From positions 21,145,835 through 21,209,834 of the forward strand of contig NC_003076.8 in the NCBI RefSeq assembly GCF_000001735.4: DNA of 64,000 nucleotides, read 5' to 3'. Source of the DNA: Arabidopsis thaliana (lineage: Eukaryota > Streptophyta > Magnoliopsida > Brassicales > Brassicaceae). The position numbers and the translations under genes were made by a program. The notes under the pieces are model-generated. The model had not been told where the DNA came from, ran no database searches, and saw only the letters and a list, made by a program, of their open reading frames with translations. Below, piece by piece: positions 1 through 64,000 of this stretch (position 1 is its first letter; every line of letters begins with the position of its first letter).

Positions 1-622
1 GAAGAAAGAGGCTTTTTGCTCTTCGTTCCATGGCTCACTTTGGTCTTTTGGTTAGCCTCAATAGTCACTTTTAATGCAAACTCATTATCGTCCTATCGAA
101 ATGACCAAAAGCCGAATATTGATATATTTGCGTTTTTGTACAGTTAAAATTTACCAATTTATTATTGGTGTTAATATGTAAGGATTCTTGATTCATTTGG
201 AGAGACAGATTCCTTGTTAGCCCAAAAAAAAAAAAGCTTCATGGACAGTCTTACATTATACTCCATGTTATTTGTCAACCAAGAGCTGAAGTCTAAGATG
301 CAGTTTTGACTTTGTTTGATATTTTGTACAGAAAGATTATTAAATGTGTTTCTAACTATTATCATTATTCAGATAAGACATATCAAGTTAAAGGGTCTTG
401 TCACTAATTTATTGACTCTTCGTTTTATTTATCAACTTAGAATTTATAATCATATCTAACAAAATATTTCAAAGGACGTATCATGTACGGTGTGCATGCA
501 ACCCAACCCAATACTCATGCATTTGACTCTTCCTTATGGACGTCAAGAAAATAACGTTTGACATCGTCAAATGTAAAGGGTTAATGTATGTACTAGTCTT
601 CAAACACAACGATGAAAGCAAA

Positions 623-654
<32 letters not shown>

Positions 655-1929
655 CGTATCTCTCCATTGCTAGTTTTAAACCTATACTTAACCTATACTT
701 CGATACATCAATATATTGTAACCACGTATCTCTCCAAATTATTTTTTTAAAATCAATTCATATATTAATAAATTAATAATTATAGAAATTAATCGAATAT
801 CATAAGAAAATTTGTTTCTTGTTACACATTGCAAATTTTTTAATTTCTCATTTCTATAAAATTGATTGCTATTCCATCTCATTCTCCTAAAATATAATAT
901 ATAAATTATATAATAGCAATGATATTGATTGAGTGACAACGAACATTGCAAGTGCTAACTTTTTTTTTTTTTGCAAGTTCTAACTTTATATAGCTGTTAA
1001 TAGCGTCACGCACCATGGTCCATGGTCTACGGTCCATGGTACACTATTAAAGTCTTCATATCTATCTTTTTAGCCATGTCAAACGTTTCAACTACCTCTA
1101 ATTTCGGCACGAAAACATTTAAATTACGTCAAACAATTACGCTTACATTTTTTGAATACATGTTAAGTTTCTTGGTTTTCGAGATGCTGAATTTCGAATT
1201 CTTACATATAAAAAAATAACCAATTATTCGTTGGGTTACTTCGTAATGTCGTACGTATTAGTTAGAGCTTTGATCCTAAATGTCCCAAAAAAAATAACAA
1301 AATAAGTCATTCTTGAACAGTTGAACTTATATATACATCCATTGTGAATCTTGTCATATGTTTATAAAATTTTGATTGAAACTTACATATGTAAACAGCG
1401 ACATGAACTCATCTGGTTGAGTAAATATTTCTTATCGGTAGATGTAATTTTTCATTTCAAAATTCGATTTGTTAGTAGAGTAAAATAGTCATATTCAAGA
1501 TCAAAGAATAGAATCATATTTGTTAAATGTATCTCCAAAAAATGTGATTATGAAATTCAATTTTTCCACTACCTATATAATATAACACGGTCTTTAAAGA
1601 AAACAAAAGTCGAAAAATTAATCAACATTTTGAAAATAGTAAAATGTTGAGATCGAGATCTACCTCGAATTCAAAGAAGTGAAACAAGAATATCTACTTG
1701 GGAACTTGAATTACGTTGTGTACTACAGATTCAATCAAAAGTACAACATTAAACTCTTTCTCAACTTGCTATTGTAGTATTATTCAGTAGTACTATTGTA
1801 CTAATAAGGATAAATTTGTCCGCTAAACCCTCTCTGTAATCTCGGGTGGTTACCAAACTAAACGCAAGAATTTATAGGCCTTGGCCCATTTTAAAGCCCA
1901 CTTCTTGATTTCTTTTTTCCCAAGTCTCC
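1..1929. other. Gene-poor intergenic DNA
   Basis: No coding exon, RNA gene or transposon end could be recognised. The stretch is AT-rich with a long A-run at about 619-654 and a CCATGG-rich imperfect palindrome near 1010-1040. Short open frames here have no recognisable composition or motifs and are taken as chance. Confidence 0.6.
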
Positions 1930-2311
1930 TTCCCGCTTATAAAACCTAATTTTAGGTTCTCATTGCGTCGGTTACCACTTTCTGTCTTCAAACAAATCTT
2001 CGCCGTTGGGTTCCAGAAACAAGGTATGATCATCGATAATCTTTCTCAGACGTTGCGCTTCTTAGGTTCTTTTTTGCGTCAACTTTCGATTGTTGTTGTC
2101 AATTTGGCTTGTCTTTGATTTAGGTTTCTTTGTGGAATTTATCGATTTTGGTTTCCGTGACACATAATTCTTTGAACTTCTCAATGTTAGTTTTTGAATT
2201 TGAGGACGATACAACTGTTAGTTTCATATTGAACTGTATCTAATATCTCCAAGTATAGTAAGTTGGATTTAATTTGGGTTTTCGATATTTATCTTTCAGC
2301 TATCTATAATC
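1930..2311 (+). promoter_or_regulatory. Gene-like leader with candidate 5'UTR intron ahead of the gag relic
   Basis: The stretch begins with a TATA-like tataaaa and a telo-box-like aaacctaa near 1937-1950, as in many plant housekeeping promoters. A donor-like aag|gtatga at 2024 and a polypyrimidine acceptor ending tttcag at 2299 outline a possible leader intron of about 275 bp, ending 12 bases before the first ATG of the gag-like frame. The splice sites are seen; that they are used, and that transcription starts here, is inference. Confidence 0.35.
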
Positions 2312-3031
2312 ATGGTTCTTGGAGATGCCAATACCAATCAGAACCAATCTGTTAGAAGTAATCCGTTCTTGTTATACGATGCTGATCAGCCCGGTCAAAG
2401 CCTTGTAGGAGACGAGGTTCTTACTAGTTCTAATTACCATATTTGGCTCCCTCTAATGACATTATTTTTAAGAGTCAAGAACAAGATTGGTTTTGTTGAT
2501 GGAACGCTTCCAAAACCACCTGCCAATAATCAAACATCTGCTATGTGGTCTTGTTGTAATAGCATGGTGATGTCGTGGATTACGAGTTCTGTATCTGACG
2601 ATATCAGAAAGAGTATAATCTACCATAACACTGCTCAAGCAATGTGGTCAGCGCTTAAAGATAGGTACCACATGCTTTAGAATTTATCAGATCAAGACAC
2701 AGTTATGGAACTTCAAGCAGCAAGATATGGATATCAAGATATGGATTTCACAAGGTTCATTACATTGTGGAACGAGTTAAAGTATTATAAACCTCCTATG
2801 GTGTGTAATTGTGGAGGCGCTAAGGAAGCTTTGGAAAAATACGAACAAGAGAAGTGCCTTACGCAGTTTTTACACGGTGTGAAGCAATCTCATAGGCAAA
2901 CAATCGATATGATTTTGACGAAGGAGCCTTTGCCTGATGTATATTGGGCTTTGAAATGCCTAGAGTGTGAGGAATCTCGAAGACCAATTGATGACTACCG
3001 GACGTTATTTATGGAGAGGAGGAGGTTCTAG
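2312..3031 (+). mobile_element. Ty1/copia-type gag relic (fossil)
   Basis: The translation resembles the N-terminal gag polypeptide of plant copia elements (UBN2 / gag-polypeptide family): an opening block with the typical LVGDEVLTSSNYHIW stretch, then FVDGTLPKPP, and a following block rich in basic and aromatic residues with a CNCGGA segment. It is a fossil: no integrase, reverse transcriptase or LTRs were found beside it, and the frame is broken, with about one or two breaks. It may be a lone gag piece, or the remains of a gag-derived host gene, since the leader upstream looks gene-like. Age cannot be read from LTRs. Confidence 0.6.
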
Positions 3032-6000
3032 GCTTTACAAAAACAGAACTTCCTTCTATCGAAAGACCACCGGACGTTCCTTGGTGTGACAGATAGTCTT
3101 TTTTTCTTGCTATGTTCTTTAGCGATCACAGCATCAATAAACCCTACATTACTTCTTCTATAATTTACTTTTTGACTTGATGAATACGTTGTTTCATTGT
3201 TATCTACCATTCTAATCATCAGATTGGGACTAAAACATTTTATTTAGATGGTTTTTTAACTCTCAAATGTGGTTATTTCCAATAGTGTGACTTGGAGTCA
3301 TCTTTATTCATGACAGTTTTTGCTTTACCGCATTGATATTTTTCGTTAAAGAGACAGATTTATACATCTTTGTGGCTTTGAATCTGTTACTTATTGATAC
3401 TTAGTCAATGTCTAATATTGATGACTTAACCAAGAGGTTAGGTTGGTTTTAGCAACCTTTTACGTTACTATCTTTGCATTCAATACTCTGTCTAAGAACT
3501 ACCACAAGAACAGAAGCCATATAACTTCACTGACATTTGTCGTCATTATTTGCTTTAATTACCAATCTGAATCTGACTACTACTATTCCTGCTGCATGCA
3601 GTTGAAATATAATATATAATAACAACACAAAAACAAATTATTATCTTCCAGTTCCAGATTTGGATTTAATTCCACCTGTATGATATTTATTAAAAAATTC
3701 GGAAGCCCACTGGCTTCTTCACCAATGGTGGGGGTGGTTTCAGAGTTTATTTATTTTTATAGACTTAGTTGTGTTCCATAACCATTGTTGTGTAGACTTG
3801 ATAGATAACTAACATAGGTACTCTAAGTCTCTAAATTTATAATTAAGAATCTAAGTTATTAAAGAATGTGTTTAAATCCTCCTAGTATTCAAAAAGTATG
3901 ACAAAAAGGTGTTTCTGTTATTTTATAAATATTTATAACAGACTAAACTGAATCACAAGGATAAGTCTGTAAACATTTCTATAATAGATATATTTTTCAA
4001 TAATATTTCATGGCTTTCGAAGACGGCCATTGAATATGAGAAGAATCATATTAAGAAAAATCATTTAATTTTGATTATTAATTGAAAACCATTTCCAAAT
4101 AGCATTCCACAAAAAGCATATTTATTTTGATGAATTATCCTATAAATCAAAATACACACAAAGATTCGTCGATGGAAGTCTACTTCATCATATAGTTGAA
4201 TTTGGATTTTTAATATAGCATTCTTTTGTATTTTATGACATTTTATCCATATTGATCAAACTCTCTTTTCCTAAATAAAATTTCATACTGTCCACTGTTT
4301 ATTATTCCAAACAAATATTCCCATTCCCATTTTCATTGGCAGAATTGTCTGTCTATTCAACAATGCTTTTCACTTTTGCCTCGTAGAAAAATAGGGCCAA
4401 ATTCATTTTCTTAATCTCCATTTAGTGATGGTAGGTTTTTCAATAATGTCAACATCCATTATTATACGACAACTTCTCCAAACAAATCGAAAGTTTATTT
4501 TTAATTAAGGTAGTTATTTTGACGATATATCATTTAATAAAACAATATTTAATTTTGTGATTCTTTTTTTTCAATTTATTCAAGAAAAAGGCTGCGGACA
4601 AGCTTTTGATACCCCAGTTCATGTGAGGAGATGCATATGTAATGTATTTACATATCTTAAAACAAACAAAAACCCCACTCTTTGGTTTAAGAACATTGTA
4701 GTGAATTAAAATACTTATAGTCTAGTTGTTTCGTTTTGTTTGTCAATTCTTATTGGCCACACACACACTCTTTGATATTGCGGTATTCACGTGATGATTG
4801 TATCAAGATTAGTCCCAAATCTGATCTAGTAGATACATACATAAATGTAATAAAGAAAAGACTTCACTATTGATTGCGATGCTTCTTTGATAATTGCTTC
4901 TAACTACTTACTTGTTCTGTCCTCTTCTACCGACAGTCGACCATTTATTTTAGCTCCTACCGATTTTTTTTAGTATGTTTGTGTGATTTCGTTTGATGAT
5001 TATATCTTTGGTCCACACTCCACAGCACAACCCTCGAGTTGGTCGATTCTCTCGTGGAGACACCACAACCACTTAAATTTAATCTCTTAGGGTAATGTAT
5101 GATATCATTTCTTGCCATTACTTGGTCCCATTATGATTCTCCTTAGAGGCGGTCACCAAGTTTGAGTTATTCTTGATTATTGTAATGTATAAATATGGTT
5201 TTCTGATTCACTAATTAATGTATCATCCGTGATACGTAATAGTTGTACTTTCATAACTAATCTCATAATTTTTCATCTTTTTACATTGATTATATGCAAT
5301 CTATCATAATGAATTGTTAATAATTATGTTTACTTGCATGAAATAAGTGATAATTTGGATATGATTGTTGGTATATATGCGCCTCTTTTTATTAATTTAA
5401 TCACGAGAGTGAATCTGTACTTTACGTCAACTATTTGTATGATTATTTTCCCAAATGATTATATTATCATGTGATGGCGAGATATAATTGACTTAATCTA
5501 AAAATTATTTATTAATTGATTTTTGGTGGATTCTATTGATGGGTTGATTAGTAACAAAATAGTAATGAAAATTTAAAGAAAAATAAGTGATATGAAATAG
5601 TTAGAAAAACAATAAATATATCTAAGAAATAGATAAGTGATACATTAGTTTTAAATTTGCTTAATGTATTATGAAAATTTACAGAACTCAGTATTTTTTT
5701 TGTCTACATTGTACATCATTTTGATCATATAAGTTTTCTAATGATTATCCACGATTTGCATTGTAAATTGTTGTGTTATCGTTTAAGTTTTTGCTACGAA
5801 AATGTCAATCAATTTTCAACCTTTACAAAATAAAATATTTAATGGAATATTCGAAATCTTGTGCGTTGATTTACTATAGTTATGTCCATTTAGGCTAAAT
5901 GTCAGAAGATGCATAACCATGGTCCAAAGCAATTCAGCAGAAGCCCACAATTTTGGTAGACGAGAGGCAAGTCGATCCCAAGAGTTCTCATCTTAACACA

Positions 6001-6614
6001 ACTTAACAAAACAATATTTGGCTCTATATGAAATTCTCTATTTTTCAACTCTTTTTTCCACATTTTTGTGAACAAACGATGGTCCACCTTAGATATGTAT
6101 AATTTTGCCTCATTTTGACAAAAAGAAAAAAGAAAGGAAAAAATTGTCTCATTGACAAAAGATGAGAAAAGAAAGGTTTTAACTTTTTTTTAGCCTGAAA
6201 TGATAATAGGACTTAGAAGACCCACTCATTGTCAACTTTTTTGAATCTTTCAAAGTTGAACAAAAAAAAAAAAACCGACAGAGAGAGAAATAGACCTTCT
6301 CCTCCATCTAGAAGGTTTCAGTCCCTTGCAACAAAAGTAACAAACACCAAATAAAATTCCAAGGAAGATGCAAGAAGAAAAGAAAACACACATGAATCAC
6401 AGGTTTTTTCATAATCATTTCTCTGTAGCGTCTCTGTTTATTTTCGAGAACGATAAACAAACGCCACACAAAAATCTATAAGTACATCAAAAGAATCATA
6501 ATGATGGTGACGAAGAAGAAGAAGAAGCCTGAAAAAAAACCAACACTTCCACACAAGAATTATATAAGCATACAAGATAAAAGAAAGAAAAAGTTTCACA
6601 AAATGTGAACTTTC
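3032..6614. other. Gene-poor intergenic DNA
   Basis: About 3.6 kb of AT-rich sequence. No exon with plausible codon use or splice signals, no RNA gene and no clear transposon terminus were seen. The last few hundred bases (about 6300-6614) probably contain the 3'UTR of the minus-strand BAG1 gene. Confidence 0.55.
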
Positions 6615-7907
6615 TCAATCAAAGAATTCCCAATTAAACCTGGGCGGGATCGCGTTATTTTTCGCAGTAGTCGAGCTCAATGGCGTCACGGGATGATGAT
6701 CGAATGTTTCCCATTTAGCAGAAGAATCTAACACAAATGGTCCTTCCCCTGAATTCCTAGGCTCCTCTTCAATCTCTTGCTTCTTCTCTTTGTATTGTAT
6801 CGGCATGTCCATGAGCGATTGTATCGGTTTCTGTTCTTGTCTCTCTTCATTGTTATGTTCTTGAATCGGTGCAAGTCTCTGAGCAGTACTTGACTGTTTC
6901 TGTTGCCCATTAGCCATGGAGTTTTTCACCTTCAAGGCATCGAGTGTTTCCACATAATTCTGCACTCTCTTCACCTAAACAAACATAGAAACCAAACGTT
7001 ACAACTAAAGAACATTGCGAAAATCGAAAATCATTGGTCCTGAAATGTTTTTGATTACATACCTGCATCTTTCTTTGTAACTTGACATCTCCTTCAGCTA
7101 CAATCGCATCCAACTTAATCAACTCATTCATCAGCAATTCGATAACCGTTACAAGATCTTTCTCCGCAATCTTCCCTCCTTTTTTAGTTACCATCTCAAA
7201 AGCCGAAACCTACACACACAAAAACACACATAAGATCCCCGCAATTTCATCAAAACCAACCTAGAAAGTAATGGCTTGGCGGGCAGGGCATTACTCGTCC
7301 GCCGAGCCTATCAACTTCAAGGCTAATATCCGATATCGCTTTAGACGCCTTTTCGGTTTTAGCAATCTTCCTCATCTCCAAAAACCGTTTCTCTTGGCTA
7401 AGCGGGTCTTCTATAAGCACCATCTTAGATTTATCTTTCACTCCCGAAACATCGAGGAACGCCTTCGAATCCCTCTCTTTATCTTTATACATTAGCTTCT
7501 GATCTTGATGATGAATACCCGTTGGTCCAGTCAACATCTTCTTTAGCTCCCCTGCATCAATTCAAAGATCATAAAATCTCTAATTCCTTTCCAAGTCCCA
7601 AATTCCATAGATTGTTACAATAAAACAGAGACTACTACTAACCAAAAGAAGCTTGAGGACTAATATTGATCTCATGGTAGACGGCACCGTACTTGATTCT
7701 AACTCTGATCATCGGTGGTGGTGGAGGTCCGACAGGATCCAAATCCGGGTTACGTTTCTGAACCAACATACCACCAGGTCTAATTTCCAAATCACGACCG
7801 CCTGACTCCCTGCCGCCGCCACCACCACCGCCGCCGGAACCTCTACCGCCATTAGTCATACCCGCCGTCGGAAGATTTGTCGGTTTGTTTCTCATCATCT
7901 TCATCAT
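6615..7907 (-). CDS. BAG1: BAG family molecular chaperone regulator 1
   Basis: Four coding exons on the minus strand, 7907-7643, 7551-7295, 7209-7063 and 6974-6615, join with consistent phases to 342 residues, the length of Arabidopsis BAG1. The start is the first of several ATGs in the MMKMMRN opening. A glycine-rich N-terminal stretch (a run of nine glycines) is followed by a ubiquitin-like domain at about 66-140 and a BAG domain at about 155-235 (EVDRLGGRVSAFE, LMNELIKLDAIVAEGD, then VKRVQNYVETLDAL). The C-terminus ends PPRFNWEFFD, typical of plant BAG1-4. BAG domains bind the Hsp70/Hsc70 ATPase domain as nucleotide exchange factors; the ubiquitin-like part suggests a link to the proteasome. 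Family knowledge places plant BAG1 in the cytosol, in stress and protein quality control. All splice sites are GT-AG. Confidence 0.97.
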
Positions 7908-10900
7908 AATTTTTTTTAGCTAACAAAAAACTATTCGTCTCTTTCCCCTCAAGTAAACGGATCTGAAGATCTTTTTCTGAGAATCAAGACAAAGACATTG
8001 GAGAAAGACAAGAGAATGTTATTACAAGAAATCTGAGACTTGGAACATCATCAACACAACTCCAAATTCCGACCCTTTTCGCCACGTGTACTACAAAGAT
8101 CAAAGCAGAGACCTTTCTGATCCAACGAACTAAACCAAATCACTAGTCTCTCTCTCTTCTCTCTTCTTCTTCTTTGAGCTTCCAAGAAGAATCTGAATTG
8201 ACTTCAGATCGAAAGTTTTTTAACTCGAGAAAAAGAGAAACGGGATTTTGGATTCCCGAGAAAATCGGTAAATTAGGAAAGAGTAGAAGAATCAGAGAAA
8301 AGCATCCGGATTCTCTGTTAGAGTTTCTTAGTTTCAGAGAAACTGTTTGGGAAAAAAAAGAATTAAGTATTTAAGAGAAAACGAATAATAACGAGTGGCC
8401 AGCTAATTCTGCTTCTTGTTTGTGCCTGTGACTTTATATATGTTATTACATACATGTATACATTTAATTTGTATGTATTTTTTTGTCGGAATATATTTTG
8501 CTTTGTCTTTGGGTTTGCAACTTTGCATTGGATTTACTATTTTTCCGAACTGACAAAGATATAATTTGAAAATAGAAGTGTTATGTTGATTGGGTCAAAA
8601 AAAAAGAAACAATTAGTATGCTGATTATTATAGTTATCTTACTGTTCACTTCAGCTTAACCTTTTGAGTTTTGATCATTGGGAAAATGTCGTATTTGTTG
8701 TGGTGGGAGTAGGTTCGAGTGGTTAAAAATTTACAAATGAGGCATCACTATATTTAATTCTCCATAAAAGATCAAACAATTTGAAAATAATTTGTGATTA
8801 AATAACAAAACAAAAAAAAAACTAGTACATGTATCAATAAATTAGATAAAATTGTACTAAAAATAATAATAATAATTTGTTTGATTTTCCTGTGATATAA
8901 GCACCAAAATATAGAGGTTGAGAACTGAATAACAGAAATGGAAAGTGCAGCTAACGAAGCATTAAAGCACCTAATGGCTTCAATACGCTTATATGTATAA
9001 CAAAATAAACAAAAACTTAAGACGAATTGGGGAAATGTTAATGTACGACGAGGTGCAGGTAAAGCATTAGAAGACGAGTCGTCCTGTCGTCCACGTGTGG
9101 TGATGGCTAATGACAATTTGGGAAAGTTCAAAATGGATGCAATCATTTGACTCGCTGCGTTGGTCTTTAGCACAACCATGTGGTTCTTATCCTACGACAC
9201 GTGTCCGTGTTCGACGGCGAACCATTTGGGATCGATCGGTGATTCTTTTCTCCTCCCGGTCATTTACTATTTAACCAAACACCACGACTCCTCGTTTTAT
9301 GTGGTATGGTAAATTCTTGTCAACGTTAGTTTCAAGACTAATTTTGGTTCATCTTCATCTTGCTTTGGTTCAACGTTTCTTTCAAGACTACCATTTTATA
9401 AAATTTAATTATGCAAATCCAATCTCCATCAGCCATTATCTGTTGAAAAATACAAGAAATTATTTGGTATTATTAAACCAAAAAATCTCTATGTATTATT
9501 TACTAATTAATTAGCTTCTACCTTTTTTGGTAGAGAAAAATGGCTATGAAGATGTAGTCATGATAAAAGTTATATGCTCTCTTCATTTTATTTCTATTTG
9601 ATGTTTAAGGTTTTTGTACACCAATTAAGAATTCATTTAATTTTAGTAAAAAAAACTATTGTCATTTGGCTATAACTTGACGATGAAGAAAAATGTGAAA
9701 ATTTGTCATTAATCGTTATTATTTCATAACAAGTGAATAAATTTAGTTTTTAACTATTCGAAAGTAAATTGCAACAAATTTGCTACTTCATGGATATAGT
9801 TTTTAATGGATATGCTAAACTAAGTTAGTTTTGTTTTAGATATACCAAACTCCAAACCCATAATCCGGGAGATGCAAATCGAAGACTTTCTCTTATTTTC
9901 TCTTCTTTGTTTTTGCTATTGGATATTATTCCGTTTTTTGTTTCCACTCTCTTTAAGTAAGTGAGTCAGAGTGCTTTATATAATTGTTCTGTAGAGACCA
10001 TCCAACTTTTGGTCAATGAGCCGACATGTTGTGCAACTTTTACATCTCTAGTAAACTTTTTCATCCTCCAGTACAAAATTGTCCCTTAGTTTAGATCGAT
10101 GATTAGTCCGAATCGGTTCAAAAACTCGATGCTTCTACATGATTTAGTAGTTGTGATTGAAGTCTAGCATAGTGTTGGCGCGAAGCAAAATACGAAATTT
10201 AAAACAAAAGCAAGTACAATGTTATCTAATGTAGATTTTACAGCATAAAAGTTGAGAAGAAAAAATAAAAAATTGTTTTACAAAAATCAGAATTGCGCTT
10301 TTCTGCCTTTTGACTTTGTACTTTTTTATCTTGTTTACTCTCTCTCTCGGGTCAGTCAGATTATTTTGAACGTGCAGCCACCGACACTTGCGGCACGTGC
10401 GACCTCACACGAACACAAGTTCCGAGTGGTTGTTCCTCTGCTTCGCGTTACATGGATGCTGACGGTGTGCCCTCATTTCACTTTAGCCGACGCTGAGAAT
10501 AAATGGCCGGTGCTTGGATTTATTCAACACTTTCTTTAATTTGCCTTCTTAACTACTGATTATTTTATTGATTAGCCATTGAATTATGTAAAGTTGTACA
10601 ACCAACATTTTTTAATTAAGTGGAATCTTTTACGTACTCACATTATGGGGATTCTTCTTGATTTTTTTTTTGTCATTGATATAAACAAAACACAATTGAG
10701 TAGAGAGACGTTTTACCCGACCAATTAATTATTACTATAATGGCAGTATAATAATGTTTTTTTTAATACATTATGCATACAAATCAAAATTTCAAAGGCG
10801 TGTATAATGTGTGTGTGTGTTTCACAATAAAAATTTATAACAAAAGCGAAATGTGAACAAATTTTTTGTATTAGTTAAACTCTGTCGTATGCATGGATTA

Positions 10901-10996
10901 ATTAGCTTTCAGGTCATAATCTATTTGGTTAGCTTTAGTTTTCGGTCAACAAACTTCAGATCCACTATACCACAAAAAAAAAAAACAATTTATTGC

Positions 10997-11028
<32 letters not shown>

Positions 11029-11202
11029 TATAAGTATAGACTAGTCATTAAGTTTGGATCACCAATTATATCGAGGTCAAAAAATATTGTATGCGATTGA
11101 ATTTATATTTCCCACTATCATAGTTACTATAAAATCAATATTTTAGTACTGTGTACAGTCAAATATCTTTTTGAAAAATATATATGCAAATGGGAATAAA
11201 TT
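7908..11202. other. BAG1 upstream region and gene-poor intergenic DNA
   Basis: 7908-8400 probably carries the BAG1 promoter and leader, with CT/GA-rich runs around 8150-8180. The rest has no recognisable gene. A 135-codon minus-strand frame at 8772-9179 is composed of low-complexity hydrophobic sequence and is not supported. A short GT run lies near 10809 and a TA microsatellite near 11002. Confidence 0.5.
11002..11027. repeat. (TA)n microsatellite
   Basis: About 13 TA dinucleotides in a row; likely length-polymorphic between accessions. Confidence 0.9.
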
Positions 11203-12839
11203 TAGATTTTGTGTTTTTTTTTTTTTTTTGAATGAATGCAAAATTTTATTCACCAAAAAAACCATGGTTACATCAAGTGCTTCTTGTTTGAGTTGTTAGG
11301 CTCATACTTTGTCCTAGCTATGCCAATTAAAACCTAGTGGAAAGCCAAAATACAAACAAATCATCATATTTTGGGTTTCCTTGTTTCTGAAGAAGGGTGA
11401 TTCGGTTGCGAACGTTTTTGTCGATGTTGTTTCCAATGGCCAATGGTGTGATAGGGTTCTCCTCACCGTGTCGGCGATTATTCCTTTCTCTCCATATGGT
11501 GTGTACCGTTATTTGAAATGTATATCTCAGCAGTAGAAGATGTGAGGAGCGTAACAATGCGGTCCCAAGAAGAAGTGTAATGACCTTGAAGTAGGCCTTT
11601 CATGAGCTTCTCCCACACTTGTGTTGAATAAGGGCACTGAAAGAAGAGGTGATTTCTTGTCTCTACCGGTTCAGCACAGAATTTGCAGGTAGTATCCACT
11701 TGTGTGTTCCATGATCTCATTCTTGCACCCGTTGTTAGTCTATCATGAATTGCAAGCCAAGTGATGAAAGAGAACTTCGGTGTAGCTTCCGAGAACCAAA
11801 TCCCTTTCGCCCATCTGCAGATTGGTTTTTCAACTCTCAGCATTTTCCAAGTTTCATTTGAGGAGAAGTTGTGTTTAAAACCTGTCTTCCATTTCCATAG
11901 AATCAAATCTTCCTCTTCAACCTTCCTCCTCACCCTTGTTTCCCTGATGACCTCTTCCACTCTATTTAAAGTCTCCACTCTATGCCGTCTACCTCTGTGA
12001 GAGGCCAAAACGTCACCCACTGTGGCTTCTTTTGTAATACCCAAATCAATGCACCCTCGATCTCCAAAAGTATCAAATAAGTTCCCCAAAGAGGACCATG
12101 TATCATACCAAAAGGATGTCCCTCTGCCACTTTTTATTTCAACCTGATAGAAATCCTTTGCCAAGTCTCTAAGCTTTAAGAGTTTCCTCCACATCCAAGA
12201 ACCTTGAGATGAATTTCCCTTGACTGTCCAAAACGTTTTTTCCGAATTAAATAGGCATGAATCCACTTACTCCACAGAGACGTTGGTGCTGCAAATAAAC
12301 GCCAAATTAGCTTCAGACCACAAACTTTGTTTGTCTCTTTGAGAGGTCGAAGACCTAGTCCTCCTTCTCTAATCGGCAAACAAACTACATCCCACGATAT
12401 CTTAGCTTTAGAAGGATTTAAATCAGGCCCACTCCAGAGAAAAGCAGAACAAAGTTGTTGAATCTCTTTAATACAAGCGTCGGGTAAGCTGAATGTTGAA
12501 GACCAAAAGTTTGTGATGCTCATCAAGACCGCTCTTATCAACTGCAATCTCCCTGCATAAGATAGAAATCTACACGTCCAAGAGCTTATTCTGGTTCTGA
12601 TTTTCTCTACTAGAGGAAGATAATCATGAGCTGACATAGCTTTAGTCATCAAAGGTAACCCCAAATACCGTACTGGCAGCTTACCTGTTGCAAATGGAAA
12701 ACTCGATTGAATGGCAGCTTGAGTAGTAGGGTCAATCCCTGCCATGTAGAGAGTAGATTTCTCAATACTAATTCTCAAACCCGAGCATTTTGCATAACCA
12801 TCAAAAACAGAGATAATTTCCTCGATAGATTTTGTGTTT
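11203..12839 (-). mobile_element. 5'-truncated LINE (L1-like non-LTR retrotransposon) with target-site duplication
   Basis: A minus-strand L1-type insertion. A poly-T run at about 11213-11229 is its poly(A) tail. The 14-bp direct repeat tagattttgtgttt flanks it at 11203-11216 and 12826-12839. The coding remnant begins just downstream of the reverse-transcriptase catalytic box (C-S-G-L-x-I-S-x-E-K-S-T-L-Y), keeps the thumb region (GKLPVRYLGLPLMTK; SWTCRFLSYAGRLQLI), then a zf-RVT domain (W-L-A-I-H-D-R-L-T-T, C-K-F-C, H-L-F-F-Q-C-P) and ends WLSTRF near 11327. The coding sequence falls into three frames (about 12835-12260, 12266-11560 and 11557-11327), so at least two frameshifts separate them. 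It lacks the endonuclease and most of the polymerase and is dead. The intact duplication suggests a fairly recent, truncated insertion. Confidence 0.93.
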
Positions 12840-15440
12840 CACGTTAATTTGCTTTATCAATTTGCCATTGTTGTTTAGCTATTAAAAATAATAATTGCGT
12901 TTGCCAATGTAATCAATAAGTGCAAATGCACTTTGAAACAATATATCAACAGCAACTAAAGCTGATATGATATATGCCAATTTCATGTATGACCACTGAA
13001 TCATAGGTGAATGTGAAAATGGAGATGAAAGAGAAGCTAATGAGGACAAAAGAGGGAAACAAAGCAAAAACGGTGGTATGAAGCTTATATGGGTGTAAAA
13101 CATTCTAAATCTTAAACACAACCATATCTTATAAAGTTATAATGAAGATGCATGCAAGATAAGATACAATCAGAGCCGTTGATCTTGAATCCAAAATACA
13201 TGCTCTTTGTTTGTTAGCTACATACGTACATATACACATATAATTATGTCACGTACTTATCTCCCGACAATTTCATGTGATAATCATCGGATCTTCCAAA
13301 ACATTCTTACCCAATCCATCTGTTGTATTTCGTCTTCTATGCAAAGTTGTATAAAGATGTTCATTAAAACATTTAGTTATGTCTTCTCAAGTCCCACAAG
13401 AACTATCTATAAAACAATAGTCCCACAAGAACTCAAATATAGATGACACAAATACCACAACTTCATTATGTCAACGGTCCAAAGACATTGTAAATGGTCG
13501 AGGGGTCGCATGATCATGATGTGTCCTCTGTCTAAGAAGAATCTCTTCCTAGCATCGATATAGAATTCCAACAAATCTTGGTATGTGCCAAAAGTTTGAA
13601 ATGAAAACTGATAGAATGATATCAGACAATAAAACGTAAAATAGCCCATTGAAATCTGCAGTTAGCGCATTCAATCAAGACGGACAATCTGTTAATGGGC
13701 TAAGAAAAGCCCATTTGTCTAAATTCTTTTATTAAAACGACGACAAAAGATTTTATCGTTTGTGTTTATTATATCTTCGTGAAGATGTGCCGCACGGAAA
13801 AGAAATAAACCCTAATAGCCTATGAATGATGCGAGAGAGTATGAAAGGGAAAGATTGATCGTGAAAGGGAAGATGAAAGGAGAGAAGAAGAACCCGGAGA
13901 TGGAGGCCGAAACGTCGCTGACTCGCTGAGAAGAAGAGATCATCACCACCGTGAAGGTGAAGTATTGAGAGAGGGAGATCTGGTTTACGACACTAAGGAG
14001 AGGTAGAGATGACGAAGAAGAAAACGCAGCCAAGATAAAGTGAACAGGAGAGAGGTCATCGGAACCTCACCGAAGTACCACCACAGCCACCGGAGGTCAT
14101 CCCTTGCGGAGCAACCGAAGCTCAGAACAGATCGTCAAAGGAAGACAGGAGGAATGCGGGCTATTTTGAATATGTGTGTTTGGGGAGAGCGATTTCTCGT
14201 CAAAATAGTGGAACTTAGATCTAGAGTGAGGCTTTTCTGAAAAGTTCTCGCTGCAAGAAATTCAATGCATTTGGGTTGAGGAGGCTGCGGTTGAAATGCT
14301 CCAAAGAGGAGGCTGCGGTTTGAGACTTTTCTCCGGGTTCAAGTTTCAGAGAGGATATCTCCTTAGAGGAGTAAGGTTTCAGGGAAGGTATCTCCTTAGA
14401 GGAGTAAGCATGATGCAATCGGCAAATAAGATTACAAGTTCAAAGCGCAGATAATCTTCTAATCAAAAGACCAAGATTAGCCGGTTTCATAAGGCTTGAG
14501 GAGAGGGTTGATCGAGCAAGCCGAAGCAGTTTTATCCAACAAATCTAAGAGGGTTCAGATGCATCGCCCAACAAACAACATGGGACGGGATGAGTAAGCA
14601 TGATAGTGGGAAGGTTCAGACTCATTATATGATCACATAAAAGATTCCGATTACCTCTCTCCTGCTTTGGTTTAGTTTTGCCTTGGTTTGCTTCTGTCCA
14701 TACCTTTGACCTCTTGTGTCAGCTAAGTGGTAGTAAGTGTCCAGTGTAACTTCAGTTAAGTGGTGTGTTTTTTTCTTTGATTAAGTAATTTTGCTAGAAT
14801 AGCAAAATTTATAAACTAATTAAAGCATGAAGCATAGGTACTAACCTAGTTTAATATTAAAAAGAAATTAACATCTCTAATGGAATTTAATTTTCATTTT
14901 AGTTGTAACAAACATTTTTATACAAAAATTTGGGATATTATTAGTAAAATAAATTAATGATTATACTTTTGAATAAAAAGTTAAAAATGTGGTATTTCAA
15001 CATAGTTTCTAGTAATAAAACTCTTATATAATATTTTTTTTGTCAACCGATATTAATTAGATAAATCTCAAAAAACCATTTCTAAAAAAACTCTTATCTA
15101 ATAATATTTGTTTGTTTGAATTTTTAGAATAATTTCAATTTTCCAGCAAAATATTAATCATTGAATTTATAATACAATGTAATCGAAAATGAATTTCATC
15201 CAAACTAAATAAATATAATAAAAAGTAAAATGATTTTTTTGAACGCAGCTTTCGTTGTAAAACAAGAATGTTATTACAACTTATTATTCACGTCGCCATC
15301 CCCACATGATTTGGGCCCGTACGGATTTTAAATCTAGCCCAATAGAAGTCATCTGATTCTTAACACCACCTACTCATTTAACGTGGCAGCTCAGGACATC
15401 ACACGTGTCTTCAAATTAGGGTTTTCTTACGACCCCTTCC
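12840..15440. other. Gene-poor intergenic DNA with small internal duplications
   Basis: No gene recognised. Around 14280-14410 the sequence repeats itself imperfectly: a gaggaggctgcggtt unit occurs twice (about 14279 and 14306) and a tatctccttagaggagtaag unit twice (about 14355 and 14390). The GA-rich stretch 13840-14040 has open frames on both strands without recognisable domains. It could be transposon debris; I cannot name a family. Confidence 0.4.
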
Positions 15441-16281
15441 CATACATTAAAGCCGCCGCCGCCCAATCTGTTTCTCTGTGACGTTTCCAGATCTGAAGCT
15501 TGAAGTGGAGTCCTATCAGGTATTTCACTTTTTCTCTTTTTATCCTTTTGCTCGTTGTGATTATGGTCGAGTTTTGTGTGAGAAACGTCTTTTGAAAAGC
15601 AGAATTCTCAAACAGCTTTGGGATATAGTTTTTGGAACTCCAAGTTTTAATTTAAGCCTAATTTTGAAGATGAATTGTCAGTATAAATCTTTGATCTGAT
15701 ACTCTATTAGTTAGTATGTGAATTTCTTTTTAACAATTTTCTTATTCATGCGAGAGCTATCAATAAGTATTAGAACAAAGTTTTATACTGACAATTCAAT
15801 CTTACCTGATTTTCAAAAAAAAGTATATCTTGAAATTTTGTCTTGGGTAGAGTCTTTGATTTTGCTAGATAGTAGCATTAGGTGTTAGATGTTTTTATTC
15901 AGAATTTGAATGTTTGCTATGAACTATCTAGATTAATCTACTTGTGGATTAGACTACTCTCCACATGTTTTGGGTTATAATGATGTAAATATCAAAACAT
16001 TGATGGAGTAGATGGGGTGGTCTAGTCAACTAAGGTATTCTCAAAAATTGAATGGTCTAGTCCGCACTGCTAATGGATGACCATCTATATGTTTAGTACC
16101 TTATATATCAAATGATCTTTCATTTTTCCTTGGACAATAATGGCTATGGTCATTACAGTCTCTTTTGCTTCTTCAAAATAATTTTAAGCAAATCTGAGAT
16201 GTTGTGAGAGATCATTACTCCACCCAACTCTAACTCATAGTATAAGTTTTACTATGTGCAGTTCTCATCTTGGAAAAAAAA
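15416..16281 (+). promoter_or_regulatory. Promoter, 5'UTR and leader intron of the Agenet gene
   Basis: A telo-box-like attagggtttt lies near 15416, followed by GC-rich leader sequence with a (gcc)n stretch near 15452. A donor-like cag|gtattt near 15519 and an acceptor gtgcag ending at 16261 outline a leader intron of about 740 bp. The second leader exon carries the start codon at 16282. The splice sites are seen; use is inferred from the common plant pattern of leader introns. Confidence 0.55.
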
Positions 16282-18883
16282 ATGACTCAAATCAATTTGC
16301 CCTTCCAAATTGGGCAAATTGTGGAGGTTAAATCTTTTATCAGAGGATACCGTGGAGCTTGGTTTCGATGCAAGGTAATGCGGCTATCAATACTTAGTGT
16401 AACCTAACTCTTGGTTTTGAAGCAAGATAATTGGACTCATTGAGACAACCTTTACCCAAAATTTTTATATCATATAGGTCATTCCTTGATAGGAGTAATG
16501 TATGTACAAATGAATCTTGAAGACTAGTTGTAAGAACTACATACCAATCACTAAAACTACATGTTAACCACTATTTGATGTAGTGTCTGTTGATTCCACA
16601 AAGTTCTTATGGAACTCTTTTGTTCTTTCTCCTTTGACATTCCTTTTGAGTTGCCATCCTCGCCGCAATTCCAACAACCTTTGTTTTTCAAGGTCCTAAC
16701 TTAATTTACATGCCCCTCCATTGTTCATCTTCCTCTTTTGACTTCCAAAATATGATTTCTTCTTAGCAACCTTTTTCTTTTAGGTCTCCATCTCAATCAA
16801 CCTTTCTATTCTTACAGCTCGAGTGGACCCGAGTTCAAGACTCGGGCCCATGTCTCTATTTTTTCATGTGGAGATTATATCCCTGTCAAGTCCTCTTAAA
16901 TCTAAAGACCAATCTTCTCACTCTTTTGGAGGTGTCTTACACACCACCATACTAAGAGCTACTTGGTTAATTCAATGATTTTTTTTGGAATCTCAAAATC
17001 TTATATCTTTTTACATAGAACTCAATGAACCTTTTTGGGTTGGATATCAGTTTGATGCAACCACATCAATTCTTCATTGTCTCTTTTGGCATATCTATGA
17101 GGTTGAGCCATATATATCCCTTCATCTAGTTCTCCATGAGAAAATGATGTTTTAACATCTAACTGCTATGGTTCAAATATTTGGGCACTAATTACTTATG
17201 AAAACATGTTTTAGCACATGAAAAAAGATTTCATTGTGATTCATCTTTTTTTGCACACTCTTTCATAACAAGCCTAGTTTTTAATTCTTGAACATCCTGA
17301 TTTTCTTTTGGCACATCCATATAGAGATTCCGTTTTCTTATCATTGACTCTTCCTCTTTGTCCTTGAATGGATTTCTGATGGCAGCCTTGTAATTAGATT
17401 GGTATAGCTGATCTCTCCATTTTTTTATGTTAGCAAAGCAATATTTACAAAATTACTTCAAATCTCGTAGGAGCTTTAAGATTTCTTCTCATTATCTCTA
17501 GCAAGTTGAGTAATCTGCTAGTTCTAACTTAGATCCTCAACTCCTCTTCCTTAATAGCACTCGTAGCATTGTCATCAGATTCACCAATATCTCCTCGTAA
17601 CTCTGATGATGTTCACCTGTAGCTCATTATAGAATTCATCTTTAACGTTGTCATCATATTGGAGATACTTTTCTGTGATTAGATATAACTAGTCGAACTA
17701 ATGTAAAATTTCGACTGTCTTTTTTGTTTTTGATGGTTTATTAGATATTGGATATAAGCAATGAAAAGGGTGAACTAAGATACAAGTTTAAGTATCTCGA
17801 CTTTCCAGATGAACGTTAGTTTTATCCTCCAAGTATATATCTATTTCGGTTTTCTAACTATTGTAATGTTTTGCAAATGATATATGTTTCAGCTTTAGAT
17901 AATGCACTGGTCTTTGAAACACCTAAAGGTGGGACAGAAAGTCAGCTAATGCTTCGTCCAAAATATCCACCACTTTATCTTGAAAGTGAATATCTTAATC
18001 TCGAGAGTGACAACGTAGAACCTCTTGTCGTCGTTCATGATTCTTGGAAAGTTGGAGATTTAGTTGATTGGTTGAGAGATGACATTTATTGGTCTGGAGA
18101 AATTGTGGAAATGAGAGGTAGGAGAGCATGTCAGGTATGAAACATGTTGCTGTTGTGAAGTTTGTCATTGTTCTTTAGTTTTATGGTTTTATCAGTTGTC
18201 TACGAGTAACTAAAATTTGACAAAATTTTTGTTGTTTTTTTGCAGATCGAATTGCTTCCTAAACCAGAAGGGGAAGGAGATAGTTATCAAGGTTTGTGTA
18301 AGAATTTGCGTCCACGGTTGGATTGGTCAGTGGAAGATGGTTGGAAAGTGCCTTGCACTGCGGTTAGTTTTTCATTTCTTGTATCTGCTCCTGTTCTTGT
18401 TTCTGAGATTTACTCAACAGATGGTTAAAATTTTCTGGTTCTTGAATAGTTTGGTAACCTCACTTGTCATAGTTGCTGATCTTGGTTTGATCACATGTGT
18501 TGTAGGATGGGAAAAAATGTGCTAAGATCGTGACATCTAAGAAAGAAGGTTAGATTTTTTCTAATGGTTATGTGTTTATTGAATTCGTTTGGTTTTCTTG
18601 AAACATATGTTTGACTTATATTTTACATTTAGATGGTGGAATTGGAGATGAATGTGAAACTGCAAAAGAGCAAACGAAGAAAACCACAAAGCAAGTGGAA
18701 GGCAATGAAGGTCTTAGGCTTAATATTATGGAATCGGATGGAATTGAAGCTGCTGTGTTGGACATAGAAGAGCTTATCGTTCGAATTGATTGGTTTAAAG
18801 GAATATTAAAGCCGGATGTTGGAGAAGGTGCAAAATGTTCTTGGAAGTATGAAGATTACCGCCCATCTTCCTCTGGAATGTGA
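16282..18883 (+). CDS. Agenet (plant Tudor-like) domain protein
   Basis: Six coding exons join in frame: 16282-16374, 17745-17814, 17893-18134, 18246-18362, 18506-18548 and 18633-18883, giving about 271 residues. Two Agenet repeats are visible: the first at about residues 7-85 (FQIGQIVEVKSFIRGYRGAWF, then LRPKYPPL), the second at about 100-170 (WKVGDLVDWLRDDIYWSG, then LRPRLDW). Agenet domains are Tudor-like folds that read modified histone tails or bind other nuclear partners, so a chromatin-linked role is likely. The target is unknown. The acidic C-terminal third has no recognised domain. The first coding intron is unusually long (1.37 kb) and contains copia debris. It corresponds by position to AT5G52070. 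The structure is convincing; the exact function is not known to me. Confidence 0.9.
16560..17650 (-). mobile_element. Ty1/copia fragments inside Agenet intron (fossil)
   Basis: Read on the minus strand, the long first coding intron contains copia-like pieces: a reverse-transcriptase segment near 17100-17165 matching the family signature QLDVKTSF...GELDEGIYMAQP, an upstream segment near 17250-17350 resembling the start of the polymerase domain, and a CWNCGEDG zinc-knuckle-like segment near 16680. The pieces are not in the order of an intact element, so the fossil is both decayed and rearranged, with many breaks. No LTRs were recognised. It looks old. The host gene appears to splice it out. Confidence 0.7.
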
Positions 18884-18899
18884 ATTCATAATGGTAGTA

Positions 18900-20279
18900 G
18901 TAGGTATGTGATATTCAGTCCCTTACTGTCTTGTGGTTTGTTTTATAACTCAGATAGTAATTATCCAAATTACCTTTTATTTGATGCAGAAAAAAACTGA
19001 AGTTGTTGATGAAGAAAGTAGAGTAAAATGGTAGAATGGACGTACGTGAGTAGGAGGAAGCCAAATATATTAGTAGGTTGACGTTGTTTATATCTTTTTG
19101 ACAAACTCTAGAATGCTTAAAACTACTAGTTTCAGAGTTTGTACATATGTTTTAGGATTTTATTGGAAACGAATGACATGTTTTGTGCTTTTATCCATGT
19201 CCAATAGACAATAGTAAAAGTTTCAGGTCCATATGGATACAATCTTGAATTTTTAAAAAATCTTCATGTGGAAATTGGAACGTAGTGAATCCGAGGAAAC
19301 GTGAGACCATCTTTTTTGTTTCATTCACAATTTGATCAGCGGTGGGTGATAAGACTCATGGGATTGCCGGATTGCACCTCACATCGGTTTAACATACACG
19401 CTTGATCATCTAATCAGCGAGTTTGTACTTTGGACAAAAAACCTCAACGTCTTCTCTCACTCCTATCCTTGAGAGACAGAGGCGACTTCTGATATACTGG
19501 AATTCGTATTCCGACCTTACCACTTTTGTTGTAAATGTATTGTTTCCGATTCTAATAAGATTTTCTTTTCATTTGTCAGTTTGTTTTCTCCGGCTTGTCT
19601 CTTCTTACGAGATCTCAATCGGAATCCCGCTTGCCATCACTTGATCTCCCCATCCCATCGTTGGCTTATCTCCAATCTTTAACCAAAGTAATATCTTCGT
19701 CGACTACTGTGAAGAGGACCTCAACTAGGTCTGAGGCGGAGCTTCTGCTAGGAATCATGGTTTAGATGATGAAAATTTGAAGATACCTTCTTGCAGTATC
19801 TTCGAGATGGAAGCGGTGGAAGTCAATCGGATTTGCAATGGCGAACTTTGCAGAAGGAGTTTGGTGGTGGATTCGTGAAGTCAAAGGCGGAGTTTGCACC
19901 GGATCGTAGATCTTGGGTGGCACCGACCTTGTCTCTCTCTCCTCCTCGCGTATCAATATGTGTTGTACACGCGACACGTTAGTTTCTTAATCTTATCATA
20001 TTTGATTTTTTTTTGCCGTTAAGGTTTATTATTTATTGCAAATTATGAGAATTGTTACATAGACGATTTTACAACGGACAATTCCTTCCAACCCTTATTA
20101 GATCCACGACAGCGACAACTCCTCTTCTTCTTCTCTATGCCTTTGATGGACACCTTCAATGATCTTCTCTGCTTAGAATCCTGACGAACGGCTATAATTG
20201 TGCATCGTTTGAGATCTCCTGCACACTTACCTCTATTAATCTGCAAATTTGCTAATAAATTGTATTATTTGGGATTCGA
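18900..20279. other. Intergenic DNA, nothing recognised
   Basis: The first 200-300 bases are the 3'UTR side of the Agenet gene. The open frames at 19423-19644 and 19762-19982 lie on both strands of the same DNA and show no known domain. No RNA gene or transposon end was identified. Confidence 0.45.
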
Positions 20280-20580
20280 ACCCCAGACCGTCATCTAGGC
20301 ACATATCGCATATGTCCCCGGTGTCGGATGAAAGAGAGGCCATTAATCATGTCCTATTTGAGTTAGGCCTTCTCTGTTTGTGAACTTAGATTACCTTTTT
20401 GGAAAGCGAAGGAATTAAGAGGCCGCAAAGAGGTCATCCGGATCTTCTGTTGAATTATGTGGTTTATCAGAATGGCCCGTAACTCAAAGGTATTTGAGAA
20501 CAAGGATACCCATCCTGCTAACACGTTTCAACATGCTTTGAAGGAAGCAGAATCTTTCCAAGTGGCATGAGCCCGCAAGA
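20280..20580 (+). mobile_element. Decayed LINE C-terminal relic (zf-RVT region)
   Basis: Translations of neighbouring frames give S-D-E-R-E-A-I-N-H-V-L-F-E, the signature of the zf-RVT zinc-binding region of plant LINEs (E-x-x-N-H-x-L-F-x-C), followed about 110 bp on by MARNSKVFENKDTHPANT and then LKEAESFQVA, the usual linker before the RNase H domain. Key cysteines are missing and the frame shifts, so it is an old relic. No poly(A) tail or target-site duplication was found. Confidence 0.6.
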
Positions 20581-21272
20581 GGATCCTTTCTCCACATGCA
20601 TGTATCCCATCATTCCATAGAGACACTCCCATTTGACACTCTAGTTTGCTAGGTACATGGATCTTGGGAGGATACTTGCACCTTAACAATATTGGTTGGA
20701 TTGTCCATATTGGTTTAAAGAGCTTTCGCAGTTGACAAATATATCCAAAGACCTAATCATCAACAACATACCGAAACTCCAAACACCGATTTAAAATGTA
20801 AGAGCATATCAATACTGAAGAATGAGAAATTGTAAGATAAAATAGAAAAAGAAAATCATCTCATACCTCGTAGTAGTGGAATGATCAGCCAAAAGATGCA
20901 ACTTGATGGTTGAGCAGAGAAAGAAAGGTAACCGATTGTGCGGTGAGGTCATAGACTCCAACTAGACAGAATTGGGATTCCAAAAGGACCCAGTGTGGCC
21001 GAGGAAAGCTCAGTAATCGCCAATGCATGTATTCAGTTACATCATTATATTGGTCTTTTCCAACTTGTTTGGTGTTTTAAACTTTTGTGTAATAAGACAT
21101 CAAATATGTAAGGTAGAGAGACTAGAGAGAGTTGATCATGTAATTACCATAAACCCATGGAGGACTAACCGGAACGTACGTGAGAGAAACTTGTATATCT
21201 TCATATCTCTGGTAGGTACTACCGAACTGGTTAGGATTTTCACCCAATGTTGCTTCCTCTGATCGTTAGAGA
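20581..21272. other. Intergenic DNA left of the TRIM insertion
   Basis: No gene recognised. A plus-strand frame at 21023-21262 has no known domain. The sequence ends at the TCGAG target-site copy of the adjacent element. Confidence 0.45.
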
Positions 21273-21277
21273 TCGAG

Positions 21278-21393
21278 TATTAGACTGTGGGCTTCCAACC
21301 TAAAACCAATTGGCAATAGGTGGAGAGGCTCATATCTTATATATACCACTTAAGATCCTACTCAACTTCCGATGTGGGACATTGTCCCTAATA
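21278..21393 (-). repeat. 3' LTR of the TRIM-like element
   Basis: 116 bp, tattag...ctaata termini, identical to the other copy except for one base. It includes the cacttaagatcctactcaac / gatgtgggac sequence common in plant LTR and TRIM ends. Immediately inside it (21394-21402) is the purine tract on the minus strand. Confidence 0.9.
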
Positions 21394-21509
21394 CGCCCCC
21401 TCGAGATGATGGCTCTTCTAGCCATTGATCTCGATATGTTTGGGCATGGATCGGCGGGCCAAGTATTGGGCCGAACCGATGTGGATCGGGTTGAGTATGT
21501 GCGGATCGG

Positions 21510-21521
21510 GCTCTGATACCA
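21510..21521 (-). other. tRNA-Met primer-binding site of the TRIM-like element
   Basis: The minus strand reads tggtatcagagc, complementary to the 3' end of initiator tRNA-Met and the usual primer site of plant copia and TRIM elements. Here it lies about 2.2 kb from the 5' LTR instead of directly next to it. Confidence 0.85.
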
Positions 21522-21597
21522 TAAAACATCATAAAAATCCAATACAGAGTTTTGATAGGAAACACACAAAAACATAAGACAAGCTCACATAAAAAAT

Positions 21598-23679
21598 CTA
21601 CCAAACATTTCTTCTTCCATGGCCATTCCTAAGCGAAAGAGATCCAAGACTCGAAGACACATCCTCAAGCAAAGCTTCATTCATGGCATCTCTTAGATTC
21701 ATCTCATCAGTAGCATCATGGAAACATCCACGTGTCCTAGACTCACTTATCAGTGTTGCCCAAATCGAACCACTTAGAGCCAAAGTTGTCTCGTTCCCAA
21801 TCACCCATAAACAGTGTCTTGCTCGAGTCAGTGCCACGTTAGCTCTTTGACGGTTGTTAAGAAATCCGACTTTTCCATTACCGTTACTTCTAACGGTGGA
21901 GATGATGATAATGTCTTCTTCTCCTCCTTGAAAACCATCTACGGACCGAACATTCAAAGTGAATTGCTGACCTGATAAGGAACTGTACTTATCTCCGATT
22001 TTCTCTTGGATTGCTCTCATCTGTCCTTTGTAAGGTGAGACCACTCCGACACTCACCTTCATCCTCCTTTCACATGAAACTTTGTAAAGATTTGATATAA
22101 TTTCAGAAATGACAGCAACTTCAACCATGTTTTTGGGACTATGTCCATCACCAAACTCTTCTTTTCCACGTCCAACATTGATAAAAGAAAATGAGTCAAA
22201 CATGTTTCCTTTAAGAAACCTCTTTTGATAAATACTTTCTTTAACATTTTCAGCATCTTTGATTCTCCCACCATAAAACTCCTTGTTGGGGAAACGACTA
22301 ATAGAAGGATGCATTCGATATTGAACATCAAGCAAGTGTTTGTTGTGACCAAGCAAAACCAATCTCTCAAACAAGCTTCTTCCGAATTTCGCCTTTTCAC
22401 ACATCTCATTATGAACCATTGCAGGCAATTGAAACTCATCTCCTATTAAAATGGCGTGACGCAGTCCCGGAAGTTGCAATGCAGCAACTGATTCACATTC
22501 CTTAAGCTGAGCCGCCTCATCAACCACAAGCAGTTCTACATTTCCTGTCCTTTCCACGTTCATTTCCGCAGCACCCGAGGCTGTGCAGAGGATAATATCC
22601 GCGTTTTGAAGACAAAATTTCCTAATATCTTCGTTTTCTAACATGTCTGGAATCTCAAAACGTTTTGGAAGTAAGCGTAGAGCCTTGAGGCAATCATCAC
22701 TGAGTCTTTTGAAGCAATCAAATCTGAAATTTCCTTCCTCGAAATCAACCCTAGAAGAATTCTCCCTCAAGAAATATCTGATACGCTGAAGAGTTTGACG
22801 AGAAGCAATCATTTTCTTCACATCTTCATATGGAAGGTAAACCTTGGGAAGATGTGTATACAAATCAACGATGCATGTCTTCACTTCTTCACTTAAGCTA
22901 TTAAAATTCTTCTGAACGAATTCTCCAAAAGTAGGAATGTTAACAACAACTTCTTCCCTTTCATCTTCTTCATTCATTCTTTCAACTTCTTCTAACTCGT
23001 AGACATGTCTCTCATACTTTCCCTCGGGGTTTTCAAGAAACTGTATCAGTGACTCTAATCTCTGCATCCATCCAGAAAATGGTGAAAACAGTTTACCAAG
23101 CTTACCAATACGCTCATCAAGAAACACATCGAGAAGAACATGATCGTTCTTGTTAATCCCCATTCTGTCCCGGTTTCCGGATAAAATGATATTCCCTAGC
23201 CTGTAAGTAGCATTTTCCGCTGTCGAGTTTTCCTTAAATAAGGATAAGAGCCTTGATGTAACTTGTACAATAGCTGTGTTTGTAGGAGCACACACAACTG
23301 TCTTGCACCTTAGTTTGAGAAGGGCAAAGAGAAGAGTCGCGACCGTCTTTGTTTTGCCTGTTCTAGGAGGTCCCCATATCAGTTTCACACTGTTCTTATG
23401 GGTACAGTTTCTTGTCTCAAGGCAGCCCAAGATTGCATCCTCTTGGGAAGAGTTCAATTTCGTTGAACGGATTATATCCAAAACAAGGTCAGATCTCCCA
23501 TCATTTTCAGAACAAAAACATTGTTCTGTACCCTCAGTATTAGCCTGAAGCACACTCTTGGTTAGAGTCGATATGTCAGCTTCGTTGTGCAAAGCATTCC
23601 AAATTCGAGTGTTTGTTGTTAAAGTCATTAGAAAAACACCGAAGCTATAGTTCTCAAGAGGTGATATCGATCTAGACAA
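21598..23679 (-). CDS. SEN1/UPF1-type superfamily 1 helicase, intronless, inside the TRIM-like element
   Basis: A single 693-codon frame with the superfamily 1 helicase motifs in order: Walker A G-P-P-R-T-G-K-T (about residue 104), Walker B V-V-D-E-A-A-Q (about 393), motif [12 protein letters not shown] (about 420), motif IV Q-Y-R-M-H-P, motif [11 protein letters not shown], motif VI A-L-T-R-A-R. These place it with plant SEN1/MAA3-like RNA/DNA helicases (the tRNA-splicing endonuclease positive effector group, as the AT5G37150 cluster). Related genes are, as I recall, longer at the N-terminus, so this copy starts late ([12 protein letters not shown]). It has no introns and lies between LTRs with a target-site duplication, so it is best read as a captured, processed copy of a host gene. 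All motifs are intact, so it could still make an active protein; whether it is expressed is unknown. It corresponds by position to AT5G52090. Confidence 0.9.
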
Positions 23680-23739
23680 ATGAACAGAGATTTTAAGATT
23701 TTAAGATCACCTCTATAGTTCTCAAGAGGTGATATCGAT
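23645..23739. repeat. 27-bp direct repeat at the 5' LTR-helicase junction
   Basis: The same 27 bases occur at 23645-23671 and 23713-23739. On the minus strand each copy encodes I-S-P-L-E-N-Y. The outer copy abuts the 5' LTR and the inner copy is the start of the helicase frame. The 41 bases between them are unrelated. This looks like a slip or template switch during reverse transcription. Confidence 0.85.
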
Positions 23740-23854
23740 ATTAGACTGTGGGCTTCCAACCTAAAACCAATTGGCAATAGGTGGAGAGGCGCATATCTTA
23801 TATATACCACTTAAGATCCTACTCAACTTCCGATGTGGGACATTGTCCCTAATA
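23739..23854 (-). repeat. 5' LTR of the TRIM-like element
   Basis: 116-bp partner of the repeat at 21278-21393. On the minus strand it starts the element; the outer neighbour is the tcgag target-site copy. A TATA-like tatatata in its middle may serve as its promoter. Its outer end lies about 510 bp upstream of the CRR1 start codon. Confidence 0.9.
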
Positions 23855-23859
23855 TCGAG

Positions 23860-24368
23860 AACTCTGATCGCCTGAAACCGAGAATCTGATTCTGGACTAT
23901 GGAAAGTTTTGAAATTTGGCCGGAAAATTGAAACCCTAAATTTTTTTTGTTTTGAGAGAGAAAACCCCTAAAAACCCAAGCTCTGTTTGGTGTATCTCTT
24001 TCTTGGGAAACAAGTTCTTTTATTGCATTTTTTTTCCCTATCCTCGTATTTTCCATACAAAATCAATGTTAAATTTTAAGTTTCAATTTTGTCCGCAAAT
24101 TAGAAAACTTGGCAAAGTAACCTTCTTAGTGTAAAATTTTTAGAATGCCCTCAACCAAATTTTAAAGTGTTTAAAAAAAAAAAATTAAAGTGTTTAAAAA
24201 AAAAAAAAAAACACGAAGAGCCAAGTAACCTTATCCATTCATACGCCTCAAACAGAGACGACAGCGTTTGAAGTAGAAGACAAAGGACAGTGCAAGAATC
24301 TCTTATCAACATGAGAAAACCATCAAGCAAAAAAAAGAAACACAAAAGCTATCTCCGAGGTTAGAGCA
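23860..24368 (+). promoter_or_regulatory. CRR1 upstream region
   Basis: Short intergenic stretch between the TRIM-like insertion and CRR1. It has two long A-runs near 24172 and 24196. No clear TATA box; light-regulated motifs were not confidently recognised. The TRIM insertion has displaced anything further upstream by 2.6 kb. Confidence 0.4.
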
Positions 24369-26273
24369 ATGGCAGCTGTGAACTGCCATTTCTTCCAGCT
24401 ATCACGACATCTCAAACCTTCTAGGCCTTCTTTTTCCTGCTCTGCTTCTCAACCTTCACAAAACAACATTAAGGTAATCACATCACCATCAACATCATCA
24501 GAATCAGGAGTTTCCAGACAATGCAGCTTTGATATGATAATGCTTCTAATTTCCCTATTAGGTAATCATAAATGGAGCTGCTAAGGAAATAGGTAGAGCG
24601 GCTGTGGTGGCTGTGACTAAGGCTAGGGGAATGGAGTTAGCTGGTGCTGTCGATAATCATTTTGTTGGCGAAGATATTGGCTTGGTGACTTAGCTTAAAA
24701 CCCATCTGTATACTATTCCAACTGGTTGGTTTATCTATTGATTGACTCCCTAACTCTAATGTTCTTGCATAGCTGTGTGACATGGAGGAGCCTTTAGAGA
24801 TACCTGTAGTGAGTGATCTAACAATGGTGTTAGGCTCAATATCTCAGGTGCCATTATTTTCTTAACCCTCCCTGTCTCTCTGTTCTCACCAGATTTAAAT
24901 TCTACGGAACAACCTAAACGAATGTCTTTAGTAGGGAAAAGAAGTCGGAGTTGTGATCGACTTTACAGACCCATCAACAGTGTATGAGAATGTAAAACAG
25001 GTAACCAATTAACTTCTCTTTTTGTCAAGCTCATATCCAGTAATATGGAAACTATCACTGTGTTAATGATTTCTGAATCTATCAAGGCAACGGCATTTGG
25101 GATGAAGAGTGTGGTGTATGTACCTCGGATTAAGCCAGAGACAGTATCTGCGTTGTCTGCACTATGTGACAAGGCCACCATGGTGAGCACAGGGTGAGAT
25201 GAGATACTCGCAGATTATTCATTACGTTCCCTTTCTTTGTGAGGTCGAGTCTGTCCTGAAGCAACAATTGTTAGACGAGAGATGGTTCACTAAAATCTAA
25301 TTTCGTCTCTGCTTGCGTTATAGGGATGTCTTGTAGCACCAACTCTATCCATAGGATCTATACTTCTCCAACAGGCTGTGATCATGGCCTCCTTCCACTA
25401 CAACAATGTAGAGCTAGTGGAGTCAAGGCCTAATGCAGCGGTATGCCATAAACAAAAAAAAAACAATTTTAATTTCCTAGAATTCTGGGTTTTAACTTTG
25501 ACACTTGTGGAATGTTGATCAAGACTAATTAAGGCATATAATACTTCAAAGAGGCTAGTTAAGAAAGAACAATATAGAGCTTTTTCATATAGAGCGCATA
25601 TGCAGCTTTTGACATTGAATCACAAGAAGTGACTTAAACGATACCTATGAAATGCAGGATCTTCCTTCTCCTGAAGCTATCCAAATTGCAAACAACATAT
25701 CAAATCTTGGTCAGATCTACAACAGAGAGGATAGTTCAACTGATGTTCAGGTAAAGCATGAATAAGCTTGCAGATATGGACCAGTTAGGGATCCTGTACA
25801 TATTATACATAAACAAAGCTGAGTTTTCCACATATTTCCAGGCAAGAGGTCAAGTAATCGGAGAAGACGGGGTTCGTGTTCACAGTATGGTTCTACCAGG
25901 ACTACCATCTAGTACACAAGTCTACTTCTCAAGTCCAGGAGACGTAATTAATAATACTTGACCTCTTGTTAGATCACTCAAAATCAAACTGAAAATTGGA
26001 TACTCTATTTTAAAATTTAGGCTACATAGCTCATTAAAATTCTTCTGATACAAAATGCTGTCCACAGGTTTACACTGTTAAACATGACATAATTGACGTA
26101 AGGTCCCTAATGCCCGGCCTACTCCTAGCAATCAGAAAGGTGGTACGCCTCAAGGTAACATGGAAACAAGCAAGAATTCTCCATCCATTAATCTCTTACT
26201 GTTATCTAATCACTTGCCATTATTCTCTTTGGTTTTCCAGAATCTGGTTTATGGCCTCGAGAAATTTCTGTAG
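24369..26273 (+). CDS. CRR1: CHLORORESPIRATORY REDUCTION 1, NDH complex assembly factor
   Basis: Ten coding exons join in frame to 298 residues, the known CRR1 length: 24369-24473, 24562-24684, 24773-24847, 24935-25000, 25087-25182, 25324-25440, 25658-25750, 25842-25943, about 26068-26154, and 26241-26273. The first about 33 residues (Ser/Arg/Pro-rich, few acidic) look like a chloroplast transit peptide. A Rossmann-type nucleotide-binding segment follows (I-I-N-G-A-A-K-E-I-G-R-A, then a long helix and acidic turn G-A-V-D), then I-D-F-T-D-P-S-T-V and a central G-E-D-G-V-R-V-H-S-M-V-L-P-G-L. The fold is that of dihydrodipicolinate reductase (DapB). Established work gives CRR1 a stromal role in building the membrane-arm-facing subcomplex of the chloroplast NADH dehydrogenase-like complex, rather than in lysine synthesis. 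It is convergent with CCB2. All introns except small variations are GT-AG. Confidence 0.97.
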
Positions 26274-26818
26274 GAACTGAAGTGTTTCACCAGTCAAAGA
26301 TAACATCATCATGAACAGCTCATGTCATCCTGCAAGACATATGAAGTTAGGAAATAGGTTGATATTTTCTTTCATCATGATACGAGTGTTCAATATTTAA
26401 GGTGAGAACACTAACAACGTCGAACAGTATCCCAAGGATTTCATATTAAACAACTACTACATTACTAATAGATTTACGGCCTGGAAAATAAGATGTTCAA
26501 TGCTTTTGGTTACTGATATTTTGAAGTTTAGGTTCACAAGTAAGCTTGTATATTACCAGTGCTACGTAGTCATCCACAAGTAACATGACATTCAGAAGTC
26601 TTATTACTAAATCAGCAAAGAAAGTAAACAGTTGGCTTTGGTCCAATTAACGTTCTATGAAATGTACAAATTCCTCCCATATTCAGATGGAACAGCGACG
26701 AAGCATAATTACCAAGATGAAAAGTCTGTCAAAGTTGAGACTGCACAATTTTAACTTCAACGAAGCCCACCAAAACAGAACAAAATAAGCAACAAATCCT
26801 TTAATCCATGGGAACAAT

Positions 26819-28119
26819 CTAACCTCTGAATTTCTCAGCCATAGCTCCAATCCAGGCTCTATCTTTATCGCTATATGCATATCCAGCAGTAGAGGCCACC
26901 AGCAAAAACCCATTCACTTTCTGCGGTTCATTTGTATTTTGTACGAGAGGTTGCACAAAAAGAGAACGCGTCCCATCAGGAAGTATATCCAAAGATAGTG
27001 CAGAACCTAAAATAAAACTGAAAGTTAACATATATTTCAACACCATAGAAACAAAAGAGTAATATTCCATGCATTCAGGTATACAATAGATCGACAATGC
27101 TGAACAAATTCAAGACCGTGCGATTGAAGAAAACACAATACCTGCATACTGAGGGAAATAAAGGGTCTCCTTCACATCAGCCAAGCCAATCTCATCCACT
27201 TTTTTCTTAAACCAATCATGAAGTTGAGCCTTTGACATTTGATCTGGACAATTCCAGTACCCGCGAACACAAAGCTCGCCTTGAACCGATATCAACTGAA
27301 CAAAATACAATCTTTCTCAACTAAGGAACATATCAAAGATCAAACAAACCCTTATCCAAGAGAGTACACCATACCACAGCTATAGTACTTGTATTCCTCA
27401 ACAAAACATACGTTGCCCATGCTAAATCCTCTTTCAAAGAATCTCCAATATTTGATGATATCACAAAAACCTGCTCTCCTTCTTCAGGGAGACTTCTCTG
27501 CTCCACTACAGAACCCTAAACACACAACCAAACAACACCAAATAAGTGAACAACAACAACAAAAGTTTTTCTTCACAGAATCTAAAAGTTATGAATTTAC
27601 CTTAAGGAATTTTCCAATGTAAGGTAAAGCTATTGAAAATGCAGCTAGTGATAAACCCAAAGCCTCTGATCTCTATCACCAAAAAATTCACAAAAAATGC
27701 TAAAGTTCATAGCTTTAAATAGCAAAAACACTGTGAAGCGAAATTGTTACTAATTACCATTTGAGATTCACTGATTGGAGCAGAAGCTGAGAAGTGGTTA
27801 AGAAGAAGAAGTGATCCAAAGCCGTACCCGATCCATCTCGGTAGATAAGATTCGTCAAACCCAGGAATTCCTACAGACGCAGACACAAATCAATTTCAAA
27901 TCTTTCTCGAAAATAGTTGGGAAAAATCTGAGCTTTGAAGTGGGGAAGGAAGAAAATACCAAAAGTGAAGCGAAGAACAGAGAGATTGAGTTGTTGATCA
28001 GATGTCTTTGATTGTGGAGAATCGTTCTCTGTACGAGCGAAGATTCGTGTTGACCTTTGGGCGCGAGGTTGTAGCGCGAATTTAGGATGGAACGGGAAAT
28101 TACAAATTTGAATACTCAT
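26819..28119 (-). CDS. CCB2: Cofactor assembly of complex C protein 2 (CCB2/HCF208)
   Basis: Six coding exons on the minus strand, 28119-27960, 27870-27758, 27672-27601, about 27515-27375, 27295-27142 and 27006-26819, give 275 residues, the known length. The N-terminus to about residue 50 (phenylalanine, arginine and serine-rich, F-A-L-Q-P-R-A-Q-R-S-T-R-I-F-A-R) is a chloroplast transit peptide. Two hydrophobic segments follow (W-I-G-Y-G-F-G-S-L-L-L-L and G-L-S-L-A-A-F-S-I-A-L-P-Y-I-G), then a hydrophilic domain ending A-M-A-E-K-F-R-G. Family knowledge: CCB2 with CCB4 and CCB1/CCB3 attaches haem ci (cn) covalently to cytochrome b6 on the stromal side of the thylakoid, and mutants lack the b6f complex. 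It lies tail to tail with CRR1, 545 bp apart. Confidence 0.97.
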
Positions 28120-28591
28120 CTCTCTCTCTTTCAGATGTCTTCGAGTCGAATAGTTTCTGTATCCGCCATTGATGATTTCTCGAAGAACCTCTCTGCTCAG
28201 TAAGATAGAGGCCCATTAAGAGCAGGCCCAGTTGTTAACGTCTCCAATTATTAAGTTAATTTTCAAACCAAAATTGTTACTTTTGTAACTGATTTTGAAA
28301 ATTTCACAAACATTTTATGTAATTTATTTACAAAACGGGATTGCTAAATTTTCCCGCCATCTCTAATGTTTTGTGTTTAAGAAATCAAAGTTCAATAGTT
28401 CCACAAAATGCAATGTTTTAAGAAATTATGGAATCATGTAAATATTTCGAGAATCTAGAACTATTATTATTGTTTTTACACTAATTATGTATATAAAAAG
28501 GTTAGAACATATGATGAGAAAAAATGTTTCTTAGGATAGGATATATGATCAACACATGAATCTGTAGGTTGTAAGACTTTTTTTTTATAAA

Positions 28592-29383
28592 TCATATATA
28601 TGAAAGGAGGTTAACTCTCTCCCACAACTTGACACATCAGCACATAAGAGCTTGCCACCTAGACTTCATAAAATAAGTAATACAGAATTAGTAATTAATT
28701 CAACATAACAACTAAAATAGGAGGATATAATTAATCAGAACTTGAACCATCACTCTTTCTACATTTTTTTAATTCAATATATCCTCTTTAATTTTAAGAT
28801 CCACTTAAGTGGCTAAAGTGATCATAAAATCCAAACATGCTATACATATTCTTTGCCTAAAAATTAGACGATTATTATGTAAGAAACTAAATAAATATGC
28901 AGATTAAATATATCTAAGCTTTTCGAGATTTATACTAAGAAAACAAGTAATTTGAAAGATGTTTGAGGAGTTATCCTTATAACTAATACGTAAGATATAA
29001 GATTATGACAAGAACTTACTAAACTTTCCAAGAACATCAAATTGAATATGATTAGATTGAATATGCATATACATGGTTAATAAAGACATGTTATATATTT
29101 AGTGTAAGAAATAAATTGTATAAAATTTCACCGTCTCACAATCTAAACATATAACCAAAAAAACAAGAATATATAAATTAAATGAAAATCTAGAACAACA
29201 ATAAAAAACAACTCAAGCACATTCGTTTTTCAGATGAACTAATATAGTTTCAAAAACAATTACAAATCATATTTATGTTTCAAAATCGATGCATTCAACT
29301 CTACTTTATATGAACATACATTATATAAAATAATTTGTAAATAGTAATACATAAACCCGCACTACGTGCGGGTACTCATCTAG
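28592..29383 (+). mobile_element. Non-autonomous Helitron
   Basis: The right end has the Helitron 3' signature: a perfect 7-bp-stem hairpin cccgcactacgtgcggg (29356-29372), a 7-base spacer, then ctag followed by T. The best left end is tcatatatatgaaagg at 28592 (5' TC after an A), giving an A/T insertion site as expected and a length of about 790 bp. There are no Rep/helicase frames. The right end is well supported; the left end is inferred from the TC terminus and the typical composition just inside it. Confidence 0.72.
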
Positions 29384-29669
29384 TATTTCTTAAAGCAACC
29401 ATAATGTCAACTATCAAAATTATTAGTAAAATTTAGGGTTCCATTAATTTATGAAGTTGGTTTAATGTAGTGGTTAAATGGATTGATAGGAAAGTTTAGA
29501 TGGAGAGTTTAAGACCTATCTCAATTTTATCATTTTTTTTTGCTTTGAATATGATTTTGGACCCCTCAAATTATAGGTAAATATTTAGGCCTTTTTCTTG
29601 TATTTTTGTCAGCATCTTTTTTTAGAATTGTTTCTTTTTCTATTTTTTTATAGTTATCATATCGATAAT

Positions 29670-30074
29670 AAATATGACATTGTAGCGTATGGCGACGGAA
29701 GAGGCAGAGTGTTAGCACTCATTTGGGCGATACAAGCTTCCTATGGCTTCGGGCATAAGAAGGTTATTTTTGAGGGAGATAATCAAACCATCACCCGAAT
29801 GATAAACACAAAGTCATCTAATCCAAGGCTACAACACTTTCTCGACACTATCCAAAGTTGGATACCAAGTTTTGAATCGATAGAATTTTCTTTCAAACAT
29901 CGAGAGCAGAACGGATGTGCGGATTTCTTAGCCAAACAAGCCATCAAAGAGAATACTCAATGGTCTCTGTTTCATTCTTGTCCTTATTTTCTGAGTCCAT
30001 ATGTAAACAACGATTACTCTTAAGTTCTAAATAAAGTTATAAGTTGGAAAAAAAAAAAAATATGACATTGTAGC
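29670..30074 (+). mobile_element. Severely 5'-truncated LINE tail with RNase H-like domain and target-site duplication
   Basis: The 15-base direct repeat atatgacattgtagc occurs at 29672-29686 and again just after an A-run (about 30048-30060) at 30060-30074. Between them an open frame to 30023 encodes an RNase H-like domain of the RVT_3 type: A-L-I-W-A-I-Q-A, V-I-F-E-G-D-N-Q-T-I, then H-R-E-Q-N-G-C-A-D-F-L-A-K-Q-A. These are the usual final domain of plant LINEs. The left junction falls inside the frame, so the ATG at 29598 is chance. It belongs to a different LINE lineage from the element at 11.2-12.8 kb, which ends without RNase H. The uninterrupted frame and intact duplication suggest a recent insertion. 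Confidence 0.9.
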
Positions 30075-30826
30075 ATAGTGTGAATTTTAGAGTTCCATTG
30101 GAGAGATTTTAGTGCCAAAATTACACTAAAATAGTGTTTTAGAGTCCCATTGAACTTTGTCTTAGGCTTTTTAGGTTTAGGCATGATAACATGGAATCCA
30201 CCACATTACTTTTTATTTTTGTAACTCTAACACCTATTTTTTCGTATATAAAGAAAAAAGTGTTAGTAGGTGTGTAGAATTTGTTATTCAAGATCTCGTA
30301 TTCAAAAATCTAGATTAAAATTCAGAAGGAAAAAATGTTGTTAAAGGAAAAAACAAAAGGAGATTATGAAAGAAAGAGCTAAGTAAATTTTGTAATTAAC
30401 CTCATGATCAGAAGTGTTACTTTGTCCAAACCTCACCTAAGTAACTAAAATACAAATGAAAGTAAAAGAAAAAAGTGAAAAAAAAAATGATTTGCTTGGA
30501 CTTTTTAATCAACTGAAATCCACTTACCAATATATAAACCTCATTTTTTTCAAATTTTTTTCTCTAAATTTCTCAACTTCTTAACTCTGAAAGAGTTTTA
30601 CATCTTTTTAACATTCTTCTACTATTACATATTATACGACATCTCTAAATCATATATAGTACAATATCTTAACATTCTCAACTAGAACTGCATCTGCAAA
30701 AAAATTCACATTTTTACGTAATCAATACAGACTTTATGTATTGACAAAAACACATATCCTAAAAAAAATCATATCTTTGACCCCCCAAAAAAAAAACTAA
30801 CATATCAACAGAACCTCTAAAAACAT

Positions 30827-33800
30827 TTAATCGGAATATTTGTATTTCCCTCTATACTCAAATGGACATATGATCACACAATCTAAACATAAACCACCTT
30901 TGGTATGTGTACAATCTATCTGGAGCATAGAGAATTTGACCCAAACGGGTGAGTTCTGATTCTCTACGACGAAGTCACCCGCATGATGATAAACCCACCT
31001 CCCCGACTCATCCAAATGTCGTTCCGACATAGCGCATTGGCCATCCGATGTAGACAACTGAAACCGGACCGGTTTGATGTCCCAGCCATGAACTTGGTCC
31101 AAACTACATGTTTTCCTCCCACACTTTCTAATAGGTTTGCCTAATTGTATCTTGAAAAGTAAACTGTATTTTCCGGGTGCAAATTCGAATCTGATTTTTC
31201 CAACTGCTTCTAACCACCATATTTGCCGGAGATAAGTTATTGATCCAAATCTGAATGAACAAAAAGTTCAATAAAATTACAAGTTAAGAACCATTGATCA
31301 TATGAAATTAATCATAATGCGAGTGTTGGTCCAACTCCAAGTGGAAAATGTTGATAAGCTCTAACTTTAGTTAAACTATAGACTATATGTCACTTAATTA
31401 TGATATCACAAGTGGAGGAAATATTCGATCTCATCTAATAGACTTATAAATAAGTACTTAACACTTTTTTTTTTTGAGTCTTATGTATATGCAGTACAAA
31501 TGAAAGAAATTAGTAGTGTTTTGATTGGTAGATAAATGTCAAAGTAACAACGAGGCCTGCTAATGATAGACTTAGCACAACTTATCTACCAATCAAGTGT
31601 AATATATATCAAATATATAGATAAATATATTCATATTGAAGTCATACAGTGGGTTAATGATTATGCATAAATATATTTATATTCTACTTGTTCCTAATTT
31701 CGGATAATATTCGAATCATATATGTGGACAGAATCTGGATAGAATTTCCAACTAAACATTATAATTATTAAAGAAATATATGAGATATATATATAATACA
31801 TGTGGGGAAATAGAAGGAAAAACCGATTGTTGAAAGAAAGCCATCCAATTATTGGGTATGATCGAGCAAATTTGGGATAAGAGAAAATGACACATTCATC
31901 GACGACCCAAAACTTTCCCTATTCACTAAACAAACCAGCTTTTTGAGCTTATCTAAAAATTCTATATGTACATAAATACATTACCTGTAAATTTACGTAT
32001 TCATATATCTATATATACATTGTGTACGTCATTATACATTTCGTATACGTGTTGATTAATATCTTCTATCTAAGATTCTTAGAGAAAACCAAAATCTAAC
32101 ATCACCTGAACATTATTTAATTTTCACTTTATAGTTCCCTCAATTATTTCAGAAAAATATCTACTATAAGAAGTTTATGATACTTGAGCAATAATACATG
32201 AGTTATGATATTTTTCTTGTTTCTAAGAGACATGAGTAGTATCTTTCAGTTTATCTCTAGATCTGGTTTATGGAGGAAAAAAAAAAAACGTTTGAGTAGT
32301 TTCTTTTTTTACGTAGTTAATAATACTATGTTTAGAAATTCTTACCGAATTGTTGCATGAAAAGCTATTGTTGGTTACTTTTTTTGGTTACTATATACTT
32401 TTATGTCTATTCTTAGTAACTCGTTTAAATTAATATGCAAGTATAAAAATTGACTTTTATGTTTTCAGGTTTCTTCGTGAAGTGTGTAATTACGAAATGT
32501 GTAATCATCAACTTTGACCAAGGTTATGGCATGATTATATGATTTGTAGCCAATAATAACATTGTTATTTCTTGTTTACATTATCCAATGATTACAATTG
32601 AAAGGGAAAGAAAGAAGTGTTGAAAAAGTCTTTCCCTTTATACTAGAACTAATGATAGGTTTAAAGCACAATTAAATTCTCAAATCAGCGAGAGTCTAAC
32701 TTTAAGGTATTACTAAATCAAAGTGGATCATGGATATTCGATATATCTCGAGATTAAATATTCGATAAAAATATAGCCATACCATGTCAAAATTACTGAT
32801 TTTTCTTACAGACTATCTAATTCGTGTCCGGCCTAAAATGTTTTGACTACGATGAAAACAAAATGAGAAAAAAAAATAAAAATGAAAAGAAAGAGAGAGG
32901 TGTAAAAAAGGACCTGGATTCATCGGAAGAAATATGTTCCCAATATCGGCGATCATCAATGCCGGTTATCTTCATTGCCTTTGGTGATATCGCCAAAAAC
33001 ACTTTCCCACTTCTCTTGTCCAACCATGCTTCCTTCTCAATATTACAATCCAAACATTTACTTTTATATTAATATTAATTTATCAAATAAATCGCAACCT
33101 TTGTTCCAAAAAAAAAAAAAAAAAAATTCGCAACCAACTTTTACAATATTTTTATATTTTTAAAAAGATAGGAATCATCTTTTTTTTTTTTTTTTCTTTT
33201 GTACACATGACAAACCCCGATCGCCCGAATTTTAAACGTAGCATTTTGATATGATTTGCAAGTCAAATCCAAACATACCGGAACCACTTATCTATAATAT
33301 GAACCAGATTTTATTCATATTTTTCAATTTTATTTCCTCTGCATTCCCTAAATATAATTGGTAATGAAACCGAGTCACGAAAATATCTTTCAAACTAGTG
33401 ATGCATGTTATCCTCCATTCATTTCAGTTTTTCTTATTTTAATAGTTCCTCTTTCTATACAAATTGTATTTATTGTTATTAAAAAACATCCTACGACCGA
33501 AAAAGATGCGAAAAGCTTAGATTATAAAGAAATTTTAAACCCAAAATGTAACGAAAGTGTGTTTAATTCAAAAGAAAAGAAAAAGGTAAAGGAAAAGTGT
33601 GGAAAATAGTAATAGCTTTTATGTGTTAGTTAATATATTTAGGCATGATGGGAATAACTATTATACTTTAGGCATGAATTTCTAACATTATCAATGGATT
33701 CGTAGAACATATTCTACTGTCTCTAGAAGCTTTTCTAACACTTGTTATTGGTCATAAAATGAAATAATAGGATAAATTAGACATATTGACAAAAAATACT

Positions 33801-34309
33801 CCAAATAATATATTTTTAATAACCACTCTGAAGGAAAATATTTTAACACCCCAAAGAAAAATCTAAGGTGGACGTAATTGGCCATCAAATAATCAAAAGT
33901 TTCTAAACACAGAAAAACAAAAAAAAAACATAAATTAATATTATTTGACAAAAAAAAAAGATGGAAAGTATAGAACCTTTGTGCCGGTGTCGAAGAGGTT
34001 TGGTCGGCAAAGCCTTGCATAGATCTCTTTCTTGCGGTAAATAAGTTTGTCTTTTACTCCTACTTGTTGTTGATCTTCAAGAATTCTTCGGACCAGAAAC
34101 TTGTAGTTACTAGGAAGCTTGTCTTCCCACACGGCATCGGATCTCGACGCCCTATGAAATGATTTATTTACCCTAGCAAGCAGGCAGATCTCCGGTGGCT
34201 CCATGTACATGAACATTGCTGTTATACAGTTCTCAGGCACATCTTCGAGGCCGCATAACTTTCCGGCAAAAGGTTCGGATCGGACGATGCTCGATGAAGC
34301 CGCCCCCAT
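30827..34309 (-). CDS. PP2-A14: Phloem protein 2-like A14 (F-box plus PP2 lectin domain)
   Basis: Three coding exons on the minus strand, 34309-33977, 33032-32914 and 31250-30827, join to 291 residues, the known length. Residues about 20-75 form an F-box ([19 protein letters not shown], then [15 protein letters not shown]), which binds SKP1 of SCF ubiquitin ligases. The PP2 domain follows from about residue 115 (W-L-D-K-R-S-G, then [25 protein letters not shown] and C-P-F-E-Y-R-G). PP2 domains are lectin-like and probably recognise glycosylated substrates; a role as a substrate receptor is inferred from the pairing. Introns are long (943 and 1663 bp); the second contains a hairpin. Confidence 0.96.
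31521..31596. repeat. Small inverted repeat in PP2-A14 intron 2
   Basis: Perfect 15-nt arms, ttgattggtagataa at 31521-31535 and its complement at 31582-31596, separated by 46 bases. It could be a small foldback element or a folded intronic RNA. No transposon termini or duplication were recognised. Confidence 0.7.
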
Positions 34310-36245
34310 ATATTGGTAAAGATTAGATGATATAGTATATATGATTTTCTCTTTGATCTTTCCTTTTCTTTGATCTGTATGTATTCAAGATTTGGGTTTG
34401 ATGTGGTGGAGAAGTAGAAAATATATGGATGAAAGAGATGGGTTTGACATATTTACGATTCTTTTGTTCTTTGTCTAATGGGAGAAGTTAATGGCTTTCT
34501 TGGTTTTAAAGGAGAGAGAGAGAGAGGGTATTGTATGTGGGAAGGGGAAAATAAATTAATGTGAACAGAAACTATTTAATTGTTTTCTTAGTAAGAATAT
34601 TTGTGATTTGGTGCAGCTTATAGATGTCGCTAATCTATCAACAAGTTCCAGTGTTTTTTAACTAGATTATTCGATGATTTATTATGACTTTGTCGTGTAT
34701 ATTTGTTGGACTACTCGTTTCGCAGTGCTGACAAATATTTTATTTAATATCAATTCAAATAACAACGGCGTAAAAATACTAAAATGAAAAGAAAAATAGT
34801 TGAAAAAGCAGAAGATTGTTTTTTAAAAAAAAAAGAAGCGGAAGATTATTAAAAGGTAGACTATTCAATTGCCGGGAAAAAAAATCAAGGGATTCAAATC
34901 TTTTAATTTTGTAAGAATTAATTTCCTCAAATATGTTTTTTTTTATTTAATCTTCTAAGAATACATGTAGAGTTATATTGGGTGGTTATTTTCTTACGAT
35001 ATAAAGAAAATTACTTAAGGACCCGTCACTAAGCATTATTATAAGAAAAAGAGAAAGACATGTTGCAAGGATTTTATTTGGAATATATTCAAAGTGTATG
35101 GTTTCATGTGACAAACTAGTCACCATGAAAGATGCTAATCATATCACAATCCTAGTTACTATTTATTAAGCTACATATGGTTTGCATTATATAAAAAAAG
35201 AGTATCCATGCTGTTAAAAAAGAAGAAGAAAATATTCATATAATTTTTTATGACGAGCCAGCGATTTGATCTTCGTCGCAAAAACATTTGGACCTCATAA
35301 TACTACATAAATAAGTTTTAGACAATTACAAATTGAAATATATGTAAAATTCTCATTAACATAAAATACCTTTCTATCAAGATCTAGTGGGTGCAAAAAA
35401 TCTAGAAATAGTTGATGGCGCTTGTGGCCAACGCATTCTAACCAATAGGATGGCGAGAATTTGATTTAATCATTTGAAATGTTTCATAAATTAGATTAAC
35501 ATTTTTTTTTTGGATAAAACAAAGAAAATGTTTGAAAATACATTCACGTACATAGCATGAAGTCCATCATCAAGTGGGTTGTGTCATTTCTTTGTGGGTG
35601 GTTAAATTTCTTATTCACGGATGTTAAATGTAACCACTCACAAAAAGTGTAACTGGTGGACCATTTATTTCATTTCAATAGCCAATGTAACTATACCAGT
35701 AAAAAACACCTTTTAAAAAAAAAACTATACGATTAAGGTTCTTCATTATTCATTATTCTTTAGGCCAATAGAGTAATAGAGATAAATTTAGATTTAACCT
35801 TACTACGATGATTGAAGTAGAGACACCTTGCATATCAAAGTAGTTAAACATTGGTTACATTCGGTATTTAATTGATTAACGTGAATCACGTGATTCACGT
35901 CTAAGGTATAGTAATAATAAAATAGAAAATCTGTCAAATCTGATAAGCTGGCTTTCAGACTAGTGACCTACATATACCATAGAAAAAGCATAACACCAAA
36001 GAAACGAGGCTTTTGTAATAATTGAGAGTGTGACTTGCGGAAGAATATTGTTTGAGGAATTTAGAAATTTGCGATTTCTTTTCGAATGAACAAATTTAAA
36101 TAGAACCCAAGGAAAAGTTTGCCCAGGCTACAAATGGTTACATATTTGAAAAAACAAAAGTGATAGAAAAAAAGAAAATATTTAGGTTATTTATTTATAT
36201 AAAGTTATAAATAAGTAAATCTTTTGTTTGCATTAGCATTATGGT
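34310..36245. other. Intergenic DNA between PP2-A14 and the RING cluster
   Basis: The first few hundred bases are the PP2-A14 upstream region (GA-rich run near 34513). No gene was recognised. A perfect 22-bp palindrome lies at 35879-35900 (separate entry). Confidence 0.5.
35879..35900. promoter_or_regulatory. 22-bp perfect palindrome centred on CACGTG
   Basis: Arms of acgtgaatcac meet so that the centre is the G-box CACGTG, with ACGT cores also at both ends. G-boxes bind bZIP and bHLH dimers. It is 1.57 kb upstream of PP2-A14 and 0.35 kb beyond the end of the first RING gene, so the target gene is unclear. Confidence 0.55.
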
Positions 36246-38041
36246 CTAAAGCTCCGTTGTGCAAACGCAGCAAATCTGCATAAACAAAACAATAACACAA
36301 AATAAATAAATTACTAAACTATATTCATAATTAATTATTGTAGGTACCTTTCAGTACATTATATAAAAACGTAAATTAATTTTTCTATTGTGTTCATACC
36401 TTGTTTTGCTGTAACCAAAGGGAAATGCATTCCTCATGGTAGTTATGAGCACATGGCAAAGTCGATAGCGTATCTCCCTCCTTGAAATCAATGATACATA
36501 TCGGACACCTTCAATATTCCACAAACCGATTAAAATCCCAACTTAGACAATATATAACATTGAACAAAGATAGAAAATATATTACTGTATTTTGTTTCAC
36601 AAAAATTGTGTAAAAAATATAAACCGACATACTTCATAAAACAAAATATTGTAGACTGATCACAATATTGATTTTGAAACTATTCATACATATAATGGTC
36701 TTACTGAGTTTTTTCGGATACAAGATTTCTCGTTCTAGACGACGAGGTAAATTTATGAGTTGGTATTTGGCCAATTCTCCTCTTCGACAATCCTTTGTTG
36801 ACTGCTCCGATCGATTCTCCTAATTGATTCAGTTCCTAAATCATCCAAACAAGAGTTAAGCCATCATACCTTTTTTATATTACAATAGAAATTGATAGAC
36901 AACATTATTAATTATGTCTAAATATATACTTCATAAGTCATATTATCAGGATCGATGTTAACATCAGGAGGAAGAGAATGAGTACTGTCGTCAGATGAAT
37001 CATGAGAAGAACTGCCAACATGACTTTGTTGCTGGGTAGATGTCGAACGGTTCACTACAGATTAAAAGTGAAACGTACATATAAAATACGTTTCGCAGAT
37101 ATAAAAATACTACAATTTATCTTTAATGTTGAGAATTTAACGTTTAACATATACCATTTAGGTCTTGGAATTGATGGGTAACATCGTCAGTTAACGCATC
37201 ATGATTCGCCATGTCTTGTGTTTTGGATCAATTTCGACATGCAATATTAGACATTAACCAAAACGCATATATAATTATATAACCACATTACCGACTGAGT
37301 TATTAAAGTAATTATTCGTCAAAAAAAAAAGAGATGCGAAAATAAATATATACACTTACATTCTTGTTCTTGTAGCGATTTAGCAAACTTTTCGTCATCG
37401 CTTAAGGAGATTAGAGAATCTACACAGCAAAAAAAATGTAATGAAATATATATAGTCATTTTTTTAAGGTGTACAAAAAAATATTGGTAAATTACATATT
37501 ATGGCATAGTTAGTACACAATTTACAGTTATTGAACTTTCATGTGACTCAAATTAATATTAAAACTAAAGTAAGAGGCTTTTTTTTTTTTTTGGGAAACA
37601 TGTATTCTTCATAATAAATGCCTCAATTCCTTTCATAATTTGATTTATTAATTTTGAAAGCATAACAAAATTACTTTCCATATTTTGCCATTCTCTTGCG
37701 ACGGCTTGATCATCTGCAATTACAGAACGGTTCACTACAGATTATAGTTTTTAAAAAGAAAAATAAGAAGCTTATACCTAATTGTCATACAATTGGGATG
37801 ATATTGATAACAAGTTCAATGTTACTCAGTAATGATTCTAATTAGATCAATGATTCATCAAAACGAAAAACGAAAAACACACTAGACCGAACCGGGTGGG
37901 ACAATGGTTGACATTAGGTATCGTTATAAACAATTGTTGATGAAACTGCCGACCAATACCTGTTTGATCATCATCATACAGCAAAGATGCCGCAAAGGCT
38001 TCATCCATTTCCATTTGTTTCGATTGCATCATCACTCGCAT
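36246..38041 (-). CDS. RING-H2 E3 ligase-like protein A, tandem array
   Basis: Minus-strand multi-exon gene. Exon 1 starts at 38041 (M-R-V-M-M-Q-S-K-Q) and ends 37960; next exons are 37713-37675, then about 37420, 37212, 37054 and 36838, the RING exon near 36512-36402, and the last exon ending at the stop at 36246. Early exon phases check out. The N-terminal exons each encode a short acidic helix of one type: D-E-A-F-A-A-S-L-L, D-D-Q-A-V-A-R-E-W, D-D-E-K-F-A-K-S-L-Q-E-Q-E. These resemble MIU/UIM ubiquitin-binding motifs. A Ser-rich region (H-V-G-S-S-S-H-D-S-S-D-D) precedes the RING-H2: C-P-I-C-I-I-D-F-K-E-G-D, L-P-C-A-H-N-Y-H-E-E-C-I, W-L, and finally I-C-C-V-C. The RING resembles BIG BROTHER-type ligases. 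Substrate unknown. Near AT5G52140 by position. Confidence 0.82.
37723..37744. repeat. Duplicated exon-edge fragment in RING gene A
   Basis: About 20 bases reading acggttcactacagatta occur at about 37726-37743 and again at 37049-37066, where they form the splice acceptor and first codons (V-N-R-S) of a real exon. The extra copy sits directly upstream (minus strand) of the second coding exon, like a decoy acceptor. Confidence 0.7.
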
Positions 38042-38399
38042 GTTATAACAAAAAAAAAAGACGACCTGAGAGTGAGGGATTGAAGGCAAAGATTGATTTA
38101 AGCTTTGTCAAAAGGATTCAGATAGTTTATATTTCTCACCACTCAACCATTTTATAGTAACCTTAATTATGTGGGTTTATGTTTTTTTGTAGCCTTTCTT
38201 TGGAAGTTACTTTTTGTCATTATTGAAATTGATGAGGAAGATTGCAACTCACATTGATTAGATCAAATAAAGAGGTTATTAGCACGCCAAATATATTTGC
38301 TTCATGTGTGTGTGTGATTAAGGGATCATTTGATGCATGTATAATCTCCATTAATTACTACTGATATTTCCGATTTTTATGTTTGCTGTAAAATAATTG

Positions 38400-38624
38400 T
38401 CTACTATTTTAAAGTGGAGATTTCGTTTTGTTTTTTGAAAAATCAAAACCACACCTTTTTAATGAGTCAATAATTTTGATAATACATATATAGTACTAGT
38501 TGTGATAGCACTATTATATCATTCCATACCAACAATATACCTAACAAAAAAGTTTTGAAAGAAAAAAAAAACCAACACATATGAAATATATAAAACTTAT
38601 GCATAGGCACGAGTTTTCATCTAG
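38400..38624 (+). mobile_element. Miniature Helitron upstream of RING gene A
   Basis: It begins tctactattttaaa (5' TC, typical of Arabidopsis ATREP-type Helitron starts) and ends with a decayed hairpin (cttatgc ... gcacgag), a short spacer ttttcat and ctag followed by T. Length about 225 bp, with no coding capacity. Two stem mismatches look like C-to-T type decay. It lies in the upstream region of RING gene A, 360 bp from its start codon. Confidence 0.62.
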
Positions 38625-38731
38625 TTAATGGTAATACTTTATAACTATAGGGTGAATATATGATTGGACGATAACTTTTAATAAATGTCAAAACCGAACA
38701 TTATAGATCGTTGGTCCGACGAGATTTAGTA

Positions 38732-41038
38732 TTATGGATAAACCTCGGCCTTGCAAATGCAGCATACCTGAAAATATAGAAATATACATAATAGATTGAT
38801 TAGAATACGATAAATGAGAAAATGTATATTACACAATACATGGTAGATATGTACACTTGTTTTTTAATAAATATTTAGACTGAATTTATGTTCATACCTT
38901 GTTTTGTTTCAGCCATTGTGAAATGCAATCTTTATGATAGATATGTTTACATGGCAAAGTTGTAATCTTATCTCCTTTTGCATACTCCATTAGACATATC
39001 GAACACCTTAAATATTATCCAAACCAGATCGAACCAAAATTAGATTTATGGTCTAAACCAACACTTATATTTGAAAGCAATAACTTGATTAATGTGATTT
39101 TAGTATCAAAACAAAAATCCAAAAGTGGGACAAAAACTTTTGAACCAAAATGAAAGATATAGTAAAATTATCTTACTGAGAATCATCGGCAACAAACTTC
39201 TTTTTCATATGCAAACAGTACCAAGATTTGGTTTTAGTACCATACTTATGAGTCCGCAATCTAGAGATCCTCTCTTGCGATAATCCTTTACCGACATCTC
39301 CAACCGAGTCTCCTAACTCAGTTAATTCCTGTTAACTCAAATCAAAAGAAAACAACACTGATATATTAGATTTGTTTTCTGGACCATAAGCCATATGTAT
39401 AAAATATATGGATGAAAATGTTGAGTTGGCACGTTACATACCTCATACGTCATATTTTCGGGATCATTGTTCTCATCATCAGTAGGATTGTGGGAAATGC
39501 TTGAAGGACTATGAGTATGCGTATAACGACCCGAGAAGTTCTCACCATCGTCATAGTGAAAAATGGCTCTACTAGACTAAATAATAATCCAAAGCAAAAG
39601 TCTTTTCAGCAAATCATCAATTTACTGACAATTCGCAGGGTTAAGAAAAATATAGAAAATAATTTATTTATTTCGGTTAATCATAAGATCATAAGTTTAA
39701 TGAAAATAAAGATATACTCATTGATGGTGAACAAAATATATTAACTCATTGATTTATCTATGTATAGAGTCCCTAGCTGTATATACTCGATTAAGAAAAC
39801 TACGTAAGTTTTTGTGAGTAATTAATTACCGATGGAGCATCACGTTGAGGTATGTATGAACGATTCACTGGAGATTGAAGGAAATATAAAAGTGTTAGCG
39901 GGAAAAGTATCAAACAAAGCTATGAGAAATTATTTCCGTCGTTATACAATTTAATCATGCTTGCATTTTTTTCTTTCTAAACAAATAGAAAAAAAACTAA
40001 GTAACTTGATGTAATTCAATTTACGAAATTTATATTTAATGTATACCTTGCATGGGGTGGTACTGATGGTGATGTGTTTCTTGGATATCATCTTCCGTAT
40101 TATTTGCCACTAGGTATGATAATACAGTAAAACATTGTACATCATTTTCAATTGGTAAAAATGACTAAATTATTGATCAAGTAAGTGAAAATTATGAAAT
40201 TAAAGAATTTGGTGAAAAATATATACTTACATTCATCATGTTCTTGCAAATATCTTGCAAGTTTTTCATCATCGCTTAGAGAGGGCTGCAGATTAGCTGC
40301 AAAACAAAACAATAAAAATTGGAAATACCATTAAACGATTCATACGTCCCTATTTCATGGTTTTGGAATATGTATGTTAATTATTTAGAGAACATTAGAG
40401 TTGGAAACTTCCACACCTAGGTATATACTAAAACGAAAAAGAAACCTCAAATTATTACATTATAAGATGATATAATCTTTGATGTGTATAGTGATTTCAA
40501 ACTTAGAACAAAGTATATAAATTAAAAGCATAAAAGATATATTACCCTCCAAGTCTTGCAACGTTCTTGCCAATCCTTCATCGTCATGTAAGCAAGAGTG
40601 TACACAAGCTTCTGTAAAATTTCAATACAAATTCGAGGTGGTTATCGTTATGTGACATAAATCCCACATAATTAATTATTAGATCATTAAATAAATGACT
40701 TCAGAAAAAGATCATTATAGAAGAGATAGTAAAAGTACAGTCATTGCTTTGTAAGTCACAAAGATATATTGATAGTGAAAATTTAAAACTAGTTACAAAG
40801 AAAATTATAAAATATTTTGCTATTGAAAACTAAAACCTATATATAAAATGATTTATGTACCTTCTTCTTTCTGAATCTCCAAAGCAATAGCAGCATCGTT
40901 ACATATCGATTTATTTTGATATTGTTGTTGTATCTCCCGACCAATAGCATAATCATTAACCGTCAGTTCTGATAACTCGTTTTGTAAATAGACTGCAATA
41001 TTTTCATCGACAGACGACTGGTTTACAAGCCGAGACAT
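38732..41038 (-). CDS. RING-H2 E3 ligase-like protein B, tandem array
   Basis: Start chosen at 41038 (M-S-R-L-V-N-Q) because the paralogue at 45.4 kb starts M-S-Q-S-L-N-Q; an in-frame upstream ATG at 41116 is possible. About ten exons. This copy has the richest N-terminal repeat set: D-E-N-I-A-V-Y-L-Q-N-E, D-A-A-I-A-L-E-I-Q-K-E, D-D-E-G-L-A-R-T-L-Q-D-L-E (near 40590) and D-D-E-K-L-A-R-Y-L-Q-E-H-D-E (near 40270), each on a small exon, plus a more diverged N-D-Y-A-I-G-R-E-I-Q. They fit the MIU-type ubiquitin-binding consensus. After a linker with P-E-N-M-T-Y-E and H-K-Y-G-T-K-T-K-S-W-Y comes the RING-H2 exon near 38900-39007 (C-S-I-C-L-M-E-Y-A-K-G-D-K, L-P-C-K-H-I-Y-H-K-D-C-I, W-L-K-Q-N-K) and a last short exon V-C-C-I-C-K-A-E-V. 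All RING ligands are present, so it looks functional. Confidence 0.83.
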
Positions 41039-42767
41039 AGATATTTTTGTCGAATTTCTTAACGAAGGAAGTGATGCCTTCGATGAGGATTGATCTCTAT
41101 GTTTTCTCTTAATCACAACAAGAGATTTATACCATAATCTATCTCATCTCTCGATCCTTTCAATAAGAACTTGAATAAAGCTGTCTCTTTCGAGATATGA
41201 TGGTAATTAGTGAAGGCAAACAGAAGATTATATCAATTTAAATGCTTTTCGTACCACCTGTTGAATTTGTGTGATTTTGAATTTTTGAATTTTTTTCTTT
41301 GGCTCCACAGATTTTCTATTTCTCTAAGTTTATATGGTAAAATTCTAAGGCTCCTTTTCACCACGTTGACTTTTATTTATTGCTAGAAATACTCTATATA
41401 TATAAAATTGGGTTTCTTTTTCTATAATGGGTTGTATGTTTCTTTCTAAGTTCTTGACATATAATTTTGAAAATGATTACTAAATCTGTTTATAAATAGT
41501 AAACAATCTTTTGCAATTGATTATGTTTTAAATCCAAACTTTTGCAATTCTTTAACTTTTAAATTATTTATATATTTATTTAAATGGTTTGATTAGTGAT
41601 TATAACCATAATAGTTTGGTGGTAGATTATGTATTTGAATAAAATTTAGGATAAAATACTCTAAAATAAAACATAGAACATTGCCACATGGATTTTGTTA
41701 TGTTAAATATCTTTTCAAAGTTATATTTATTTTATTTTTCCATAAAAATAAATAAAATAAATGTACCCATCATAATTAGAGGCTTGAATGATTTAAACGT
41801 AACCAATGTTTGTAGACAAACGAACCAGAACAAACCACATCGGTATGAGAAACTGTTTTTTCGCATATGATGTAGTGGTGATCATTCACCTTGACCGGTC
41901 ATTTGACTGTTCCCGATGACATCATAAAATTAATCATTCTTCTCTTGCTCTCCTTCTTAAACCTACGTGATTAGTCATTTGACCGATCATGCCTCTCCTC
42001 GTCTCCAAATGTAAGTTTCCTCCACTATTCATCTTAGTCCAAACTCATGGAAAATGTCCATTCTCATCCTAACTTAAATCTACCTATAAAATACCAAAAA
42101 TGAAAATAACCAACTTTTAGCAGTGGAGATAAAAGTACCCAAAAGATTTTAAGATCAAATATCATTTTATGTCTTCTTTCAATCAAGGTAAACTATAAAA
42201 CAACAATTTCGTTATGAAAATTAAGATTGGGGGAAGAGGGAAATCAAATTTAAGGTTTGAGTTCTTCCTATTTTGGGGATTTTCAGCTTTGAAAGTCTGA
42301 ATCCTGTATATAATTATTATTTTTAAGTTAACGTGTCGACTCTCGACCAACAGTAAAATTCTGAACCATTAAAGTTGACATTTCTTGGACTCAGTTTTTG
42401 CATCGTTAAAGAAGATTGAATATCTATGTGATCCACTTTAAATGTTGGGTTTCTTTTGTTTTGGAAAAATTGTAAAAGTTCAAACATTTTCTGATCATTT
42501 GGACAAATGTTTTTGTAATATTCTTCCCTTCACTTTCAATAAGAAATTGTGTTTTCGAGATGTTAATAATTAAGTTTTGTCAAACAAAAATGTTAAAAAA
42601 AATAAGTTAGCTGGATGGTAGTTAGATTCAGAAAATAAGAAATATCAGTAGAGGTGTCGTCGTGAAGATAAGTACAAGGCTACAATCTAACGATAAATAG
42701 CACTACTAGTCTACTAACACCAAGATCCAAGCACATCAAAACCAAAAGTGATATACAGAGAGAAATA
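41039..42767. other. Intergenic DNA between RING gene B and the defensin-like gene
   Basis: Upstream region of RING gene B on the left. A TATA-like ctctatatatataaa lies near 41391, too far out to be its obvious TATA box. No other gene or transposon was recognised. Confidence 0.45.
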
Positions 42768-43167
42768 ATGACCAAATCCGGTTCTATCATTACCGTCCTC
42801 TTCATCGTCTTCATAGTTATCTCTAGTAAGTTAACTTACTTTGCCTTGCTTGAATGTATTTGGTAATAGCTTTATGTTATTGCAAGCAGAAAATTCATGA
42901 TATGCGTTTTCTATATGTTTTGTGTTTATAACAGAACAAATAGAAAGATAGTGATTGCTTGAAAGAATATGGAGGTAAGGTAATATATGTTGGTTTCCCC
43001 TGGCCTTTTGTGCAATTTTGATATTTCTGTCATACTGTTATATAAAGTGTCACAAAGACAAGGGGGCTGATGGCGGAAGATGCCAATAGGGACAGGAAGA
43101 AGGTCATACTAAGTTGACGTGCTTATGCGACTATTGTGACTCTTCGCCCTACCTGATCAAACTCTAA
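42768..43167 (+). pseudogene. Defensin-like (DEFL/LCR-type) gene, looks broken
   Basis: Exon 1 from the ATG at 42768 encodes a classic secretion signal, M-T-K-S-G-S-I-I-T-V-L-F-I-V-F-I-V-I-S, ending at a good donor at 42826. Downstream pieces at about 42945-42975 (D-C-L-K-E-Y-G-G) and 43049-43167 (C-H-K-D-K-G-A, R-C, then L-T-C-L-C-D-Y-C) carry the cysteine pattern of Arabidopsis defensin-like peptides. These peptides are secreted and disulphide-bonded, and act in defence or cell signalling, often in flowers. The coding sequence appears interrupted about once, so I call it a probable pseudogene; another splice plan could change this. It is on the opposite strand to the RING genes and its 3' end meets a MITE. 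Confidence 0.5.
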
Positions 43168-43384
43168 GACTATCTCCATTGCATAACTTCATGTGTGTTT
43201 TAAAGATTAACCATAGTTAAAATTAAAGACATTCTCTTTTTTGGATGTCAAAAATGTTTTCCTTGAAATATTTTAGACACCCAAAAAGGAAAATATCTTT
43301 AATTTTACTCATGATTAATCTATTTTTACCATGGTTGCTCTTGAAGACATCAATGAAAAGTTATGCAATGGAGATGGTTCTAAG
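43163..43384. mobile_element. Foldback MITE
   Basis: The two halves are imperfect reverse complements over almost their whole length: the left end reads gactatctccattgcataac and the right end is its near complement, gttatgcaatggagatggtt. The core also pairs (taaaattaaagacattctc with its partner near 43290). The flanks share tctaag (43163-43168 and 43379-43384), probably the target-site duplication or part of it; a TAA duplication would suit a PIF/Harbinger-type MITE. Length about 210 bp, no coding capacity. The left flank coincides with the final codons of the defensin-like gene. Confidence 0.75.
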
Positions 43385-43438
43385 CGTTCACTAAAACAAT
43401 TTGGCTGCAAATACAGATGCAAGCTAAGGACCATACGT

Positions 43439-43649
43439 TTGGATCTTTTTTTTTCTTAAACTATATTAAAAATTCAATTCAATTGGACTTGGGCGAAGAC
43501 TACAGCAAAGAACTAAAAGTCTAGTTACAAAATTGGTGAATCGGCATTTAACCGGAAAAGAAAAGAAGCTCGCCGCTTGTTAATAGATGCCAACAGACCG
43601 ACCGGAGCCTTAAATCCGGCGGGTTCGAGACCCACCGCTTGGATCTTTT
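43439..43649 (-). mobile_element. Short retroposon with 11-bp target-site duplication
   Basis: The repeat ttggatctttt occurs at 43439-43449 and 43639-43649. Next to the left copy is a T-run, that is, a poly(A) tail on the minus strand. The 190-bp insert is either a 5'-truncated LINE 3' end or a SINE. It contains cgggttcgagaccc on the plus strand, which resembles a tRNA B box but points against the element's direction, arguing against a simple tRNA-derived SINE. Confidence 0.72.
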
Positions 43650-43977
43650 GTTATGTTCTTGTACCCGTTCTAACTATGATTTTATGTAATAAATAATGTG
43701 CATCTTTTGTTATGTTTTTGCTTAAATTTTCCTCATGGTTTTATGTGATAAATAATGTGAATTGTCCAAGTAATGTAATAATGAATAAATGAAAAATTGA
43801 TAAGTATCAAGTGTGTGGTGTTTTAATGGCTTTCAAGGTAACTAGTATTATAAAGAAAAATTGTTATATAAGTTGCTCTTAATAATTATCTTGAATTCTC
43901 ACGAAATTAGAATAACATTAGATCAAAACCCTAGCTTCATATATTGTTAAATCATTACTATCCCACAAGAATTAGCA

Positions 43978-45028
43978 TTATGGAACAACCTCGGCTTGGC
44001 ATTCACAGCATACCTACATAAACAAAACAATATCATCAACATCAGAATATTTAGGTGAGAACATGTTTTTTATGTAACATTCATCTACATTTTTACTTAG
44101 AACAAATATTAAAACTTAAGTTAACATTTCATCAAAAAAAGGACTAATTAGGTTCATACCTTGTTTTCTTTTAACCAATTTGCAATGCAATCCTTATGGA
44201 AGGCATGTTTACATGGTAAGATGGTTATCTTATCTCCCTTCTCATAGTCGGCTATACATATAGAACACCTAGAATATCACACAAACAAAATCAACCAAAA
44301 TTAGAATCCTAGTCGTGACCACAAATTACATGGATCAATCAAAGCCTAACCATAAATTATATGGACTAACCATACAGAATTTGAAGCCACAAGTAGAAAG
44401 ATATTAAAAGATATGATCTTACTCTTTTCTATCAGGAACAAAAGTTTTCTTTGACCACCACCAAGTTTTGCGACTGTACTTTTGAGTTGGTAACCCGGAG
44501 ATTATATTTTCTGGTAATCCTTCTTTATTGACTACCTCGGTTGATTCTCCTGACCCATTTCCGGGATTGTTGTTCTCAATAGCAGTTTGGTTAACAACAA
44601 GGGTAGGCTGATCCTGACGCCTATCACCATCGTTAAGGCCACTTGTGTCCCTACTAGTCTGAAATTTAGTTAAAAGCAATTTTTTTGCCAAATTTAATCA
44701 ATTTTTCCATGAACAACTTGTGTGTGTGTCAATTCTTAAATTTTAGAAAGAATAAGTAATTCAAACGAAAGACTTTATATAAAAGAACCTTGTATAGAGT
44801 TGGAATTACCGAAGGAACATCGGACTGAGGAATGTTCGGAGGATTTTCTACAGATTGAAGAAAACATAGAAAATTATAAAAGAACGTTAGCATTAATAAT
44901 TAAAAAAGCAATTGCAAAGCAACGAAAAAATCTTGTGCATATTAAAGTCCAATTATAAATGAGCTATAGCTAACAAAAAAAAATGTGATGGTAAAACCCT
45001 ACAGAAATGGTATAATTTTTAGCGTATG

Positions 45029-45073
<45 letters not shown>

Positions 45074-45469
45074 TGAATCACCTTCCATGGCATGCAAGGT
45101 TTTTGCTGTTTCTTCATCTTCCTGTAATTGCAACATTTTTGCATAATCTTCATCAGCTTGTATGGACATCGCTTCTGTTAAAAAAAATCAATACAATACA
45201 GATGATTATACTCATGAAAAATATCATGATATTTAACTATAATATAATAAATTTTATATAAAAAAGGAGTAATCATTTTATAAAACATAATTCATACAAC
45301 AATTAACACATGTGGATATACTTTTCAGAAACTATGTAATTGATTTACCTTCGTTTTGTTTGATTTTCAATGCGATATACTGGTCGTTAATCGTTAGGTA
45401 TAAATCATCAAACTGCAAATCTAATGCAATTGCTTCATCAATGGCATCCTGATTTAGAGATTGAGACAT
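43978..45469 (-). CDS. RING-H2 E3 ligase-like protein C, tandem array
   Basis: Starts at 45469 ([19 protein letters not shown]). Exon 1 ends near 45351; the second exon (about 45174-45084) encodes [24 protein letters not shown], two MIU-like helices back to back. Short exon V-E-N-P-P-N-I-P-Q (about 44850-44810) and a linker exon 44670-44423 follow ([24 protein letters not shown]). The RING-H2 exon (about 44272-44160) has [31 protein letters not shown], and the last exon [11 protein letters not shown] completes the final C-x2-C and stops at 43978. All metal ligands are present. Confidence 0.82.
45031..45071. repeat. (TA)n microsatellite in an intron of RING gene C
   Basis: About 20 TA dinucleotides, ending just 12 bases before the donor side of an exon, so length changes could affect splicing. 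Confidence 0.9.
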
Positions 45470-45986
45470 TGGTTTTGATGACTTTTAGAATGACAGAGGC
45501 TAACTGATCGAGAGAGATTGTCCCCAAGATAATCGATCTCTAATCTCTATGCATATGTTATCCAATATATATACATTAAATCATTCAAACCGCAATATTT
45601 CTCATTTATCAAAATCTATTCACAAATCTTTTAATAAATATACATAGATTTCCTGACAGTTAATTTAGTATATAGTGATTTTAAAAGGTTTTAGTTTTTT
45701 TGTATGATCCTATAAAGTTGATCAATGATCACAGTTGTTAAATAAAATGACAGATATTGATTTTAGAATTAAATAGATTACAACACATGTCAAACCATTA
45801 AAAAAAATATTAAATAAATAACTATACCTTTTAGAGAAATAATAGCATTTTAGAACTAACAAAACAATTAAGGTTATAAATGTATTATGACATATAATAT
45901 TGGGAAAATAATATACTATATAAGGTTAGTAGTACAATTATTGAAAAGATTTAAAATAATTATGATTAATCAGATTGTGATATGTG

Positions 45987-46373
45987 TATAATTTATTAAA
46001 TACAATAAAAAGAAACTAAATACAGCAAAATTAAATCATCCAATCTTTGTTGCATGGAAACTCTTCCCGCATTGCGTTTCCCGTTTCGGAAACGGAAACT
46101 CTCGAAAACTCGATAAAAACTTACAAAAACGCATTTTCTAGAATTTTCTGTTTAGAAACACGATGGAAACTCACGTTTCTTTTTGTTGTATTTAGTTTTT
46201 AAACACGATAAAAACATTATAATTTATTAAATACAATAAAAAGAAACTAAATACTGCAAAATTAAATCCGTTACATTACATTAACTGTTAATTAATCATT
46301 ATGACCAAACAAAAACTCTATGGAAACTCACGTTACCATAACCAAATTACATTAACTGTTAATTAATCATTAT
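45987..46373. repeat. Nested direct repeats between RING genes C and D
   Basis: A 51-base block (tataatttattaaatacaa...) occurs at 45987-46037 and 46218-46268 with one difference, and a 28-base block (attacattaactgttaatt...) at 46275-46302 and 46346-46373. Between the first pair lies a cgtttcccgtttcggaaacg-type palindromic stretch with repeated gaaactcacgtt words. The block is probably a partial tandem duplication of transposon-like DNA. Confidence 0.75.
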
Positions 46374-46400
46374 TGTCCGATGAGAATGAGCATTAATATA

Positions 46401-48187
46401 TTAATAAACCTCGCGTTTGCACACACAACATACCTGCATAAACAAAACAATATCACTAGGATGAACCAATGTTTGACAGGTAGTTCTTAATTTAATAATG
46501 ACAAATTTATGCTATACTCTGTTTTCTTTGAACCAATATGAAATGCAATCCTTGTGGTAAATATGATTACATGGCAAAGTCATTATCTTATCTCCCTTCT
46601 CATAGTCGACTAGGCATATCGAACACCTATAATATCACCCAAACCAAAGATTATACGTCACATTAACTAAGAGTAACCATAAATTTACGTGAAATAATAA
46701 AAAATGATAAGAGTTACGTGGATTAACCATAGTGATAGACACATTGAATTTAAAACAAAAATGATGACCAAAAACGATATATAGTGACAAGATCGTACTG
46801 AGAATCGTCGGCGACAAACTTCTTTTTCTTTTGCCACCACCACCGGAATTTAAGTTTTTTCCCATATTTATGAGTTCGGAATTTGGAGATTTTCCATTCT
46901 GGTACGCCTCCACTTTCGTCTCCCACTGATGCTTCTACCTCATTCAAGCCCTTGCTCATTCATAATAGTGCTAATGAGTATCGATAATATACATGTTGTA
47001 TTGTTAGAGAAATCTTAATATTATGTATGCATTAAGTTGACAAAGTACAAACCTCATTGTAAAAACTATGTAATGAGATATCTGAGGAACTACGCCTAAG
47101 TGTATGCTGGTCCGGGGAGCTATTACCATAGCTATTATAGCCATAAAACCTTCCACTCGTCTAATATTTAATAAGAAAGCAAAACGAATTTTCGATAAAT
47201 TATTTATCAAAATTTACATAAAGAATGTGTGTTTGTTTTCAGAACTTATAAATGGATATAACAACTATAGTAGATTCATTAGAGTTACCGATGGAACATC
47301 ATGTAGGTGAAAGAACGGAGTAGAACAGTAAGGACTATGATATTGCGATTGACGACAACATGGACAACCATGGTACTGAGAATTTACTATAGGTTACAGG
47401 GTAAAAAAAAGCATCAGCCATTAGTGATCCAACTATTTGAATTAGAAAATCTGTATGAAATTTTTGATCAAGTGTTTTTGATTCACATTTAAAAAATAAA
47501 AGAAAGTTTATTAACTATTTTTGAAATATTTATTAACAAACTATATATTATAAAAAAAAACATCTTATCTCAATAATTTTTCTAATACACCTTAATTTTA
47601 CTTAAACAAAAATGATGGTTTAGAACAAAAAAGAAGTGAAATTCTAAATTACTTTAGTTTTTTTAAAATTTTCAATCTTTAATTATCATTTTTATTAATG
47701 ATTTTATTGCAATCCATATTTTTATATTAAAAAAGTTATAAAAAAGGTTCTACATATTATATATTTTTACTAGCAAACTATATATTTCCATTTTCAACAA
47801 TAATGTGATTTTTCATACGTTTTAAACTCAAAATTATATAAGCAAAAAAAATATAAGAAATCATGATTAATAAAATGTTTAAAATATTAAATCCTATGGT
47901 AAAAACGTGCACTAAACTAATTAGACTTTTTAATCAACTCTGGTGTCAAAGTTAAGCTTGAAAAATAAACTTTTAGTCTGAAAGTCCCTATATTGTTCGA
48001 GCTCAAATATATATAGCCGAGCTTTATTTCTTAGAGGATCAAGCTTTGGTCCTAACTAACATGTCTAGTTCGATCCGAGCACATCATAGTTTATAAGTAA
48101 TTTAGATACTTTTGATATATATAGAGTATATAATTTACCTATACAAGCTTGACACCCGTGAAAGTTATAAGCACGATTGCGAAACAT
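46401..48187 (-). CDS. RING-H2 protein D, diverged N-terminus, tandem array
   Basis: The 3' half matches the paralogues: linker V-P-E-W-K-I-S-K-F-R-T-H-K-Y-G-K (46950-46800), RING-H2 exon [33 protein letters not shown] (about 46626-46517) and last exon V-C-C-V-C-K-R-E-V-Y with stop at 46401. The 5' half differs: exons near 47158-47051 (Ser-rich, R-S-S-S-D-I-S-L-H) and 47390-47290, which is Cys/His/Tyr-rich (Y-H-G-C-P-C-C-R-Q-S-Q-Y-H), and a possible first exon at 48187-48138 (M-F-R-N-R-A-Y-N-F-H-G-C-Q-A-C-I). No MIU-like repeats were found. The RING exon donor (aga|gtatag) is weaker than in the sister genes. It may be a live diverged copy or a gene in decay; the first exon is the least certain part. 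Confidence 0.6.
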
Positions 48188-49305
48188 TGATTTCCTTTGA
48201 AGTGGCCAAGAGAGATCGTCGTTTAACGATTATTGGTTTATAATTAAGTACCTTTTAATCAAAATATAAAAGGACTAGTCATATCTTGATTTTTGCATCT
48301 CCCAACAATTTATTTATAATAAACATATTTAGCTTTTTCTTGAGAGCTTGTATCAATTTAAAAGTTTCTTATAGAACACATGTTGAATTTGTGTAAAGAA
48401 TAAATTGTGATGATACTATATATGGATATCACATCATATCAAAATCTTAAATGTATTATAAATATAATAATTAAAATCCAGAGAAAATCAATTTTCTTAA
48501 TTGAATGTTTGTATATAGTAATATAATAATTTCATATGTAAATATTCCATTTAATTTGGATTATAGTTTTATAGAAAGAAAGTATTTTGATACCTTTTTA
48601 AATTTTATCTCAAATAAATTTGTTTTTTAATAAATATATTGTGATTTCAGTGGATAAGTTTTATCTTTCATCACTTTTAGTTTGTTAATAATAAATATGA
48701 ATCCAGTTAGATCTCCTCTGATCACTGGCTTTCATCTAGAAACCAACTAAGAGTTTTGCTTCTCATTGCATTGGAATGGTGGTAATCTACAATTATGGGC
48801 TGACTCAATTTAATTTGCAATGTCACCACCACTGCTCCTCTTCTATCTAGCAAACAAATACTTAATTGCATTTCGAAAAATCAACTAGTCTGTCTCCATT
48901 ATCATATACATAAATACAAATTAACATCAGAAAAAATATACATACAATCTTTGCACAGAGTCACATTTTCTTAAAATGTATAAGTTATTTCATCCGGTTC
49001 TTATAGTGAATACCATATGTATATCCATGTATATAAATTGATATTTCAATTAACATTAAGGAATCACAAGCATGCATATTCTCTCGCTCCCACGCAAACA
49101 AAAAGTGCATGCAGCCTAACGTGATCTCTATCGTTAGGTAGCTCACAAATGACGAACCTAAACCCTCTTCACCATAAATCAAATCCTCCTCCGCTCTATA
49201 TAAACAACAAAAAAAACACTAAACACTTAAATAAATCAAACAAACACTCCACATTCTCAAAATCATATTTTCATATAACTTATAAAAGATAAAAGAAAGA
49301 AGAAG
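48188..49305 (+). promoter_or_regulatory. Upstream region of the lipid-transfer gene
   Basis: AT-rich DNA without coding sequence recognised. A good TATA box, ctctatataaaca, lies at about 49194-49206, roughly 100 bases before the start codon, and an A/C-rich leader follows. Confidence 0.6.
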
Positions 49306-49596
49306 ATGGCAGCTTCGTCCAAGTACTCTTCCATGTCATTCATGAAGGTGGCAATGATGGTGGCGCTGGTCTTGGTGGTGGCAGCCACTGTGGTGGATGG
49401 ACAAAGCTGCAATGCGCAGCTGAGTACACTGAACGTGTGTGGTGAGTTTGTGGTTCCCGGAGCTGACAGGACCAACCCAAGTGCCGAATGTTGCAATGCT
49501 CTTGAGGCAGTGCCAAACGAATGCCTTTGCAACACGTTTCGCATTGCCTCTAGGCTTCCCTCTCGCTGCAACATTCCTACACTTTCATGCAGTTGA
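49306..49596 (+). CDS. A9-like lipid-transfer / bifunctional inhibitor family protein
   Basis: Intronless, 96 residues. Residues 1-32 are a signal peptide (V-A-M-M-V-A-L-V-L-V-V-A-A-T-V-V-D-G), with cleavage likely before Q-S-C. The mature part has the eight-cysteine pattern of the LTP/2S/trypsin-alpha-amylase inhibitor family: C, C (N-V-C), C-C (E-C-C), C-x-C (C-L-C), C (R-C) and C (S-C). It resembles the tapetum-specific A9 group (V-C ... V-P-G-A, N-x-x-C-C-x-A-L-x-A, C-L-C-N). These small secreted proteins bind lipids; the A9 group is expressed in the anther tapetum during pollen-wall formation, so such a role is inferred. Corresponds by position to AT5G52160. Confidence 0.93.
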   Translation: MAASSKYSSMSFMKVAMMVALVLVVAATVVDGQSCNAQLSTLNVCGEFVVPGADRTNPSAECCNALEAVPNECLCNTFRIASRLPSRCNIPTLSCS

Positions 49597-49773
49597 TATG
49601 GATCCTCATATTAATTCTAGACGCTATATCTTTGTAAGAACATACAATATAACGTTTCAAATACATCCATATATAGTTTCATATGTTTAATAAATGTATC
49701 TAAAAGCTTTTTTTTTTGGTATTTAACAGGAGAAGCATGTATGGGAAGTAAAGGAGATGGATATCTAAGAATA

Positions 49774-49812
49774 AAAACTCAAAGTTTGAGTTTTTTTTTT
49801 TTTTTTTTTTTT
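49774..49812. repeat. Palindrome followed by T-run after the lipid-transfer gene
   Basis: aaaactcaaa and its complement tttgagtttt are separated by one base (49774-49794), running into about 20 Ts. It looks like a bacterial intrinsic terminator by shape, but in this plant context it is more likely a chance structure in the 3' flank of the gene. Confidence 0.6.
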
Positions 49813-51130
49813 GGTTTTTGTTCTTCACTGCAAAACCAATGGGTTTCGAATAATAATGAATAACACCGAATTGAAATTATAAATGGTTTGAGTTATATTA
49901 TCAATTTATAATTTGTATACATGCAAATATATCTTATATCACGCCTTTCAAAGTAGTATGCATGTTTAATTAATTGGTTATTGGTGTGACCAAACGAACC
50001 TTTTGGTTCTTATACATTCGTTTGATAATTCAAAAATTAGGGCCTAGGGGTAACGTACTGTAAAATTCGCATTATAAATTCCCCACACATCAGATTTGAA
50101 AGAATTTCGTCCAAACACACAACTGAAGAAACATGTAGTATCTAAATTTTTAACATGTCGAATTAGAGAAATCAAGGTGATGTTTTGCCATCTCAAATAT
50201 TCTCCAAGAATTTTGCTTAAATGCCAAGAAAATTTGTAAAAAAAAAATATATATATGAAGACCAGAGCCAGCGGTAAATTGACCAAAACATCCCTAGTAG
50301 TCTACCTCAAAGCGTGTGGAGGTTGAAACGCTCGGCGGATATCACGAGCTCGGGCCACACGCTCATCTCTAGTCTCTTTTACATTGGCTTTACAAATTTT
50401 AAAATGAAACACGAATTTTATCGATCTACAAAAGTTTTGTTTTATATTCTATGGTACAGTTACCTATAATGAAAAAATTAAAATAATATAAATTGGTGAA
50501 GAGTCAAAATGTAGATCTTTTAGGCTTTTTAGCTCAAGGCTTGTTTTTCTCTGTTAGAAAAAGTTGCTGTTATTGTTTTATTGTTTCTCCCTAATTAGTC
50601 AAAATCTTGAGGGAAAATGACAAAAGAAGAAACCCATGTGGTCAAAATCGAAGCTTTTTTGTGTTTTGGTCCGAGTAAACTAGGGTTTCGTTTGTCTTTT
50701 TTAACCTTTCTAAAATAATTATTCGAAAAATTTGGCTTAAAAGGTCAAAGGTACAACTTGAGATTTTGGGGCCATTTGAGTTATTAAAAAAAAAAAAAAG
50801 GGGAGAGGACAAAAACAGAGTATTGAACAAAAAGGGGACAAGTCATATGATATAACAAAGGAAAGATCTTTCTCTTTCATTTGCTGATCTCACTCGTACT
50901 ATAGACTAAGGAAAGATCTCATTTGGTCGTCAGTAAATTTTCTGATTTGATTGAAAGGTATGAAACTTGATGAACAAGCAACGTAAACACTGAGAAAATA
51001 GTAAAAGCAGTGACAATACAAATATATGTTGTCTTGCATTATGTTCTTCTCTCCATTGTTGGTTTTGTCTTTCTTGTTTTTTTTTTGTTTCTCTATAACT
51101 TAGATTATTGACTATTTAATTTGGTTGCAG
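49813..51130 (+). promoter_or_regulatory. HDG7 upstream region with leader intron end
   Basis: Intergenic DNA between the lipid-transfer gene and HDG7. The polypyrimidine stretch and ttgcag ending at 51130, nine bases before the HDG7 ATG, mark the acceptor of a leader intron. Its donor is probably the gaaag|gtatga near 50957. No L1-box was confidently found. Confidence 0.5.
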
Positions 51131-51139
51131 AGAGGGAAA

Positions 51140-54125
51140 ATGAATGGCGATCTTGAAGTTGATATGTCTAGAGGAGATTTCAATCCAAGTTTTTTTCTTG
51201 GAAAGCTTAAAGACGATGAGTTTGAGAGTAGATCATTGAGTGATGATAGCTTTGATGCAATGTCTGGTGATGAGGATAAACAAGAACAACGCCCTAAGAA
51301 GAAGAAGAGGAAGACAAAGTATCATAGACACACTTCTTACCAGATTCAAGAACTCGAATCGTAAGAAGTTTCTGGTTTTTAAAAGAATCTAAACTTTTTC
51401 ATATTCATCAAGTGGTTTTTGAATGTTTGATATTTTCTGAGTGTAGTTTCTTCAAAGAGTGTCCTCATCCTAATGAGAAGCAAAGGTTGGAACTTGGCAA
51501 AAAACTTACTTTGGAGAGTAAGCAAATTAAGTTTTGGTTTCAGAACAGAAGAACACAAATGAAGGTACTTTATCTGAAAAGTTATGGTTTTGATAGTAGA
51601 GTTATGATTTTTATGGGAATGTTGTGGTTTTTATATTGACCAGACGCAACTAGAGCGGCATGAGAATGTGATTCTCAAACAAGAGAATGAAAAACTGCGG
51701 CTAGAAAACAGTTTCCTTAAAGAGTCAATGAGAGGCTCTCTATGTATTGATTGTGGTGGAGCAGTTATACCTGGTGAGGTTTCTTTTGAGCAGCACCAAC
51801 TTAGGATTGAGAATGCTAAGCTTAAGGAAGAGCTTGATAGGATTTGTGCTTTAGCAAATAGATTCATTGGTGGGTCTATTTCACTTGAGCAGCCTTCAAA
51901 TGGTGGGATTGGCTCACAGCATTTGCCTATAGGACATTGTGTCAGTGGTGGAACTTCACTGATGTTTATGGATCTTGCCATGGAAGCCATGGATGAGTTG
52001 TTGAAGTTAGCAGAATTGGAAACTTCTTTATGGAGTTCAAAGAGTGAGAAAGGATCGATGAACCATTTCCCTGGTTCAAGAGAAACTGGTTTAGTACTTA
52101 TCAATAGCTTGGCTCTAGTCGAGACTCTTATGGACACGGTATGCTATACTCTCTAATAACCGGTATTTTATCGATATATGCACACTCTACTAAACGTCTC
52201 ATCTTTGTTATTGGTTTGTTACAGAACAAATGGGCAGAAATGTTTGAGTGCATAGTCGCGGTTGCATCAACCCTTGAAGTGATATCCAACGGTAGTGATG
52301 GATCAAGAAACGGCTCTATTCTATTGGTATGTTACTCAAGAACCATAAAGATTATATATTTTGGCGACATTTGCTAATTCAATGAGTCCTTTGTTTGGAA
52401 CAGATGCAAGCAGAGTTTCAAGTGATGTCTCCATTAGTTCCAATCAAACAAAAGAAGTTTCTTAGATATTGCAAGCAACATGGAGATGGTTTATGGGCGG
52501 TCGTCGATGTTTCTTATGATATAAACAGAGGAAATGAGAACTTGAAGTCTTATGGTGGCTCTAAAATGTTTCCTTCAGGATGCATTATACAAGACATAGG
52601 CAACGGCTGCTCCAAGGTAACTTCTCTTTCTTTGTTAGGACAATTTTTTATGTCTTGGATCTGCGTGATGTTTTATTGAATTGTTTATAGTTGAGAGTTT
52701 GGTCAGTCTTGTAAACTAATTACAAAGGAGTCGACAATTAGCCTGAGAACCTGAAGCCTTTTGTGTATAAAACTATAAAAGATTCTTCTATTTCTTTGTT
52801 AATACATATCAAAGGGTTCACTTTTCAAGGTAGAGGTTGCTTCTTGTCTGAGCTAGTTCTAGGCTATCATAAATAATTTATACAAAAATATCTTGTTTTG
52901 TTTACTTATATCGATGGAAACTTACATATTGGATTAGATGAATCTGATATGTACATTTCTTCGTAAAATGAGTTGTTACTTATAGTCACAACTATTATTT
53001 ACTCAATGTCACATATTTGGTTTAACACAAATAATTTCAACAGGTGACATGGATAGAACATTCAGAGTACGAAGAGAGTCACACCCACTCACTTTACCAA
53101 CCGTTGCTCAGTTCTTCGGTTGGGTTAGGCGCAACCAAATGGCTTGCGACTCTGCAGAGGCAATGCGAGAGCTTCACAATGCTTTTGTCTTCTGAAGATC
53201 ACACAGGTTTTGGCTCGTTCTCTTTCTTTTTCTCTCAGCATTTGAATCTTGAAATGTTGCAATTTGAACGAGAGATATTATTCAAGAATGTTTTACGATA
53301 GGTTTGTCACATGCTGGAACAAAGAGTATACTAAAGCTAGCGCAGCGTATGAAGCTCAACTTTTACTCGGGAATAACTGCTTCGTGCATTCACAAATGGG
53401 AGAAGCTTCTTGCTGAGAACGTGGGACAGGACACAAGGATACTGACAAGGAAGAGTCTTGAGCCGTCTGGTATTGTCCTGAGCGCTGCGACATCTCTGTG
53501 GCTACCAGTGACTCAGCAGAGACTCTTTGAGTTTCTGTGTGATGGTAAATGCAGAAACCAGTGGGATATTTTGTCTAATGGTGCTTCAATGGAAAACACA
53601 CTTCTCGTCCCAAAAGGACAACAGGAAGGAAGCTGCGTCTCTCTTCTTCGTGCTGCTGTGAGTTTATAATCTATTCTGAATCTCTCTATTCATTAAACTC
53701 CAAAAAGATCTCTGTTCTTGGTTACTGATTAGATCGATTTGCAGGGGAATGATCAAAATGAGAGTAGTATGCTCATCTTGCAAGAGACATGGAATGACGT
53801 TTCTGGTGCACTGGTGGTTTACGCGCCTGTTGATATTCCATCTATGAATACTGTAATGAGCGGTGGAGATTCAGCTTATGTGGCGCTTCTTCCATCGGGG
53901 TTCTCGATATTGCCTGACGGATCATCATCATCGTCTGATCAGTTCGATACCGATGGCGGTTTGGTGAATCAAGAAAGCAAAGGATGTCTCCTGACTGTAG
54001 GATTTCAGATCTTAGTGAACAGCCTACCGACTGCAAAACTCAACGTGGAATCTGTTGAAACTGTTAACAACCTCATCGCTTGCACCATTCACAAGATCAG
54101 AGCCGCTCTTCGTATACCTGCTTAG
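51140..54125 (+). CDS. HDG7: Homeodomain-leucine zipper IV transcription factor HDG7
   Basis: Nine coding exons: 51140-51360, 51447-51564, 51644-52138, 52225-52326, 52404-52616, 53044-53206, 53302-53657 and 53745-54125 carry the frame, with about 680 residues in all (eight segments listed; boundaries are GT-AG). The start is M-N-G-D-L-E; the ATG a few codons earlier lies in the leader intron. An acidic N-terminus (D-D-E-F-E-S, S-G-D-E-D-K) precedes the homeodomain at about 54-116 ([12 protein letters not shown], then [13 protein letters not shown]). A zipper-loop-zipper with a C-x2-C-like C-I-D-C loop follows, typical of class IV, then START (about 215-440) and the C-terminal SAD domain. Class IV factors bind the L1 box in epidermal genes and specify outer cell layers. 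The START domain may bind lipid. Confidence 0.97.
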
Positions 54126-54330
54126 CTAAAGTTGTAGGACCTAATCTTGTTTCTATGTCTGAAACAATTTGTGAGAGTGTAGCCAAATTTGAGACTGAGT
54201 AGCTAGTAGAACAAACAAATAAACAAACAAATGGACCAAAGTTTACAATTTGCAAAACTGATTTGTTTTTTTGTGTTTATGCCATTTTCCACTGATACAT
54301 AAAAAACGTTGGGAAAAAGCTACAGACTTC

Positions 54331-55707
54331 TCAAGAAACATACAAGACACCTCGACGATAGAAAACAAGACTCGCTGAAGTAAAACCCGACCAAACAAAA
54401 AGAACCCACCAAGACATCAACAAACCAACTTGTTTAATGAAATCGCTACAAGGCAAAGAACCACATACCAGTTGAGATACAGCAAAAGAGCTCAAGTCAA
54501 TCTGAGACAAGCCGAGGAAAAGAATCACTAGCACCGAAGGCGCCAAAAACTGCAGAGCAACAAGGCATAGGTAATGGTTGTGAAGAAACATCTTTGCACG
54601 ACTAAAATCCAAATCAGGAGTTTTACTTCCATGTAATCTCTGATACCACGAAAGGACTGCTTCGTTCAAGAACATCTGAAGGTTAGGACGAACCGCCATC
54701 GCTTGTAGTAAACCCGAAAGTAACAAACACAAAACCCGAAACTTCGCAAAATCATCACTCAACATGCCTACATTACCAACCAACCCACTCTGACTCTGAC
54801 TACTACCACTAGTCCCAGGATCACCACTTCTCTTCACTAAAACCTCTGCCAACGGATGAATCCAAAGCAACGAAGTGAAAACCGATACGATATAATTCGC
54901 ATATAGAATCATCCTACCAAACCATCCACAAGAAATGATCGACAAATTACTCCTAATCTGATCAGTCCCAACCCAAAACGACCTTGCACTTCTTCCAGCA
55001 GGCATATAAAGGAAACCACCAATACAAGCCATCGAAAACGATATCACAATGCAACAAAACGCATCAACAGAACCTAATTGAAAATCAAATCCTTTAGGAA
55101 AAACACCAGCACTGATTATAATCCCAAACACAAACCCTAAAACACCAAAAATCAAACTCAATCTCTTCTCAGATTCCTTAGAAGCAGATCTCTCAATAGA
55201 AATCTTCCCCAAAGCTACAAACACCTTACACAAAGCTATAAACCCTAGAACAATCGGAAACATCAATCCATTACTTAAAACTCCATGACTATTATCCTCA
55301 ATAATACCGAAGTACTTATCTAGAAGAAAGCAAGAAACAGCTAAGAACGATATCACGAATAGCGAATTGTACTCAGTGAAATACATTCGAGATCTGAGAT
55401 GATCTTCATCGAGCTTAATTCGAAAGATCTGAGCATTGCTTTCGTCGAATTCGGATTTATCTTTGGATCTGTTTCTTCTTCTGACTTCAACATTAGATTT
55501 TGGATCGTCGGTACTAGATGGTCGTCTAATCGCAGGTCGGAGTCCATTTCCGGTGTTGTTTTGGTTGAGATTTTCAGGTTGGATATAGGTACAGAGACCG
55601 TGGAGGAAGATGATTGAGATTTTGACGAATGAAAGGACTAACGTTAAGAAGAGAGATAGTAGGATTTGAAGTGTTAGATTCCTGTAACTTCCTAAAAGCT
55701 CAAGCAT
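54331..55707 (-). CDS. TMEM161-like multi-pass membrane protein
   Basis: Intronless 458-residue frame; the start is taken at 55707 (M-L-E-L-L-G-S-Y-R-N), as upstream codons lie in a region without a hydrophobic pattern expected here. About eight to nine hydrophobic segments are visible: 13-38, 105-125, 138-160, 175-195, 210-235, 260-285, 320-345, 385-410 and 425-455, with a basic cytosolic-type loop at 55-90 (R-R-P-S, R-R-R-N-R-S-K-D-K). The family resembles animal TMEM161A/B, whose roles involve oxidative stress and cardiac rhythm; the plant role is unknown. The 3' ends of this gene and HDG7 converge, 206 bp apart. Confidence 0.82.
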   Translation of the reverse strand: MLELLGSYRNLTLQILLSLFLTLVLSFVKISIIFLHGLCTYIQPENLNQNNTGNGLRPAIRRPSSTDDPKSNVEVRRRNRSKDKSEFDESNAQIFRIKLDEDHLRSRMYFTEYNSLFVISFLAVSCFLLDKYFGIIEDNSHGVLSNGLMFPIVLGFIALCKVFVALGKISIERSASKESEKRLSLIFGVLGFVFGIIISAGVFPKGFDFQLGSVDAFCCIVISFSMACIGGFLYMPAGRSARSFWVGTDQIRSNLSIISCGWFGRMILYANYIVSVFTSLLWIHPLAEVLVKRSGDPGTSGSSQSQSGLVGNVGMLSDDFAKFRVLCLLLSGLLQAMAVRPNLQMFLNEAVLSWYQRLHGSKTPDLDFSRAKMFLHNHYLCLVALQFLAPSVLVILFLGLSQIDLSSFAVSQLVCGSLPCSDFIKQVGLLMSWWVLFVWSGFTSASLVFYRRGVLYVS

Positions 55708-55982
55708 TGTTTCTTCACTCTGTTGTTCGACTCTCTCTGGGTAGAAGAAGATGTATGAAGAGAGTCTGAATTTGTTTGGAATGTTTGTACTTTCAATTGG
55801 TAAAAAGGCCCAATGGGCTTTAATTGCTCTTAGTTGTATCAAACCCTTATTAAATTTCCATAAGAATTTTGTCTTTATTCTTATTGTTTTAATAGTATAA
55901 TATAAACAATTTGTAGTAGAACAGCAGCCATTTCTCAAGCGAAATACCAAAACAACAGCACATGCTAATCAAAATTGCTACG

Positions 55983-56609
55983 TCACTCAAGATTAGTATG
56001 ACGAGCACGTACCGACTCAGAAGACTCACCCAAAACCTCACCCAACTTGTAAACAACCATCTCAAACAACACAAACAAAGCTCCTTCATATACACTCCCC
56101 ATCGGCAATAAACGTCTCTCTCCCATTTCCACCGAATCACCACCACCGTTATCACTCGCCATAGTCTGAGCAGGTACATAACAGACATCCGTTGCATGTT
56201 TCACACAAGAACCTATCGCTGGCTCTGCAGTAATAAGTATAACCTTAGCACCGTTCGATTTAGCTACAGAGCAAAGCGCATCGACGGTTGAGAATCCTCC
56301 AGGACCAGCTGAAGCGATTAAGAGATCAGAAGATGAGATTGGAGGTGTTGTCATGTCGAAGACTAAGTGAGTGGGGAGACCAAAGTGGAAGAGACGCATC
56401 GCGAAGGCTTTTAGCATTAGACCTTCGCGTCCAACACCGTAGAGGAAGATACGAGAGTTGTTGCGGTTGCGGGAGATTGCGGTAAGCTCTGTTACTAGGA
56501 GATCGAGCGGTGGTGGATATGGTGAGGTTGGTTTTGTGAAGACAGATGAGATTTGGTTGCAGATTTGAGAAGATAGATTCGCCATTTCTTGAGCTTTCTC
56601 GTTCGCCAT
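55983..56609 (-). CDS. SIS-domain protein resembling bacterial 6-phospho-3-hexuloisomerase
   Basis: Intronless, 208 residues. The SIS fold signature is clear: I-F-L-Y-G-V-G-R-E-G-L-M-L-K-A-F-A-M-R-L (about 54-73), nearly the hexuloisomerase motif, then L-L-I-A-S-A-G-P-G-G (about 95-104), G-A-K-V-I-L-I-T-A-E-P and a final helix E-G-A-L-F-V-L-F-E-M-V-V. SIS domains bind phosphosugars, so a sugar-phosphate isomerase or binding role is likely. No transit peptide is obvious, so it is probably cytosolic. The bacterial-type sequence and missing introns hint at descent from bacteria, which is inference. Its start lies divergent-free, tail-adjacent to the TMEM161-like gene on the same strand. Corresponds to AT5G52190. 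Confidence 0.88.
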   Translation of the reverse strand: MANEKAQEMANLSSQICNQISSVFTKPTSPYPPPLDLLVTELTAISRNRNNSRIFLYGVGREGLMLKAFAMRLFHFGLPTHLVFDMTTPPISSSDLLIASAGPGGFSTVDALCSVAKSNGAKVILITAEPAIGSCVKHATDVCYVPAQTMASDNGGGDSVEMGERRLLPMGSVYEGALFVLFEMVVYKLGEVLGESSESVRARHTNLE

Positions 56610-56983
56610 TGATGTTGAATAATTCAGCTTATCATCATCATCATCATCTTATATCGTGCATTTTGGACCACGTTTACAAATTTATACCGTTTGATTCGGT
56701 GGTTAATTGAATTCCGGTTCGGTTCGGTTTTAATGTCATATCAAACAAAAATACAATGACAAATTTGGAATATGATGTAAGAACATAGAACATGGAAGAA
56801 CAGAGGTGACAGTAAGAAATTGCATTCAAAATGCTATAAAAGACAATCACATAATTGATGGGAGTTTTTGTTTCCTTCTTAAATTTCTGGAAGATTCAAA
56901 TTGATAAAAACCAAGATTAGTTGAGATTGAGAGCTCTCTGTGAAACATGGAGCAGAGTACACATTTGATTGAACAGAAAGGTT

Positions 56984-58886
56984 TTATATTAACTCAGGGG
57001 ATGAAGATGACGACGTCCCTGATACCGTTTTGGTTGCATCTAACTCTTTGTTTCCGCCTTTAGTGTGTCGTGAGTTTGTTGTTGTCTCTGATTTACTACC
57101 TTTTGCACCATCATCCTCTTCCTCTTCTTCTTCATAGAATGACCCTGAGGATCTCAGTTCCTTCACCTTCCGAAACTCGTCGTAATGTGCTTTTCTGTGT
57201 GCGTTGAAACGTTCATTTTTACCACTTCCAGAACCTGTGGTTTTGCACACAAAAAAAATAGATATATCGGGATGACCTAACAAAAGAACCTATATATGAC
57301 AGTAGATTTGTTTGGTTTTAGAGGAGGACCTTCTTCATCTTGATCCATTGGATCTGCTTCTTCTTCTTCTTCATCAGACGAGCTCCAGCCACCACCACCA
57401 GAACCCTGGCTACTATTTCTACTGGAAGAAGCTGCTGCATCATTCAGAACATTCCTCAGTTCTTCAGCTCGTTGCATATCATCAACACATTCATCAAACG
57501 CTCTTCCTCTAGGAGACAAAGAACCTGGCACAATCAATCACGGATTAGAACAGATCAGAACTGATTCAAGTTAACCTTACATCTAGAGTGACAAATTTCC
57601 AAATCAACCAACCAATTGCAGGTACAAGATTTCCCCCAAAAAGATAAGTAATCGTCCAACTTTGTAGATGAATTAAAAAGCAGATAATTTTCACATACAA
57701 TTTGCTCTTGCTTTCTGTCTGACATACATTCCATTTTTACATATATGTTTAGATGATGACAAGTATGTATCAACAATAAAATGCAAAAACGTCATAAGCA
57801 TATAAACGTGTATCGAAAGTTCTGTGCATATACTAAGAGAAACCAAATAAAGAAAAATAGACAAACCATCATCATCCATCATCGGGTGGTATGGTGTCTT
57901 TGGTTCAGTAATCTTCTGCCTAACAGGTTTGTTCGATTCAATCTCCACTATATTAGCTTCATCCCATTGAACACGCCCCCTGCCATAATAACAAACATAC
58001 TTAGTGACAATTCCATGAGAAACTATACTAGATTATACAAAAGATCACCTCTCTTTACAAAAGAATGACGATGTCTAAGCCTTAAACTAAAGACAATAAA
58101 GTTCACAGAATCTTACAGTTAAACAATTCTGCTGGAATATGAAAATCCATGAACATTAACACAATAAGACCTCCCTCTTCCATTTCCTTTTTCAATGGGT
58201 GTAGTAGAAAATATATCTGTTTTACGATTCCTTCATAAAAAGACCGCCATATAAGGCTTAGAACTTCATATCTATGAATATACATCCCTCCACAAAAATG
58301 ACATAACACAGCCCATTGACTTCACAATTGATCTTATTTGAACACATTGAAAAGGTACCGTTCTGATGCAGCAAGCATTCTCAAATCTAATAGAAACTAA
58401 AGACACAAGCGAAAGTAAAAATTTGAAAAGGAGAAACATACTTCAAAGAAATCCATCAAAATCAATCCAATCTGCTAACTTTCCAAACAAAAGAACACAA
58501 TGGTATAACTGACCACTCAAAATCACAAACCTTTAAATACGAAGAAGCAGGAATCAGTATCTACCTCTCTCATGATCATTGAGCTAAAGTATCCTAAAAT
58601 CTATAAAGCAAAAACCTCCTAAATTTCTCAAATTTGCTGAGTAATGGTTTCAATCAGAAAGGGTTTAACCTAAATAACCAATTGATATCAAAAGCTTATC
58701 ACTTTCCTCAATCATTCACCCATAACATATCCCGAAAGACACTGTAAGAAACCCTAGCCTATGTTTGGTTCTACAAAGACCAAAACTAAAATCAAAGATA
58801 GATCTTTCGTGACAATCATCAAAGATTCAAACTAAGAGAAAACAATCAAAACAATAAAATTTATTTACCTCTTTGGTTCGGTCATC
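56984..58886 (-). CDS. Protein phosphatase 1 inhibitor-2
   Basis: Minus-strand gene with a tiny first exon (58886-58870, M-T-E-P-K) and further exons near 57978-57870, 57525-57330 and 57250-56984. The sequence [11 protein letters not shown] matches the K-S-Q-K-W-D-E site of inhibitor-2, [10 protein letters not shown] follows, and [12 protein letters not shown] matches the C-terminal H-Y-N-E helix that covers the PP1 active site. A serine-glycine stretch and two acidic runs ([18 protein letters not shown]) are phosphorylation-prone. It is disordered, binds type-one protein phosphatases and inhibits them; in plants this links to abscisic acid signalling. Corresponds to AT5G52200. Confidence 0.92.
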
Positions 58887-59732
58887 TTCAAAATCTCCAG
58901 CAACTTTTTTCTTTGTCTCGATCGCAAGTTTTTAAGACCTGTTGTGTTCTTGATTAAAGAAGATACGAGGGTCAACTAAAGATGCAACAGAAACCGTCCG
59001 TTTGTTTGACTTTTATCACTGTTGCATCCAGATTCCGCCACGTGGATTACTTCAAACCCGTTCGATTGATCAAGCGCGTGAAGACTTGAGTAAGGGTAGT
59101 TTCGGAAATACACTTTAGAAGTTTTTTTTTTTTTCCTTTTTCCTGAGAACGATCGAATCGAAGACGGAGTGTGCAAAAGCCAAAGCTTTGATCTTTCATT
59201 AATTCTTCTCAAGATCTTCAGAGTCTGTAAGTATTTTTGGAATCTTATTTTTCTTGTTTCTCAATCGATGTAAAATAAAATTCAGTTGTTGATGATTTTA
59301 CCATGTTTCGGGAGCTTGTGTTGATCTAGTTCTTCGCTCTCACTAGGCTAATTTTGATCTTCCTGATGTGCACAATGTGAATGGGTCTTAGGTATTAGTG
59401 ATTTATCGGCTTTTTATTTGATCCATTATCTATCCAAAGATCTAATTTTTTCTGTTTTGCTGAAGTTGTAAATTGGAACCCTTTTGTGAATTGTGTGGTT
59501 TTTTTAGTTTGGTATTGCATAGTGGTTTCTCTGAAACTGTGAATTAGATCTGAGAATGGAGTCTTGTGATCTCCAATTACTTGTGTGATGCTTTTGTTAT
59601 GCTTACTCAAATTATGATAAGGAAGCAAAGTTATGTTGATGCTGATGATAATAAGCTCTTCTCTTATTTTTGGTTCATGTGAAAGACAAGGGAAGATCAA
59701 AGTAATTAAATAAGCTGAAGTAAGAGGAAGTG

Positions 59733-61006
59733 ATGTTTTCTCTTATGTCTGGACTATGGAGTTACATGTTTAGCAAGACTGAGTTTAATGTGCTTATTCT
59801 TGGTATCGACAAAGCTGGGAAGACGGTAATGCTTTCTTTTTAATCTTTTCTGTTACACGAATCTGAAATGTTGAGGATACACCTCTCATGTACTTGCCCT
59901 TACTTCAATGTCGTAGACATTTTTGGAGAAACTGAAGACGATATACTCAATCTCGGAAGGTCTTCCTCATGATCGAATTGTTCCTACTGTGGGGCTTAAT
60001 ATTGGTCGCATTGAAGTCTCCAATGCTAAAATTGTGTTCTGGGATCTGGGAGGTCAGGTGAGTTAGAGATGCCTTAGCTCATATCATTGATCTCTCTTCT
60101 TTGTACCTAATTATGTGTTCCTACAAGTCACCTATACCACCAAAGAGAATATGCTTGTAAGTTGATATGAGAAATATAGGATACAAGGAAGATCCCTTTG
60201 AACTCCTTCCCTCTCTAAGTTTATGCGTGAGCCTTTTTTGCTTTATAGATTGTTTCGTCCTGTTGAAAACTACTATCGGTTGTTTTGATTTACAAACCCT
60301 AATTGTGAACAAGGATCAGTCTTTCTAATCAAATAACTGTGGCTTTTCCCCTTTATGGCAGCCTGGTTTGCGGTCTATTTGGGAGAAATACTATGAAGAA
60401 GCACACGCGTTGATATATTTGATTGATGCAGCTTGCCCAACCCGCTTTGAAGATTCTAAATCTGCTTTAGGTAAGTCTCCGAACACAAGTTGACTCCAAA
60501 CAGCATTATGAAGCTAAAGCTAAAATATAAATTGTCTTCACCAGAAAAAGCCCTGCGGCATGAGGATTTGCAAGGAGCCCCTCTTTTAATATTGGCAAAC
60601 AAGCAAGTAGGAATTTGTATTGCGTCATTTGTTTCACTTAAATTCTTCAAATATATGTTGTTACTGATAGTCTTTGAATCTGTAACCAATGAGCAGGACC
60701 TCACAAATGCTGTATCGGCTGAGGAACTGGACCGATACCTTGATTTAAAGAAATTGGATGAAAGAGTGTACATGTTTGAAGCAGTTTCTGGATATGATGG
60801 GTAAGTAAATCTAACGTAAGCTACACACAGGATCCTTATAGCGCCAATCGAAACACCTTTAGCAGGAAATATTAAACGTATGTTTTGTTGAGAGCAGGCG
60901 AGGAATCAAAGAAAGTATAGAATGGCTGGTTGGAGTAATGGAGAAAAGCAAGAGAACCGAATCATTAAGAGCCCGTGCAGGGTACACTCCTGTGCCAAAT
61001 TCATAG
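59733..61006 (+). CDS. ARLB1: ARF-related small GTPase (ARFRP1/ARL3-type)
   Basis: Six coding exons: 59733-59825, 59919-60057, 60362-60470, about 60545-60606, 60697-60800 and 60898-61006, about 205 residues. GTPase boxes: G1 G-I-D-K-A-G-K-T (about 24-31), switch I P-T-V-G-L-N-I-G, G3 W-D-L-G-G-Q, G4 N-K-Q-D and a G5-like E-A-V-S-G. The opening M-F-S-L-M-S-G-L-W-S-Y-M-F has no glycine at position 2, so it is not myristoylated; this is as in animal ARFRP1 and yeast Arl3, which are N-terminally acetylated and act at the trans-Golgi. Sequence similarity to ARFRP1 is strong (L-S-G-L-Y-K-Y-M-F; V-G-L-N-I-G; W-D-K-Y-Y). Corresponds to AT5G52210 (GB1). Confidence 0.93.
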
Positions 61007-61330
61007 ACACGAGAAAGGACTCGCAAACTCAACTCTCCAGTCAACTGGTTTCCTTTGAAATACATTTGTAGATAAGAACAGACCACAATCTTTGCATCAT
61101 TTTGGCTAGCATCAAATTCACATGATGAGTAGGAACTAGTAATCTCCTTATTGCCACCTTCATATGTTTACTAATGTTATAATTCAATTGAGACTTTGTG
61201 GTGATGATTGCATTTAGTTACTGCAAACCCAATAATGTAATCAAGTTTCTTCATTTGCAAACTCATTCAATAGTACAAACAGAGACTACATTATTGAAAC
61301 AAGCAGAGATAATGAAACAATAGAGAGGTT

Positions 61331-61844
61331 TCAATTTGTTCCTGAAACAAAGAAGAAGAAGAGACTCAGAATTCTGAACTATCAGACTAAAGCAATCAAG
61401 AACAAAACAGAGAGAGGTTGTTGTTACCGGAAATAAGAGGCTTAGGTCTGGTTTTAAACAAGATCTTTGTTCGTATAATCCCAACAACTTCAAGCTCCGT
61501 TGCTTTCCCTGAAACTTCATCAAATTGAAGCTTCTTCAAAACCAGTAATGGCTTCTTTAGAGTCACTTTAGAGCCTACGAGTTCATGGTAACCCACCGTG
61601 AACGTGTATGTTCCCTGCGCCAGCAAATCTCTTAATGAAATCTCCGGCGATAACAGTTCCGATTAGAGAAATGAATTTGAAAAAACAAAACCTGTGAGGA
61701 ATCGGAGTGGCAGAGACGACCGATCTCGAGATTCTGAATAGAACCTTGGAAGGAAGCTTGAGTCTCGACGACTCCTTGAAGCTCTACGATCGCCCATTCG
61801 CTACACTCTTCTTCTCCACATCTACACTTCACTCGAATCTCCAT
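61331..61844 (-). CDS. CTF8: CTF8, subunit of the CTF18-RFC-like clamp loader
   Basis: Three coding exons, 61844-61692, 61614-61428 and 61341-61331, join in frame to about 116 residues. The core matches Ctf8: W-A-I-V-E-L-Q-G, then L-C-H-S-D-S-S-Q, G-T-Y-T-F-T-V-G-Y-H-E-L-V-G-S-K-V and L-K-K-P-L-L-V-L-K-K, ending R-P-K-P-L-I-S-G. The last exon adds only T-N before the stop. With Ctf18 and Dcc1, Ctf8 forms the alternative RFC that loads PCNA for sister chromatid cohesion in yeast and animals; the plant protein is expected to do the same. Short exons and phases agree. Corresponds to AT5G52220. Confidence 0.88.
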
Positions 61845-62262
61845 CTTCTTCTTCTTCTTCTTCTCCGTTTTCTTCGAATTCTATATATTCACTTTATATA
61901 TATGTATGTATATAAATTTTGGCGGAAAATTAGAGATCTTTCGCGGGCTTTTTTCGTTTAAGATGACGTCACCATCATCTTCTCAAAGATGCATTCAAAA
62001 TTTGAGAAAGAAAACTAGAAAAGATCCATCTTTAAGAAGAAGAAACAAGATCATTGGGGGTGGTTAAAGGAAGAGTTTTTATGAGTTTTTCAAGGTTCTG
62101 TCGATACACAACACTAATACATATGTATTTACAACAGAACATGGCCCGAAAGAAAATAAAGCTAAGGCATTGCACATGGATCTTACACGATACCAATGGC
62201 ATTATCAAAAACCCTAATATACGAAAACACCTAAAAGTACAGTAGGCTTTATTTTGTTCTTG
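61845..62262. other. Short intergenic stretch between CTF8 and MBD13
   Basis: CTF8 leader and promoter (a tatatata stretch near 61893) on the right of the CTF8 start, and the 3'UTR side of MBD13 further on. Nothing else recognised. Confidence 0.6.
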
Positions 62263-64000
62263 TTAGTCCTTAGAGAAAGATTGTGTAAACCTTAGATCAT
62301 CAGGTTTACCTACAGTCTTGTTCGTCATATAATCACAGTTGTTTTGCCTACCTTTAGCTTCTTGTGTTGCTGCTGTAGTAGACGTCATCCCCTGTGACTT
62401 TGACTTCGTATCTGGTTCATCTAACCCGATCGGGATTGCGCCTGTTAGAGTTTTTATAGCAAAGTCGATACACGGGTCTTGCCAGATATTTGCACCCGGG
62501 GGTGGACTCGGAAATACCAGTTTTTCAGAGCATGTGTTAACATTTCCTGGAGTCTCTGGGGTAAAGGAGACTCCTTTCTGCTTGGTGTGGTTGTTAATGG
62601 GATTAGAAGAGATCGCTGGAGTGTTGAGAAGACACAGAGATTCTCCGGTTAGAGTTTTGATAGCAAAGGCAATGCAAGGATCTTTACAAAGATCTGCAAG
62701 AGTCGAGTCAAATGCAGAGGAGAAGCTGTTGGTACTCTTCTCCATCACTTCTGAGCATGTGCCTCTTACAACGGATGAGTTAGAATACTCATTAGCTAGT
62801 TTATTTCTCCTTTGAATGGCAGAACCACTGTCAGAAGGATGTGGTTGCTTTCCTTTATTTGGTGATCTCAGAGGCGAGATCTGAGTTGGTTTCACACTGG
62901 TAGTAAGGTTAGCCTTTGGGCTAGACCTTCCCACTCTTTTGCCTGCTGCTGTCTTCTCACACTTTGTTGCAGAAGTTTGGCAAGACAACGGTGACACAGG
63001 TGACATTTCTTCCTTCTGCTTGTAACCGTCAAGATGAAAAACTGGATTCAGTTCATATACTATCAGTGGTGATTTCAGCGTCTTCTTGTCTTTAGAAGGC
63101 TTCCTGCCTACTGCTTTACCGATATTTTGTATTCCCACTGCCGAATCTGCACTCACACGATTGTTGCTTGTTGCAGCAGCAGCATGTGGTTTCTGAGAGG
63201 ATTGTTCATTACAGCTTTGGGCTACTTCCTTGTTGAGCGGTATTTCCGTCTTTTTTGATCCGCTGGTAGTAACATGATTCACAGGTTGCTTGCACTTTCC
63301 GGCTCTGCCATCATCAGGAGGTATTCTTTGTTGTACTTTGGTTCTCGTCTTAAATTCAGGCGTCAGTTCATCATCAGGAGGTACTATTCGTTGAACTTTG
63401 GTTCTTGACTTCAGTTCGGGCGTCAGTTCATCATCAGGAGGTAATATTCGTTGAACTTTGGTTCTTGTCTTCAGTTCAAGCGTCGGTTCATCATCAGGAG
63501 GTACTATTCGTTGAATTTTGGTTCTTGTCTTCAGTTCAGGCGTCGGTTCATCATCAGGCGGTACTACTCGTTGAACTTTGGTTCTTGTCTTCAGTTCAGG
63601 CGTCGGTTCATCATCAAGCGGTACTATTCGTTGAACTTTGGCTCTTGTCTTCAGTTCAGGCGTTGGTTCAAGCTCAATACCAGCTAACCGTTTTGATGTT
63701 CGTCGGGCTACACTATTACTTAGCTCATTCTTCTTCTCTTCAACTTTACTCCTTGTGATCCGTTTCTCAGAAGAATCTTGTTCCTCTTCTTCCTTCATAA
63801 CAGCTTCCTTCTTTGGTTTTTGTGACCTTACACTGGAGTTTACAGAATCTACAAATATAGAGAACATAGAAAAAATTGGTGTCCTCAAATCTTTTTGTTA
63901 TCTCAGCCACTACTCAGGTGGAAATATTAAGTCAGGTATCTGCACACCTTTTTCTGATTTTGCATTTGATGAAGACAGATTTCTTTTTAAATCTACGACG
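62263..64000 (-). CDS. MBD13: Methyl-CpG-binding domain protein MBD13, C-terminal part
   Basis: Partial: the exon 63848-62263 and the end of the previous exon (64000-63948, S-S-S-N-A-K-S-E-K) are seen; the N-terminal part with the MBD domains lies beyond the window. The visible region is basic and disordered (K-K-E-A-V-M-K-E-E-E-E-Q-D), then six copies of a 20-residue unit, then a long Ser/Lys-rich stretch. It ends with two copies of a conserved motif, D-P-C-I-A-F-A-I-K-T-L-T-G near 62700 and D-P-C-I-D-F-A-I-K-T-L-T-G near 62470, before the stop at 62263. MBD proteins can bind methylated CpG; the plant MBD13 role is not well known to me. Corresponds to AT5G52230. Confidence 0.88.
63308..63669 (-). 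repeat. 60-bp coding minisatellite in MBD13, six copies
   Basis: Each unit encodes E-P-T-P-E-L-K-T-R-T-K-V-Q-R-I-V-P-P-D-D or a near variant. Five units are 20 residues and the last is 21. Copies 2-5 are the most alike, indicating recent tandem expansion or conversion. Basic patch followed by PPDD acidic end repeats along the chain. Confidence 0.93.

What the first reader, a model, noticed from the sequence alone, without database searches (positions are those of the whole stretch)
21273..23859. A helicase gene carried as cargo of a TRIM-like element
The sequence directly shows two 116-bp LTRs differing at one base, an exact 5-bp target-site duplication outside them, an interior primer-binding site and purine tract, and an intronless 693-codon helicase between. 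Together these mean the gene and the element moved as one piece. TRIMs normally carry no genes; transduction of host genes by TRIMs has been reported in Arabidopsis, so this may be that case or a sister. The near-identical LTRs point to a recent event.
Basis: partly seen in the sequence, partly recalled or inferred. Interest (0 to 1): 0.82.

Follow-up and report, generated by a model that had tools for sequence, protein, structure and literature searches.

The report
Arabidopsis mini-retrotransposon carrying a captured helicase
A tiny Arabidopsis jumping element carries a front-truncated, intron-free-looking copy of a cellular RNA-helicase gene; the structure is real, but this case was almost certainly described in 2001.

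Summary
The window contains two 116-bp direct repeats differing at one base (21278-21393, 23739-23854), an exact TCGAG duplication outside them, a tRNA-Met-type primer-binding site, a short purine tract and an unbroken SF1 (SEN1/UPF1-like) helicase frame. The frame is 676 codons from its first ATG (700 stop to stop), not 693. Passages of two papers say that Witte et al. 2001 reported an NMD-factor-like ORF inside the Arabidopsis TRIM Katydid-At1, one adding that it lacked introns. A separate paper lists AT5G52090 with a 116-bp flanking direct repeat, from a screen requiring the gene to be absent between the A. lyrata flankers. I could not read Witte 2001, and a 2026 review describes it differently. 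What I add is anatomy: the element reads on the minus strand, and the cargo lies between 5' LTR and PBS, an order that standard reverse transcription of one RNA does not give; a template switch with strand transfer through LTR homology would. Donor, introns and empty site could not be tested here.

The parts
21273..21277 (.). Target-site duplication, left copy (TCGAG)
21278..21393 (-). 3' LTR (116 bp); on the element's sense (minus) strand it is the downstream repeat
   Evidence: orientation from PBS and purine tract
21396..21402 (-). Purine tract GAGGGGG, two bases from the 3' LTR
   Evidence: read
21394..21521 (-). TRIM internal region, 128 bp, from PBS to the 3' LTR; GC 0.562 against 0.405 for the ORF
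21510..21521 (-). Primer-binding site TGGTATCAGAGC (complement of the plant initiator tRNA-Met 3' end; tRNA identity recalled)
21522..21597 (-). Stretch between helicase stop and PBS, probably donor 3' UTR (inference); GC 0.263, no run of 5 or more A
21598..23628 (-). Helicase ORF, 676 aa, SF1 SEN1/UPF1-like, apparently 5'-truncated; motif I reads GPPRTGKT
23629..23700 (-). Open frame continuing upstream of the first ATG (24 further codons), probably donor coding sequence
   Evidence: donor assignment is inference
23645..23671 (-). 27-bp repeat, inner copy
23713..23739 (-). 27-bp repeat, outer copy, abutting the 5' LTR (last base shared with it); read here as a scar at the cargo/LTR junction (inference)
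23739..23854 (-). 5' LTR (116 bp); TATATATAA starting at 23806 on the minus strand, 178 bases upstream of the helicase ATG
23855..23859 (.). Target-site duplication, right copy (TCGAG)

Best explanation
This is most likely the Katydid-At1-type TRIM of Arabidopsis thaliana that captured a spliced, 5'-truncated copy of a SEN1/UPF1-like helicase transcript (most likely AT5G52090) and then inserted as one piece, duplicating TCGAG. Shown: the repeats, the single TSD around the whole, PBS, purine tract, orientation, the helicase frame, and the block order 5' LTR - cargo - PBS - internal - purine tract - 3' LTR. Inferred: during reverse transcription in a borrowed particle, the enzyme read the TRIM RNA through the PBS, switched to the helicase mRNA inside its 3' UTR, copied it antisense until inside the coding region, and switched back to the end of a TRIM U5; the 27-bp duplication would mark that second switch. 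Second-strand transfer then used LTR (R-U5) homology rather than the PBS, giving two matching LTRs and one cargo copy. An integrase supplied by another element inserted the product. The 5' LTR has a TATA-like box pointing at the helicase, so any expression probably starts there. Because the PBS is 2.2 kb from the 5' LTR, standard reverse transcription of this copy would not reproduce its form, so it is probably a single-copy dead end. The confidence given is for 'TRIM with transcript-derived helicase, the published case'; the particular strand-transfer route I hold at about 0.4.
For: LTRs, TSD and the single LTR difference; PBS; purine tract, and 360 bp as the summed length of the parts other than cargo. 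Helicase domains PF13086 and PF13087, the best two of 7 Pfam families; SEN1 is the best solved-structure match and UPF1 is among the next; 8 of 8 motif patterns found, the patterns being recalled and motif I written to allow any residue at the changed place. Block bookkeeping: the heterodimer route with LTR-homology transfer reproduces the observed order; the canonical one-RNA route does not. Literature, through passages: Katydid-At1 with an NMD-factor-like ORF lacking intron sequence, attributed to recombination of host transcript and TRIM; one TRIM gene acquisition reported by 2016, in A. thaliana, same reference. AT5G52090 with a 116-bp direct repeat (section 8), from a screen requiring no hit over 15 bp to the gene between the A. 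lyrata flankers (Methods).
Against: Witte 2001 was not held, so identity with that case rests on secondary accounts; a 2026 review gives the same reference as 3'-transduction of a cytochrome P450-like fragment. The authors who list AT5G52090 call such repeats gene-like and not transposon-associated, label this one 'DRE/CRT-binding factor 1', and say it occurs in the A. lyrata orthologous region. No Katydid reference, donor, intron or accession data could be examined. Locus numbers of the neighbours are recalled; in the search meant to tie CCB2 to At5g52110 the 3 papers listed hold no At5g52110. LTR ends are not TG...CA. Sabot and Schulman found template-switch complexes in Triticeae but say not in Arabidopsis (passage). 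The strand transfers are bookkeeping with routes that I chose to encode.
Confidence: 0.85

Rival explanations
1. The TSD belongs to an older TRIM or solo LTR at this site, and a circular DNA (one LTR plus helicase) later recombined into it, leaving LTR-helicase-LTR. The flanking TSD would then not prove that helicase and element arrived together.
For: AT5G52090 is listed with its 116-bp repeat 'yes' in the A. lyrata orthologous region, and the authors favour insertion of circles at homologous repeats. Katydid-At1/At2 LTR pairs mostly did not cluster, and the author suspects recombination between elements.
Against: LTRs differ at 1 of 116 bases; an insertion shared with A. lyrata at 5 My would be expected to show about 8 differences at 7e-9 per site per year, P(1 or fewer) 0.0027 (rate and divergence time assumed), unless converted. 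The sections that I read do not say that the A. lyrata repeat is at the exact site, so a dispersed TRIM copy nearby could explain the 'yes' (inference).
Confidence: 0.1
2. DNA-level or multi-step route: a read-through RNA from an upstream LTR through the gene into a downstream TRIM was copied, and a middle LTR was later lost.
For: Gives the same block order after loss of a middle LTR (reasoning; not run); multi-LTR TRIMs are reported in Rosaceae (passage).
Against: Needs an extra precise deletion between the helicase 3' side and the PBS; blastn of the LTR against the window at E 0.01 gave only the two LTRs, so no remnant was detected there.
Confidence: 0.12
3. An ordinary LINE-type processed retrocopy of the helicase landed inside an existing TRIM, between LTR and PBS.
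For: The cargo looks intron-free and 5'-truncated and has its 3' side towards the PBS; a frame with a zf-RVT domain, probably LINE-derived, is in the window.
Against: No run of 5 or more A between helicase stop and PBS, and the cargo ends directly at the PBS and begins directly at the LTR end.
Confidence: 0.05

Closest known systems
Katydid-At1 with transduced NMD-factor-like ORF (Witte et al. 2001, known to me here only through citing papers)
   Same: A. thaliana TRIM, intronless NMD-type ORF inside, capture from a host transcript proposed (passages)
   Different: No difference could be established; whether that paper noted the cargo's place upstream of the PBS is unknown to me
TRIMs with gene fragments in soybean and Medicago (PMC4717578, passages)
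   Same: Exon-only cargo, two LTRs, 5-bp TSDs
   Different: Those elements are 1,172-1,449 bp, carry fragments over 70% identical to host genes, and all but two subfamilies have two or more copies; here a 676-codon frame in a 2,577-bp element
Bs1 of maize
   Same: LTR element with captured host gene segments (passages)
   Different: Three host gene segments and a chimeric gene fused to gag; not a TRIM
AT5G52090 as a transposed gene with flanking repeats (PMC2869330, sections 8 and 11)
   Same: 116-bp direct repeat, SEN1-type helicase name
   Different: There placed among genes whose repeats are called gene-like, with recombination favoured over a retrotransposon

Membership tests
TRIM (terminal-repeat retrotransposon in miniature) | Terminal direct repeats of about 100-250 bp | tested here: met
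   Two of 116 bp; definition from a passage
TRIM (terminal-repeat retrotransposon in miniature) | TSD of 4-6 bp | tested here: met
   TCGAG on both sides; definition from a passage
TRIM (terminal-repeat retrotransposon in miniature) | Internal domain 100-300 bp, element under 1,000 bp, no coding capacity | tested here: not met
   Met by the backbone alone (128 bp internal, 360 bp summed without cargo), not by the composite of 2,577 bp with a 676-codon frame. It is a TRIM-like backbone with cargo, not a plain TRIM
TRIM (terminal-repeat retrotransposon in miniature) | PBS next to the 5' LTR (general LTR-element feature, recalled) | tested here: not met
   PBS present and exact, but 2,217 bp separate it from the 5' LTR
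TRIM (terminal-repeat retrotransposon in miniature) | Purine tract next to the 3' LTR | tested here: met
   GAGGGGG two bases from the LTR; short
LTR elements in general | LTR ends TG...CA | tested here: not met
   Both copies end TATTAG...CTAATA; whether Katydid-At1 normally has TG...CA is not known to me, and other non-TG/CA elements exist (abstract start in listing)
Katydid-At1 family | Sequence similarity to the Katydid-At1 reference | not testable with these tools
   No whole genome held for the window and no plant repeat library among the tools
SEN1/UPF1-like SF1 helicase | Two RecA-like domains with motifs Q to VI | tested here: met
   PF13086 and PF13087 above cut-off; 8 of 8 recalled motif patterns found, with Arg in motif I where SEN1 has Gly
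SEN1/UPF1-like SF1 helicase | N-terminal stalk/1B region before motif Q (recalled) | tested here: not met
   51 residues precede the aligned core, against 237 in the SEN1 construct; this rests on a weak first stretch (14.0 bits) of the alignment
Processed retrogene | Intron-containing parent gene | not testable with these tools
   Stated by a citing paper for Katydid-At1; no parent sequence could be fetched

The most novel reading that the evidence does not exclude
The cargo sits upstream of the PBS because capture happened while the minus strand was being extended past the PBS, with second-strand transfer through LTR homology. That would be an upstream capture route not described for plants (a 2026 review says 5'-transduction has not been reported in plants; passage), leaving a form that cannot copy itself faithfully.
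Probability: 0.3. Interest if true: 0.42.

Novelty: already known. Interest (0 to 1): 0.2.

Why it matters
It confirms in raw sequence a cited case of gene capture by a coding-free mini-retrotransposon. It also joins two published accounts that I did not find linked: the Katydid-At1 transduction (4 held papers name Katydid-At1) and AT5G52090 listed as a gene moved with non-transposon repeats (1 held paper names At5g52090; the word TRIM does not occur in it). The position of the PBS gives a testable constraint on how capture happened.

Tried and rejected
Own genome: none held. Relatives of the helicase in viral contigs: 1 stretch matched a pattern, 0 confirmed by tblastn. Further copies of LTR, internal region, helicase or junction stretch in the window: blastn at E 0.01 gave none besides the two LTRs and the 27-bp repeat; tblastn of the helicase at E 1 gave only itself. 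The RNA fold of the 110-nt junction is not unusual (z -0.98, 35 of 200 shuffles fold at least as well). Bacterial-type promoter/terminator scan: 8 promoter-like found against 6.2 expected, 1 terminator-like against 2.5; not relevant to a plant. LINE-type retrocopy inside a TRIM: set low for lack of an A run and for ends exactly at LTR and PBS. Dating: 0.62 My at 7e-9 (95% 0.016-3.4) or 0.29 My at 1.5e-8 (0.007-1.6) (rates recalled), too broad to use and open to LTR recombination. Neighbour check: 5 of 10 frames given to Pfam had a hit; the three frames of the presumed CRR1, and 17820-18140 and 51608-52156, had none.

Papers: PMC4717578, PMC545599, PMC8616336, PMC4528315, PMC4646964, PMC13317346, PMC1950507 and PMC6934838 were seen as search-term passages only; PMC2869330 as passages, outline with abstract, and sections 8 and 11. 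Witte 2001 was not read. Other papers were seen only as search listings with the starts of abstracts.

Full report
Observation. Two 116-bp direct repeats lie at 21278-21393 and 23739-23854 with one difference. TCGAG stands directly outside both. On the minus strand the order is: LTR (23854-23739), a short junction stretch with a 27-bp repeat, helicase frame (23628-21598), 76 bp of AT-rich sequence, PBS (21521-21510), a GC-richer internal stretch, purine tract (21402-21396), LTR (21393-21278). Without the 2,217-bp cargo the parts sum to 360 bp, a normal TRIM size by the definition quoted in PMC4528315 (under 540 bp, LTRs 100-250 bp, internal 100-300 bp; passage). The LTR ends, TATTAG...CTAATA, are not the usual TG...CA.

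The cargo. Pfam gives AAA_12 and AAA_11 as the best two of 7 families, the two halves of SF1 UPF1/SEN1-type helicases. By sequence the best solved-structure match is SEN1 (9.4e-55), with UPF1 among the next (8.6e-51), of 24 distinct sequences at E up to 0.001. The 8 motif patterns that I searched (recalled) were all found. Two points suggest that it is not a full enzyme. Only 51 residues precede the aligned core, where the SEN1 construct has 237, though this rests on a weak first stretch of 14.0 bits. And motif I has Arg where SEN1 has Gly. The frame is 676 codons from the first ATG and 700 from stop to stop; the finding's 693 matches neither.

Identity. A paper on transposed Arabidopsis genes lists AT5G52090, 'tRNA-splicing endonuclease positive effector-related', with a 116-bp direct repeat (section 8). 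The repeat length and the SEN1-type name agree with the window. Neighbours agree in kind: a CCB2/CCB4 domain in both frames tried at 26819-27109 and 27333-27515, a phloem protein 2 domain at 30827-31267, and MIR4245 at 15672-15799. That these are At5g52110 and At5g52120, that 24315-24584 begins CRR1 (At5g52100), and that MIR4245 is an Arabidopsis family, is recalled. Pfam found nothing in the three CRR1-region frames, and the paper search for the CCB2 number did not confirm it.

Prior description. Two papers state that Katydid-At1 transduced an NMD-related gene (passages); one adds that no intron sequence was found and that recombination between host transcript and TRIM was proposed. PMC4717578 says only one TRIM gene acquisition had been reported by 2016, in A. 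thaliana, citing the same work, without naming the gene in the passage seen. Against this, a 2026 review credits the same reference with a cytochrome P450-like fragment. I could not read the original. On balance the finding is that published case.

Mechanism. In block bookkeeping, a TRIM RNA with cargo between U5 and PBS, copied by the canonical route, yields cargo at the inner end of the 5' LTR and again beyond the 3' LTR; cargo placed after the PBS would be copied faithfully. The observed order is reached if the strong-stop DNA comes from a normal TRIM RNA, the minus strand is extended through PBS, cargo, U5 and R of a chimeric template, and the second transfer uses LTR homology. Template switching between co-packaged RNAs is a published mechanism for complex LTR elements, though its authors found such complexes in Triticeae and say not in Arabidopsis (passages). 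The 27-bp duplication (23645-23671, 23713-23739) abuts the LTR end and looks like a slip at the switch, but its origin is inference. The stretch between helicase stop and PBS has no run of 5 or more A, so the switch into the mRNA would have been inside the 3' UTR or on a tail-less RNA.

Timing and site. One difference in 116 bp gives 0.62 or 0.29 My by rate, with 95% intervals of 0.016-3.4 and 0.007-1.6 My (rates recalled). The same paper reports the repeat in the A. lyrata orthologous region, which keeps the recombination rival alive at about 0.1.

Verdict.

Noticed in passing
15672-15799: Full-length MIR4245 precursor match on the + strand (141.1 bits, gathering 74).
   Followed up: partly
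11478-12838: Two overlapping minus-strand frames that look like a broken non-LTR retrotransposon; the one scanned, 11478-12266, carries a zf-RVT domain, the other was not scanned.
   Followed up: partly
29589-30023: Frame with an RNase H-like RVT_3 domain, perhaps a retroelement fragment.
   Followed up: no
21257-21293 and 23862-23898: Sequences just outside the element are 70% alike over 37 bp, the left one running into the LTR, so the target may have been an imperfect short tandem repeat before insertion.
   Followed up: no
62263-63897: Long minus-strand frame with several near-identical tandem peptide repeats.
   Followed up: no
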